Source: Candidatus Blochmannia sp. SNP
Lineage (GTDB): Bacteria > Pseudomonadota > Gammaproteobacteria > Enterobacterales > Enterobacteriaceae
Length of the DNA: 64,000 nucleotides
Direction of reading: 5' to 3'
Assembly: GCF_036549215.1 (NCBI RefSeq)
Contig: NZ_CP144371.1
Span: 310,001 to 374,000 of the forward strand
Below the pieces are notes generated by a model that searched no databases, was not told the DNA's origin, and was given only the letters and a program-made list of their open reading frames with translations. Both the position numbers and the translations under genes were made by a program. Within the stretch, counting starts at the first letter, position 1. Every line of letters begins with the position of its first letter. This document shows, piece by piece, positions 1-64,000 of the stretch.

Positions 1-50
1 TTACTAAAAATATAAAATAATTAATTGTTTATTTTAGCATATATTATATA

Positions 51-78
51 TGTTTAATGTTTAATGTTTAATGTTTAA
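51..78. repeat. four tandem copies of a 7-bp unit
   Basis: The unit TGTTTAA occurs four times head to tail without a mismatch, in an A/T-only spacer to the right of which lies the tRNA-Arg gene. It looks like a replication-slippage microsatellite. No function is evident. The rest of the first 150 bases shows nothing else I can name. Confidence 0.85.
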
Positions 79-151
79 TAATAGTATATTAATAATTATT
101 TAGTAAATCTATAATTTATATAATGTATATAACTAACTGTAATTATAATTG

Positions 152-223
152 TGTCTTCGACAGGAATTGAACCTGCAACTAACCCTTAGGAGGGGTTCGT
201 TATATCCGTTTAACTACGAAGAC
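152..223 (-). tRNA. tRNA-Arg (anticodon CCU)
   Basis: The minus strand folds into a cloverleaf. The 7-bp acceptor stem is GTCTTCG with CGAAGAC, the anticodon stem is AACCC/GGGTT around loop CTCCTAA, giving anticodon CCT, and the T loop is TTCAATT. The discriminator base is A and the 3' CCA is not encoded, so CCA must be added after transcription. It reads AGG codons, like the argW product of E. coli. Confidence 0.93.
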
Positions 224-474
224 TTGTGTTATAACAAATTTGTTAGTTTGTTGGTTTTATATTCTATGCATAATTATTTATGTATTATTTTAGGTGATTT
301 TAAAATGATAGATAAATATCATGTGTCAGAGTTAAGGGTAATTCAAAAAATGAATACTATTTCTTATAAATAAATAATTTATTAATACAATACAACATTT
401 ATATATATAGCTGACTTAAAATAAGTTGATGTATACGAATATCTATTGTCGTGATTGAGTTTTATATTTTAGTT

Positions 475-497
475 TAAAAAATCCTTATTAGGATTTT
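475..497 (-). terminator. probable intrinsic terminator of aroC
   Basis: On the minus strand an 8-bp stem (AAAATCCT with AGGATTTT) closes a 4-base loop and ends in a run of six T. The stem spans the aroC stop codon, as is common in compact operon ends. There is no other gene to its left on this strand before the tRNA. Confidence 0.6.
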
Positions 498-1552
498 CCA
501 CATTGTGCACGTTGTCTGAGTAGATGATCCATTAAAACGATAGCTATCATGGCTTCTGCTATGGGCACTATTCTTAATCCAATACATGGATCGTGACGTC
601 CTGTAGTAATGACTTGTGTTTCTTTATTTTTAGATGTAATGGTGTTTCCTGGTACTGTTATGCTTGAAGTTGGTTTAACAGCTATATGTATAATTATTGG
701 TTGTCCATTGCTAATTCCTCCTAAAATTCCTCCAGCATTATTACTTTTAAATCCATTTGATGTCATTTCATCTCGATGTTCACTACCATGCTTTGTAACC
801 ACTGAAAACCCATCTCCAATTTCTATTCCTTTTACTGCGTTAATACTCATTAGTGCATGGGCTAAATCAGCATCAAGTCTATCAAATACAGGTTCTCCTA
901 ATCCAATCGGTACATTTTCCGCTATTATTGTTATTTTTGCACCAATAGAATCTCCAGATTTTCTTAAATCGTTTATTAATGTATCTAATGCGTTTAATTG
1001 TTCAATATCAGAGCAAAAAAATGGGTTGTTATTTACTTGTTTCCAATCTTTAAAATTGCAATGAATATTGCCTATTTGCGCTAAAAATCCACGAATTTTT
1101 ATTTTTTTTATGTTAAGTAAATATTTTTTGGCAACAGCTCCCGCTGCCACTCGTACTGCTGTTTCACGCGCTGAAGAACGTCCTCCACCACGGTAATCTC
1201 TAAAGCCATATTTTTTTTCATAAGTATAATCAGCGTGACCAGGTCGATATAAATCTTTTATTTCTTCATAATCTTGAGATTGTTGATCAGTATTTTTTAT
1301 AAATAAACCTATGCTGGTGCCTGTTGTTTTTCCATTAAAAACGCCAGATAAAATTTCTACTATATCTAACTCTGATCGTTGACTAGTATAACGAGAAGAT
1401 CCTGGACGTCTACGATTTAGATCATTTTGCAGATCTTGTGTCGTTAAAGGAAGACCTGGAGGCATGCCATCAATAATACCACCTATTGCAGACCCATGAG
1501 ATTCACCGAATGTTGTAACTTTAAAAAATTGTCCAATACTATTACCAGCCAT
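488..1552 (-). CDS. aroC: chorismate synthase
   Basis: AroC converts 5-enolpyruvylshikimate-3-phosphate to chorismate, the last shared step towards Phe, Tyr, Trp and folate. It is cytosolic and needs reduced FMN. The 354 residues are close to the E. coli length (about 361). The family signatures are present: GESHGSAIG near residues 16-24, a [10 protein letters not shown] segment near 120-130, and the C-terminal GRHDPCIG block. The ATG is preceded by AAGGAA. It lies 26 bases downstream of prmB on the same strand, the arrangement also known from E. coli, so the two are probably co-transcribed. The last few residues are shorter than in E. coli but no catalytic block is missing. Confidence 0.97.
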
Positions 1553-1578
1553 TATAATTTCCTTAATTATTAAATTAT

Positions 1579-2490
1579 TCAGTTGTTGTTACAAGATAAT
1601 AATTGTTTATAAGTTAACATAAACACACCTTCTCCTCCGTGATAAAGTTGTAACCAACGAAAAGGTATATTTGGAAAACATTTTATTAATGCCATTTTAG
1701 CTCTACCTACCTCGCATATAAAAATTCCATTTGTATTTAAATGATGTACAACGTTCATTAAAATTTTTTGAATTATCTTTAATCCATTATTACCTGCAGA
1801 CAAGGATATCACAGGTTCATAATGAAATTCTCTTGGTAATTTATATATATATGTATTGTTTACATAAGGAGGGTTAGTTATTATTAGATCATATTTTGAT
1901 TTTGGTAAATGTTTAAATAGATCTGAATAAATAGGAACAACACGATGTTCTAAATTGTATAATTTAATATTATGTTCGGCTACCTTCAATGCGTCTATAG
2001 AAATATCTACTGCATCTACTTCGGATTTTGGATAGACTATAGCGCTGGCAATAGCAATACATCCGCTACCCGTACCTATATCAAGAATGCGATATGGGTA
2101 CTGGGGTAATAGATTATGAAAATATGATGTGATTAGCTCTCCAATTGGAGAGCGGGGGATAAATACTCGTTTATCTACATAGAATTCTAGGCCGCAAAAC
2201 CATGATTTATTGGTCAAGTAAGGAACTGGTATGCGTTTGTTAATACGATGGTGAACTAGTTTGATTATATCTGAGCGTTCTTTCTTAGTTAGACGAGCTT
2301 GGTATATTTCTGTTGGAATATTTATAGGCAAATTTAAACTAGGCAATATTAGATGTAATGTTTCATCCCAAAAATTATTAGTACCATGACCATAAAAAAT
2401 TGGATTAGCATTCAATTGACTGCTGCTCCAGCGTAACATATCTAGTATAGTATGCATCTCTGTTAATATTTTTTTCGTTGTGTTATTCAT
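1579..2490 (-). CDS. prmB: 50S ribosomal protein L3 glutamine methyltransferase PrmB
   Basis: PrmB uses S-adenosylmethionine to N5-methylate a glutamine of ribosomal protein L3. The Rossmann SAM motif DIGTGSG is at residues 137-143 and the class-defining catalytic NPPY at 206-209, within a 303-residue protein (E. coli about 310). The paralogue PrmA/PrmC family shares NPPY. The N-terminal helical region and the position directly upstream of aroC favour PrmB over the release-factor enzyme PrmC. The start codon has an AGGAAC ribosome-binding site 12 bases upstream. It heads the prmB-aroC unit; its promoter must lie in the long spacer shared with fabB. Confidence 0.93.
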
Positions 2491-3340
2491 ATAGATTATA
2501 GTTCCTATAATGAGATCATTATGTGTTTATAGTGATTGTATTTGAGAATATAATGTATTTTAGGAAGAAGAGTATAAAATAAAATGATTATGTTTTTATT
2601 TCATAATACCCTATTTAGGTAGGAATTTTAGCGTAATAGTAGGTATATTTTATATAAATAAATATTTAAAAGAGAAATTTTGTTTTACACACTATGTGTG
2701 TAACATGGTGTTGTTAATTATGTGAATTATATTATGTATATTTATACACTAATCCCCGACGTTATTATAGTATACGTTCATATATATAAATAAATGAAAT
2801 TATTAATGATAAGTATAATATTAATAAAGATTGTCAATATATTCTTTTATCAAGACAGTATTCTTAATTTAAAAAATTAGTTATTAAGTTATAGATAAAT
2901 ATTCATACATTATTGATAAACTATAATTATCGTTATTGTGTTTTTTTATGACTGTGTTACGATTTTTGAACCTATAAGATGTAGCGCTATTATTTTAATA
3001 AATACTATGTCTTGATGATTAGGTTAATTATTAATTATATTTAGTCTGTTAAATATAATCAGTTGCATTAGCGATATGGTTAACATCAGCTGGTATTGTA
3101 ACAGTATAAATGTTAGTTGCAAGTAATACGTTTATATATTGTATTTTAATTGAAGGAACAGTATTTCAAATATAGGTAAAAATATTTTTGATTTTTTTGT
3201 GTAATACATAATTAGTTTCAAATGACTGATTTATTTTTATGCTAATAATTGCTTCTACACGACTAACATTTTAAGTAGTTTTTTAAGATTTAGTGCAATT
3301 TTAATACTACAAAACATCATTGTCATGAGGTATATTAAAT
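2491..3340. other. 850-bp spacer between divergent prmB and fabB
   Basis: No coding region is recognisable. It must hold the two divergent promoters, but in sequence this A/T-rich I cannot place -10 or -35 boxes with confidence. Two small hairpins are visible: an 8-bp stem TTACACAC/GTGTGTAA at 2685-2703, and a 10-bp A/T stem at 3034-3059 with a TCTG-type loop. E. coli carries other genes next to both prmB and fabB, so this may be decayed coding sequence, but no residue-level remnant is left that I can identify. Confidence 0.6.
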
Positions 3341-4555
3341 ATGAAACGTGCTGTTATCACTGGTTTAGGGATTATATCAAGCATTGGAAATAATCAGAAC
3401 GAAGTTTTAATTTCTTTAAAAAATGGTAGATCTGGAGTTACTTTTTCTAAAGAGTTAGAAGAATCAGGCATGCGTAGTCATATTTGGGGTGATATTAAAA
3501 TTAATACATCAGGATTAATTGATCGAAAAATTTCTAGATTTATGAGTGATGCATCTATTTATACCTATTTATCTATGGAACAAGCTATAGTAGATGCTGA
3601 ATTATCTGCAAGTATGATTGCTAATGATCGAACAGGATTAATTGTTGGATCTGGAGGAGGTTCGCCACGTAATCAAGTATCTGGATCTAATGGGATGCTT
3701 TCGCGCGGTTTAAGAGGGGTAGGTCCTTATATGGTGACTAAATCTATGGCTTCGGGTGTATCAGCATGTTTGGCTACTTCTTTTAAAATTCGTGGAGTTA
3801 GTTATTCTATCAGCTCTGCTTGTTCTACATCTACACATTGTATTGGCAATGCAGTTGAATTAATTCAATCAGGAAAACAATCTGTTATTTTCGCTGGAGG
3901 AGGAGAAGAATTATGTTGGGAAATGGCTTGTGAATTTGATGCTATGGGAGCGTTATCTACAAAGTACAACATGACACCGGAAAGAGCATCTCGTCCTTAC
4001 GATATTCATCGAGATGGATTTGTGATTGCAGGAGGAGGAGGAATAGTTGTAATAGAAGAATTAACGCATGCTTTAAATCGTGGTGCGCATATTTACGCAG
4101 AAATTATTGGGTATGGAGCTACATCTGATGGCTGTGATATGGTCGCTCCTTCTGGAGAAGGAGCGATTCGATGCATGAAAATGGCATTAAGAGATGTTAT
4201 TGATCCAATAGATTATATCAATGCGCATGGTACATCAACCCAAATAGGTGATATTAAAGAACTTTGGGCAATTCGTGAAATTTTTGGTGATCAGCATCCT
4301 GCTTTTTCTTCTACTAAATCAATGACCGGGCATTCATTAGGTGCTGCTGGAGTTCATGAGACCATTTTTACTTTATTAATGTTAAAATATAATTTTATTG
4401 CTCCCAGCATTAATATTGATCATTTAGATCCTTATATAAAGAATATGAATATTGTGATCAATAAACCTATTTACCGTAAATTAAGAACAGCTATGACTAA
4501 TAGTTTTGGTTTTGGAGGAACAAATGCTACATTAGTTATGAGTAAATATTCTTAA
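3341..4555 (+). CDS. fabB: 3-oxoacyl-[acyl-carrier-protein] synthase I
   Basis: FabB is the cytosolic condensing enzyme that elongates acyl-ACP with malonyl-ACP and is needed for unsaturated fatty acids. The Cys-His-His triad is complete: Cys161 in SSACSTST, His296 in NAHGTST and His331 in MTGHSLG. Length is 404 residues, as in E. coli. The C-terminal glycine-rich FGFGGTNA is intact. A GAGG ribosome-binding site sits 10 bases before the ATG. Similarity to FabB rather than FabF is based on the N-terminal [14 protein letters not shown] and the [14 protein letters not shown] block. It stands alone in a long spacer and is therefore probably monocistronic. Confidence 0.96.
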
Positions 4556-4570
4556 AATATTGTTTTAAGA
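4550..4570 (+). terminator. weak hairpin at the fabB stop codon
   Basis: An 8-bp stem, TCTTAAAA with TTTTAAGA, encloses 5 bases and overlaps the fabB stop codon. It is not followed by a T run, so it is only a weak terminator candidate. It may act as a 3' mRNA-stabilising structure instead. Confidence 0.3.
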
Positions 4571-5048
4571 TCGTTGATCATCTAACTCGTACTATAAATT
4601 TTGTATATTACATGTATGCAGTGTTATTGCTTATAAAAACTAATGTTTAGTGAGCGATATTGTGTTTGTTTCTATGAATTAGATTTGAGCATCATGAGTG
4701 ATGTTTTGATATTTTAGAAGTTAATATTTATAGTGGAGATGTGATCGTGTGAGATTATTTATTATAGGGGCAATATTTTATTATCTTTAATATATATGTA
4801 TTTTATGGTGTCATGTTTTATAAAATGTGGATTATGATGATACTTAATGTGAGTTTGTTGATTTGGATCTATATTTTTGTTTGATTTTGGTGCATAGATA
4901 TGCGTTATGTAAAAAATTAAAATATGAGAAATTTATGAAAATAGATTTACAGAATTCTATGTTCATATTGTTTTTAATTTTTAAATTATATAGGATTATG
5001 AAAGGTGACTACTTTATTTATGTATAGTGCTTTGTCTGGAGAATAAAT
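4556..5048. other. spacer between fabB and pdxB
   Basis: Apart from the hairpin at its left edge nothing codes convincingly here. All frames are stop-rich. Presumably it holds the pdxB promoter and possibly decayed sequence. Confidence 0.6.
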
Positions 5049-6182
5049 TTGAGAATTTTGGTTGATAAAGATATACCTCATATCCATAGATTATTTGGTT
5101 TACATAATGAAATAACTGTATGTGAAGGGCGTGTTATTTCTGCTAAAGATATAAGAAATATAGATATTTTGATAGTACGTTCAGTAACAAAAGTTAATCA
5201 GAAATTATTAGATGATGATTCTATAAAATTTGTAGGTACTGCAACTTCTGGAATTGATCATATTGATCAAAATTATTTAAAAAAGTATGGAATTAATTTC
5301 GTTTACGCTCCAGGAAATAATGCTATAGCAGTAGTGGAATATGTTTTTGCGGCATTATTTTGGTTAGCAGAGCGTGATAGATTTTTTTTACGTGATAAAA
5401 TTATCGGAATTGTTGGAGTAGGACATATTGGTAGTTTGTTGCATGAAAGATTACATAGTTTTGGTATACATACTTTGTTGTGTGATCCTCCATTAGCAGA
5501 AAAGAATATAAGTCAATATAAACAGTCTTGGAAGTCTTTTGAAAAATTAGTTTCTGAAGCGGACATTTTAACTTTTCATACTCCTTTAATTTATGACGGA
5601 AATTATCCTACATGGCATATGGTTGACATTGATGTTTTAGAATCATTACCTTCCAATTGCATTTTAATTAATACTTCTCGAGGTTCTGTAATAGATAATA
5701 ACGCGTTACTAAAAGTATTAGAAAATGGTAAAAAACTGAATGTAGTATTGGACGTATGGGAAACAGAGCCGGAGTTATCTTTACCCTTGTTATCTTACGT
5801 AGACATAGGTACTGCTCACATCGCTGGATACACTCTTGAAAGTAAAACACGGAGTATTATTCAAATATATAATGAGTATTGTAAATTTTTTAATATTTTT
5901 AATGCAGTTAATTTATTTGAGTTAGAGTCTTCTGTTATTTATTATCTGAAAGTACAGAAAAAAATAGATGAAATGTTGTTAAATAAATTGATTAAATTTG
6001 TGTATGACATACGTTGTGATGATTTTTTATTAAGGAGGTTTGCCACAGTACAAGGAGGATTTGATAAGATACGTAGATGTTATTTAGCTCGTAGGGAGTG
6101 GTCTTCATTGTGCGTAGAAACTTATGTAGATTATAATAATGAAATGCTAATTAATTTAGGCATAAGTGTGTGCTATATATGA
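5049..6182 (+). CDS. pdxB: erythronate-4-phosphate dehydrogenase
   Basis: PdxB oxidises 4-phosphoerythronate with NAD in the DXP-dependent pyridoxal-phosphate pathway. It belongs to the D-isomer-specific 2-hydroxyacid dehydrogenases. The NAD-binding glycine motif GVGHIG is near residue 122. The catalytic Arg lies in [10 protein letters not shown], the Glu in DVWETEPE and the His in GTAHIAGY. Its 377 residues match E. coli (about 378). The start used here is TTG preceded by TCTGGAGAATAAA, a good ribosome-binding site at suitable spacing; no ATG is nearby, so TTG is probably genuine. The C-terminal dimerisation region is present but diverged. In E. coli pdxB is followed by usg and truA; here usg is absent. 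Confidence 0.95.
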
Positions 6183-6681
6183 TGTTATATATATAAATAC
6201 AGTTGAATATTGTTTAAATGCTAATTTTTAATTGTGTAATGTATGTTATTTGTTATGTTTATGATTTTTAAGTGATCAGGGATTTACAATAAAAGGATAT
6301 TTTGTAAAAGATTATTTTTGTCTATTTGATAGAATATTTTTATGTGTTTTGTGTTACAGAGTGATAGTTATCATAGTGTTTGGATATAAAATACAATAAT
6401 AATTTTTTATTAAAGAAATCATTTTTATATGAAATATTTTTTGAATTAATAAGCTAATTATATATTAGTTTCTTATAATTATAAATTGATATTATGTTTA
6501 AATTTAGTCAAATTATGATTTATATATATTAATTAGGACAAAATTATTTTGTAATATATGTATTATTACTATGGGTTTTTAAAGTATCAGTTAGATGTTA
6601 TTGTTCTAATTTAGGGTTGATAGGATGTTATTAATGTTTAATATAGATGTGTTGCTATAATATAATAAAAATTGTAATGTG
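6183..6681. other. spacer between pdxB and truA
   Basis: In E. coli the semialdehyde-dehydrogenase-like gene usg lies in this position. I see no open frame or recognisable peptide left of it. The sequence is A/T-rich with many stops in all frames, consistent with complete erosion. Confidence 0.6.
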
Positions 6682-7467
6682 ATGCAAAAATTGGCTTTAG
6701 GTATTGAATATGATGGTTCTTCATATTGTGGTTGGCAAAAACAGAAAGATGCACTTAGCATTCAAAGTTGTATAGAATATGCTATAAAAAAGATAACAGC
6801 TGAGCAAGTAACTATATTTTGTGCGGGGCGTACCGATTCTGGAGTACATGCATTAGGACAGGTTGTTCATTTTGAAACTTATTCTCGACGTTCAAAATCT
6901 GCTTGGACACTAGGTATTAATCATTATTTGCCATCGAGAATTTGTGTACGTTGGGCTAAATTGGTAAATAAAGATTTTCATGCTCGCTTTAGTGCGATTT
7001 CTCGTCGTTATTGTTATGTAATCTATAATGGTTATATTAGATCTGCTTTATTATTTAGCAAAACTTGGCACTATAAAAAATATTTAGATATTAACAAGAT
7101 GTGTGCTGCTGCTCATTTCTTATTAGGAGAGAATGATTTTACTTCATTTTGCGCGGCAGGTTGTCAATCATCTTCAAAACGAAGAAAATTATATCATATA
7201 CGTATTGTACGTTCAGGGCAATGTGTTGTAATAGATATTAAAGCAAATTCTTTTATGTATCATATGGTACGAAATATCGTAGGGAGTTTAGTAAAAGTTG
7301 GTTGCGGAGACAAACCAACAACATGGGTTTTAGAGTTGTTAAGTAATTGTAATAGATCATTAGCTGGTGTAACTGCTCCAGCTAATGGTTTGTATTTAGT
7401 AGAAGTTAAATATCCTTCATATTTTTCTATTCCTTCTTCTTTTAGAGAGGAATTGTGGCGTGTGTAA
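6682..7467 (+). CDS. truA: tRNA pseudouridine(38-40) synthase TruA
   Basis: TruA isomerises uridines 38-40 in the anticodon arm of many tRNAs. The nucleophilic aspartate is Asp52 in AGRTDSGVHA, and the substrate-contact block HMVRNIVGSL is near residues 193-202. At 261 residues it is close to E. coli (about 270). I chose the ATG at 6682; a GTG immediately before it is an alternative that adds one residue. There is no strong ribosome-binding site for either. It is separated from accD by a spacer where E. coli has dedA. Confidence 0.95.
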   Translation: MQKLALGIEYDGSSYCGWQKQKDALSIQSCIEYAIKKITAEQVTIFCAGRTDSGVHALGQVVHFETYSRRSKSAWTLGINHYLPSRICVRWAKLVNKDFHARFSAISRRYCYVIYNGYIRSALLFSKTWHYKKYLDINKMCAAAHFLLGENDFTSFCAAGCQSSSKRRKLYHIRIVRSGQCVVIDIKANSFMYHMVRNIVGSLVKVGCGDKPTTWVLELLSNCNRSLAGVTAPANGLYLVEVKYPSYFSIPSSFREELWRV

Positions 7468-7818
7468 ATATATTGATATTAGTATTTTTTATTTTTGTAT
7501 ATATGTTTTATATATTTATGTTTTAACAGAAAATAAATTATAAAATAATTGTAGTTATTTTGTAAATAGCACTTATTTACATGGAGTATTTCTGTTAGAT
7601 TTTTAGAAAAATATTTTCTCTAGAATAGAGAAATAATGTTAGCATTATATTATTACGTCACTACCAATAATATTATGATTTTGTTAAGTTATATTTCGAG
7701 AGTAATATATTTCTCTTATTAAAATTTGCGTATAACGTAATATGTGTAATATTCAATATATAAATACCATGAAGTAAATATGATTTTTTAAAAATAATTT
7801 TAAAATTAAAGGTTAAAA
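7468..7818. other. spacer between truA and accD
   Basis: No gene is seen. Two small stem-loops are present: an 8-bp stem TGTAAATA/TATTTACA at 7561-7581 and a 7-bp stem TTTCTCT/AGAGAAA at 7615-7633. Neither has a T run. E. coli carries dedA here; no trace of a membrane protein is visible. Confidence 0.55.
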
Positions 7819-8682
7819 ATGAGTTGGATTGAACGAATTATTAATAAAAGCGCCATTATTCCAACCCGAAAAGTAAATATTCCAGAAGGTATATGGACTA
7901 AGTGTAACAATTGCGGGCAATTATTGTATAAAAAGGAATTAGAACGTAATTTAGAAGTGTGTCCTAAATGTGACCATCATATGGGAATTTCAGCTAGAGT
8001 ACGTTTATTTTCTTTTTTAGATCAAGATAGTACATTTGAATTAGGAAGTGAATTAGAACCTAAGGATGTTTTAAAGTTTAGAGATTTAAAAAAATATAAA
8101 GATCGTCTGCTTTCAGCACAAAAAATAACGAAAGAAAAGGATGCATTAATAGTTATGCAAGGTACTTTATATGGTATGGAGATTATCGCCGCTTCTTTCG
8201 AATTTGCTTTTATTGGTGGATCAATGTCTTCTGTAGTTGGAGCTCGTTTTGTGCATGCGGTAAATCAAGCCTTAAAAATTAGGTGCCCATTAGTTTGTTT
8301 TTCTGCAAGTGGTGGCGCTCGTATGCAGGAAGCTTTGATGTCTTTAATGCAGATGGCTAGGACTAGCGCTGCGTTGGCTAATTTACGTGCGCAATGTTTA
8401 CCGTATATTTCTGTTTTAACTAATCCTACTATGGGAGGGGTATCTGCTAGCTTAGCCATGTTAGGAGATTTAAATATTGCTGAGCCAAAAGCTCTTATAG
8501 GATTTGCCGGTCCTAGAGTTATTGAGCAAACAGTGCGGGAAAAGTTACCGTTAGGATTTCAACGTAGTGAATTTTTGTTAGAGAAGGGATCAATTGATTT
8601 GATTATTCGTAGACCAGATTTGCGGCTTAAAGTAGCGGGATTGTTGGCAAAGTTAATGAATAAACCGATACCGAAAAGTTGA
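7819..8682 (+). CDS. accD: acetyl-CoA carboxylase carboxyltransferase subunit beta
   Basis: AccD pairs with AccA to transfer the carboxyl group from carboxybiotin to acetyl-CoA, giving malonyl-CoA for FabB and other condensing enzymes. The N-terminal four-cysteine zinc ribbon is intact (Cys29, Cys32, Cys48, Cys51). The crotonase-fold carboxyltransferase signature [11 protein letters not shown] and the [10 protein letters not shown] oxyanion block follow. Length is 287 residues, against about 304 in E. coli; the difference is at the C-terminus. AAAGG precedes the ATG. It is 95 bases from folC, so the two could share a transcript, as in E. coli. Confidence 0.96.
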
Positions 8683-8777
8683 TTACTGCAATTTATTTAA
8701 ATAGGCATTTATATGTTATTATTGTTGTTCAGATTTTTAGATTTATATGATTATAAAGTTGAAACATTGCATAAGAT

Positions 8778-10058
8778 ATGAATAAAATTTTATCTATTCC
8801 TACTGCTCAATCATCATTGAAAGAATGGTTATATTATATTGAACATTTAAGTTATGTGTCAATTGATTTAAGTCTAGATAGGGTACGAAAAATAGCTATT
8901 GATCTTGATCTGATACATCCCGCAGCATATGTTATTTTAGTGGGAGGTACAAACGGTAAAGGAACGACATGTAGTGTATTAGAAACTATTTTATTAAATA
9001 ATAATAATACGGTCGGTTTGTATACTTCACCTCATTTACTTTCTTATAATGAACGGATCCGTATTTGTGGAAAAGAACTGCCGGATTCTATTCATATTAC
9101 AGCAATGTCTGCTATAGAAAATGCTCGTAATCAGATTGTATTGACTTATTTTGAATTTGTTACTTTATCAGCTTTATATATGTTTAAGCAGGAAAAATTA
9201 GATTTAATCATTCTCGAGGTTGGATTAGGTGGTAGATTAGACGCTACTAATATTGTCGATCCTGATATTTCTGTAATCACTAATATTGCAATAGATCATA
9301 CTGAGTTTTTAGGAACAAGTCGTGATATGATTGCACAAGAAAAATCTGGTATTTTTCGCCCTAATAAACCGGTAGTAATTGGTGATAGTTGTCTTCCAAT
9401 AACCATAAGTAAAATGGCTAAATATTATAGGGCGATACTGTTCATACGGGGACGTGATTGGGATTTTTATGCTTATGAAAATAAATGGATGTGGTGGGGT
9501 CGTTTTGGTTACAATCGTTTGTTATATGATTTACCATTACCTCTAATTCCATTAGAAAATGCTGCCACTGCATTAAGTGTGTTGTATTGGTTACCTTTTT
9601 CGGTTACCAAAACAGCTATATGCCATGGGTTACGAGTTGCTAATTTACCAGGACGTTTCCAAATAATCACTCATAGACCGCTTGTGATTTTAGATGTAGG
9701 TCATAATCCTCATGCCGCTAATTATTTGGCTAGACGATTAGCTGCAATTCTTTTAGAAAGAATAGGCAGTGTAAGAATAGTTATAGGAATGTTAAAAACT
9801 AAAGATATTCAGGGTACCATATGTTGTTTAAGTCGTTTGATTAATGTTTGGTATTGTTCTAGCTTAGATACACCATTTTCTGCAAGTTCTGATGAACTTT
9901 CTGCTTTTTTACTTGATTTTAATGTTCATAAATTTGGTAATATATTAGAAGCTTGGAATCAAGCTATGTCTGATGCTACATTTGATGATTGTGTTATAGC
10001 ATTTGGGTCATTTCATACTGTAAGTCCAATTATGAGAAAAATAATGAATACCTATTAG
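8778..10058 (+). CDS. folC: bifunctional dihydrofolate synthase / folylpolyglutamate synthase
   Basis: FolC adds glutamate to dihydropteroate and lengthens the polyglutamate tail of folates, using ATP. It is a Mur-ligase-family protein. The P-loop GGTNGKGTT is at residues 56-64, the HLLSYNERIRI segment around 83-93, and the second-domain DVGHNPHAA block near 311-319. Its 426 residues match the family length (E. coli about 422). It works downstream of FolE, also in this window, in folate synthesis. In E. coli accD and folC are adjacent, as here. Confidence 0.95.
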   Translation: MNKILSIPTAQSSLKEWLYYIEHLSYVSIDLSLDRVRKIAIDLDLIHPAAYVILVGGTNGKGTTCSVLETILLNNNNTVGLYTSPHLLSYNERIRICGKELPDSIHITAMSAIENARNQIVLTYFEFVTLSALYMFKQEKLDLIILEVGLGGRLDATNIVDPDISVITNIAIDHTEFLGTSRDMIAQEKSGIFRPNKPVVIGDSCLPITISKMAKYYRAILFIRGRDWDFYAYENKWMWWGRFGYNRLLYDLPLPLIPLENAATALSVLYWLPFSVTKTAICHGLRVANLPGRFQIITHRPLVILDVGHNPHAANYLARRLAAILLERIGSVRIVIGMLKTKDIQGTICCLSRLINVWYCSSLDTPFSASSDELSAFLLDFNVHKFGNILEAWNQAMSDATFDDCVIAFGSFHTVSPIMRKIMNTY

Positions 10059-10639
10059 CTTATTTATGGTTTTGATATCAGTAGTGAATCAATGTGTTAG
10101 TACATAATATCTAATTTAATAATAATTAAAAATTATTAATTTTTAGTGGTTGAGATGCTATAGTGTTTATAAATTATATCTATTTTAGTAAGTTTACTGC
10201 AACACTAGTAATTCAATAAACCTAGATAAATTTTTATATGGTCGATATTTATTTTTTGCAATGTTTTTCTGGAATAACAGAATAAGAGTAGATTTAATTT
10301 TTTTATGTTTTAGTTAACTTATATAAATTAAATAGTTGTGATTATATTATTTTATGATGTAAAGACAGAAAATATTTTTAAGAATATTTCATATAATATT
10401 AAGGTGTTGATCTTGTACAATATAAAAATAATTATACTCATATAATATATGTAATGCGTGATTAGAATTTATATAATTATCAATGTAAGTTGTATAAGAT
10501 ATACATAATTATACAAAATAATTTTATAATTATATGAAATAAATCATTTAATAAATAGTTATAAATCGATCTTTAATAAAATATTAAAAGTAAAGATATT
10601 TGGATTATTTGTTCATGAGAACACAATAATTTAGTATTG
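10059..10639. other. spacer between folC and the nuo operon
   Basis: No coding region is recognisable. It should contain the nuo promoter. TATAAT- and TATACT-like hexamers occur around 10433-10446, but spacing to any TTG-type -35 box is poor and such hexamers are expected by chance in this composition. No transport or regulator gene precedes nuoA here. Confidence 0.55.
10120..10144 (+). terminator. possible folC terminator (A/T hairpin with T5)
   Basis: An 8-bp pure A/T stem, TAATAATT with AATTATTA, encloses three bases and is followed by ATTTTT. The position about 60 bases after the folC stop suits a terminator, but an A/T-only stem is weak and could be chance. Confidence 0.35.
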
Positions 10640-11149
10640 ATGAAAGTAATTAATAATAAAATAAAAAAGGTATATAATTTGTGTAATACTCATTATTTAG
10701 GCGTGATAGCATTTATAGCTGGTATTTTTGTTTTGTGTATTTTTATGTTGTTGTGTGGATATTTTTTGGGAGGACGTTCCGATTTACATATTAAAAATGT
10801 ACCATTTGAATCAGGTATTGGATCCGTAGGTGATGCTAGAATAAGATTTTCCGTTAAGTTTTATTTGATCGCGATGGTGTTTGTAGTTTTTGATATAGAG
10901 GGTATATATGTGTACGTTTGGGCAGTATCCATACGAGATGTAGGTTGGATGGGATTTAGTGAGATTTTTATTTTTATCTTTGTTTTGTTAGCCAGTTTAG
11001 TATATTTAGTAAGAATTGGTATGTTTGATTGGACAGAACAATCAATGCGATATGAAAATCGTGTGAATAATTTTGATTTTGGTACTACAAAACGATTAAA
11101 AAATAGCACAAGGAAACAAAAGTATGAAATATACTTTAACGACAGCTAG
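10640..11149 (+). CDS. nuoA: NADH-quinone oxidoreductase subunit A
   Basis: NuoA is a small membrane subunit of the complex I arm next to the quinone site. Three hydrophobic segments are visible, around residues 20-45, 75-97 and 103-125. The conserved loop [16 protein letters not shown] contains the family-typical NVPFESG. The protein is 169 residues from the ATG chosen here (a TTG one codon earlier is possible), against about 147 in E. coli; the extra length is at both ends. The stop lies 26 bases inside nuoB. It is the first gene of the operon. Confidence 0.95.
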
Positions 11150-11798
11150 AACAGACTATAACGAAGATGATCGATTGCCTCTTCAAGAAAATAAGATTGT
11201 ATCAGATCCGTTAGAAAAAAACATTCAGCGAAATGTCTTTTTTGGAAAACTGAGTGTTTTATTGCACAAAATTGTTAATTGGGGGCGAAGTAATTCTTTA
11301 TGGCCTTATAATTTTGGATTATCTTGTTGTTATGTTGAAATGACCACCGCGTTTACTGCAATACATGATGTTGCTCGGTTTGGTTCAGAAGTTTTGCGCA
11401 CATCTCCTCGGCAAGCAGATTTTATGGTTATAGCTGGTACACCGTTTATTAAAATGGTTCCAGTAATACAACGATTATATGATCAAATGTTAGAACCTAA
11501 GTGGGTAATTTCCATGGGGGCTTGTGCTAATTCTGGTGGTATGTATGATATTTATTCTGTAGTACAGGGAGTAGATAAATTTCTTCCGGTAGATATTTAT
11601 ATCCCTGGTTGCCCACCTAGACCTGAAGCATATATTCAGGCATTATTATTATTGAAGAAATCTATTAAAGAAGAACGACGTCCGCTTTCTTGGATATTGG
11701 GACACAAAGGGATATATAGAAAAAATATGCAATCAGAACGGCAACGTAAAAGTAACGCTCGTATTGCAGAAACTATTTTTTCTTCTCCGGATGACTAG
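11124..11798 (+). CDS. nuoB: NADH-quinone oxidoreductase subunit B
   Basis: NuoB carries the N2 [4Fe-4S] cluster, the last electron carrier before ubiquinone. All four ligands are visible: the vicinal Cys pair in LSCCYVEM, one Cys in MGACANSGG and one in PGCPPRPE. The 224 residues match E. coli (about 220). It overlaps the 3' end of nuoA by 26 bases in another frame, suggesting translational coupling. The longer N-terminus before the conserved core is divergent. Confidence 0.97.
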
Positions 11799-11887
11799 AT
11801 TTGATTTTTTTATTTCAAATAAAAATGGCGAAATATGATAAATATTAAGGATGAGTTGTTCAATGGTGATCATTAGTTGATGATATT

Positions 11888-13663
11888 ATGCATAATAATC
11901 CTACAAGTAAGTTTACTACAGGTGTTCATTCAATATTGGCTGATTTATTTTCTGTATTTAGTTCTGACGCTTTCGTGCTGCAATCTTCTTATACTGGCAT
12001 TTTAATAATTTGGATAAAACGTGAGATTTTGGTTCCAGTATTAACATTTTTGAAAACTACATCAAAACCATATATCATGTTATATGATTTGCATGGTATA
12101 GATGAAAGATTACGTGTACATCGAGAAGGATTACCAAAATCAGATTTTACGGTGTTTTATCATTTAATTTCCATATTGCGTAATGATGATATACTTATAA
12201 AAGTTCCTTTATTAGAAAACTCTCTATATTTACCAACAATAGTTTCTTTGTTTGTAAATGCGAATTGGTATGAACGGGAAACTTGGGAGATGTTTGGAAT
12301 ACATTTCAATAATCATCCTAATTTGGTACATATAATTATGCCAAAGAATTGGAATGGATATCCGTTACGGAAAGAATATCCCGCTCGTGCTACAGAATTT
12401 AATTACTTTACTCTTACAAAACAAAAAGAAAATTTAGCAATGGAAGAATTATTATTTAAACCAGAAGAATGGGGTATGAAGAAACATGCAAAACATGAAA
12501 ATTTTATGTTTCTTAATTTAGGACCTAATCATCCTTCAGTACATGGAGTATTTCGTATTATTTTACAATTAAATGGAGAAGAAATTGTAGATTGTGTTCC
12601 GGATATTGGCTATCACCATCGAGGCGCTGAAAAAATGGGAGAACGACAAACTTGGCACAGTTATATTCCTTATACTGATCGTATTGAGTATTTAGGAGGA
12701 TGTATAAATGAAATGCCTTATATTTTAGCTATTGAAAAACTTGCTAAAATTACAGTCTCAGATAGAGTAAAAGTAATTAGGGTTATGTTATCTGAATTAT
12801 TTAGAATCAATAGTCATTTATTGTATATCAGCACTTATTTGCAAGATGTAGGGGTTATGACCCCAGTTTTTTTAGCATTTACTGATAGGCAAAAAATTTA
12901 TGATGTCGTTGAATTGATTACTGGCGCTCGTATGCATCCAGCATGGTTTCGTATTGGAGGGGTTGCTCATGATTTACCTAGAGGTTGGGATTCTTTATTG
13001 AAAAAATGTCTTGATTGGATACCAGATCGTGTTGCTTTTTATGTTAAATCAGCATTAGAAAATAGTATATTGAAAAAACGTGCTTGCGGTATTGGGGCAT
13101 ATAATGCCAAGGATGCATTAGATTGGGGAATAACTGGTGCAGGATTACGTGCGACTGGTATTGATTTTGATATACGTAAATCGCGCCCTTATTCTGGTTA
13201 TGAAAATTTTGATTTTGATATTCCAATAGGAAACGGTATTAGTGATTCTTATAGTAGAGTGATGTTAAAGGTGGAAGAAATATATCAAAGTGTACGAATT
13301 CTGGAGCAGTGTTTACAAAATATGCCAATAGGATCATTTAAAGCTGATCACCCTTTAACTACTCCGCCGATGAAAGAATATACCTTACGGCATATAGAGA
13401 CGCTTATTACTCATTTTCTTCAAATGTCTTGGGGTCCTGTCATACCAGCGAATGAATCTTTTCAAATGGTTGAAGCTACCAAAGGTATTAATAGTTATTA
13501 TTTAATTAGTGATGGGAATACTATGAGTTACCGAACGCGAATTCGTACTCCTAGTTTTCCTCATTTACAACAAATTCCATATGTTATTCGTGGTCGTTTA
13601 GTATCTGATTTAATTGTGTATTTAGGCAGTATTGATTTTGTTATGTCTGATGTAGATCGTTAA
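11888..13663 (+). CDS. nuoC: NADH-quinone oxidoreductase subunit C/D fusion
   Basis: This is a fused NuoCD as in E. coli, and its 591 residues match that fusion (about 596-600). The N-terminal third is the 30-kDa NuoC domain, with the [15 protein letters not shown] and PLRKEYPAR blocks. The rest is the 49-kDa NuoD domain, which forms the quinone pocket, with GPNHPSVHG, the [14 protein letters not shown] block and the C-terminal [12 protein letters not shown]. The upstream gap of 89 bases lacks a strong ribosome-binding site. The fusion itself supports enterobacterial ancestry. Confidence 0.97.
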
Positions 13664-13676
13664 TGAATGAGGTGAT

Positions 13677-14204
13677 ATGGTTATAAATAAAATTAATGAT
13701 GTATCTATCAATTTAGATAATAGTGATGATGGTAGTTTTCAATTAAGTCAAGAAGAAAATAGTGCCATTCAAGAAGAGTGTACACACTATGAAGATATAC
13801 GCGCTGCCTCTATTGAAGCGTTAAAAATTATTCAAAAAAATCGCGGCTGGGTATCAGATGAAGCCATTATATTGATTGCTAAAATGTTAAGTATCTCTGT
13901 TGCTGATGTAGAAGGTGTAGCTACATTTTACAATCAAATTTTTCGTCAACCGGTAGGTCGTCATATTATTAGGTATTGTGATAGCGTAGTATGTTATTTA
14001 ACCGGATATGAAAAGATTCAAAAAAAATTAACATGTGTATTAAACGTTAGAGTAGGTGATACTACTTTAGACAATCGTTTTACATTATTGCCTACTTGTT
14101 GTTTAGGTGTTTGCCATAAAGCACCGGTAATCATGATAAACAAAGATATTTATTTTAATATGGCTCCAAAAATGATTACAAAGTTATTGGGACAGTATCT
14201 ATGA
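13677..14204 (+). CDS. nuoE: NADH-quinone oxidoreductase subunit E
   Basis: NuoE is the 24-kDa thioredoxin-fold subunit with the N1a [2Fe-2S] cluster in the NADH-oxidising module. The ligands are visible as CDSVVC (Cys-x4-Cys) and CLGVC (Cys-x3-Cys). Length is 175 residues (E. coli about 166); the extra residues are an acidic N-terminal leader. GAGGTGAT immediately precedes the ATG. It overlaps nuoF by 4 bases (ATGA). Confidence 0.95.
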
Positions 14205-15532
14205 GTAATACTTATGATCTTAATGTAGAAAATAATCCACTTATGTGGAGAATGCGTTGTGATAAAAAACCAGTATGGTTACATGAATATCAAGCTAAAA
14301 ATGGGTATAGGGCTGCATATAAAGCAATTACTCGTATGTCTCCAAAGGAGATTATTGAATTAGTTAGTCATTCTGGTTTAAGAGGCCGTGGTGGTGGCGG
14401 TTTTTTTACTGGAATAAAATGGTCTATGATGCAGAAAAATAAACCAGGTTGTTCTCGCTATTTAGTATGTAATGCAGATGAAATGGAACCAGGGACTTAT
14501 AAAGACCGATTTTTAATGGAACGATTACCTCATCTATTATTAGAAGGTATGTTAATTGCGAGTTATGCTTTGGGGGTATCACGAGCATATATTTTTTTGA
14601 GATATGAATATATGATCATAGCTGATTATTTAAATCGTGCTATTAGTGAGATTAAATCAATTGGATTGATTGGTAAAAATATTTTTAATAGTGAGTTTCA
14701 TTTTGAATTATTCTTACACACAGGAGCAGGAAGATATATTTGTGGGGAAGAAACAGCATTGATTAATGCTTTAGAAGGTCGCCGAGCAGTGCCTCGTTTT
14801 AAACCACCATTCCCTAGTCATGTAGGATTATGGGGCAAACCTACATGTGTTAATAACGTTGAAACATTATGTAATATCCCAGGAATTGTTGAGCATGGAG
14901 TAGATTGGTATAAGAATATTTCTTCTAAAAAAAGTAATGATTCGGGTACGAAACTAATGGGATTTTCCGGGAGAGTAAAGAAACCAGGAGTATGGGAGTT
15001 GCCTTTTGGAACAACTGCTAGAGAAATTTTAGAGGATTATGCTTATGGTATGTGCACTGGATTTACTTTAAAAGCATGGCAACCTGGAGGAGCGAGTACA
15101 GATTTTTTAACTCAAGATCATTTAGATGTGCCTATGGACTTTGAAAATATTGCAGCTTCTGGTAGTCGATTTGGAACTGGCATGGCGATAGCAATAGATA
15201 ACACTATAAATATGGTTGCCTTAGTACGTAATTTAGAAGAATTTTTTTCACGGGAATCTTGTGGTTGGTGTACTCCATGTAGAGATGGTTTACCGTGGAT
15301 AGTAAAGTTATTAATTTCTTTAGAAAATAAAGATGGTAGACCTGGAGATATAGAGTTATTAGAGCAATTGTGTCTAACACTTGGGCCTGGAAGAACTTTT
15401 TGTGCTCATGCTCCAGGCGCTATAGAACCTTTGAAAAGTGCTTTAAGATATTTTAGGAATGAATTTGAATCGGGGGTTTGTAAATTCTATCAACAGGAAA
15501 CGAATTATATTCGTTGTGTGCAAATTAATTAG
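14201..15532 (+). CDS. nuoF: NADH-quinone oxidoreductase subunit F
   Basis: NuoF binds NADH and FMN and carries the N3 [4Fe-4S] cluster. The FMN/NADH glycine loop GRGGGGF (usually GRGGAGF) is near residue 63, the [14 protein letters not shown] block follows, and the N3 ligands are in [12 protein letters not shown] with the fourth Cys in TFCAHAPG. Its 443 residues match E. coli (445). It is coupled to nuoE by a 4-base overlap. Unlike in E. coli, about 120 bases with a hairpin separate it from nuoG. Confidence 0.97.
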
Positions 15533-15550
15533 TTTTTATAGTTAAATACA

Positions 15551-15576
15551 TAAGTTAATTATACGTAATTAACTTA
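15551..15576 (+). other. 11-bp stem-loop with UACG tetraloop between nuoF and nuoG
   Basis: The arms TAAGTTAATTA and TAATTAACTTA are perfect complements around the loop TACG, a member of the stable UNCG tetraloop class. There is no T run after it, so it is unlikely to terminate. It may be an mRNA processing or stability element inside the operon. Confidence 0.5.
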
Positions 15577-15657
15577 GTTAAAATGAATGGGACATATTAA
15601 TTGATTAATTTTTTTGGGATGATGTTAAATAAAAAATAAAATTGGTATATTAAAATG

Positions 15658-18414
15658 ATGGTTTCTATTTACATAGAAGGTAAAAAATATACAGTAGAGG
15701 ACTCAAAAAATATATTAGAAGTATGTTTATCTCTCGGATTCAACATTCCTTACTTTTGTTGGCATCCTGCCTTAGGCAGTATTGGAGCCTGTAGACAATG
15801 TGCAGTAAAAAAATACCGTGATAATAATAAGATAAATGATATGGAAGGTTATTTAGTAATGTCTTGTATGACACCAGCGTCAGACGGCAGTGTGATCACC
15901 ATTTTTGATGATGAGGTAGAGGAGTTTAGAAAGAATATATTAGAGTTATTAATGATTAATCATCCTCATGATTGCCCGATATGTGAAGAAGGAGGTAATT
16001 GCCATCTTCAAGATATGACAGTGATGGTTGGGCAAACATATCGTCGTTATAGATTTACTAAGCGTACACATTATAATCAATACTTAGGGCCATTTATTTC
16101 TCATGAAATGAATAGATGTATTAGTTGTTATCGTTGTGTACGTTATTATAGCGATTATGCAGGTGGAGACGATTTAGGTGTATTTGGGGCGCATGATAAT
16201 ATTTATTTTGGACGAGCTACGGATGGTATGCTACGAAGTGAGTTTTCTGGTAATTTAGTAGAAGTATGTCCTACTGGAGTGTTTACCGATAAAACACAAT
16301 TAAAATATTATACTCGTAAATGGGATATGCTTTTTGCTCCTAGTATTTGTCAGCAGTGCAGTATCGGATGTAATATTATTGTGGGTGAGCGTTACGGGAA
16401 GTTATCTCGTGTTGAAAATCGTTATAATGGTAATATTAATACTTATTTTTTGTGTGATCGTGGTCGATTTGGTTGCGATTATGTCAATATTGATAATAGG
16501 CCTAAGAACCCATTGCATAAGAAAGGTGATGATTGGGTTATGCTCAATGAAGAACAAGCAATCCAAGAAGCTGCTAGCACACTGAAATATAATTGTAATA
16601 AAATCATTGGTATTGGATCTTCTCGTGCTAGCATGGAGAGTAATTTTGCTTTATTAAAACTCGTAGGATCAGATAATTTCTATACTGGTATTAATAGTTG
16701 TGAACAAGAACGATTATTATTAATAGTTGAAATATTGTGTAATGGTGGAATCTATGTTCCGTCATTGCGTGAAATAGAAAGTTATGATGCGATATTAATA
16801 TTAGGGGAAGATTTAACTCAAACTGGGGCGCGCCTAGCGTTATCAGTACGTCAAGCTTTTAAAGGGAAAGCTCGTAAGGAAGCGAAAGCTCAGGGAATTT
16901 TTGATTGGCAATCTGCAGCCATTATAAATAATTCTCAAAATATTAAAAATCCTATATTAATTACTGGTATCGATAAAACAAAATTAGATGATATTGCCGT
17001 GTTAACATATTATGATTCAGTACAGAATCAAGCACGTTTCGGTTTTGCTATTGCTCATGCATTAGATAACACTGCTCCTTCAGTCAAAGATTTTGACTAT
17101 AAGTTAAATGATAAATTAAATATAGCTGTACAAAAATTAATGGAAGCACGTAAACCATTAATTATTTCAGGAAGTAATTCAGGTAGTAAAGAATTAATTG
17201 CTTCCGCAGCAAATATTGCTCGTGCTTTAAAAAATCGTGGCAGTGATGTTGGCATTACTTTTATTGTGAGTGAAGTCAATAGTATGGGTTTAGTAATGTT
17301 AGGTAAAAAAAGTTTGGATGCAGCTCTGACTGATATATGTAGCAGTCAGACTTCGTCTATTGGTTTAATTGTATTAGAAAACGATTTATATCGTCATGCA
17401 AAGGCAACTCAAGTTAATGCTGCTTTAAATAAAATTAATTATTTAATTGTATTGGACCATCAATATAATTTGATACAAGAAAAAGCAAATTTAGTTTTAT
17501 CGGTTTCTAGCTTTGCTGAAAGCGATGGAACTGTGATTAATTATGAAGGACGAGCACAGAGATTTTTTAGTGTATATAAACCACAGGTTTATGAGAAGAG
17601 TGCAGTTGTTTTAGAAAGCTGGAGGTGGTTATATTTAATATATGATTGTTATACTAACTATATTAGAAAAAAGAGTTTGGATATTGATCAGGTTATAGAT
17701 GTGATTATTTATTATTTTCCAGAATTAGTCGGAATTAAACAAACATCTCCAGATGCATCTTTTCGTATTCATGGTCAGAAATTAGCTCGAGCACCGCACC
17801 GTTATAGTGGACGTACGGCTATACATACTAATGTTGATATACATGAACCCTATATATCAAAAGATGATGATACGATGTTTTCTTTTTCTATGGAGGGGAG
17901 TCATAATGTTCAATCTGTGCACAAACAAGTGGCATTTGCATGGGCTCCAGGATGGAATTCTCCGCAAGCTTGGAATAAATTTCAAGATAAGGTAGGTGGG
18001 CATTTATATTCTGGAGATCCAGGAGTACGTGTATTAAATACTAATAGTAGTGCGACATTAAGTTGGTTTGATATGATTCCTCAATCTTTTAAAATCATTA
18101 AAAATATTGATCGATGGTTAATAGTGCCTTATTGGCATTTATTTGGAAGTGAAGAAACTTCTCAACGATCTAAGTGTATTCAAGATTGTATGCCAAATCC
18201 TTATGTCATGATTAATCAATCAGATGCGTTACAATTAAACATACAAAAAAATATGTTGCTTAAATTTACATGTGCTGAACAAATTTTATGCTTACCAATA
18301 AAATTTAGTATTAATTTGCCTAAAGGACATATTGGATTGCCTTTAGGTTTTCCGGATATTCCTGTATTTTTATCTGGTATGTACGCGTATGATGTGCAAG
18401 GAGTATTATTATGA
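15658..18414 (+). CDS. nuoG: NADH-quinone oxidoreductase subunit G
   Basis: NuoG is the largest peripheral-arm subunit. The N-terminal [2Fe-2S] ferredoxin domain has Cys ligands in [32 protein letters not shown] holds the His/Cys-ligated N5 site, [10 protein letters not shown] and EVCPTG hold N4, and CQQCSIGC plus a later Cys form the N7 site, an extra cluster typical of E. coli-like complexes. A molybdopterin-oxidoreductase-like fold without cofactor follows. About 918 residues, against 908 in E. coli. Two ATGs are adjacent (15655 and 15658); alignment with the known N-terminus favours the second. It overlaps nuoH by 4 bases. Confidence 0.96.
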
Positions 18415-19385
18415 TTTTTTGTTCGTCAGGAGTTATTACAACACATTGGTGTTGTTCTGTTCTTCGCGCAATAATTATTTTGTTAGTGGTAGTTTCTTGT
18501 GGTGCATATATGAGCTTTTTAGAGCGTAGATTGTTAGCATTATTTCAAAATCGTTATGGTCCTAATCGAGTCGGTTGGAATGGATTATTGCAGTTATGGG
18601 CTGATTTAATTAAAATTATGTTTAAAGAGGATTGGGTTCCTCCATTTTCTGATCGTGTTATATTTATTTTAGCTCCAGTAATAGCTTTTATTTCATCATT
18701 AATGAGTGTGTTAATTATTCCATTTACTCCTACATGGGTAATATTGGATTGTAATATTGGTGTATTATTTTTTCTTATGATGTCAGGATTAATGGTTTAT
18801 TCAGTATTGCTTGCAGGTTGGGCAAGTAATAATAAATATGCTTTAATTGGGTCTGTACGCGCTGCAGCGCAAACCCTTAGTTATGAGGTATTTTTAGGAT
18901 TATCTGTAATGGGTGTAGTTGCTAAATCTGGGTCGTTTAATTTAAAAAATATAGTTGAAGATCAACTATATTTATGGAATATAGTTCCTCAATTTTTAGG
19001 GTTTATTACTTTTTTTTTGGCAGGTATAGCTTTGTGTCATAGACATCCATTTGATCAACCAGAATCAGAGCAAGAATTAGCTTCTGGTTATCATATTGAG
19101 TACTCTGGTATTAAATTTAGTTTGTTTTTTATTTCTGAATATATCAGTATGATTGTAATTTCATCATTTGTTGTAACATTATTTTTTGGAGGCTGGAAAG
19201 GACCTTGGTTTCCTCCTATTATTTGGTTTGTTGGTAAAACTTTTTTATTTTTGATGTTATTTGTATTAATACGGGCGGCATTACCGCGTCCACGCTATGA
19301 TCAAGTTATGTTGATAGGTTGGAAGTTCCTTTTACCTGTGACGTTGTTTAATTTATTGAGCACCGCTGTTATTATTTTATTATAA
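18411..19385 (+). CDS. nuoH: NADH-quinone oxidoreductase subunit H
   Basis: NuoH is the membrane subunit that forms part of the quinone tunnel and links the peripheral arm to the proton pumps. Eight or so hydrophobic helices are visible. The conserved cytoplasmic loops [19 protein letters not shown] and [19 protein letters not shown] contain the charged residues typical of the family. Length is 324 residues (E. coli 325). The ATGA overlap with nuoG implies coupled translation. Confidence 0.97.
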
Positions 19386-19408
19386 ATTATTTGTATAGGT
19401 TAAATATA

Positions 19409-19951
19409 ATGAATTTGATCAAGATTTTTATAGATATCGGTTCTATATTGCGTAGTATCTGGATGATAGGAATGCAGGCATTTAGTACACGTGAGACTCA
19501 GATGTATCCTGATATTCCGTGTATTCCATCACATAGATATCGTGGTCGTATTGTATTAACTCGAGATTCTTCAGGTCAAGAACGGTGTGTAGCTTGTAAT
19601 TTATGTGCTGTAGCTTGTCCAGTAGGATGTATTTCTTTAAAAAAAGGAGAATCTGTAGATGGACGATGGTATCCAGAATTTTTTAGAATCAATTTTTCTA
19701 GGTGTATTTTTTGTGGTATGTGTGAGGAGGCGTGCCCGACTTCGGCTATTCAATTAACTTCAGATTTTGAAATGAGTGATTTTAAAAGGCATGATTTGGT
19801 GTATGAAAAATCTGATTTATTAATATCAGGTCCTGGTAAATATTCAGAATATGATTTTTATCGATTTTCTGGTAAAGAAATATTGAATAAAAAAAAGGGA
19901 GATGCAAAAAATGAGGCGCAGCCTATAAGCGTTAAAAATATATTGCCTTAA
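19409..19951 (+). CDS. nuoI: NADH-quinone oxidoreductase subunit I
   Basis: NuoI carries two [4Fe-4S] clusters (N6a, N6b). Both ferredoxin motifs are intact: [15 protein letters not shown] and [16 protein letters not shown] chose the ATG at 19409 because it gives 180 residues, the E. coli length, and starts at the conserved N-terminus. An upstream in-frame TTG would add six residues. It is spaced 23 bases after nuoH. An A8 run lies near the 3' end but the frame is intact. Confidence 0.96.
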
Positions 19952-19985
19952 TTTTAAAGTTCAGAAGGGCAATGAGAGATATGTT

Positions 19986-20528
19986 ATGACAGTTTTATTT
20001 TATGTTTCTGGTATTATAGCAATAATATCTACAATGTGTGTAATTATGCATTACCATCCGGTACATGCTTTACTATATTTAATAGTTTCATTTATATCTA
20101 TATCGTGTAATTTTTTTTCTTTAGGAGCGTCTTTTGCTGGTGCTGTGGAGATTATTATTTATGCGGGAGCTATTATGATTTTATTCGTATTTGTAATAAT
20201 GATGCTTAATGCAAAAACTATTACATTTAGAGAACAAAAAAAAAGTAGATTTTTAAATCCTATATTAGGATGTGGCGCTGTCTTATTGATAAGTATTTTA
20301 CTTATTATTTTATTATATGTTTCTTTTGGATTAAAAGATTGTTTTATCGATGTAAATAGACCGATCATAGATTTAAAACAAATTGGCATGTTATTATTTG
20401 GGCCATATCTATTAATGGTAGAGTTAGCATCACTTTTGTTGTTAAGTGCATTGATCTCTGTGTTTCACTTAGCACGAGATTATAAATTATCTGATAATTA
20501 TATTGTTTCTGATCAATCGCAAGAATAG
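19986..20528 (+). CDS. nuoJ: NADH-quinone oxidoreductase subunit J
   Basis: NuoJ is a membrane subunit of complex I between the quinone site and the antiporter-like subunits. Five hydrophobic segments are visible, including [20 protein letters not shown] with the pi-bulge helix typical of ND6/NuoJ. Length is 180 residues (E. coli 184). An A9 run encodes the QKKS region and is in frame. The gene ends 7 bases before nuoK. Confidence 0.95.
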
Positions 20529-20535
20529 AGAAAAT

Positions 20536-20838
20536 ATGATTCCTTTATCGCATGGTCTTAGTTTATCTATAATTTTATTTATACTAGGATTAGTAGGCCT
20601 AATAATAAGACGCAATATGTTGTTTATGTTATTAGGGCTAGAAATTATGATTAATGCAGCTGCTTCAGCTTTTGTAATTGTTGGATCTTATTTAGGGCAA
20701 TCAGATGGTCAAGTTATATATATATTAGTAATTACCTTAGCTGCTTCTGAAGCTGCAATTTCTTTAGCTTTATTACTTCAATTATATCGTTGTTTTCACA
20801 CATTGCATATTGATAAAATTAGTGGGATGCGTGGATGA
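20536..20838 (+). CDS. nuoK: NADH-quinone oxidoreductase subunit K
   Basis: NuoK has three transmembrane helices with two buried glutamates used in proton transfer. Both are visible, in GLEIMINAA and in ASEAAIS. From the ATG chosen, the protein has 100 residues, exactly the E. coli length, and begins MIPLSHG as expected. An upstream in-frame TTG would extend it into nuoJ and is unlikely. It overlaps nuoL by 4 bases. Confidence 0.96.
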
Positions 20839-22724
20839 GTCTACTTTTTTTAACTATACTGTTTCCGTTTTTAGGATTTATTATATTAGCTATTTCTCAA
20901 GGAAAATGGTCTGAAAATATCTCCGCTATGATAGGAGTGGGTACGGTAAGTATATCGCTATTTATTACTGTATGTATAATATTTAATTTTTATTGTAATG
21001 TTGGTAATTACACGACTTTTGTGTTCGTTCAGAATCTTTGGACGTGGTTTTCTATTAATGCTTTATGTATTACTGTAGCGCTTAGACTAGATGGATTATC
21101 TTTGATAATGTTATCATTAATAACTGGAGTGGGATTTATTATTCATTTATATGCTACTTGGTATATGAGAGAATGTGAAGGTTATTCTCGTTTTTTTGCT
21201 TATACTAATTTATTTATGGCGAATATGATACTTTTAGTATTATCAGATAATTTGTTGTTGATGTATTTTGGATGGGAAGGGGTAGGTTTATGTAGTTATT
21301 TATTAGTTGGATTTTATCATTTTGATTTTAGAAATGGAATGGCAGCGCTAAAAGCATTTATTATCACTCGTTTTGGAGATATATGTTTGATATGTGCATT
21401 ATTTATGATTTTTGATCAATATCAAACCTTAAGTTTTAGTAGACTGTTAGCATTAGAACTCAAATTTTCTTCGTCGTACAATTTTTTTAACAGTACTACA
21501 TGGATATCTTTTATGTTGCTTATTGGAGCAATAGGTAAATCGGCTCAGTTACCTTTACAAACTTGGCTAACAAGTGCTATGGTTGGTCCAACTCCGGTGT
21601 CGGCATTAATCCATGCAGCCACTATGGTGACTTCTGGTGTATATTTAATAATTCGTATGAATAATTTTTTTTTAATGACTCCAAATATTTTATATTTGAC
21701 TGGTGTTATCGGTTCATTGACTATAGTGTTATTCGGTTGTTCAGCGTTATTCCAAAGTAATATTAAAAAAATTTTAGCATATTCTACTATTAGTCAAATA
21801 GGATATATGTTTTTAGCCCTAGGAGGACGTCATTGGGGGGCTGCTATGTCTCATTTAGTAACGCATGCGTTTTTTAAAGCATTGTTATTTTTAGCGGCAG
21901 GTTCATTAATTTATGCTTGTAGATATGAACAAAATATTTTTAAAATGGGAGGATTATATAAATCTATACCTTTCATTTATATATGTTTTTTAATGGGTGG
22001 TGCATCTTTATCTGGAGTTCCTATAATTACTGCTGGAGTTTATTCTAAAGAATTAATTATGTTAAAAACTTTAGTTAATCATGATTATTTTTTCCTGTTT
22101 TCGGGATTAATAGGAATGTTTTTGACACCTATTTATACGTTTCGTATGATTTTTGTTGTATTTCATGGTCCTAATAAAATAGAGCCACGTATATGTAATA
22201 AAATTACTCAAAATTTTCCTTTAGTTGTATTGTTATTGTTATCTACTTTTATTGGTGGATGGATAAAATTACCTTTATCATTAGATATCGTATGTACTGA
22301 TGTCAGTACGGTATGTAATTATAGACAAATGTATTTTGAAATAGTATTTGGTTTTTTAGTGATTTTTGGTATTTGGTTTGCTTCAATTTTTTGGTTGGAT
22401 TCTTTAAATAGCATTACAAGACAGATTGTCAGGCCTCATTTATCTGAAATAGTAAAGCGATACATAATATTGTTATGTTATTATGGATGGGGGTTTGATT
22501 GGTTGTATAAATTAATATTTGTAAAACCATATTTGTTTATAACAAAAAAATTATCTTATTCTGATCCGGTTAATATAATCATAAATATTTTCACATCATT
22601 ATTATGTTGGCTTAAAAGTGGTTTGGTATTTAGTGAAAATGGAAAGCTAAATTGGTATATAGTTTCAATAAATATAGGGGCCGTAATTATATTCATTATA
22701 ATATTAACGCATGATTATATCTAA
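20835..22724 (+). CDS. nuoL: NADH-quinone oxidoreductase subunit L
   Basis: NuoL is the distal antiporter-like proton-pumping subunit with the long lateral helix. It has 629 residues (E. coli 613) and about 16 hydrophobic segments. Antiporter-family signatures are visible: the Glu in [13 protein letters not shown], the Lys in [13 protein letters not shown], and [14 protein letters not shown]. The C-terminal amphipathic region is present, so the complex should be full size. Confidence 0.97.
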
Positions 22725-22802
22725 GTTAGTTTAACATTATTGGATGGGGCTCATAAAATATAAATGTTAGTGTGTATGTTTCAGCGAGAACAATAAAATA
22801 GT

Positions 22803-24344
22803 ATGTTATTACTTATCTTAATATTTATTCCTTTTATTTTTGGATTGTTATGCTGGCAATCAGAACGCATTGGGTATTGGATGCCTCGTTGGTTTGCTTT
22901 ATCTGGAATGGGTATAACATTTTTTATTACTTTTTTTTTATGGAAAAATAAGTGTGATCATGTGTTAGATGTATATTCAGCAGGGTATGTATTTCCTAAA
23001 TGGCAATTAGAATATATATATCCTTGGATTCCAAGATTTGGAATTAATTTTCATTTAGCGTTAGATGGATTTTCTTTATTAATGGTGACATTATCCGGTT
23101 TTTTAGGATGCATGGCAGTATTATGTTCTTGGTGTGAAATTAATCGTTATCAAGGCCTTTTTTATCTTAATTTATTATGGATTTTAGGTGGAGTTATTGG
23201 TGTTTTTTTGTCAATTGATATGTTTTTATTCTTTTTTTTCTGGGAAATAACGCTTATTCCGATGTATTTTTTAATATCTTTATGGGGACATAAAGAAGTA
23301 AACAGAAGTGATCGTATTAATACTGCTACTAAATTTTTCGTTTATACTCAATTTAGTGGATTATTAATGTTGGTTTCTATTATTACTCTTGTTTCTACAA
23401 ATTATAATATAAACGGGGTATGGTCTTTTGCTTATCAAGATTTATTGAATACAGTATTATCATCGAACATGGAATATTTGATTATGTTAGGATTTTTTTT
23501 TGCTTTTGCAGTAAAAATGCCAATCGTTCCATTTCATGCATGGCTGCCAGATGTTCATAGTCAAGCTCCCACTGCTGGGTCAGTGGATTTAGCAGGAATT
23601 TTATTAAAAACAGCAGCTTATGGATTTTTCCGATTTATTTTACCGTTATTTCCTTGTGCTTCTAAATCTTTTGCCCCGATTGCTATGTGTTTAGGTTTAT
23701 TAAATATTTTTTATGGAGCTTGTATGGCATTTGCACAAACTGATGTTAAGCGTTTAATCGCATACGCTAGTATATCTCACATGGGGTTTGTATTGATCGC
23801 AATTTATAGTGGCGTTCAATTGTCATATCAAGGTGCTGTTATACACATGATTTCTCATAGCTTAACGGTTGCTGGAATGTTAATACTTTGTGGCCAATTA
23901 TATGAACGAATACATACTAGAGATATGCGTTTAATGGGAGGACTATGGAATCGTGTACATTTGATTCCTCCATTTTCTTTATGTTTTGCAGTGGCAACAT
24001 TAGGATTACCGGGCACCGGAAATTTTATTGGAGAAGTAACTATTTTATTTGGTAATTTTAAAGTAGCTCCTATAATTACAATACTAGCTTGTTTTGGGAT
24101 AATATTTTCATCAATTTATTCTCTTATTTTGATACAACGTATGTATTTTGGTCCAATATTAATTAACTCTGTTGGTAGAAGTAAGTTGTTAACGAGTATG
24201 ACATTACGAGAAAAGTGTATCATCATAATATTATTATCGTGTATTTTTTTACTTGGTTTTTTCCCGCAATATATTTTAGATACTTCATCTATAACTATGC
24301 AAAGTATTTATCTTTGGTTAAAAGAATATAATTATTCAATATAA
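22803..24344 (+). CDS. nuoM: NADH-quinone oxidoreductase subunit M
   Basis: NuoM is the middle antiporter-like subunit. Its 513 residues match E. coli (509). The key helix-5 glutamate lies in FFFWEITLIPMYF, the helix-7 lysine in FAVKMPIVPFHAWLPDVHS, and a further signature is KRLIAYASISHMGFV. A 78-base gap follows nuoL and a 33-base gap precedes nuoN. Confidence 0.97.
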   Translation: MLLLILIFIPFIFGLLCWQSERIGYWMPRWFALSGMGITFFITFFLWKNKCDHVLDVYSAGYVFPKWQLEYIYPWIPRFGINFHLALDGFSLLMVTLSGFLGCMAVLCSWCEINRYQGLFYLNLLWILGGVIGVFLSIDMFLFFFFWEITLIPMYFLISLWGHKEVNRSDRINTATKFFVYTQFSGLLMLVSIITLVSTNYNINGVWSFAYQDLLNTVLSSNMEYLIMLGFFFAFAVKMPIVPFHAWLPDVHSQAPTAGSVDLAGILLKTAAYGFFRFILPLFPCASKSFAPIAMCLGLLNIFYGACMAFAQTDVKRLIAYASISHMGFVLIAIYSGVQLSYQGAVIHMISHSLTVAGMLILCGQLYERIHTRDMRLMGGLWNRVHLIPPFSLCFAVATLGLPGTGNFIGEVTILFGNFKVAPIITILACFGIIFSSIYSLILIQRMYFGPILINSVGRSKLLTSMTLREKCIIIILLSCIFLLGFFPQYILDTSSITMQSIYLWLKEYNYSI

Positions 24345-24377
24345 TCATATTGTAACATAATAGGGCTATAATTCTTA

Positions 24378-25877
24378 ATGATAATAACTTGGATACAAAT
24401 AATGGCATTGTTGCCTGTATTAATTATTGGAGTAACAATAATTATCATTCTGCTATCTATTGCATATCGTCGTAATTTATTTCTACATGCTTTGTTGACA
24501 ATATTTGGATTGGGTGTAGCGATGGTGTCACTTGGAATAGTACAACGTCAAGATGTTCAAAATATTTTTCAATCAATATGTATCGATAATTTTGCTTTAT
24601 TATATATAATATTAGTATTAGTTGCTAGTCTAGCAAGTGCTGTATTGGCTTATAATTGGTTACTGAGTTATCCAAATAATCGTGATGAATTTTATTTACT
24701 GCTACTTATTTCTAGTATTGGCGGGGTACTATTGGCGAGTGCTAGTCATTTGGGCATATTATTTTTAGGAATAGAATTAATTTCATTACCGTTATTTGGA
24801 TTGATAGGTTATTCTTTCTTTAAAAAATTTTCTTTAGAAGCAAGTATTAAATATATTATATTATCTGGAATATCTTCATCATTTATATTGTTTGGTATAG
24901 CGTTAATATATGCTGTAACTGGTTGTTTATCTTTTACTAGTATTAGTTGTGTATTACATCTCATCACATCGAACCAGTCTATGCTGGTGTTAATTATAGG
25001 ATTGGGTATGGTGATGGTAGGGTTTGGATTTAAATTATCATTGGTTCCATTTCATTTATGGACTCCTGATGTATATCAGGGAGCTCCGTCTTCAGTTTCG
25101 CTATATTTAACAACTAGTAGTAAAATAGCCATAATATCAGTTTTAATACGATTGTTTATGATTTTTCCTGATCAGTATAATAAGATATTTTATATATTTT
25201 TATCAGGAACTGCATGTTGTTCAACTTTATTTGGAAATTTAATGGCCATTAAACAAAATAATATTAAGCGGGTTTTAGCTTATTCTTCGATTGCGCATAT
25301 AGGTTATGCATTAATTGGTGTAATTTCAGCGTTACAAACTAATCCAATGGCTTTAGAAGCCATTGGTATTTATTTAATAAGCTATTTGCTTGCTAATATA
25401 GGGGCATTTGGCGTTATTGCTATCATGTCAGTTTTTTGTGTTGATGCGCATACAGATGTATTATTTACATATCGTGGTCTTTTTTGGCGTCAACCAATGT
25501 TATCAGTGTTATTTACAATTATAATATTATCTTTAGCAGGCATACCGATGACGTTAGGTTTTATTGGTAAATTTTATTTATTTGTGTTAGGGATAAATAG
25601 TCAATTATGGTGGCTTACTATTTTTATAGCAATGGGTAGTGTTATTAGTATAATTTATTATTTAAAAATTATAATAAATTTATATCTCAATCCTAGTAGA
25701 AACTATCTTGTTGGTATTAATTCTTCTAATGTTGCATCTAGTTGGATTATTACTCCGAATGGAATATTAGTGATTGTTGTGTCTTTTTTTATATTATTTT
25801 TAGGACTATATCCACAACCTATGATTTACTTCGTTCATTTAATACATTCATCAGGTAATGCGATTGGATTATTTTAG
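24378..25877 (+). CDS. nuoN: NADH-quinone oxidoreductase subunit N
   Basis: NuoN is the antiporter-like subunit nearest the quinone module and the last gene of the operon. It has 499 residues (E. coli about 485) and about 14 hydrophobic helices. The family glutamate is in [15 protein letters not shown], the lysine motif is [19 protein letters not shown], and [16 protein letters not shown] is conserved. It converges on yfaE; the 100-base gap contains no clear terminator. Confidence 0.96.
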
Positions 25878-25979
25878 ATAATAAAATATGACTATAAATA
25901 TATATAATATGAATAATTTAATAAATTAATCTCTGCATGCATATATTTTAATGAAAATATTATTTATTCTGAACATGTG

Positions 25980-26264
25980 TCATAATAATTTTAATATAAT
26001 ATGTTCTATAGGAGCACAACAGCAAGTCAGAATTTCATTGGAACTAACATAACTTAAAGGTTCTTTATGATATCGTACTTTTCCTTTTATTAATAAGGCG
26101 CGGCAACTTCCACAATAACCTGATCGGCATTGATAATTTATCAGCGGTATATGATGGTGTATTTCTAACGCTTCTAACAAAGAACGATATGTTTTATTAT
26201 TATTAGAAAATTGTATATTTATATATTTTTCTGAAAAAATAAGTATTTTACAGTTGAAAATCAT
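25980..26264 (-). CDS. yfaE: YfaE, [2Fe-2S] ferredoxin for ribonucleotide reductase maintenance
   Basis: YfaE is a plant-type ferredoxin that reduces the diferric NrdB and helps regenerate its tyrosyl radical. The ligands are visible as CRSGYCGSC and CCC near the C-terminus. It has 94 residues from the chosen ATG (E. coli 84). Two earlier in-frame ATGs (starting at 26273 and 26276) lie too close to the only ribosome-binding site, AAGGA, so the internal ATG is preferred. It overlaps the end of nrdB by 17 bases, as befits translational coupling. Confidence 0.9.
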
Positions 26265-27378
26265 TAAATTCATCATCCTTAATATTAGAATCTATTTGGC
26301 CTACTAGATAAGAACTAGCTTCTACTTCTTGGGGTGCTACTTGAACATTGTCTGATGATAACCAAGAGTTAATCCAGGGTATTACATTAGATTTAGTGCT
26401 AAAGGGTATTTTTAGACCGATTGCTTGCATACGCATATTGGTAATATATTCAATATATTGACAAAGTATATCTTTGTTTAAACCTATCATAGAACCATCT
26501 TTGAATAAATATTTAGCCCAATTTTTTTCTTGTTCTGCAGCCATTAAGAATAGCTCATAACTTTCTTCTTGACATTCTGCACTGATGTCAGCCATTTCTG
26601 GATCATCTAATCTAGAGCGCATTAAATTGAGGATATGTTGGGTAGAGTTTAAATGTAAGGCCTCATCACGGGCTATAAATCGTATGATTTTTGCATTGCC
26701 TTCCATGAGTTTTCGTTCAGCAAATGCAAAAGAGCAAGCGAAACTTACATAAAAACGAATAGCTTCTAACACGTTAACGCTAATTAGACACAAATATAAC
26801 TTTTTTTTGAGTTCATGTAAGTTTACTGTGACAGTTTTATTATTAATACGATGGATTCCAGGTCCTAAAATATGATAATAACTGGTTAATTCAATTAAAT
26901 TATCATAGTACATTGCAATATCCTTTGCTCGTTTTAAAATTTCTTTGTTACTGATAATATCATCGAATATTAAGGACGGATGATTAACAATATTACGAAT
27001 AATATGAGTATAAGAACGGGAGTGGATTGTTTCAAAAAATGACCAAGTTTCTACCCAAGTTTCTAGTTCTGGTATTGAGATTAATGGTAATAGAGCTATA
27101 TTGGGGCTTCGTCCTTGAATAGAATCTAATAATGTTTGATATTTTAAGTTGCTAATGAAAATGTGTTTTTCGTGTTCTGGTAATGATTGAAAATCTATTC
27201 GATCTTTGGAGATATCTATTTCTTCTGGGCGCCAAAAAAAAGAAAGTTGTTTTTCGATTAGTTTTTCAAAAATGGAATGTTTTTGTTGGTCAAATCGAGC
27301 AATATTCACTGGTTGTCCTAAAAACATTGGTTCAAGTAGTTGATTATTTTTATTTTGAGAGAAAGTTGTATAAATCAT
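26248..27378 (-). CDS. nrdB: ribonucleoside-diphosphate reductase 1 subunit beta
   Basis: NrdB holds the diiron-tyrosyl radical cofactor of aerobic class Ia ribonucleotide reductase. The radical tyrosine lies in [12 protein letters not shown], and the iron ligands are in the EARDEALH-type block ([14 protein letters not shown]) and ETIHSRSY. From the ATG at 27378, preceded by AGGAAC, it has 376 residues, exactly the E. coli length. An upstream TTG-initiated extension of nine residues is not homologous and is rejected. The C-terminal NDFQL tail that docks to NrdA is preserved. Confidence 0.97.
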
Positions 27379-27447
27379 CTTTGTTCCTATATTAAAGCGA
27401 AACATGAATATATGATTGAGACTGTAGATAATATAGTAATCGTATTT

Positions 27448-29730
27448 TTAAATTACACAAGCATCACTAGTACATATATTAGATTGATTATGTGATATTA
27501 TTTTATGTATATCTTGAGCGCCATCACGAGTGTTATGATAGTATAATGTTTTGATACCAAGTCTATATGCATACAATAGATCCGAAAGTAGTTGTTTCAT
27601 GGGAACTTTGGATTTCGGAAAACGAGACGGATCGTAATTAGTATTAGTTGAAATAGATTGATCAATAAATTTTTGCATAATCCCTACCAATTGTAGATAT
27701 CCTCGATTATTTGGTATTTGCCATAATAATTCATAAGCAGATTCTAGTCTAATAAACTCAGGTACTACTTGTCGTAAAACTCCATCTTTTGAAGTTTTTA
27801 TGCTAATGTAACCTCTAGGAGGTTCTATTCCATTAGTAGCATTGGAAATTTGTGACGAAGTTTCTGATGGCATTAATGCAGATAATGTAGAATTTCGCAA
27901 TCCATATTGTCTGATTTTAGTACGCAAATCTTCCCAGTTATAATGTAATGGTTCATTAATAAAAAAATTGAGATCTTTTTTATACGTATCAATGGGTAGT
28001 ATACCTTTTGCATATGAAGTATCATTAAACCATTCACAAGATCCTTTTTCTTTGGCTAAATTATTAGAGGCTTTTAATAGATAATATTGAATAGCCTCAA
28101 AAGTACGATGTGTTAGTTTATTAGCACTGCCATCTGAATAACGTACTCCATGCTTGGCTAGATAATAAGCATAATTAATTACTCCAATTCCTAAAGAACG
28201 TCTGCTTATAGCACTACGTTGCGCTGCAGGAATAGGGTAATCTTGATAATCTAATAGAGCATCAAGAGCACGTACTATCAGAGTAGATAGTTCAGATAAA
28301 TCATCAAGATTTTCAATATTACCAAGATTGAAAGCAGATAATGTGCATAAAGCAATTTCACCATTATAGTCATTAATATTATTTAAAGGTTTTGTTGGTA
28401 ACGTTATTTCTAAGCATAAATTAGATTGACGAATGGGTGTAGTGGTACTGTTAAAGGGGCTATGAGTATTACAGTGATCTGTATGTTGAATATAAATTCT
28501 TCCAGTAGAGGCTCTTTCTTGCATCATTAAAGAAAACAGTTCTATTGCTTTTATTTTGCGGTGTCTAATATTTCGATTATTTTCATATATTTCATATAAG
28601 CGCTCAAATTCATTTTGATTAGTAAAAAAAGCTTCATATAATCCGGGGACATCGGATGGGCTAAATAGTGTAATATATTTGCCTTGAATGAGGCGTTGAT
28701 ACATTAATTTATTAATTTGTACGCCATAGTCTAAATGACGTATTCGATTGGAATCAATGCCACGATTATTTTTTAAAACAAGTAAATTTTCTATCTCTAA
28801 ATGCCAAATAGGATAAAATAATGTAGCGGCTCCGCCACGCACACCTCCTTGAGAACATGATTTTACTGCTGTTTGAAAATGTTTATAGAATGGAATACAT
28901 CCAGTATGAAATGCTTCTCCATTACGTATTGGACTGCCTAATGCTCTAATGCGTCCAGCATTAATGCCTATTCCAGCGCGTTGTGCAACATATTTTACAA
29001 TAGCGCTAGACGTTGCATTAATAGAATCAAGACTATCATCACATTCGATTAATACACAGGAGCTAAATTGGCGCGTAGGTGTACGTACACCAGACATAAT
29101 AGGTGTTGCTAAAGAAATTTTGAAAGTTGAAATTGCATTGTAAAATTGTTTGATATAATTCATACGAGTTTTTTGAGGATATTTAGAAAATAAACAAGCT
29201 GCAGTTAATATATATAAAAATTGAGCGCTTTCGTAAATTTCTCCAGTTACTCGATTTTGTACTAAGTATTTTCCTTCCAATTGTTTTATAGCAGCATATG
29301 AAAAATTCATGTCTCTCCAATGATCAATGAATGTATCCATTTGATCAAATTCTTCCACATTATAATCATCTAGTAAATGTTTATCATATTTACCAATTTT
29401 TACCAATCGTAATACATGATTGTAAAGTTTTGGTGGTTCAAATTGACCATAAGCTTTTTTACGTAAATGAAATACTGCTAATCGTGCTGCTAGATATTGG
29501 TAGTCTGGTTCTTCTTCAGAAATCAAGTCTGCTGCTGATTTTATGATAGTTTCTTGAATGTCAGAAGTTTTTATTCCGTTATAAAATTGTATGTGAGAAC
29601 GTAATTCTACTTGCGAAACAGAAACTTTTTTCAGGCCTTTTGCAGCCCAATTAATAACTCGGTGAATTTTGTCAAGATTAATAGGTTCGTGATGACCGTT
29701 TCGTTTAGTAACTAGTAGAGTTTGATTCAT
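27448..29730 (-). CDS. nrdA: ribonucleoside-diphosphate reductase 1 subunit alpha
   Basis: NrdA is the catalytic and allosteric subunit reducing NDPs to dNDPs. It has 760 residues (E. coli 761). The N-terminal ATP-cone begins VTKRNGHHEPINLDKI. The active-site cysteines are in FSSCVLIECDDS, NLCLEITLP and ALCTLSAFNLGN, with the radical-handling Glu in the second block. The C-terminal shuttle pair is CTSDAC. It is 70 bases upstream of nrdB, giving the standard nrdA-nrdB-yfaE operon. Its promoter must lie in the spacer to the right. Confidence 0.97.
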   Translation of the reverse strand: MNQTLLVTKRNGHHEPINLDKIHRVINWAAKGLKKVSVSQVELRSHIQFYNGIKTSDIQETIIKSAADLISEEEPDYQYLAARLAVFHLRKKAYGQFEPPKLYNHVLRLVKIGKYDKHLLDDYNVEEFDQMDTFIDHWRDMNFSYAAIKQLEGKYLVQNRVTGEIYESAQFLYILTAACLFSKYPQKTRMNYIKQFYNAISTFKISLATPIMSGVRTPTRQFSSCVLIECDDSLDSINATSSAIVKYVAQRAGIGINAGRIRALGSPIRNGEAFHTGCIPFYKHFQTAVKSCSQGGVRGGAATLFYPIWHLEIENLLVLKNNRGIDSNRIRHLDYGVQINKLMYQRLIQGKYITLFSPSDVPGLYEAFFTNQNEFERLYEIYENNRNIRHRKIKAIELFSLMMQERASTGRIYIQHTDHCNTHSPFNSTTTPIRQSNLCLEITLPTKPLNNINDYNGEIALCTLSAFNLGNIENLDDLSELSTLIVRALDALLDYQDYPIPAAQRSAISRRSLGIGVINYAYYLAKHGVRYSDGSANKLTHRTFEAIQYYLLKASNNLAKEKGSCEWFNDTSYAKGILPIDTYKKDLNFFINEPLHYNWEDLRTKIRQYGLRNSTLSALMPSETSSQISNATNGIEPPRGYISIKTSKDGVLRQVVPEFIRLESAYELLWQIPNNRGYLQLVGIMQKFIDQSISTNTNYDPSRFPKSKVPMKQLLSDLLYAYRLGIKTLYYHNTRDGAQDIHKIISHNQSNICTSDACVI

Positions 29731-30174
29731 ATAAGTACATGCCTATTTTAAAATACTAATAGTATTAGTCACAGTAATTCGTTATGAATAAATTCTAACT
29801 TAGATTTGTAGTACAATAATGAATTAATGATGACATTATAATTTTTGTGTGTAAAAAATAATAATAATAATAATTACATAGCAATATAAGTGAAGAACGT
29901 TTTATTATTTCAATTTGATATAAGTATTTGAAAAATTCATTGTGTCACAAAAGCCCATTATCACATTATATTATATTATTTTTTAATTTTAAACGTATCG
30001 AAACAAATGCATTGTGTTTTAATGAATTATTGGAAATATTGTTTGTTTTTAATATGATCATTTAATTTGGATTATACTTTTGAAGATTATATTTGTTATA
30101 TTAAATTATCTTTTAATAATATAAATATTTATTAGAGTAATTATATTAATATTTATATCTAGATATAGGAGTAT
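29731..30174. other. spacer between nrdA and ubiG
   Basis: It contains the upstream region of nrdA. An 11-base odd palindrome TTGTGTCACAA (29940-29950) and a (TAA)n trinucleotide run around 29857-29875 stand out. The E. coli nrdA promoter is controlled by DnaA, Fis and NrdR, but I cannot identify a convincing DnaA or NrdR box here. No coding remnant is seen. Confidence 0.5.
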
Positions 30175-30909
30175 TTATTTTCGTTGAGTGTGCAAAATAT
30201 AGTTTATATCAATGTTGTGTATTAAGGTACATTTATTTGTAAAAGGGTTATAATGTAAGCCAGTGATGTTTTGTTCTTCTAAAATGGTAGAGTCAATCCA
30301 TTTTAGAAGCTCGGACGGAGTAATAAATTTGTTAAAATCGTGAGTGCCTTTTGGGATAAGGCGTAAGAAATATTCAGCACCTATTATAATTAATAGCCAT
30401 GACTTAAAAGTACGATTTAATGTAGAAAAAAATACTGATCCATTTATTTTGATCATGGTGGAGCAGGCATAAATAATTGATATAGGATCTGATACATGTT
30501 CTAGAACTTCCATACAGGTTATTACATCATAGTAATTAATATGATTGATAGCATGATTTTTTACTGTTTCTTGTGTGTAGTAAATATTTAGGCCTTGGTT
30601 TAAGGCATGTAATTTTGCTGCTTCTAAAGCAGAAGTACTTATATCCAATCCAATAACTTTTGCTCCTGCTTGTGCCATACTTTCTGATAAAATACCCCCT
30701 CCGCATCCAACGTCTAATACTTTTTTGCCAAATAGTCCATTACTGTGTTCGATAATATAATTAAAACGTGTCAAATTGATATGATGTAATGGTTTAAATA
30801 TATTGTAAGGACCCCACCATTGAGATAAAGATGCGTTAAATTTATTAATTACTTTTTTATTTATATTTTTTTGAGTTACTGTAGGTTTATCGATAATTAT
30901 GTCTTTCAT
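30175..30909 (-). CDS. ubiG: ubiquinone biosynthesis O-methyltransferase UbiG
   Basis: UbiG performs both O-methylations in ubiquinone synthesis, supplying the electron acceptor for NDH-1. It is a class I SAM methyltransferase. Motif I is DVGCGGG near residue 65, GLDIS follows, and EVLEHV is the post-II block. It has 244 residues (E. coli about 240). The ATG is preceded by CAGGAG at ideal spacing. It is divergent from gyrA, the same arrangement as in E. coli. Confidence 0.95.
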   Translation of the reverse strand: MKDIIIDKPTVTQKNINKKVINKFNASLSQWWGPYNIFKPLHHINLTRFNYIIEHSNGLFGKKVLDVGCGGGILSESMAQAGAKVIGLDISTSALEAAKLHALNQGLNIYYTQETVKNHAINHINYYDVITCMEVLEHVSDPISIIYACSTMIKINGSVFFSTLNRTFKSWLLIIIGAEYFLRLIPKGTHDFNKFITPSELLKWIDSTILEEQNITGLHYNPFTNKCTLIHNIDINYILHTQRK

Positions 30910-31153
30910 GTTAAGATTCTCCTGAAATAATAAATGTGAAATTTTATATATTTATTTTAGCAATATAAATGATTCACAAAACTGTTAGTTTATTAAAATA
31001 TGATCACAAATGAAATGATATATATACAATGATGAATGCATTTATTTTTGAGGAATAATTTTATATTTTTAAATGGTTTATGTTGTAGATTATAGATGAT
31101 TTAAGTTAATTTCTAGTATATATAACTAAAGAATAAATGGAGGGTATAAATGC

Positions 31154-33709
31154 ATGAATAATTTTGCCAAAGAAATTACACAGATTGATGTAGAAGAAGA
31201 ATTAACTCGTTCTTATTTAGATTATGCTATGTCGGTAATTGTTGGACGTGCATTACCAGATGTACGAGACGGATTAAAACCTGTGCATCGTCGTGTATTA
31301 TTTGCTATGCAAGTGCTTGGCAATTATTGGAATAGAGGTTATAAAAAATCAGCTAGAGTAGTAGGTGATGTTATTGGAAAATATCATCCTCATGGAGATG
31401 CTGCAGTGTATGAAACTATTGTACGTATGGTACAACCTTTTTTAATGCGTTATGCTCTGGTAGATGGACAGGGTAATTTTGGATCAGTAGATGGAGATCC
31501 AGCAGCAGCTATGCGTTATACTGAAGTACGTATGTCTAAAATAGCAAATGAATTGTTATTAGATTTAGAAAAGGAAACTGTGGATTATGAATTTAATTAT
31601 GATGGTACTGAAAAGATTCCAGGAGTTCTACCCGCTAGAATCCCGAATCTTTTAATTAATGGTTCTGCTGGAATTGCTGTAGGGATGGCTACAAATATTC
31701 CTCCTCACAATCTTTCTGAAGTAATTAATGGATGTTTAGCATTTATAGATAACGAGGATATTACTACTGAAGGATTAATGCAATATATTCCAGGTCCAGA
31801 TTTTCCTACTGCTGCCATTATAAATGATTGCAGTGGCCTTCAAGAGGCATACAGTACTGGACGAGGGAAAATTTGTATTCGTGCTCGAGCAGAAATTGAG
31901 ACTGATGTGAAAAGTGGTCGTGAGTCTATTGTAATATATGAAATTCCTTATCAAGTTAATAAGGCTCGATTATTGGAAAAAATAGCTGAACTGACAAAAA
32001 TAAAACGTATTGAAGGAATATATAATTTGCGTGATGAATCTGATAAAGATGGTATGCGAATAGTTATTGAAATTAAACGTGATGCGATTAGTGAGATTAT
32101 TTTAAATAATTTGTATTCTTTAACTTCTTTACAAACTTCATTTGGCATTAATATGGTGGCTTTACATCAAGGTCAACCAAAGATTATGTCATTAAAAGAT
32201 GTTTTATCTGCTTTTGTATACCATCGTCGTTCAGTAGTAGTACGTCGTTCTATGTTTGAATTAAAAAAAGCTCGGAATCGTATTCATATTATAGAGGGAT
32301 TAGCTACTGCATTATTTAATATTGATTCAATTATTGAGCTTGTTCGTAAATCTGATAGTTCTACAGAAGCTAGTTCTATTTTAATGTCATCATCCTGGAA
32401 ATTGAGTAATATTCTTGATATGAGGCAAGCAAATTTTATTAATTTTACTGAATTTGATCAATCAGAAGTAAACAATGTCATTCGTAATAATCAATATTAT
32501 TTTACTAAAGATCAGGCTCAAGCTATTTTAGATTTGAAATTGCATAAACTTACCACTTTAGAACATGAAAAATTATTGAAAGAATACAGTAGTTTGCTAG
32601 AAAAGATAAAGAATTTAATTTCTATTTTGAAGGATCCAAAATGTCTTATGGCAGTAATCCGACAAGAATTGCTGACTATAAAAGAAGAATATAATGATCC
32701 TCGTCGTACTGAAATTAGTAGTAATATTGAAAATATTAATGTTGAGAATTTGATTAATCAACGGGATGTAGTAGTGACTTTGTCGTATCAAGGTTATGTT
32801 AAATATCAACCATTAACAGATTATGAAGCACAAAAACGAGGGGGGAAGGGAAAGTTAGCAACACGAATTAAAGAGGAAGATTTTATTACTCGATTATTAG
32901 TAGCTAATACTCATGATACAATTTTGTTATTTTCTAATTATGGGCGTATATATTGGATGAAGGTTTATCGGTTGCCAGAAGCTAGTCGTGGATCACGAGG
33001 TAAGCCGATTATCAATCTATTACCATTGGATGTGAATGAACGTATTACTGCTATTTTGCCTATTCAGAATTATACAACAGGATATCAAGTTTTTATGGCA
33101 ACTAGTAGTGGACTTGTAAAAAAAACATCACTCACTGAATTTAGTCGACCACGTAATGTTGGTATTATTGCTCTAAATCTTAATGATGGTGATGAATTGA
33201 TTGGTGCTGATATAACTGATGGTAGTAATGAAGTAATGTTATTTACTGCTTACGGGAAAGTGGTGAGGTTTAAAGAAACACAAGTACGTAGTGTGGGGCG
33301 TTCAGCAATTGGGGTAAAAGGGATTCATTTATTACAAGGTGATCGTGTGGTATCTTTGATTATACCAAAAGATAAGAGTTCTATTCTTACTGTTACTCAA
33401 AATGGTTTTGGAAAACGTACTAATCAATTAGAATATCCAATTAAGTCGCGTGCTACTCAAGGTGTTATTTCTATTAAAGTTACAGAGAGAAATGGTAATG
33501 TAGTTGGTGCTGTACAAGTAAATCAAGCTGATCAGATAGTAATGATCACTGACTCAGGTCGATTAGTTCGCACTCGTGTTTCTGAAGTTAATATTATTAG
33601 ACGTAATACTCAAGGAGTTATGTTAATTCGTATTGCTCCTGATGAACGTGTAGTTGGATTACAGCGTGTTGTAGAATCTGTAGAGAGTGAAGATAGATTT
33701 GTTTGTTGA
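31154..33709 (+). CDS. gyrA: DNA gyrase subunit A
   Basis: GyrA is the DNA-cleaving subunit of gyrase. Residue numbering matches E. coli at the N-terminus. The catalytic Tyr122 is in [10 protein letters not shown]. The C-terminal DNA-wrapping domain has its GyrA box (QKRGGKG). The protein has 851 residues against about 875, because the acidic C-terminal tail is missing; it stops at EDRFVC. In the quinolone-resistance region E. coli Ser83 is Ala and Asp87 is Glu ([11 protein letters not shown]). A GGAGGG ribosome-binding site lies 12 bases upstream of the chosen ATG. Confidence 0.97.
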
Positions 33710-34389
33710 TTAAGTATTATATATAATTTGATTGCGATATTAGTTATTAACTTTCTTGATAATAAAGTGTATAAAACAATTTTGAAATATTTTATCTCCT
33801 TAAAATTAATGTTATGTTGTACAATTGCTTAATTGTACGTTTTTTGATATATATATTATTAATATGTGATATATAGTGATTATTTATAAAAATTAAGATT
33901 TAGATAATTACTTGATGATTAATAAAATAATTAATTGAGAACAACGGTAATAGTTAAATTGAGATAAGGGTAGTATGTATATAATTTAAATTATGAGAAA
34001 ATCATTTGTTATTCATGTTGAATATAATGACTAGACGTAATATGATATTTAATAATAGAAACTATTAGATGGGTAATCTATGACAGATAGGAGAATAGTT
34101 ACTTATTAGATAATAAATTCTATTTATATAGATCGCTTTGGAGGTGTTTGTTTTATTATATAAAAGTTTAGTGTTTGATATGTATTGTTGAACATAATAG
34201 GATTGTTTAAAAATTTCGTTTTATTTTTAATATTATAATATGATTAATATAAAATAAGAGTATTAGATGGTTTTAGTATACGATATCAGTTAATAGGTAT
34301 TAATATATGTTGTTGTGATTGTTACTAAAAAATTAATGTCAGATTTAGGCATTGAATTGTTAGTGGTATTATTTATTACATAATGAGGT
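33710..34389. other. spacer between gyrA and the porin gene
   Basis: After the gyrA terminator about 540 bases remain without a gene. In E. coli the regulatory RNA micF and the rcs genes lie in this interval. I find neither Rcs coding sequence nor a structure I can support as MicF. The region should hold the porin promoter; OmpR sites cannot be called by eye. Confidence 0.5.
33819..33845 (+). terminator. intrinsic terminator of gyrA
   Basis: A perfect 8-bp stem GTACAATT/AATTGTAC with a GCTT loop is followed by GTTTTTT, about 110 bases after the gyrA stop codon. This is a standard rho-independent terminator layout. Confidence 0.75.
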
Positions 34390-35517
34390 ATGAATATGAA
34401 ATTACGGTGTTTTACTAGCCTGGTTGCGACTATGGTTATGGCAAGCACTGCTGGGGCTGCTGAAATTTATAATAAAGATGGAAATATATTAAATATGTTT
34501 GGTAGTATTATTGGAGGTCATTATTTTTCTAGAGAAAATACCAAAGATGGGGATAATTCATTTTTAAGATATGGATTTTCTGGAAAAACATATGTTAATG
34601 ATAAAATTGTAGGTTTTGGTATGTGGGAGCATGAAATTTCTTTAAAAAATGTTGAGGGAATTAATGTAAGTAATGGTGGTAAAGTGTTGCTTGGCTATGC
34701 TGGAATAAAATTTGGAGATTTTGGAAGTATTGATTATGGACGGAATTATGGAGTGCTATATGATGTGGGATCATGGACGGATGTAATACCAGGATTTGGC
34801 GGAGATATATCACTTATAGATAATTTTTTGTCTAATCGTAGTTCGAATGTGGTTACATATCGTAATAAAGACCTTTTTGGTTTCGTAAATGGTTTAGATT
34901 TTGCTTTACAATACCAAGGTAAAAATGATGTTAATAAAGAAACGGGTCGTACTTTAAAAACAGCTAATGGAGAGGGATACGGAGTGTCAGCGTCTTATTC
35001 ATTGGATAATGGATTCGCTGCATCTGCTGCCTATGCTAATAGTAAGCGTATCGCTGAACAAAATGTTTTAGATAATAACGGTGGTGGCGGTAATGATAAT
35101 GCTGAAGCGTTTTCTTTTGGAATAAAATATGATGGAAAAGGGATGTATGTCGCAGCTACTTATGGAGAGACTTATAATATGACACCGTTTGGAAGTTTTT
35201 GTGATAGCATTACTCCAGAAAATATTTATGGGTTTGTTAATAAGGCAAAGAATGTGGAATTAGTAGCTCAGTATCAGTTTGATTTTGGGTTACGCCCTTC
35301 TATATCTTATTTACATTCAAAAGCTAATGATTTAGAAAGTGGTTATAGAAATTTTTTAAAAAAATGTATTACAGTTGGAACTAGTTATGTTTTTAATAAA
35401 AATATTTGTACTACTATAGATTATAGAATTGATTTACTAAATAAAAATAGTTTTACTGATGCGTCTAATATTAATCCAGATGATATTATTGCATTAGGAG
35501 TAGCTTATGTATTTTAG
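34390..35517 (+). CDS. ompC: OmpC/OmpF-type general porin precursor
   Basis: This is an outer-membrane trimeric beta-barrel porin. A signal peptide covers residues 1-23 (basic start, hydrophobic core, Ala-Gly-Ala before the cut), and the mature protein begins AEIYNKDGN, the classical start of OmpC/OmpF. It has 375 residues and ends in the terminal Phe needed for barrel insertion. The L3 constriction loop reads PGFGG instead of the family PEFGG, losing the usual glutamate. The position next to gyrA agrees with E. coli ompC, so the symbol rests on synteny; ompF-like divergence cannot be excluded. GAGG precedes the ATG. Confidence 0.88.
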   Translation: MNMKLRCFTSLVATMVMASTAGAAEIYNKDGNILNMFGSIIGGHYFSRENTKDGDNSFLRYGFSGKTYVNDKIVGFGMWEHEISLKNVEGINVSNGGKVLLGYAGIKFGDFGSIDYGRNYGVLYDVGSWTDVIPGFGGDISLIDNFLSNRSSNVVTYRNKDLFGFVNGLDFALQYQGKNDVNKETGRTLKTANGEGYGVSASYSLDNGFAASAAYANSKRIAEQNVLDNNGGGGNDNAEAFSFGIKYDGKGMYVAATYGETYNMTPFGSFCDSITPENIYGFVNKAKNVELVAQYQFDFGLRPSISYLHSKANDLESGYRNFLKKCITVGTSYVFNKNICTTIDYRIDLLNKNSFTDASNINPDDIIALGVAYVF

Positions 35518-35608
35518 TTGTTCCACTTATATACTGTACTAAAAACAAAGGCGAATTATTATTTATATAATTCGCCTTTGTTTTTAGTACAGTATATAAG
35601 TGGAACAA
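35518..35608. terminator. 42-bp perfect inverted repeat between porin gene and ddlA
   Basis: The arms 35518-35559 and 35567-35608 are exact reverse complements over 42 bases with a 7-base loop. The repeat starts at the base directly after the porin stop codon and ends 22 bases before the ddlA ATG, so it fills about 80% of the spacer. The inner part (GGCGAATT/AATTCGCC flanked by A and T runs) looks like a bidirectional intrinsic terminator. The outer 20 or so base pairs per arm are not needed for that. Confidence 0.85.
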
Positions 35609-35630
35609 TATATGTATTGAGGTATAGTAT

Positions 35631-36722
35631 ATGTCAAAATTATGTATTGGTATCATTTGTGGAGGGCGTTCCTTAGAGCATGAAATTTCATTAAAATCAG
35701 CTATGTGTATTGCGCAATCTATTGATAAATGTCGATTCGAAGCAATAATTTTGTGGATAGATAAAAAGGGATGTTGGCATCTAAAAAATATAAATTTTGA
35801 TACTTTATTTTGTTGTAAAGATGATACGTATATTTCAATATTGTTACAAAACTACCCTCATCGATTTTCATCGAATACTAAGCACATAAATGATTTTATA
35901 AAATTTGATGTTATTTTCCCTGTCATTCATGGCACATTAGGAGAAGATGGTGCTTTACAGGGATTATTATGTATGATGAATATACCATTTGTTGGTTCTC
36001 ATATTTTAAGTTCATCTATAGGTATGGATAAAGATGTGTCTAAACGTTTATTGCGAGATGCGGGCTTATCAGTAGTGCCATTTAAAACTTTTTTAGTGAA
36101 CGATCAACATAACATAGATTTTGACGATCTTGTTTCTACTTTTAGATTACCTTTTTTTGTAAAACCAGTGAATCAAGGATCATCAATAGGAGTTTCAAAA
36201 GTTACTAATCGTAAATATTTTAATCAAGCATTGGCAAAAGCTTTTTATTTTAGTCACAAAATATTGATAGAATCAGCTATTATTGGAAGAGAGATAGAAT
36301 GTGCAGTGTTGGGTAATGATAGTCCAGAGACTAGTGTGTGTGGTGAAATTATATTGAAGCATAATAATTTTTATACTTATTATGATAAATATATAGCACA
36401 AGATGTGCGGATCCAGATACCTGCTTTAGTTAATGATTTAATAAGTGATGAGATTCGTAGTATTACTTTACGTGCATTTCAGGTATTAAGTTGTGCTGGA
36501 ATGGCTCGTGTAGATGTTTTTTTAACTTCAGACAATCAGATTTTTGTGAATGAAGTGAATACGTTGCCTGGATTTACTTATAACAGTATGTATCCTAAAT
36601 TATGGGAGATAAGTGGATTAAGTTTTCAAAAATTAATTACTAAATTGATAGAATTGGCATTAGATCTGCATGATAAAAACAAACCGGTTTTATCATGCAG
36701 ATCATCTTCTCGGGTCCATTAA
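35631..36722 (+). CDS. ddlA: D-alanine--D-alanine ligase A
   Basis: DdlA joins two D-alanines for the peptidoglycan pentapeptide in the cytosol, using ATP. It has 363 residues (E. coli DdlA 364; DdlB is only about 306), and the insertion pattern and the [16 protein letters not shown] block match DdlA. The GSSIGVSK phosphate loop, EIECAVLG and [11 protein letters not shown] metal-binding end are intact. GAGG stands before the ATG. In E. coli ddlA lies far from ompC, so it is out of order here. The last 20 residues are encoded within a 16-bp inverted repeat and do not resemble the E. coli tail. Confidence 0.93.
36663..36703 (+). repeat. 16-bp perfect inverted repeat inside the 3' end of ddlA
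   Basis: GATCTGCATGATAAAA and its exact complement are separated by 9 bases, and the last A/T of the arms brackets a central AAACCGGTTT palindrome. It lies 19 bases before the ddlA stop codon. It has terminator-like shape but the T run is in the stem. It may be an old terminator that became coding. Confidence 0.7.
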
Positions 36723-36729
36723 AGTATTC

Positions 36730-36803
36730 TCGGCATGAGAGGATTTGAACCTCTGACTTCCGTCACCCCATGACGGCGCGCTACCAAACTACGCTACATG
36801 CCG
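36730..36803 (-). tRNA. tRNA-Pro (anticodon GGG)
   Basis: The minus strand gives a full cloverleaf with acceptor stem CGGCATG/CATGCCG, anticodon stem CCGTC/GACGG around ATGGGGT, so the anticodon is GGG, and T loop TTCAAAT. The discriminator is A and no CCA is encoded. It resembles E. coli proL, which reads CCC and CCU. It lies 7 bases downstream of ddlA on the opposite strand. Confidence 0.95.
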
Positions 36804-37170
36804 CGTTTCTGGGTTTTGTTATTTATTAAAAATTGTAAAAACAGAAAAATTAATTTTTGAAAAAACACGAATATAGATATTATATATAATTTCAAAATTT
36901 TTATTTGTAAAAGCTAAATCTTATATATCATATAATGTGTGTTGTTCTGTTTATTTCATTTTATTAATAAGAATGTGTGCATAAAAACATGGGTGTTTAT
37001 TAGCTATATAATCTATTGTATAATTTTATATATAAGCTAACCTCGTTTAGCTTATAACATTTTTATATTATTTCTTTATTATAATAATAAAGTGGACCTG
37101 AGTTTCAGTTTAAAAAATTATGCCTTGATAGGTTAAGTGTTGTAAATGGATGTATTATTTATCATTAGTA
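36804..37170. other. spacer between tRNA-Pro and rplY
   Basis: No gene is recognisable. A 10-bp stem-loop (TATAAGCTAA/TTAGCTTATA, loop CCTCGT) at 37031-37056 is followed on the plus strand by ACATTTTT. It has the polarity of a plus-strand terminator, although the nearest plus-strand gene, ddlA, ended 300 bases earlier. On the minus strand the T run is absent, so it does not clearly serve rplY. Confidence 0.5.
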
Positions 37171-37463
37171 TTAAACACGTATGAAATCAATATGAATTGG
37201 TTTAGGTTTGAAAGGATGATATTGTATTTCTTGTATTTTAACTGTAATAGATTCCTTATTTTTAATCGATAATAGAATTAGATTATTTTTATATAGTTGT
37301 CCTATAGCATCAGGATGTAGAATATCATTTTGATTTAGTATAATGGGTAAATTTTTTTCATTATCTTTTCTATAGATGATAGCTGGACATTGGTTTTGTT
37401 TTCGCAAACGTCTCGTTGCGCTTTTTTTTTATAAATACGCAAGTTAGCTTTGATTGTTAACAT
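37171..37463 (-). CDS. rplY: 50S ribosomal protein L25, one-base frameshift at an A9 run
   Basis: L25 binds 5S rRNA. The reading begins at an ATG (37463) with AGG upstream and encodes MLTIKANLRIYKKK. It then meets nine A (plus-strand T at 37422-37430), after which the correct continuation SATRRLRKQNQCPAII and the conserved PKPIHIDFIRV tail are in the +1 frame. Adding one A gives a single 97-residue protein (E. coli 94) that aligns without gaps up to RRLR. Otherwise the gene looks healthy. The alternatives are transcriptional slippage at the run, an incipient pseudogene, or a sequencing undercall. Confidence 0.85.
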
Positions 37464-38331
37464 TGATTTAATACCTGTAAAATATAAAATTATTCTTATA
37501 TTATAATATTATTTTGATATACAATTTTTATACTGTGTGTGAACTATTTGCGGCATTATTTATAGTAATATAAATAAATATAGATTACACATTTTTACGT
37601 TATTAAGTTATATAATTACATCATTGATACTATAATTTATTAGTGTTAAACATGTCAATAAATATTGTACTATAAAAATAGTAACTTTTGGTAATATTGT
37701 AATAAAATATTGGTATGATATTTTATTGTTAATATTTTTAATTTATGGTCTATAGTAGGATTTTATTGAATTAAAAATCCAAAATTTTGTCTAATTTTAG
37801 ACAGTATACATCTTAACAATTAAAATATAAAGTTTTTAATTTTATTTATTTTTGGCAAATGGTTTTAGTGTTTGTTGTACCATTGATGTAATACATGAAC
37901 AATTATTTATTTTTATTTATGGAAATTAAATGATAATATAGATACATATTATAAAGAATACAATGAATAGGCGTAATATAAGTTTATATTTTAAATAATT
38001 AAATCTTATTCTACATAGATAGAACTAAATAATAATTACAATATATATTATTTTTTATTTAAATTGTTCATTAAATTATTTCTATAATGTAAACATAATA
38101 GAAGGTATTGATTATATAGATCATATTATGAGAGAGATGTAATTATGTAAATAAAGATTAAGTAATGTGTAGAAATGAATACATTTGGTTTTAAGTTTTA
38201 CGGTAGTTGGATTTAAGGTTTTGGTATTTGTTATTAATATGAATTTAGTTGTGTCAGTTGTTTTAATATTATTATAGGTATTATACTATACTAAAAATTA
38301 TAGAAATATTTATTTTAGAGAAAGCGGCGGT
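37464..38331. other. spacer between divergent rplY and folE
   Basis: About 870 bases with no recognisable gene. A hairpin with a 10-bp A/T stem plus a wobble pair at 37700-37728 and a 6-bp stem TGTCTA/TAGACA at 37788-37803 are the only structures noticed. It must hold the folE and rplY promoters. Any coding ancestry is erased. Confidence 0.55.
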
Positions 38332-38997
38332 ATGTATATCTTGACACAAGAAGCATTATTAGTACGTGATGCTTTATTAATGCAAGGGTTAGAAAACCCG
38401 TTAATTGCATTAAATATTAATAATCACATTCGTAAACGTTGTATTGAAAATCATATGAAGTCTATTATGCATCTTCTTAACCTTGATTTAAAACATGATA
38501 GTTTGTCAAATACTCCCAAACGAATAGCTAAAATGTATGTAGAAGAAATTTTTTCAGGTTTAGATTATTTAAATTTTCCTAAAATCACAATTATTCAAAA
38601 TACAATGAAAATCCACGAAACGATTACAGTGCGAGGAATTACTATCACTAGTACTTGTGAACATCATTTCATTGTTTTTAATGGAAAAGTTACTGTTTCT
38701 TACATTCCAAAAAAAAAAGTGATTGGTTTATCAAAGATAAATAGAATAGTTCAGTTTTTTTCTAAGAGACCTCAATTACAAGAACGATTGACAAAACAAA
38801 TTTCTTTAGCACTACAAACGTTACTTAATACTAATGATGTAGCAATATTTATTGATGCAGTGCATTATTGTGTAAAATCTAGAGGTATACATGATATTAA
38901 TAGTACTACCGCTACTATTTCATTAGGAGGTGTATTCGAGTCGAATTCAAATATTCGAAAAGAGTTTTTACATACAATTGTACATTATAATCATTAA
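38332..38997 (+). CDS. folE: GTP cyclohydrolase I
   Basis: FolE converts GTP to dihydroneopterin triphosphate, the entry step of folate synthesis, in the cytosol as a homodecamer. Its 221 residues match E. coli (222). The zinc and catalytic residues are present in TSTCEHHF (Cys and two His) and in [11 protein letters not shown] (second Cys). Downstream of it in the pathway, FolC is also in this window. An in-frame A10 run (38709-38718) encodes PKKKV and is a slippage-prone site, but the frame here is intact. AGAAAGCGGCGG precedes the ATG. Confidence 0.96.
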
Positions 38998-39804
38998 ATC
39001 TTATTTGTTATAAAATTTATAGTATTGATATTACATGTCAGACACAGAACATTTATAAGATATAAAAAATTACTTGAAATTATGTATTAATACTATAATA
39101 ATAAGTATTATATTTTTTGTAAGATATTTTTATTTTTAAAAATTTTTATTATCTTCAAATGAAGACTATAAGTTAACATCATAATATTTTGCGATTTATA
39201 TAAAAAATCAATTCATTTTTTATTCCGAATAATGACTAAAATAAATAGATTTTGTGATGTATAGTACTTTATATATAATAGAAATATAAATTTTAATGAA
39301 AGTTGTATTTATTTATATAAGAAATATGATTTTGGCTATTATGTATACATAATATATATATATATATTAAAACACTTATTTTATTTAAATTTATTTATTT
39401 AAGTTGTGAAATAATTCAGTATTTATTCTAACGTTATATATGTAATTATTAAAAAATAAATAGGACAGTTATAAGATATTAAAAATTTTGATTTATATGA
39501 GTTTTATATATTTAAAATTTTTATACAGATAATATAAATTAAATTAAATGACGATAATACGTGCGTAGATCCGATAGATCATTTTGATGATAAAATTGTA
39601 ATTGTGTATTCTTATTTATTAATCGTTGTTGATTAATTATTATTTTAATTATATTGAATATTTAAGACTACAGTAATTTATATTGTAGGATGATATAAGT
39701 ATAAAAACAGGGTATATGTTTATTAATAAAGTTTAAATTTTTATGCGGTTACCATTATATTATAAGTTATTTTTACTGTAAATAATTTATTTTTTATTTT
39801 ATAA
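38998..39804. other. spacer between convergent folE and metG
   Basis: About 800 bases between two 3' ends, a place where little regulation is expected, so probably the debris of lost genes. A (TA)n run lies near 39350-39369 and a slightly G+C-richer patch at about 39548-39600. No peptide remnant can be identified. No clear terminator is seen for either gene. Confidence 0.5.
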
Positions 39805-41454
39805 CTAAGAGTTATGTTGTCGTGATTTGTTTTCTATAGATGAAATTTGATCGGGACTAATGCGAAAAAAAATTATTTCAAATTTATTAATTCGATGATT
39901 TAACAATGGGTTAGAGAGACAATCCCATGTAAGATGAGTATTGAGAAAATCTTCACTATATTTAGCTAATCTAGGTAAGACAGGTTTTAAGTATATCATT
40001 ATAATGCGAAATAATTGAATGCCCATAGAATAAATGGATAAAGCTTCTTTTTTATGATTTGGCTTGTTTGCAATGACCCATGGGGCGGTTTTATCTATGT
40101 AAAAATTAGCCTCGTCTGCTAATTTCATTATTTTACGCATTGCGCAATTAAATTCTCTTTTTTGAAATAATTCTCCTATAGAGTCTTTAGATTTAATAAA
40201 TCTATCATATAGAACTGGATTTGCTAATGTGTTTGCTAATTGTCCGCCATAATATTGGTGTATAAATCCGGAATTTCTAGATGCTAGATTTAATACTTTA
40301 TTAATAATATCTGCATTTACTTTTCTGATGAAATCTGATAGATTTAAGTCTATGTCGTTAATATGAGATGAAAGTTTTGTAGCATAATAATATCTTAAAT
40401 AATCTGGATTTAAATATGATAAATAAGTACTGACATTAATACATGTGCCTCTAGATTTTGATATTTTGGATCCATTTACAGTAACGTGTCCATGGACAAA
40501 TATATTAGTTGGTTTACGAAATTGGCTACCTAACAAAATAGCTGGCCAAAATAGACTGTGGAAATAAATAATATCTTTTCCTATAAAATGATATAATTCT
40601 GCTTTGGAATTTAAACTCCAAAAATCTTCGAAGGATATATTTTTGTTTTTTTTGCATAAGTTTTTAAAAGTTCCCATATATCCTATGGTTGCGTCCATCC
40701 AGACATAAAAATATTTTTCTGAGGTATTAGGAATATTAAATCCAAAATAAGGCGCATCTCTAGAAATATCCCATTGTTTTAAACCTAATTTAAACCATTC
40801 TTCTATTTTGTTGGCTACTTCCTTTTGTATACTTCCAGATTGTATCCATGCATGTAATGTATCAGTAAAAGCTGGTAAATCGAAAAATAAATGTTCAGAT
40901 TTTCTTATTATTGGAGATTTTCCAGAAATAACTGATTTTGGGTTTATAAGATCTAAAGATGTATAAATAGCGCCACATATTTCACAATTATCTCCGTATT
41001 GTTCTGACGCTTTACATTTTGGGCATACACCTTTTACAAAACGATCTGGTAAAAATATTTTTTTTTCAGAATCATATAATTGATAAATAGCTTTAGATGT
41101 AATAAATCCATTTTTTTTTAATCGAAAATAGATATTAGTTAATAACTCGCGAGTTTCTTCGCTGTGAGTAGAATAATAGTTATCATAGCTGATGCCAAAT
41201 GCGTGACAATCTTGTTTATGTTCTTGTTGTATTTGGGCAATCATTTTTTCTGGCGCTATATTAAGTTTTTGTGATTTCAACATAATAGCAGTTCCGTGTG
41301 CATCATCTGCACAAATAAAATACACATGATTACCCTGCATACGTTGATAACGAACCCATATATCTGCTTGTATATGTTCTAACATGTGCCCAATATGAAG
41401 GGAACCATTAGCATAAGGTAAGGCACAAGTAACTAGCATTTTTTTTATAGTCAT
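39805..41454 (-). CDS. metG: methionine--tRNA ligase, C-terminally truncated form
   Basis: MetG charges both initiator and elongator tRNA-Met. The class I motifs are intact: HIGH in [11 protein letters not shown] and KMSKS as KISKSRGT. The zinc-knuckle cysteines CPKC...CEIC are present, and the anticodon-binding helical domain ends near residue 549. E. coli MetG has 677 residues. The missing part is the C-terminal EMAP/Trbp111-like tRNA-binding and dimerisation domain, and I find no frameshifted remainder downstream. A catalytic monomer lacking this domain is known to be active in E. coli. The ATG at 41454 is used; a TTG three codons earlier is less likely, and neither has a good ribosome-binding site. 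Confidence 0.94.
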
Positions 41455-42013
41455 AAAAATCAATTGAAATATCTAAATACACTGTACGATAACATATATT
41501 TAATATTATTAAAAATTATTCTTATGTTTTATAATTAATACTACAGAATATAGTAATGTAATAAATTATCCAATATTAAAATAATGAAAATTATATTAGA
41601 TTTATTTTTTGATAGCTTATATTAATAGTTTATGTGTTGTTTACAGAAACAATGTTTTGATTAACAAAAATATATTTTTATAAGTTTAAAATATATTTTA
41701 GATTTAAACGTAACATAGATAAAACATAAGATTTTATTATATTTACATATGGAATATGTATTGCATGTATGAGCGTTGATTTCAAATGTATAGTCATATT
41801 AGCTTATGTTAACAATAAACGTTTAAAATTAGTAATTTATATTATTTGAGAATTTATATTTATGAATAATGTTTGTTTAAAAATTTTTTATTTTTATATT
41901 TAATATATTTATGTATAATATCTCACACTATAAATTAGATATATATTAGTAATATAAAGCTAAAACTATTGTTCTTACCATATAAGACATATTTATATTA
42001 TACAGGAGCGGAT
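41455..42013. other. spacer between divergent metG and gnd
   Basis: No gene is recognisable. It must hold the two promoters. All frames are rich in stops and the composition is almost pure A/T. Confidence 0.55.
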
Positions 42014-43429
42014 GTGTTTACAGAACAAAAAATTGGTATCATCGGGATGGGTGTTATGGGTCGAAATTTAGCACTAAACATTGAAAGTAGAGGTTATTGC
42101 GTTTCTATTTATAATCGTTCTAAAGATAAGACTGATGCAGTTATTTCTAATAATCCAAAAAAAAATATTATCCCGTTCTATTCAGTAAAAACATTTGTGC
42201 TATCTTTAAATCAGCCTCGGTTTATATTTTTGATGATTACTTCAGGAATATATATTGATAATATTATAAAAATGTTATTAATGTATATAAATCCAGGAGA
42301 TATTTTAATTGATGGTGGCAATTCGTTTTATAAAGACACCATTCGTAGGAATTTTGAATTATCACAAAGAGGGATAAATTTTATTGGAACTGGAATTTCT
42401 GGAGGGGAGGAAGGAGCATTGAAAGGGCCATCTCTGATGCCTGGAGGACAAATAGACGCATACGAGATGGTTGAATCAGTTTTTAAAAAAATTGCAGCTC
42501 GTGTTAATGATGAAACTTGTGTCGCATATATAGGGCCAAATGGTTCTGGTCACTATGTTAAGATGATACATAATGGTATAGAATATGGAGATATGCAGAT
42601 AATTGCTGAAATATATTTTTTTCTAAAAAATATATTTAATTTGACGAATGAAGAATTAGGGAAAATTTTTAATGAATGGGATCAAGGAGAATTAAATAGT
42701 TATCTTATCGAAATAACAAGTCGTATATTTGTTAAACGAGATGCTAATAATAAATATATTATTGATTCTGTGCTAGATGTGGCGGAGAATAAAGGTACTG
42801 GAGCATGGGTTAGTCAGGATGCTATTGATTTAGCAATACCATCAAGTATAATAACTGAATCAGTGTTTGCTCGTTATATATCCGTGCTTAAAACTCAACG
42901 TATGAAAGCATCAAAAATATTTTTAGGGCCAGATAGGAAGGATTGTGTTGAAAACAAATATTTATATTTAGAAAAAGCACAAAAAGCATTGTATCTTGGT
43001 AAGATTATTTTATATGCGCAAGGTTTCTATCAATTGAAAATTGCATCTGATAAGTATCATTGGAATTTAAATTATAAACGAATTGCTAAAATTTTTCGTG
43101 CAGGGTGTATTATTAGAGCAAAATTTTTGCAAAAAATTATTGATATTTATTCTCAAGATCCAGGAATTACTAATTTAATGTTATCCCCATATTGTGTTTC
43201 TATTGCAAATAATTACCAAAAAATGTTGAGGGATGTTGTGGTTTGTGGTATCCAATATGGTATTCCAATGCCTGCGTTATCTGCTGCTATAGCATATTAC
43301 GACAGTTATCGCAGTGATTTATTACCCACAAATCTTATTCAAGCACAACGAGATTGTTTTGGAGCACACACTTATACATGTGTTGATAAAAAAGGTCTGT
43401 TTCATACTGATTGGTTAGAACAAATATAA
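42014..43429 (+). CDS. gnd: 6-phosphogluconate dehydrogenase, decarboxylating
   Basis: Gnd makes ribulose-5-phosphate, CO2 and NADPH in the pentose phosphate pathway. It has 471 residues from the GTG start chosen (E. coli 468). This start is supported by AGGAG seven bases upstream and by alignment of [19 protein letters not shown] with the known N-terminus; an upstream TTG start would add 15 unrelated residues. The NADP motif GMGVMG, the substrate blocks [10 protein letters not shown] and [12 protein letters not shown], the catalytic Lys in [17 protein letters not shown] and the C-terminal FGAHTYT are all present. Confidence 0.96.
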
Positions 43430-43515
43430 AAATATTATTATATGAGTTAAATAAATTTGATAATGACTGATGTAGATATATACAGAGATTAAATTTTTTG
43501 TAAACATTGATGTTT

Positions 43516-43548
43516 TATATCTATCTCTAATAGAGATAGATATATTTT
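43516..43548 (+). terminator. intrinsic terminator downstream of gnd
   Basis: An almost perfect hairpin with 12 or more base pairs (TATCTATCTCT with AGAGATAGATA around CTAATAG) is followed by TTTT, 87 bases after gnd. On the opposite strand the T run is missing, so it serves gnd rather than the converging his operon. Confidence 0.6.
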
Positions 43549-43711
43549 CTGTTATAGTCTAATAAAAGTTTTAGTTGTTGTTAATATAAATCTGATAAAT
43601 TGAATAGTAGTGTAGTAGTGTTTTATAAGTTTATTACGTTACCTATATATATATAAAATAATAAGACCAATACATATAAAATATTTTGTTGTATTATATT
43701 TTTTTGTTTTT

Positions 43712-44368
43712 CTATATGTCATATTTTATTTGTTGACTACTATTATGATTTCGTGTTTTTAATTCTTGAATAATTTCATTAAAAGTTATTGATTTACATT
43801 GCAACAAGACTAGTAGATGATAAATTAGATCTGATGCTTCGTTAATTAGTTCTTTCGTGTTGCAATCAGCAGAAATCGCTGCAAGTGCAGTCTCTAAACC
43901 TTCTTCTCCAACTTTTTGAGCAATACGTTTAATACCACTAGTATATAAACGAGATGTATAAGATGAATTATTAGAATGGGATAGCATATTTTTTTTTGTA
44001 GATATAATGTTTTCCAGTTGGTAAAGAAAACTTAAATCTGCTATCCCAGGATGGAAGCAACTACTAGTGTTGTTGTGACAAGTAGGTCCGTGAGGTAAAA
44101 CAAAAATTAATAACGTGTCATGATCACAATCTGGATGCCAATTGATTAATTTTAATGTGTTTCCAGATATTTCTCCTTTAGTCCATAATTTATTTTTTTT
44201 GCGTGAAAAAAAAGTAACATGCTTAGTTTGTTCTGTCTTTATCATCGATTCTTTATTCATATATCCTAGCATTAATACTTCTCCTGATCTAGCGTGTTGT
44301 ACAATAGCGGGTATTAAACCGTGATTTTTAGTCCAATTTAATTGTTGATGTTTATTTTTAATTAGCAT
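43712..44368 (-). CDS. hisI: phosphoribosyl-AMP cyclohydrolase / phosphoribosyl-ATP pyrophosphatase
   Basis: This is a bifunctional HisIE protein catalysing the second and third steps of histidine synthesis. The N-terminal cyclohydrolase has its metal-binding PDCDHDTLL and the Cys pair in [12 protein letters not shown]. The C-terminal pyrophosphatase helix bundle has [14 protein letters not shown] and [14 protein letters not shown]. It has 218 residues (E. coli 203). It is the last gene of the operon and overlaps hisF by 7 bases. The extra residues are around the linker and the C-terminus. Confidence 0.95.
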
Positions 44369-45138
44369 AATCTAATTTGTATTCCTTCTTTAGATAAGAA
44401 TTGTTTTAATTTATGAATATCAATAATTTTTTTATGAAAAACTGAAGCTGCTAATGCGCCATCTACATCAGCGTCACGAAAAGCTTCTAAAAAATGCTGA
44501 TAAGTACCAGCTCCACCGGAAGCTATAAGCGGCACTTTGCAATGTTTTCTAATGTGTTTTAATTGATTTAAATCATAACCATTTTTCATGCCGTCCTGAT
44601 TCATCATATTTAATACTATTTCTCCGGCACCATATTCTTGTACTTTTTTAACCCAATCTAATGTTTTCCATGTTGTAGTTTTTGTGCGATAACTATCTCC
44701 GGTATAGCATCGTACTTGATATATTTTTTTTTCAGGATTATGCCAAGTGTCAATACTAACTACAATACATTGTGTACCTAAATGATCAGCTAATTTTTGG
44801 ATTAGCGTTGGATTTATTAAAGCAGGGGAATTAATTGAAATCTTATCAGCTCCGGATGCAAGAATCTGTTTAGCCTGTTTTATTGTACTGATTCCTCCAG
44901 CAACACAGAATGGAATGTTTATTATTTCTGCAATCCGGGAAATCCATTTCTTGTCTACTACTTGATTATTGGGTGATGCCGTAATATCGTAGAACACTAG
45001 TTCATCAGCTCCTTCTTTTTCGTAACGATTTGCTAAATCTAATATATCTCCTACAATTTTGTGATGTTTAAATTGTACCCCTTTTATTACTTTATTATTA
45101 GCTACATCAAGACAAGGAATTATTCGTTTTGCCAACAT
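44362..45138 (-). CDS. hisF: imidazole glycerol phosphate synthase subunit HisF
   Basis: HisF is the (beta/alpha)8 cyclase subunit that uses ammonia from HisH to make imidazole glycerol phosphate and AICAR. It has 258 residues, the E. coli length. The catalytic Asp11 is in IIPCLDV and Asp130 in VVSIDTW. The phosphate-binding glycine turns GGIST and ASGGAG are intact. It overlaps hisA by 19 bases. Its partner HisH is frameshifted, so HisF function at low ammonia depends on HisH rescue. Confidence 0.97.
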
Positions 45139-45860
45139 GATATTGCCTCAGCAACAGTAAATTTATTTTCTAAAAAAGCACGACCAATAATGATTGATTT
45201 GACTCCAGCACAACGTAACTTGGAGATTTCCGTTAGCTTATAAACACCTCCAGATGATTGGAAAAATATTTTTGGCCAAGAACGACATATAGATTGATAT
45301 AAAGATATATTACTACCTAATAAAGTTCCATCTTTAGAAATATCTGTACAAAGAACATGTTTTAATCCTATAGTATAATATTCTTCTATTATTTGCTCTA
45401 ATTTCAAATTAGTTTCTTTTTTCCAACCGTAAATAGCTATTTTTCGATCTTTTGTAGAAGAAATGCGTATATCTACTGCTAAAACTAAATGATTTGGATC
45501 AAAATATTCAAACCATTTTCTTACCATTTCTGGCTTTGTAACCGCTACAGAACCGAATACTATACGTGTTGCTCCTGCTTTTAAGAGAAATTCTATATCT
45601 GTAGTGTTACGTATACCTCCTCCTATTTGTATCTTCGATAAAGGAGTAGCTTCTCTTATTAATTGACTAATTAATGAACTTTGTTTTTTTGATGGATTCT
45701 GTGCGCCAGTTAAATCAACTAAATGTATCATTTTTGCTCCTTGGCATATATATTGTCTTAATAATGATACAGGGTTTCCATAACTAGTTTCCATATGATA
45801 AGATCCCTGATATAGCCTGACTATTTTTCCGTTAATAATATCTAGTGCGGGAATAATCAC
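45120..45860 (-). CDS. hisA: HisA, ProFAR isomerase
   Basis: HisA isomerises N'-5'-phosphoribosylformimino-AICAR ribonucleotide in the fourth histidine step. It has 246 residues (E. coli 245), a (beta/alpha)8 barrel homologous to HisF. The catalytic Asp is in PALDIING and the second Asp in [10 protein letters not shown]. Phosphate-binding GGGIRN and SSGGV are intact. It begins 3 bases after the hisH stop, which implies coupled translation. Confidence 0.96.
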
Positions 45861-45863
45861 AAA

Positions 45864-46453
45864 TTAAATCTCCAAAAAATTTTTTACTAATTGTTGTCCA
45901 GGTATACCTGATTTTTCAGGGTGAAACTGAACTCCAAAAAAATTATTATATTCTATGACTGAACTAAATGATTGGCCGTAATTTGTTTCAGCAATGGTTA
46001 TATGACATATTTCTATTAAATAACTATGTGCAAAATAAAAATAGTCATTTCTTTTTATACCATCAAATAAAGAATTTTTTTTAGGAACAGTAATAGTATT
46101 CCATCCCATATGTGGTAGTGGAAAACCATAGTATTTCATGCGTCTAATAGGTACATTAATAATTTTTAAGGTGTTGATGCCATTATTTTCGTCACTATGG
46201 GTACCGAATAACTGCATCCCTAAACAAATGCCTAATATTGGTTTAGTACAATTTTGTATTAACGTAACTAGATTTTTTTTTTTAATTGCTTCATCGCGGC
46301 TGCGGCGGTACCAACTCCTGGTAAAAACAGTTTATCTGCTCGGGATATAATATCAACTCTATCACTAATTATTGGATTATGCCCTAATTTATGCAACATG
46401 GTTTTTACAGAAAATAAATTAGAACAATTGGTGTTTATAATAACTATATTCAT
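45864..46453 (-). CDS. hisH: imidazole glycerol phosphate synthase subunit HisH, one-base frameshift at an A11 run
   Basis: HisH is the glutaminase that feeds ammonia to HisF. The first 60 codons encode [12 protein letters not shown] and then [19 protein letters not shown], ending at a stop just after eleven A (plus-strand T at 46273-46283). The correct continuation [19 protein letters not shown] is in the next frame. Adding one A (or deleting two) gives one 196-residue protein, exactly the E. coli length. The catalytic Cys (GICLG) and the His-Glu pair (QFHPEKSG) all lie after the run, so no internally started product could work. Flanking his genes are intact and overlapping, which favours rescue by slippage over decay. 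Confidence 0.9.
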
Positions 46454-47526
46454 AGCAATGTTCCTTTAGAGCTTGGTATATTATTATTATTATTATCTAT
46501 ATAAATAGCTTGGCGCAATGCTCGACCAAAAGATTTGAATAAACTTTCTGCTTTATGGTGGTCATTATCCCCGATTGCTTGTAAATGTAAAGCACAGTTC
46601 ATTTTTGAAGATAATGAACGGAAAAAATGTTCTATCATTTCAGTGCTGAGATCTCCTATTTTTTGAAAATTGTATTTAGCTTGATAGTGAAAGTATGTAC
46701 GTCCAGAAAGATCTAATATACATTGCGCGATACTTTCATCCATAGGTAAGGTGAATCCAAATCTTCTAATACCACATTTTTTATTTAGTGCTTCACTTAA
46801 AGCCTCTCCTAATGTTAAAGCAGTATCTTCAACAGTATGATGGTCGTCTATATATAAATCTCCTTTTGCTATAATATTCATACGTAATCCAGCATGAATA
46901 GCTATTTGCTGTAACATATGATTAAAAAAATTAATTCCAGTATTAATATAACTTTTATCGCTTTGATCTAACCATATTTTTATATCTATATTAGTTTCTT
47001 CAGTGGTTCGATAAATATGTGCTGATCTGTAATGTTGCATTAAATAGTTTTTAATTTTTTTCCAACCAAAATTAATGTGATGGTACCGTATTCCTTGAAT
47101 ACCCATATTGGTTGCTAAGATCATATCAGTATCTCGGTCTCCAATAACATAACTATTAAATTTATTTAATTTATTATCGGTTAACCAAGAATTTACTAAA
47201 GCAGTTTTTGGTTTTCGACAATGACATTGTTCTTCAGGAAAATGAGGACAAATTAATATTTGATTAAACTTAATATCTTGAGATTGAAATATTCGAATCA
47301 TCAGGTAATGCAGCTCATCAAATTTTTCTTTGGGAAATGAAATACTTCCTAGTCCATTTTGATTAGTAACTATAACAAATTCAAAACCTATATTTTTTAG
47401 CGCTATAAGAGCAGGAATAACGTGGGGTTCTAATGAGAACTTATCTAAAGAATCAACTTGAAAATTGTCTTTTGGTTCATTAATTAGAGTTCCATCCCGA
47501 TCTATAAATAAAATTTTATGACACAT
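46450..47526 (-). CDS. hisB: histidinol-phosphatase / imidazoleglycerol-phosphate dehydratase
   Basis: HisB is bifunctional in enterobacteria, covering steps six and eight. The N-terminal HAD phosphatase has DRDGTLINE (nucleophile Asp) and a zinc site with the [14 protein letters not shown] cysteines. The C-terminal dehydratase has the metal-binding [15 protein letters not shown] and [12 protein letters not shown] histidines, with a second set NDHHKAES. It has 358 residues (E. coli 355). A (ATT)n repeat near the 3' end encodes a run of four Asn. It overlaps hisC by 11 bases and hisH by 4. Confidence 0.96.
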
Positions 47527-48622
47527 GAGTGCTCCTATATTTATTTACGTAGGTGGATGATGAAACGCGTAGTTTTTTTAAGACAGAAATCACTCGTTTA
47601 CATTCATTAAGCGTACCAATAGTGATTCGTGAGCAATTAATTAATCCTAGTTGTTTACTTTGATCTCTTAAAACTATACCTTGATTTAATAGTGCATTAA
47701 ACACTTGATATTTTGGATTAAATCTAACTAATACATAATTAGCATTACTATTAAACACTTTTTGGACACAAGAGCATTGTTTTAAACCCGTAATTAATAT
47801 GTCTCGGTTTGTATTAATTATAGCTATTCTGTTTTTAGTATATTGTATGTTTATTGGGGTTAAAGCTTGTTCTGCGATGTCAATTACTGGAATGGACAAT
47901 GGATATGGTGCTATAACTTTTTCTAACAATTTAATAATTTCTGGATTAGCTAAAGTAAAACCGCAACGTATTCCTGCTAGTGCAAAAGCCTTGGATAAAG
48001 TTCTTAAAATAACCAAATGCGGATACGTGGATAACCAGCGCACTAAACTTGCATCAGGACAAAAGTCAATATATGCTTCATCAGTTATTAATAGCGCTCG
48101 ATTTTGGATAATATTTAACAATTTTTTTAAACTATTTAAATGAATAATATTACCAGTAGGATTATTTGGATTACAAATATAAATTAATTTAACATCATTT
48201 AATTGTGACTTAATAGATACTAAATCAAGTTGCCAGTTTTTCTTTTTCGGTATGATCCGATAATTAATTCCTAAAATTTCTGCAGTGGTTTTGTACATAC
48301 CATATGTTGGAGGGCAAAATATTATAACGTCTTTCCCAGGGTTACAAAATACTTTCATTAATAACTCAATACTTTCATCGGCCCCTCTGGATACTAAAAT
48401 TTGATCAGGTCGTACTCCAGCGTAGTAAGCATATTTGTTAATTATTTCTTGTGGTTGGCACATAGGGTATCTGTGAATTTTTTTACAACGTAATTGATAA
48501 TCGGGGGCGATCGGAAATTCATTGGCGTTAAGCCATATGTTACCTGAATGTGTTAATTTTCTGGCAGATTGATAAGGTTTTAGAGTTAATACATTATTCC
48601 TGGCTAAGTCACGAATGTTCAT
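47516..48622 (-). CDS. hisC: histidinol-phosphate aminotransferase
   Basis: HisC is the PLP-dependent transaminase of step seven. It has 368 residues (E. coli 356). The PLP lysine lies in [15 protein letters not shown], the substrate loop is [10 protein letters not shown], and the conserved Asp/Tyr are in ITDEAYIDF. It overlaps hisD by 14 bases and hisB by 11. The C-terminus has about a dozen residues more than E. coli, of uncertain relevance. Confidence 0.96.
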
Positions 48623-49934
48623 TTTGTTCCTTGATATGATTGATGCGATATATTACAGCATATTCATGAGCTTTTAATTGTTCAATTTGTGTTAATGTTT
48701 TGATTGTTGATGATAATTTTAAGAGTCCATTTTGGGTTAATTGTTGTACCGATATTCTTTTTTGAAAATCTACAACCCCTAAACCAGATGTGGTAATTGC
48801 ACGTCCGTATGTAGGTAATACATGATTCGGCCCGCTTGCATAGTCTCCAGCAACCTCTGGAGACCAATTGCCCAGAAATATTGACCCGGCATTAATGACG
48901 TGATTTAAATAATCTTGGGCATTTTCAACGTGAATGATTAAGTGTTCTGGAGCGTAACTATTACTTATAGAAAAACATTCCATTAAATTATCAGTAATGA
49001 TTATGCAGCCATTAATTAATGAATCTTTAATTATCTTTTTACGTGGTAGTATTTGTAATTGTTTATGTAGTTCTTGTTTTGTTTGCTCTGCAATGTGTAT
49101 ACTGGGAGTGGTTAGTATTATATGCGAATCAGGCCCATGTTCTGCCTGTGCTAAAAGATCTGCTGCGATAAAAATAGGATTAGCTGTATTATCTGCAATA
49201 ATTAATACTTCGGAAGGGCCAGCCAACATATCGATAGCTGTTCCATTTGGTGCAAAATTAATTTGACGTTTTGCTTCGGTAACCCAAGCATTACCTGGTC
49301 CAAATATTTTATCTACTTTTGGAACAGATTCAGTACCAAATCCCATAGCAGCTATAGCTTGGCTTCCTCCTATTTGATAGATCTCATTGATTCCACAAAG
49401 TTGTGCAGTATATGTAATTATATCGGGCACCGGAGGAGGAGAACATAATATAACGCGTTTACATCGAGCAATATGAGCTGGAATGCCCAACATCATCACT
49501 GTTGATAGCAATGGTGCAGTGCCTCCTGGAATATATAGTCCGACAATGTTTAATGGTCGAATAATTTGGCGACAGTATACTTCGGGAGAAGTTTCTAAAT
49601 TTATTTCTGAAGGATATTGTTCTTGATGAAATCGTGTAATATTTGTTATTGCAACGTGTATTGCTCTTTTTATTGTATTAGATAGATCATTACCTGAGTT
49701 TATAATAATTTCAGGTGGAATCTTTAATTGTTTAGTTTGTACGTTATCGAAATATAGATTAAATTTAAATAAAGCACGATCTCCTTCATTATGAACTTGA
49801 TCCAGGATGTTTTTAACATTTGTACTGATATCCTTTGAATTATTGTCTATTGGACGGATAAGTAATCTCTTTCGTTCAGATTTAGAACAACAGTTCCAAT
49901 AAATAATAGATATAGGATGTTCATAAGAACTCAT
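48609..49934 (-). CDS. hisD: histidinol dehydrogenase
   Basis: HisD oxidises histidinol to histidine in the last two steps using NAD and zinc. It has 441 residues (E. coli 434). The signature region contains GPSEVLIIAD, LLAQAEHGPDSHIILTT with the zinc-ligating Gln and His, and YAPEHLIIH with the catalytic Glu-His. AGDYASGPNHVLPTYGRA is intact. It starts 4 bases after the hisG stop and overlaps hisC. Confidence 0.97.
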   Translation of the reverse strand: MSSYEHPISIIYWNCCSKSERKRLLIRPIDNNSKDISTNVKNILDQVHNEGDRALFKFNLYFDNVQTKQLKIPPEIIINSGNDLSNTIKRAIHVAITNITRFHQEQYPSEINLETSPEVYCRQIIRPLNIVGLYIPGGTAPLLSTVMMLGIPAHIARCKRVILCSPPPVPDIITYTAQLCGINEIYQIGGSQAIAAMGFGTESVPKVDKIFGPGNAWVTEAKRQINFAPNGTAIDMLAGPSEVLIIADNTANPIFIAADLLAQAEHGPDSHIILTTPSIHIAEQTKQELHKQLQILPRKKIIKDSLINGCIIITDNLMECFSISNSYAPEHLIIHVENAQDYLNHVINAGSIFLGNWSPEVAGDYASGPNHVLPTYGRAITTSGLGVVDFQKRISVQQLTQNGLLKLSSTIKTLTQIEQLKAHEYAVIYRINHIKEQNEHS

Positions 49935-49938
49935 AATA

Positions 49939-50838
49939 TTATTCCATCATTTTTTCTATTGGTAATACTAAAATAGAACTGGCTCCAAGATTTTTTAAGT
50001 TTTCCATTGTTTCCCAAAATAATGTTTCATTGCTTACCATATATATTGCTACACGATGTTGATTTCCTGCTAATGGTAATACTGTTGGACTTTCTGCTCC
50101 AGGTAGTAAATTAATAATTTTTTCTAGTTGTTCAGTAGGAGCATGCAACATGATATATTTAGAGCCTCTAGCTTGTATAACTCCTTGTATCCGAATCATT
50201 AATTTATTTATTAATGATTGTTTTATGTTTGACAATTTTCCAGATCTTTGAATAAGACATGCTCTAGATCGATAAATTACTTCTACTTCATGTAATCCGT
50301 TAGCTTCTAATGTGGCTCCAGTAGAAACAAGATCGCAAATTGCGTCTGCTAGTCCAACTCGTGGCGCTACTTCTACTGAACCGTTTAGCAAACAAGATTT
50401 AAAATTGATACCCAATTTATCTAAATACTGTTTTAGTAGATGCGGATATGAAGTTGCAATTCGTTTTCCTTGTAAACATTTTGGTCCATTCCATGGTTCA
50501 TCTATGGGTAAAGCCATGGATAGTCTACAATCTCCAAAATCTAATCGACGTAACATAATATAACAAGGATTATCTCCTTGTGATCGTCTTGACAACAATG
50601 CTTCTTCTAATACGTTTTCTCCGATAATTCCTAAATCTACAATACCATCCATCACTAAACCAGGAATGTCGTCATCTCGTACTCTCATGATATCGATAGC
50701 CATATTTTCTGCGAACGCTAGTAGGCGTTGCTGTTGTAAATTAATTTTAATGCCACATTGTTCAAGAAGTTGTTGAGATTCTTTGCTTAATCTTCCTGAT
50801 TTTTGCATCGCTATTCGTAATCGTGATCTATCCAACAT
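49939..50838 (-). CDS. hisG: ATP phosphoribosyltransferase (long form)
   Basis: HisG condenses ATP and PRPP in the first, committed step and is feedback-inhibited by histidine. The 299 residues equal the E. coli length, so the C-terminal ACT-like regulatory domain of the long form is kept and no HisZ is needed. The PRPP-binding segment [14 protein letters not shown] is present. AAGG precedes the ATG. It is the first gene of the complete hisGDCBHAFI operon, in the same order as E. coli. No histidine-codon leader peptide is visible upstream. Confidence 0.96.
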
Positions 50839-50980
50839 GATATTTTACCTTATGTAAAGAATTTTTTATAACTAAATACTTTAATAAAATTTGTACAATA
50901 GAAGTAATTTTGGCATTTTTAATGAACAAAGGATTCAAATTATTTCTATTGTTAATTTATTTGGAGGATCAGCCAGGACC

Positions 50981-51022
50981 ATGGATGATAAATTAACACA
51001 TGAAGTACAATTTTTTCATTAA
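50981..51022 (+). other. 13-codon mini-ORF behind a GGAGG sequence in a G+C-rich patch
   Basis: ATG opens a frame for MDDKLTHEVQFFH followed by a stop. It is preceded by TTGGAGGATCAGCCAGGACC, the only G+C-rich stretch in about 500 bases of spacer. I do not recognise the peptide. It could be a leader peptide, the surviving 5' end of a lost gene, or an element read from the other strand as part of the his leader. Confidence 0.25.
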
Positions 51023-51195
51023 AAAATTTTTAACACTTAATATTTTAACGAATATAATTAAATTTGTATAGGGTTAAATGTTATTCAGTTACTTTATTTT
51101 ATACGTATATAATTAATATTATAATTAAATTATAAAATATTTAATAACATTTGATATATTTTTAGTCTAAAAATAGTTATATAAAAAGTTTTAGA

Positions 51196-51229
51196 ATTAT
51201 AATTATGACTATATAGTCATAATTATAAT
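51196..51229. repeat. perfect 34-bp palindrome
   Basis: Two 17-base arms meet without a spacer around TATATA, with GAC/GTC the only G:C pairs. It lies about 125 bases downstream of sbcB and about 360 bases upstream of hisG on their shared strand. There is no T run for a classical terminator. Confidence 0.8.
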
Positions 51230-51353
51230 ACGGCGTATGTCATATTTTTATGATATTATATTTATGTAGTAAAGTGACTTTTCAGTTAATTTAGTTGATA
51301 CTAGATCGTGTTGTATTTGTATATATAGATAAAATACTAAAAATTATTATTTT

Positions 51354-52855
51354 TTAATGAAAATTAAAGCAATTTTCATAAAGATATTGATAATATTTTT
51401 GTAATAAATGCAGAAGTTTAGTTTTTTGTTTATTATAGTTATAGATTGATAAAAGTATATTTAATTTATCGTTATAAGCTTTTGATTGATTTTGAGTAAA
51501 TAATTTGTCTTTGATGTAATTAAACCATTCTTGTTGTTCCTTCGAATTTAAAGTGTTAGGAAAGTTACGAGCTCTATAATAGTAGAACAATAGTTTTAAG
51601 CGACTATCAACATTTTCGATACATAAATTTTTTAAATTTTTTGGATGAGTTTTTTGGATATTTAAAATTATTTTTTGATCAGCATTATTAAAGAATCCAT
51701 GATATAGTTGAGAATCTACATGGAAATTATTACGTAGAGCTTTTTGACGCATGTATGACTCAATGATAGTGTATAGTGTGTTTATTTTTTTACGTAAATG
51801 AATACTATTTTCATGAATTCTGAGAAAATTTAAATTTTTTGAACAATGTTGATAATTGATAGAAAATTGAATGGAATAATTGGTGTTAATACTATTTTTA
51901 TTAAAAAAATTTATTGGTATTAGAATGGGGCATGCATTTAATCGGATTACCTGCAATGGTATATTTTTCAATATATCATGTATTGTTGTATGGTTGGAAT
52001 ATAGTTTTTGATATATTGTATTTATATTTAAATTTAACAAAGTATCAATATTTTCATTTAGATCGCATGCAATTAAAATATTAGAATTTGTAGGGTGCCA
52101 AGTAATTGGAGCTATATAAGTTATAAAATTATGATATTTATTGTTAATTTTTTTAGTTATAAATATTAGAGGTTGTGTAGTTTCTAGATCGATTATTTTT
52201 TTTAATTGGTATTTGGTACGATGATTAAATAAGAATTGAAATAATTGTGGTTGGACTTTTTTTATAAATTTTGTTAACTCTAAAGTAGCATATACATCTG
52301 ACATAGCATCATGAGCGTTAAGGTGTGTTATAGAGTTTGCTTGTGTTAGGTCTTTTAGACGAAAGCTGGGGTTATTATGAATATTCAATGGCCATTTAAT
52401 GCCATTTGGACATAGAGAATAATAAGCACGTAATACATGTAATAAATCCCAGCGTGAGTTTCCTTGTTGATAAGCCCACATATAAGGATCAAAAAAATTT
52501 CTATAGAAAATATTTCTACTAAATTCATCGTCAAAATGAATATTATTATATCCAAGTATGCAAGTATTAGGAATACAGAATATTTGGTTGATGCGACGGG
52601 CGAATTCAGCTTCTATCAAACCGTTATGTAAAGTATCTTGAGGAGTAATCCCTGTAATAAGTACTGATTTTGGATCAGGAAGATAATCGTCTGGTAATCG
52701 GCAAAAGAAAACTTTTTCTTTCTCTATGGGAGTTAATGTATTGTTAGTACGGATTCCAGCAAATTGTGCTGGTTTATCTAGTGCTGGGTTTATTCCAAAA
52801 GTTTCATAATCATAAAAAAAAAACTAGGGTTTTTAGTATTTTTATTTATTAACAT
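51354..52855 (-). CDS. sbcB: exodeoxyribonuclease I, one-base frameshift at a T10 run
   Basis: ExoI degrades single-stranded DNA 3' to 5' in recombination and repair. A plausible ATG (52855) starts MLINKNTKNPSFFF. After ten T (plus-strand A at 52814-52823) the true continuation, YDYETFGINPALDKPAQFAGIR, is out of frame by one. Adding one T restores about 500 residues (E. coli 475). DYE holds two catalytic acidic residues of the DEDD nuclease, so any product started at the internal TTG (52619) would be inactive. NSRWDLL, the SNAHDAM-like NAHDAMSDVYATLE block and the C-terminal LLFYYYRARNFPNTL are intact. Neighbouring tmaR agrees with E. coli synteny. Confidence 0.85.
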
Positions 52856-53217
52856 CGTCACACCGGTACTTTCGGTATAAATAATATTCAAATTATTTAT
52901 TAATATTATAAATCATATGTTTAGATTTGTTCGTAATATATTATATTTTATGACACAACATAAACAAAATGTAATCACGTATTATATATATTTAGTGTAA
53001 TGTATCATAATTAATATAGTATAAAAATTATAGTATTTATAGACATCTCAGTATCATTTCAATATGAGTAATATTGTGGATTTTTCAATCTAATTAAAAT
53101 TAAGTATTATATTATACGGATAATATTTATAAATTTAAATTTTAATTTTGATTTGATAAGGTTATAGAAATTTATTGTGTGTATATTTTTAAAATAAATA
53201 TAAATAGGAGATGATTT
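52856..53217. other. spacer between divergent sbcB and tmaR
   Basis: No gene is seen. It must contain both promoters. Sequence is almost pure A/T and no regulatory site stands out. Confidence 0.5.
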
Positions 53218-53541
53218 ATGAGCAATGATGTTAATAAATCGTTTTATGACGTATTGGAATTTGTGCGAATATTTCGTCGTAAGAATAAACTGCAACGAGA
53301 GATTCTTGATAATGAAAAAAAAATTAGAGATAATCAAAAAAGAGTATTATTATTGGGTAATTTAAGTGATTATATTAAGACTGAAACATCTGTAGAAGGG
53401 ATACAAGTTATCATTACCAATATGCGTAATGATTATGAAGATCGAGTGGATGAATATATAATAAAAAATGCTGAATTATCAAAGGAACGTCGTGAATTAT
53501 CAAAAAAATTAAATAATTTTAAAAAATCTATAGTTGATTAA
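53218..53541 (+). CDS. tmaR: TmaR (YeeX, UPF0265/DUF496 family)
   Basis: The 107-residue protein matches the YeeX family almost end to end (E. coli about 109). [41 protein letters not shown] and the [26 protein letters not shown] region are conserved, all predicted helical and coiled. In E. coli the renamed TmaR was reported to localise at cell poles and sequester the PTS enzyme EI. GGAG lies before the ATG. An in-frame A9 run is present early in the gene. Neighbour sbcB matches E. coli. Retention in so small a genome suggests a more basic role than sugar tuning, which is inference. Confidence 0.93.
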
Positions 53542-53993
53542 ATTTAATGGAAAGTTGATTTACGTTGAAATATTTATTTTATATATTCGTAATGAATTGA
53601 TGATATATGCAGGTAAGATATTATCTATTACATATAATGCTGTATTGAGGAGGTAGTGGTCTGATAAAAACATAAGATATATGTTATGTCTTTTCTATTG
53701 TTATTAATTTAATGATAAGATTATGATGAGGATTATTAATCTTAATGTAGGTTGTTATGTCATGTTTCAATATTTAATTAAAATGTTTTGTGTATTTTTA
53801 TTTTAATAATGAAATATTATTATGTATCTTAGTTGGGTTTGAGTAAGTGAATATAAGTATGTTTTGAGTATTTATTGTTTTGTATAATACTTATAGGAAT
53901 ATATTTTCTGATGTTAGTAGAGAGATTTCATTCATATTTAGTAATATGAATGATTTAACAGTGTTATAGTTTGAAATTGATTATTTAATAATT
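53542..53993. other. spacer between tmaR and gutQ
   Basis: No gene is recognisable. A hairpin close to gutQ is listed separately. The remaining sequence is A/T-rich with stops in all frames. Confidence 0.5.
53928..53953 (+). promoter_or_regulatory. 11-bp stem-loop shortly upstream of gutQ
   Basis: TCATTCATATT and AATATGAATGA pair perfectly around TAGT, followed by TTTAAC. The 3' edge is 40 bases before the gutQ ATG. It could be a weak terminator of upstream transcription or a structure in the gutQ 5' untranslated region. Confidence 0.45.
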
Positions 53994-54974
53994 ATGGTAA
54001 TAGTTAATAATGATGCATTGTTATTAGAATTTGCTAAAGAAACTTTAGAGATCGAAATTAACGAAGCTCAAAGTATGTTAGGCAGGTTAGATGAAAGCGT
54101 TGTGTTTGCTTGTCGTATATTATTGAATTGTACAGGAAAGGTTGCAGTTTCTGGCATAGGTAAATCAGGTCATATTGGAAAAAAAATTGCTGCTTCTTTA
54201 TCAAGCACGGGTACTCCTGCTTTTTTTGTTCATCCTGCAGAAGCTTTGCATGGTGATTTAGGTATGATTGGAACGAAAGATGTGGTGATATTTATTTCTT
54301 ATTCGGGTCGTGCATGTGAAATAATTACTTTAATGCCATTCTTAGTAGAAAGCGGTATCCCTGTGATTGCATTTACTGGTGATGTAAGCTCTCCTTTAGC
54401 TAAAGGGGCTACGTGCGTTCTTAATATTAAGATAAAAAGAGAAGCTTGCCCCATGGAATTAGCTCCTACTTCTAGCGCAGTTAACACTTTAATGATGGGG
54501 GATGCATTAACAATGGCTCTTATGAGATATAGAGGGTTTAGTTTAGAACAATTTGCTAGATCTCATCCAGGAGGTATATTAGGAGCTCAATTACTCAATT
54601 GTGTACATCACTTAATGCGTACTGGGGAACATATTTCAAAAGTTTTTTGGGAGGTAACAGTAATGGACGCAATGTTTGAATTGAGCCGTACTGGGCTTGG
54701 ATTAACTGCTGTGTGCGACAATCATATTCGTGTTATAGGAGTGTTTACTGACGGAGATTTAAGACGTTGGATGGTTAAAGGTAAATCTCTTGATGATCCT
54801 ATTGATATTGCTATGACTAAACCTGGTTATCGTATTCCAAAAGAATGGCATGCGAGCGCAGCGTTAAAAGCGTTGTATCAACGAAAAATCGCCGCAGCAC
54901 CAGTGGTGGATAAAACTGGAACATTAGTAGGTTCAATCAATATACATGATTTACACCAAGCTATAATAGAGTGA
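53994..54974 (+). CDS. gutQ: arabinose-5-phosphate isomerase, GutQ type
   Basis: This enzyme converts ribulose-5-phosphate to arabinose-5-phosphate for Kdo synthesis. It has 326 residues: an N-terminal SIS domain (SGIGKSGHIGKKIAA, HPAEALHGDLGMI, FISYSGR) and a tandem CBS pair (MDAMFELSRTGLGLTAVCD to the C-terminus). Several blocks (SGIGKSGHIGKK, PAEALHGDLGMI, NTLMMGDAL, FTDGDLRRW) fit the paralogue GutQ better than KdsD. That judgement is from memory of both E. coli sequences. It stands alone, outside the sorbitol operon where E. coli has gutQ, and probably supports lipopolysaccharide core synthesis. The ATG has no strong ribosome-binding site. Confidence 0.88.
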   Translation: MVIVNNDALLLEFAKETLEIEINEAQSMLGRLDESVVFACRILLNCTGKVAVSGIGKSGHIGKKIAASLSSTGTPAFFVHPAEALHGDLGMIGTKDVVIFISYSGRACEIITLMPFLVESGIPVIAFTGDVSSPLAKGATCVLNIKIKREACPMELAPTSSAVNTLMMGDALTMALMRYRGFSLEQFARSHPGGILGAQLLNCVHHLMRTGEHISKVFWEVTVMDAMFELSRTGLGLTAVCDNHIRVIGVFTDGDLRRWMVKGKSLDDPIDIAMTKPGYRIPKEWHASAALKALYQRKIAAAPVVDKTGTLVGSINIHDLHQAIIE

Positions 54975-55049
54975 GTAGTTAGTTTTAATTTTAAATGAAC
55001 TAAAACAACTAAAAATATTTTTATATATAATTTTTTTTAGTTATTTTGA

Positions 55050-55122
55050 CTCCCCTGACTGGATTCGAACCAGTGACATACGGATTAACAGTCCGCCGTT
55101 CTACCAACTGAACTACAGAGGA
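55050..55122 (-). tRNA. tRNA-Asn (anticodon GUU)
   Basis: The minus strand has acceptor stem TCCTCTG/CAGGGGA with one G-U pair, anticodon arm CGGACTGTTAATCCG giving GTT, and T loop TTCGAAT. The discriminator is G. CCA is not encoded. It is nearly identical to enterobacterial tRNA-Asn. Confidence 0.97.
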
Positions 55123-55277
55123 ACCAATAAATTAGATCCATACTATATTAATATATTTAATAATACAAGTGCTTAATGACAATCGGTTGAGTTAATCAGG
55201 TATTTAAATATGATGGGAAAACTGTGGATATTATTATTTATTTAATAATTGGATTATTTTTTTATAATCTCTTGTGG

Positions 55278-55323
55278 TATTTTAATTTAAATATAATAAG
55301 TTTATTATATTTAAATTAAAATA
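55278..55323. repeat. 22-bp perfect A/T inverted repeat between two tRNA genes
   Basis: Arms 55278-55299 and 55302-55323 are exact complements with only GT between them, and all 44 arm bases are A or T. It lies between divergently oriented tRNA-Asn and tRNA-Ser(CGA), so it is downstream of neither. Confidence 0.8.
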
Positions 55324-55383
55324 GATGTGTTTGTGTGTTATTTTCTATATGAAGGAATATAAAATTCTTTAGATTTTCAATAG

Positions 55384-55473
55384 GGAGAGATGCCGGAGTG
55401 GCTGAACGGAGCGGTTTCGAAAACCGTTTTAAAGAAATAATATCTTTCAAGGGTTCGAATCCCTTTCTCTCCG
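55384..55473 (+). tRNA. tRNA-Ser (anticodon CGA)
   Basis: A 90-base class II tRNA with acceptor stem GGAGAGA/TCTCTCC, anticodon arm GCGGTTTCGAAAACCGT giving CGA, an extended variable arm and T loop TTCGAAT. Discriminator G, no encoded CCA. It corresponds to E. coli serU, which reads UCG. Confidence 0.96.
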
Positions 55474-56070
55474 TTATTTTTTGAAAGTATAAACATTAAT
55501 ACTATATGATGTTTTAATGTTATGTTGAAGTATAAATGATTCGTATTCAATTAAAATGATTAAATAATTGATGATGAAAATTTATATTAATTTGCATGAG
55601 TCTTATTTTTTTCAATAATATTAATGTATATAATATTATTATTTATAATTGTATTATAATGTGTTGAAGATTATTTTCATTATTTTGTTGTAGATATAAA
55701 ATGATAAGGGATATTTATTTTAGTTAGTGATGTTTTATATATTTATATGATATACCTTGTATAGGTAAATTAAAACAAATAATATAATTTATTTATCATT
55801 AATTTAAAGGATGATTGTATATTTTTATGTTTTATAAAGTAAATGTTATGGATTTAATTTATATATTTATAAAATATTTGGTTTCTATTGTATATAGATC
55901 ATAAGAAGGTGGTTTTTACAAATATTACAGTAGAACAACGACGTTATTTTGCTGATTTTATCCATCCAGTAATTGGAATTAGTTTTTGTTAGTTTGAAGA
56001 TATATATATAAATTTTAATTTTTTATAAAATGTAACAACTAATGATTTGTGATTTATATAATTACGATAG
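55474..56070. other. spacer between the two tRNA-Ser genes
   Basis: About 600 bases with no intact gene. Mostly A/T-rich with stops in every frame. One patch near 55905-55992 has protein-like base composition and is listed separately. From recalled E. coli gene order a rearrangement breakpoint falls here. Confidence 0.55.
55909..55992 (+). pseudogene. possible 27-codon gene remnant
   Basis: GTG with GAAGG just upstream opens a frame for MVFTNITVEQRRYFADFIHP and seven more residues before TAG. The patch has C and G in a codon-like pattern unlike the surrounding spacer. I do not recognise the peptide. It may be a relic of a gene lost at the rearrangement junction or a small real gene; the evidence is only composition and an acceptable ribosome-binding site. 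Confidence 0.3.
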
Positions 56071-56163
56071 TGGCGGTGAGGAAGGGATTCGAACCCTTGA
56101 TACATAAATTATGTGTATACATGCTTTCCAGGCACGCTCCTTAAACCACTCGGACACCTCACC
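56071..56163 (-). tRNA. tRNA-Ser (anticodon GGA), CCA encoded
   Basis: A class II tRNA on the minus strand: acceptor stem GGTGAGG/CCTCACC, anticodon loop CTGGAAA giving GGA, a long variable arm and T loop TTCGAAT. The discriminator G is followed by an encoded CCA (56071-56073), unlike the other four tRNAs in this window. It reads UCC and UCU. Confidence 0.96.
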
Positions 56164-56353
56164 AATTTAATAAGCAAATACTGAAATAATATAAAATTTT
56201 TGTTTCAGGTTAAGTATGATAGTTTAATTTAATCTGTTGTTTACTAGTATCAATGAAATGTACTAGTCTTAAATTAAGCATTAAAAATTTTCTAGTATCT
56301 TAAGTGAAATGATGTAGTAAGATATATTTATTATAATAAATGTACATTTCTAG

Positions 56354-57577
56354 TCATAGTTTACGTTTCTTGTCATTTTTGTTATTAAGTAAAGATTGAA
56401 AAGAGTAATATTTGAATTGAAAATATAATCCCAGTAAAGTAATTAAACCAATTATACTTAGAACAATCCAAGGTAATTGCATAAAATTTTGTGCTTTACC
56501 AATATCATATAACCATCCGCTGCCGCTATAACCTACAGTACCTCCTAAAGCTAAACTCAATTTACTAAAACCTATATAACTGCTACGTGCCTTGTAATCT
56601 GTTAATAAAGCCCCTAAAGTCTCTCTTGCAGGTTCAGCAATAATAGAACCTATGTAGAAAAAGCTAATTAGAATTAATAACATATGTAAGTTTTTAACTA
56701 ATCCAATAGGAAATAAACTAATGATAATAGTTATTAACCCTACCATCAAGCGTGTTTCTAATTTGAAATATTTTTCACTCCACCAAGTTATAGGAATAAT
56801 TAATAATAAAGATAAAATTGCTTCTATAATATACATATATTTTATATATGATAGTTGCCCAGATACTTCATGAATACGAATAGGCAACATTAACATCACT
56901 TGAGCTGATAAGATATAATATCCAGTTAGGGTAAAAACATAAATTATAAATCTTTGATTATTAAGTACTTTTTTTATACCTTCTAATAATGAATCATGGG
57001 AACTAGAAATTTTGTATGCAGGTAATCTCCAGGCGTTAAAAACTCCAGCGATGAAAAATAATGTTGCTCCGGTAAAGCATACCAATTTAAAGTTATATTG
57101 TAATAACCATGTGCCTAGTACGATACCTATTATAGCGCACATACTATCTTCAAGCATTAATACAGAATAAAATCTCCCTAATTCCCATGGGCGAACTAAT
57201 TTAATTACTAGTGCAGTACGTGGCGGGTCAAATAATGTTCCACCTAATGCAGATAATACACATGATAAACATAATAATATAGGAGTATTTGCAATACTCA
57301 TTATAATAAATCCTACAGTACGCATAAATAATCCGGATACGATCATGGGTTTTGCGCCTAATTTATCAGCGAAGGCTCCGCTAAAAATTCCTAATCCTTG
57401 TTGAATAAATTGCCGTAATCCTAAAGCAAATCCTACTAAAAAAGCTCCCCATCCTAGCTGTTCGACAAAATATATTGAAATAAGTGGAAAAACAACATAA
57501 AAACCTATAACTACAAACATATTATCTATAATTAAAAAATATTTACCTAGTCTTCTAGCTTGCGATATTGTATACAT
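56354..57577 (-). CDS. mdtH: MdtH, major facilitator superfamily transporter
   Basis: A 407-residue, 12-helix major facilitator protein (E. coli MdtH/YceL 402). N-terminal [21 protein letters not shown], the loop 2-3 signature [28 protein letters not shown] and [19 protein letters not shown] are close to MdtH. In E. coli overexpression confers modest quinolone resistance; the natural substrate is unknown. The ATG has GGAG seven bases upstream. It is divergent from murJ and is one of few transporters kept here, so the substrate may be relevant to host exchange, which is inference. Confidence 0.93.
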
Positions 57578-58208
57578 GGGTCTCCGTGTGTGTATTTTGT
57601 ATACGTTTTTGTTTACTGTGTATTAAAAATATCTTTAGTAGTTGTGTATTTTTGTTTTTGATTACGGTGTAAATTAACATGTATCTTATATGTTTTATGA
57701 AACATTTAAATATACAAATATTAATATTTATATATATATGTTTGTTTCTTATATATTTTATTCTAAATATAATACTGAATAATAAAAGTGATTATCTTTA
57801 CTAAAGATTGCTAATATGTGTAAATTTTTATATAAACACACAGTTAACCAGTTTTATGATAAATTTAAAGAAAGCATTTTAAGCGGTCATTTTGTTTGTA
57901 AAGCTTATAGCATAAGAAATATGGTTGTTGTTATTAGTTGTTTTTAATAAGTACCATGTTTTATGCGTATCAATACATATACTACATTATAACAGAGATA
58001 TATAATAATTATAGCTTATATATACGTTCTATTGGTATTTTGAATATATGATTTTAAAATAGAAAATATTTTTTAATATAATACTATTGTTTATAGAACT
58101 GATTATTATAATTTATGTAATTCGGCGCAATTTTGTAATTTATGATAAAAATTATGTTTGTATAATACTATATTTATATTGAATTTTTTTGAAAATTTTT
58201 TAAATATA
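57578..58208. other. spacer between divergent mdtH and murJ
   Basis: About 630 bases. Besides a 43-codon open frame listed separately, nothing is recognisable. E. coli has several genes between mdtH and murJ, and they are absent here. Promoters for both flanking genes must be inside. Confidence 0.5.
57816..57947 (+). other. 43-codon open frame of unknown status
   Basis: ATG opens a frame MCKFLYKHTVNQFYDKFKES and 23 more residues, with G and C more frequent than in neighbouring spacer. There is no ribosome-binding site and no family resemblance that I can name. It may be a remnant of a gene lost between mdtH and murJ or a chance frame. Confidence 0.2.
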
Positions 58209-59756
58209 ATGAATCTGTTAAAGTCGCTGACTTCAATGAGTTTTATAACTATGTTATCTCGTATTTTGGGTTTTATTAGAGATACCATTATAGCTCGAAT
58301 GTTTGGTGCCAGTGTCATGACAGATGCGTTTTTTGTTGCTTTTAAATTACCTAATTTATTAAGACGTATTTTTGCTGAAGGAGTGTTTTATCAAGTTTTC
58401 TTGCCTATATTATCAGAATATCGATGTCGTGATAGTGAAGAAGAAACACGAGTATTTATTTCTAGAGTCTCTGGTATGTTAATATTTATGCTGACTATTA
58501 TCGTCGTCATTGGGTTATTAACAGCACCTTGGATTATTGCGGTTACTGCTCCGGGTTTTGATAGTTCTACAGAAAAATTTATTATGGCTATTAAAATGTT
58601 TAGAGTGATGTTTCCTTATATTTTATTAGTGTCATTGACATCATTGATGGGATCTATTTTAAATACTTGTAATTTTTTTTTAGTACCATCGTTTACTCCA
58701 ATTTTTTTAAATATTAGTATGATCAGTTTTATGTTATTTGCAGAGTATTTATGTTCTCATATTCCTATTATGGGATTGGCTTGGTCAGTTATTGTAGGGG
58801 GAGTATTACAGTGTGCTTATTGTGTGCTATTTTTAAAAAAAATTAATATGCTAGTTATTCCAAAAATGAAATTTTATGATAATAGAGTATGTAGAATATA
58901 TAAATCAATGGTTCCTACTATAATTGTTGTTTCAAGTAGTCAGATATCACTGGTTATTAATACTATTCTTGCTTCTTTTTTGAGTGATGGCGCTATTTCT
59001 TGGATGTATTATGCTGATAGATTAATGGAGTTACCTATTGGAGTTTTTGGAGTAACATTAACTACTATTTTATATCCATATTTGTCTCGTTTTATTTCTA
59101 ATAAAAATTACGAAGATTATTCTTGTTTGATGAATTGGGGGATTAAGTTATGTTTTATACTAAGTTTACCAAGTGCTGTTATTTTAGGAGTTTTGTCTAA
59201 ACCATTAATAATAACATTGTTTAAGTATGGAAAATTTTTAGAATTTGATGTATTAATGACACAATATTCTGTAATTGCATATGCAATAGGGTTACCTGGG
59301 TTAATTTTATCTAAAATATTGACATCTGCTTTTTACTCGCGCCATGATATTAAAACTCCAGTCTATATAATTGTTATTGTCCTTATTTTTACTCAATTTA
59401 TAAATTTAACGTGTATTCATTCGTTAAAACATGTTGTTTTTTCTTTTTCTATTAGTTTGGGGGCCTGGTTAAATGCAGGGTTGTTATATTGGAAATTTAA
59501 AAAAAAATATTTATTTCAATTGCAGTCTGGATGGTTGTTTTTTTGTGGTCAATTGATTATTGCTCTTATTATATTGTATGCAGTATGTTTAGGATTGTTA
59601 ATGTATATATCTGATTGGACGCAAGGGCGTATTTTTTATAGATTAATTAGAATGATAGTTGTTTTAATATTAGTTAGTAGTAGTTATTGTATAACGCTAT
59701 GGTGTGTAGGTATTCGGTTAAAAGATTTTATTTTTTTAAGTAGAGAGAGTAAGTAG
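58209..59756 (+). CDS. murJ: lipid II flippase MurJ
   Basis: MurJ flips lipid II across the inner membrane for peptidoglycan synthesis. It has 515 residues from the ATG at 58209 (E. coli 511) and 14 predicted helices. The N-terminal MNLLKSLTSMSFITMLSRILGF, the cavity arginines in LGFIRDTIIARMFG and the block TDAFFVAFKLPNLLRRIFAEG are conserved, as is SWMYYADRLMELPIGVFG. An upstream TTG start would add 17 unrelated residues and is rejected. Together with DdlA it shows that the cell still makes a peptidoglycan wall. Confidence 0.96.
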   Translation: MNLLKSLTSMSFITMLSRILGFIRDTIIARMFGASVMTDAFFVAFKLPNLLRRIFAEGVFYQVFLPILSEYRCRDSEEETRVFISRVSGMLIFMLTIIVVIGLLTAPWIIAVTAPGFDSSTEKFIMAIKMFRVMFPYILLVSLTSLMGSILNTCNFFLVPSFTPIFLNISMISFMLFAEYLCSHIPIMGLAWSVIVGGVLQCAYCVLFLKKINMLVIPKMKFYDNRVCRIYKSMVPTIIVVSSSQISLVINTILASFLSDGAISWMYYADRLMELPIGVFGVTLTTILYPYLSRFISNKNYEDYSCLMNWGIKLCFILSLPSAVILGVLSKPLIITLFKYGKFLEFDVLMTQYSVIAYAIGLPGLILSKILTSAFYSRHDIKTPVYIIVIVLIFTQFINLTCIHSLKHVVFSFSISLGAWLNAGLLYWKFKKKYLFQLQSGWLFFCGQLIIALIILYAVCLGLLMYISDWTQGRIFYRLIRMIVVLILVSSSYCITLWCVGIRLKDFIFLSRESK

Positions 59757-59791
59757 TGTTCGTTTTATTAAATAGAAGACGTATTAGTATA

Positions 59792-61537
59792 TCACATATG
59801 TCTTATTGTTTTGATTCCTAATAAATTTAATCCTTTTTTTAAAATACGAACAGTAATCGATGCTAATTTTAATCTGCTATATTTTATGTGTATATTGGTT
59901 ATTTTAATAATTGGACAGTTTTCATAAAAAGAAGAAAATAACATAGATAATTTATATAAATAAGAACATAAAATGTGAGGAGTGCCTTGATTTGCTACTG
60001 TAGTAATTGTTTCTTCAAATTGAAGCAAACAAATTGCTAACAGTTTTTCTTCTTGAGTTTCTAATTGAATATTGTTTTGTTTTAGTTGAGAATCAATTGT
60101 TTTAGATCGTTCAAAAATAGAAAAAATTCTAGTACATGCATATTGTATATAAGGAGCAGTATTTCCTTCGAATTTTAACATGTTATTCCAATCGAATATA
60201 TAATTTATAATACGGTTTTTTGACAGTTCAGAATATTTGATAGCACCAATACTAATAATATGTGCTAGTTTATTTATTTGAGCATGTTTTAAATTAGAGT
60301 TTTTGCTTAATATTAATAAACGAGCACGTTTTAGAGCTTCATCTAATAATGTTTTTAATTTTAACGCATTACCAGATCGTGTTTTAAATGGTTTTTTATC
60401 TGTTCCAAGTAGCATACCGCATATATGATGCTCTAACAGCACTGATTTATCTAGATAACCTGCTTTATGGGCAATTTCCTGTGCTTGCATTATATGTTGT
60501 TTTTGACGACTATCGATATAATAAATAATTCTGTCAGCATGCAATATTTTGCAGCGATATTTTATGCAAGCAATGTCAGTGGTACTATATAGGTATGCTC
60601 CATCTTTTTTTTGAATAATTACTCCGAAAGGAGTGCCATTTTTATTGTTATAATTTTTTAGAGGCACTACAATAGCTCCATTACTTTTAATTGCTAAGCC
60701 TTTGTTTTTTAAATCCGATATAATATTAGGAAGCATATTATTATAAAAACTTTCTCCCATGATATTTCTTTTTTTTAAAGTAACATTTAATCGTATGTAT
60801 ATATTTTGATTATTTGATATAGAGATATCTACTAAACGTTTCCATATTTGACAGCAATATTTGTCTCCTTTTTGTAATTTTAAAACATAATTTCGAGATA
60901 ATTCCGCAAAATCAGGATCAATATCATATATTTTTTTAGCTTCTTGGTAAAAATACTCTAATGTAGATAATTGTATGGATTTATTTAATAAAAATTCAGG
61001 CTGAATATTTTTTTCTATATAAGCAATAAGCATACCAAATTGAGTACCCCAATCTCCTATATGATTAACTCTAATGACATTATGTCCTAAAAAAGACAAA
61101 ATACGAGCAACACTATCTCCTATAACAGTTGAGCGTAAATGTCCAACATGCATTTCTTTTGCAATATTTGGGCTAGAGTAATCAATAACAATGGTTTTTG
61201 GCGTGACTGGGGCAATACCTAAACGAGGCTCTGAAAAAATATTATTAATTTGATGAGATACCCATTTTGGATTCAAAAATATATTAATAAATCCTGGTTG
61301 TTCAATTTTTGTTGTTTTAGCGATATCATTTAGATCGATAAGTTCTATAATTTTTTTAGCAAGTTCTTCAACGGGGATATGTAATTTTTTGGAAATAGTT
61401 ATTAATCCATTAACTTGATAGTCTCCAAATTTTGATTTTGTTGATTGTTGTATTTGTATTAGATTGGAAACAGATTTATTCGTAATGAATAATAAAGCTT
61501 GATTTATTTTTTGTAGTAAAAATGTTTTAATATTCAT
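59792..61537 (-). CDS. argS: arginine--tRNA ligase
   Basis: ArgS charges tRNA-Arg, including the tRNA-Arg(CCU) at the start of this window. It has 581 residues from the chosen ATG (E. coli 577). The class I HIGH motif appears as HVGH in AKEMHVGHLRST. The N-terminal tRNA-recognition domain and the C-terminal anticodon-binding DALR domain (FEGNTAPYIQYACTRIFSIF) are present. A TTG start five codons earlier is rejected because alignment begins at MNIKTFLLQK and GAGTT lies before this ATG. It converges with murJ, with 35 bases between the stop codons. Confidence 0.96.
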   Translation of the reverse strand: MNIKTFLLQKINQALLFITNKSVSNLIQIQQSTKSKFGDYQVNGLITISKKLHIPVEELAKKIIELIDLNDIAKTTKIEQPGFINIFLNPKWVSHQINNIFSEPRLGIAPVTPKTIVIDYSSPNIAKEMHVGHLRSTVIGDSVARILSFLGHNVIRVNHIGDWGTQFGMLIAYIEKNIQPEFLLNKSIQLSTLEYFYQEAKKIYDIDPDFAELSRNYVLKLQKGDKYCCQIWKRLVDISISNNQNIYIRLNVTLKKRNIMGESFYNNMLPNIISDLKNKGLAIKSNGAIVVPLKNYNNKNGTPFGVIIQKKDGAYLYSTTDIACIKYRCKILHADRIIYYIDSRQKQHIMQAQEIAHKAGYLDKSVLLEHHICGMLLGTDKKPFKTRSGNALKLKTLLDEALKRARLLILSKNSNLKHAQINKLAHIISIGAIKYSELSKNRIINYIFDWNNMLKFEGNTAPYIQYACTRIFSIFERSKTIDSQLKQNNIQLETQEEKLLAICLLQFEETITTVANQGTPHILCSYLYKLSMLFSSFYENCPIIKITNIHIKYSRLKLASITVRILKKGLNLLGIKTIRHM

Positions 61538-62162
61538 ATAAACATAACTCAAAATATATTATCTAATAATATTGGATGATATATTAATTTCCAGTAATGT
61601 AAATTACAAATTTTGTTTTATAATTTCAAATATATTTTTGAGTTATGATCTATCCGTTAAGTATATTTGTTATCTTGGATAATCATAGGTTATGTAAAAA
61701 TTATTTAGGAAACTAATGAAATAATTATTGTGTATGTACGTAGTACAATACATCGTATTTTTGAAGAATGAAATATTTTAGCTTTATTTTGGAAAGAGAA
61801 TTTATTCTAGTTTTAATTAAATTTATTTAAATTATAGTTTTATAATAATACATAGTTTTGACTAAAATAAATTGCATATATTTTAGTCAAAACTATGTAT
61901 TTAATTTTTGTTAAACATTAAGATATTATTTAATCAAGGTATTTAATATAAGATACGATTGACTGCAATAAATTTAAGTATAGCTCAGAATGAGTGTTCT
62001 TTAATTTTAAGAAGTAATTAATATAATATCAGATAATGTTTTTATTTGTATGAATTATTAAAATTAAAAAATATATACATATTATATATAAACAACATTT
62101 TGATATGAATTTTCTAAAAATATATTTTATGCAATTAAACATTCATGATTAGAGGGATTTGT
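61538..62162. other. spacer between divergent argS and aspS
   Basis: No gene is seen. It holds the two promoters and a long inverted repeat listed separately. Coding remnants of the E. coli genes normally between these loci are not detectable. Confidence 0.5.
61847..61901 (+). repeat. 23-bp perfect inverted repeat with T-rich 3' flank
   Basis: Arms 61847-61869 and 61879-61901 are exact complements with a 9-base loop, and the plus strand continues TTAATTTTTG. It has the form of a strong intrinsic terminator on the plus strand, yet no plus-strand gene lies to its left since murJ, more than 2 kb away. It is 262 bases before aspS. Confidence 0.8.
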
Positions 62163-63887
62163 ATGCGTACTGCATATTGTGGACAATTAAATTTGTCCCA
62201 TGTTGGATTGGAAGTTACGTTATGTGGTTGGGTAAGTAAATATCGTAATCTTGGTGGTTTAATATTTATTGATTTACGTGATAGAGAAGGATATATACAA
62301 GTATGTTTTGATGTTAATCAAAACAGAAAAATGTGTATATCAGCAACCACATTGAAACAAGAATTTTGTATTCAGTTAACAGGCGTGGTTCGTGCACGAC
62401 CTAAAAATCAAATTAATAGAAATATGGTTACTGGTTCTATTGAAATAGCTGCAAAAAACTTCATTATTCTTAATACTTCTGAGCCATTACCATTAGATAT
62501 TAATCATAATAATATTGAAGAAAATAGATTAAAATATCGTTATCTTGATTTAAGACGTCCAGTTATGTTACATCGAATAAGAACTCGATCGCGTATTATA
62601 TCAATTGTTCATCGTTTTATGGAATTAGAAGGATTTTTAAATATTGAGACACCAATATTAACAAAAGTTACTCCAGAAGGTTCGCGTGATTATATTGTTC
62701 CTAGTAGATTGCATATAGGTAAAAGTTATGCTTTACCTCAGTCACCTCAGATATTTAAGCAATTATTAATGGTTGCTGGATTTGATAGGTATTATCAAAT
62801 TACTAAATGTTTTAGAGATGAGGATTTACGTTCGGATCGTCAGCCAGAGTTTACTCAAATAGATATTGAAACTTCTTTTATGTCCGCACAAAAAATACGA
62901 GAACTTATGGAGATTTTTATTCGTATTATTTGGCGTGAAATTCTAAATATAGAATTAGGAACGTTTCCTCAGTTGACGTATTCTGAAGTAATTCAACGTT
63001 TTGGATCTGATACTCCAGATTTAAGAAATCCAATAGAAATGATTGATATATCATATTTATTTAAGTTAAGTCAAAATAGGCTACCCTTTATGCGCACAAA
63101 TAATATTGATATGCAGGTAGTGGTGATGAAAGCGCCTAATGGCAGAAAACTGACGCAAAGACAGATTGATGAATATATTTACTATACTAAAAAATGTGGT
63201 TTGCAGGAATTAATGTGGATTAAGGTTGTTCAATATAATAATGGTAATGCTAAAAAGGAAATTCATGGACCAGTTATTGACTTTTTAGATAATTCAGTAT
63301 TGGATATTATTTTAGAAAAAACTAATACTAAAAATGGTGATATTTTATTTTTTGGATTTAGTGAGGATCAAAATCAATCTATTACAAAAATATTAAGTCC
63401 TTTAAGATCTAAATTAGGTAATGATCTTTGTTTAATTAAAAGAGATTCTTGGGCTCCGTTGTGGGTAATAGATTTCCCGATGTTTAGAAAGAATAGCTAT
63501 GGGCAACTTGTATCTATGCATCATATTTTTACTTCTCCAAAAAATTGTGATATTCACGATTTACAGAAAGATCCATTATTAGTGGCTTCAGAAGCTTATG
63601 ATATGGTTGTCAATGGGTGCGAAGTTGGTAGTGGATCAGTTCGTATTCATTCATTTAATTTACAAAAAGCAGTGTTTAATATTTTAGGTATCACGCAAAA
63701 TGAACAGCAAGAAAAATTTGGGTATTTAATGAATGCTTTAAAATATGGAGCGCCTCCTCATGCTGGTTTAGCATTTGGTTTAGATCGTTTAACTATGTTG
63801 TTAACTGGAGTTAAGAACATACGAGAGGTTATTGCATTTCCTAAAACTACAGCAGCAATAGATTTAATGGTTAATGCACCTGATTAA
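62163..63887 (+). CDS. aspS: aspartate--tRNA ligase
   Basis: AspS charges tRNA-Asp; it is a class II synthetase. It has 574 residues from the ATG at 62163, against 590 in E. coli, and ends at MVNAPD, so the final 16 or so residues are missing. The N-terminal OB-fold anticodon domain (CGWVSKYRNLGGLIFIDLRDREG), motif 2 (CFRDEDLRSDRQPEFTQIDIE), the bacterial GAD insertion and motif 3 (GLAFGLDRLTMLLTG) are intact. GAGGGA lies upstream of this ATG; an earlier ATG six codons upstream does not align. The final 113 bases of the window show no further gene. Confidence 0.96.
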   Translation: MRTAYCGQLNLSHVGLEVTLCGWVSKYRNLGGLIFIDLRDREGYIQVCFDVNQNRKMCISATTLKQEFCIQLTGVVRARPKNQINRNMVTGSIEIAAKNFIILNTSEPLPLDINHNNIEENRLKYRYLDLRRPVMLHRIRTRSRIISIVHRFMELEGFLNIETPILTKVTPEGSRDYIVPSRLHIGKSYALPQSPQIFKQLLMVAGFDRYYQITKCFRDEDLRSDRQPEFTQIDIETSFMSAQKIRELMEIFIRIIWREILNIELGTFPQLTYSEVIQRFGSDTPDLRNPIEMIDISYLFKLSQNRLPFMRTNNIDMQVVVMKAPNGRKLTQRQIDEYIYYTKKCGLQELMWIKVVQYNNGNAKKEIHGPVIDFLDNSVLDIILEKTNTKNGDILFFGFSEDQNQSITKILSPLRSKLGNDLCLIKRDSWAPLWVIDFPMFRKNSYGQLVSMHHIFTSPKNCDIHDLQKDPLLVASEAYDMVVNGCEVGSGSVRIHSFNLQKAVFNILGITQNEQQEKFGYLMNALKYGAPPHAGLAFGLDRLTMLLTGVKNIREVIAFPKTTAAIDLMVNAPD

Positions 63888-64000
63888 TATATAATTAAAT
63901 GGTTGGTTTAGTATCATAGTATTTTATGTGGTACATCTATCTGTTAACTATACTTTAAAAGTGTTTAAGGAAGCTATTTTTAGATGTTTTAAAACATAAA

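Follow-up and report, generated by a model that had tools for sequence, protein, structure and literature searches.

Rescue of poly(A) frameshifts by RNA polymerase slippage is described for Buchnera and Blochmannia in four papers (PMC5009743, PMC3017870, PMC4389277, and PMC4972996), which cite Tamas et al. 2008 PNAS and Wernegreen et al. 2010 MBE. Homopolymer frameshifts in dnaX, dnaG, ytfM, erfK, and other genes of B. vafer, B. floridanus, and B. pennsylvanicus were counted as intact genes in PMC3017870, some being found in only one of the three genomes and those of erfK and ytfM being independent or reverted. According to a 2016 review (PMC5009743), slippage corrects 12-50% of transcripts at such tracts, a histidine biosynthesis gene from an ant endosymbiont being among the examples.

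We analyzed a window of 64,000 nucleotides (positions 310,001 to 374,000 of contig NZ_CP144371.1) from Candidatus Blochmannia sp. SNP, in which the original prediction had placed a hisH gene broken by a single base in a run of eleven adenines and flanked by seven intact his genes. The run was found as announced, as T11 on the plus strand at 46273-46283, with hisH split into two frames there, and the seven other his genes proved to be open and named by NCBIfam. The features of the locus are the following:

43712..44368, minus strand: hisIE, intact
44362..45138, minus strand: hisF, intact, encoding the partner subunit of HisH; comparison gene
45120..45860, minus strand: hisA, intact; comparison gene
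45864..46271, minus strand: downstream-frame continuation of hisH, comprising 135 codons and a stop and carrying the catalytic Cys, His, and Glu; over the TIGR01855 cut-off alone
45870..45873, minus strand: GGAG, Shine-Dalgarno-like site for hisA, lying within the 3' end of hisH
46268..46453, minus strand: zero-frame open reading frame of hisH, 61 amino acids (HisH residues 1-60 plus Ile)
46273..46283, minus strand: A11 tract (T11 on the plus strand) at which the hisH frame is lost
46450..47526, minus strand: hisB, intact; comparison gene
47516..48622, minus strand: hisC, intact
48609..49934, minus strand: hisD, intact
49939..50838, minus strand: hisG, intact

Read from the ATG at 46453, the zero frame of hisH runs TTA AAA AAA AAA ATC TAG across the break, so that the A11 extends from the third base of codon 57 (TTA) to the first base of codon 61 and the zero frame stops with TAG at codon 62 (46268-46270). 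The downstream frame contains no internal stop in its 135 codons. Restoring the frame needs a shift of +1 (or -2), and one extra A does give 56+5+135 = 196 residues, the length of E. coli HisH. Lying inside an A/T tract of at least 9, the break is a homopolymer frameshift.

The identity of the gene was established from its profile and its catalytic Cys-His-Glu triad, which mark it as HisH, the glutaminase subunit of imidazole glycerol phosphate synthase. Searched separately, the two pieces matched positions 1-54 and 66-197 of TIGR01855 (198 positions), the N piece with 46.8 bits and the C piece with 146 bits against a cut-off of 105.4; the C piece also aligned to structures 4gud and 1gpw and the N piece to 4gud, a solved HisH structure. 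The catalytic residues, C77/H178/E180 in E. coli numbering, are found as the Cys of GICLG and the His and Glu of FHPEKS; they all lie downstream of A11, as had been proposed, and are retained in the aligned C part of all 14 genomes of the genus. Among the other seven his genes, six scored over an NCBIfam cut-off and hisA fell 0.45 bits under its own (228.5 versus 228.95).

The distribution of the break was examined in 38 genomes, 14 of them from the genus Blochmannia (Blochmanniella), including this genome (G000) and relatives taken as B. pennsylvanicus (G006), B. floridanus (G011), B. vafer (G003), B. turneri (G009), and B. obliquus (G012). hisH was found in two pieces in 10 of the 14 and whole in four (G003, G009, G011, and G012). 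In nine of the ten split genomes the N match to the profile ends at 59, and that of the remaining genome, G001, extends to profile position 78 through stops; the C match starts at 53-61. The sequence TT-A11-T at the break is identical in all ten. Since this genome (783,877 bases) holds only six A/T runs of at least 11 and the same break with the same A11 recurs in 10 of 14 genus genomes, the break is neither chance nor a one-off error.

In a tree of hisB, hisA, and hisF, the ten frameshifted genomes formed one clade (support 88/83), which was recovered with an SH-aLRT of 100 in a tree of 40 window genes. The latter took in the hisH C open reading frame, with 3 of the 45 window open reading frames left unaligned, and gave the same clade without hisH. 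G001 is the deepest member of the clade and sits on a long branch, as do G009 and G012, and base make-up is uneven, which calls for caution with the trees; placing G001 with G003 and G011, or outside the other nine plus G003 and G011, was nevertheless rejected (p-AU 7e-36 and 3e-8). The split or whole state of hisH takes one change on the tree. Because the ten split genomes form a single clade, the break most simply appears to have arisen once and to be old. The clade is not a shallow one, its inner tree length being 0.96 substitutions per coding site, and the G001 and window C pieces share 67.6% of their residues. The frameshift has therefore been retained over evolutionary time, in 10 of 14 genomes and one clade.

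A 2025 paper on BSEQ, the Blochmanniella of Camponotus vicinus (probably the same genome), calls hisH a pseudogene and cites ammonia-dependent histidine synthesis (PMC12779916), in which case HisF would draw on free ammonia, released by the breakdown of urea, to make imidazole glycerol phosphate. The split open reading frame agrees with this, but the substitution pattern does not. Fitting GY+F3X4 codon models to the ten frameshifted genomes, we obtained a dN/dS of 0.102 (N piece), 0.099 (C piece), and 0.104 (both together), compared with 0.137 for hisA, 0.083 for hisB, and 0.063 for hisF in the same genomes. For the joined pieces, dN/dS = 1 was rejected (2dlnL 360, with kappa fixed at its free estimate), showing purifying selection after the break. 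In the four genomes with intact hisH, where long branches make the values less sure, dN/dS was 0.061 for hisH, 0.049 for hisA, 0.044 for hisB, and 0.063 for hisF. Because hisA and hisB are also lower in the intact genomes (hisF is not), the codon models do not clearly point to a relaxation peculiar to hisH in the frameshifted ones.

Moreover, neither piece carries a further stop in any of the ten frameshifted genomes, so that the gene is otherwise intact. When the C piece was simulated under neutrality along the tree of this clade, a mean of 9.86 of 10 tips had acquired a stop, and none of 2000 runs stayed free of stops; the C-piece identity between G000 and G001 is 0.676, compared with a neutral maximum of 0.52, and the branch lengths used were taken from coding sites and hence are short for neutral change. 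The relaxed selection and further lesions that define a pseudogene were thus not found in hisH. Erosion would be expected in a gene that had been dead for so long, and the purifying selection on both pieces, the catalytic residues kept in ten of ten genomes, and the identical tract in ten of ten all argue against decay. The pseudogene reading therefore appears very unlikely, and neither the label nor the free-ammonia corollary of PMC12779916 is supported by the sequence.

Conservation of both pieces would also be seen if the two open reading frames were translated separately into a two-part enzyme. However, in the window the C piece has no ATG, GTG, or TTG before the ATG of codon 80 (open reading frame 45864-46217), past the nucleophile Cys, which makes such an enzyme scarcely credible. 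Given selection on both pieces and a C piece with no common start codon before codon 80, the two pieces of hisH must be joined.

We then asked whether the tract itself is held, using a table of the 40 alignments (39 plus hisH), out of 42 window-region genes, that contain all ten genomes. Forty A/T tracts are 9 or longer in one or more of the ten, only that of hisH reaches 11, and three have an identical length in all ten, namely, the hisH tract and two tracts of 9. A census of runs of at least 11 in the 14 genus genomes counted 91, of which 72 are exactly 11; the longest A runs are two of A16, at G001:C1:96994-97009 and G004:C1:285156-285171. When shared long tracts were matched by their distance from hisH along the collinear genomes, only two sites besides hisH were common to most of the ten, in pyk and in an Omp85/POTRA gene, each with at least 11 in eight of the ten genomes. 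The second of these is located in this genome as follows:

G000:C1:33965-33975 (L125:1466-1476): long A tract of the Omp85/POTRA gene

The in-frame pyk tract measures 8, 10, 11 (seven genomes), and 12 in the ten genomes, and the Omp85/POTRA tract 8, 10, 11 (three genomes), and 12 (five genomes). Two of the ten, G002 and G005, have a split Omp85/POTRA gene, as does G003; in this genome the gene is undivided. Tract length was left unmeasured in the orthologues of pyk in G012 and of the Omp85 gene in G009, G011, and G012, all outside the ten. By parsimony, the number of length changes within the ten genomes is at least 3 for pyk, at least 4 for Omp85/POTRA, and 0 for hisH, and the chance of zero changes in hisH at the comparator rate is about 0.02-0.05, from only two comparator tracts. 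The four silent sites of the hisH tract (TTA and three AAA) are unchanged in ten of ten genomes, which is weakly unusual, with a chance (38 genes) of 0.036, or 0.067 when TTA/TTG leucines alone are used. Spacer runs of at least 9 were considered as a neutral yardstick and, besides hisH, offered too few cases, three in four close genomes (all variable) and one in three close genomes (unchanged). The tract-length and silent-site tests overlap, and the case they make for conservation of the hisH tract is suggestive, not strong. They agree with the title that Wernegreen et al. gave to their 2010 paper in MBE.

The same comparison bears on the quality of the assemblies. Homopolymers are error-prone, and an assembly or base-calling error, or mixed tract lengths among genome copies, could in principle split the gene. 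Yet ten assemblies agree on A11 while the comparator tracts differ among those same assemblies, pyk is unbroken in all 13 genomes with a match and the Omp85 gene in 8 of the ten, and coverage for BSEQ is stated as >5,000x in PMC12779916, so that an artifact at hisH is extremely improbable. An apparent frameshift in a 919-amino-acid gene of G010 was rejected, its site being an artificial join of contig ends.

The inactivated-gene list for BSEQ in the same paper names hisH, lptG, rluD, and ybiS (PMC12779916), and the state of these genes here fits the window being most probably BSEQ. We found lptG in two pieces here, with an A10 tract at the break (G000:C1:92131-92140; L184:1508-1517); it is whole in the other nine hisH-frameshifted genomes, and in G009 a stop and a second fragment appear close to its C end. 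The lptG break thus looks like a young frameshift, in contrast to the apparently old one of hisH. The two pieces of a split RluA-family gene, presumably rluD, join at an A12 (G000:C1:690677-690688), which is among the six long A runs of this genome. The YkuD (ybiS) match here (G000:C1:425810-426073) starts at profile position 51; of the 12 genus genomes with a match, 11 have only a partial best match and G003 a nearly whole one, and the other two genomes have none.

Taken together, these results make it very probable that hisH is a working gene with an old inherited A11 frameshift, rescued by RNA polymerase slippage. RNA polymerase would slip on the A11, with an RNA:DNA hybrid that would stay all-A after realignment; a fraction of the transcripts would gain a frame-restoring length and yield full-length HisH, and translation of the remaining ones would terminate at codon 62. 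We infer a single origin, a restoring step that is transcriptional rather than ribosomal, and a corrected fraction of transcripts. The proposal that hisH is expressed through slippage is in this way strongly, if indirectly, supported by purifying selection upstream and downstream of the break in ten genomes, a single clade, an untouched A11, and a published review. The histidine gene of that review (PMC5009743) should be hisH, since G006, taken as B. pennsylvanicus, has a split hisH but single, unbroken matches for the other his genes. Among the papers examined on Blochmannia, hisH, histidine, and slippage, none names hisH as slipping; PMC9251289 mentions neither hisH nor a frameshift, and PMC2990333 gave no match. 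The source for slippage in the histidine gene of the ant endosymbiont is reportedly the 2008 article by Tamas and coworkers.

A11 and tracts like it are reported to slip, and in lacZ mutants with A7-A11 the efficiency of insertion was no less than double that of deletion (PMC6260861). For the E. coli polymerase on A11 in vitro, the same paper gives deletion as predominant, so that the reported direction of slipping differs between set-ups. Predominant deletion would not give the +1 that hisH needs, and this counts against slippage.

An identical product would result from ribosomal -1 frameshifting, instead of or alongside RNA polymerase slippage, since A11 contains A AAA AAA slippery heptamers and the zero-frame stop at codon 62 is present in ten of ten genomes. 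The usual helpers of such an event, however, were not seen in the few genomes examined. Downstream folds were not strong in the three of the ten genomes folded, with z of -0.22 (G000), 0.79 (G006), and 1.59 (G001), and inspection by eye of this genome placed an AGGAG 31 nt upstream of the run, with no nearer Shine-Dalgarno-like site. Furthermore, a heptamer alone would not require all eleven A's, though the silent-site test is a weak one. RNA polymerase slippage is therefore the better explanation and ribosomal shifting an unlikely one, with a mix of both possible.

That the corrected fraction is regulated is unsupported, and that slippage frequency sets HisH supply and through it histidine output, as the original prediction had it, has no support either way. 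A stronger version, which we regard as doubtful, is that selection holds the frameshift as a fixed-ratio dimmer, keeping HisH at a set fraction of hisGDCB and disfavoring in-frame revertants; Rho-dependent polarity over about 400 untranslated bases would then also lower hisA-hisF-hisIE. The tract unreverted in ten genomes, the presence of Rho, and the 3-nt spacing to hisA are consistent with a dimmer without showing an advantage. hisA starts 3 nt past the hisH stop in 12 of 14 genus genomes, and this genome encodes Rho, so that stops at codon 62 could lower hisA, hisF, and hisIE as well. The GGAG found ahead of hisA in 13 of the 14 suggests that hisA can initiate alone.

With rescue by RNA polymerase slippage as the preferred reading, a gene for essential-amino-acid supply that was annotated as lost is almost certainly still functioning, and the ammonia-driven histidine synthesis deduced from its 'loss' does not follow. 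In G011, taken as B. floridanus, the hisH tract is likewise an A11, but it comes after TTG and is in frame, and slippage on this in-frame tract (codons 57-61) should ruin a share of transcripts. The tract thus offers a natural contrast, in frame in G011 and out of frame in ten others, and because its length is the same in both frames, one RNA-seq comparison could measure both slippage loss and rescue. Slippage rescue of hisH is of a kind already known and apparently concerns the same gene and frameshift as were studied in B. pennsylvanicus; what is added here is the distribution over ten genomes with most simply a single origin, the test of selection against the pseudogene label, and the comparison of tracts.

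E. coli dnaX is expressed through programmed -1 ribosomal frameshifting, with a Shine-Dalgarno-like site at a short distance upstream. hisH resembles it in having an A-rich slippery sequence closely followed by a stop, but showed no close upstream Shine-Dalgarno-like site in this genome and no strong downstream fold in the three genomes folded. The poly(A) cases of Buchnera and Blochmannia are closer: as in hisH, a single indel lies in a long A tract of a gene that is otherwise intact, found across species, and under purifying selection, and we see no basic difference between them. The frameshifts of dnaX, dnaG, ytfM, and erfK in Blochmannia likewise share both the genus and the type of lesion with hisH, which differs from them in being, most simply, one old event retained in ten genomes.
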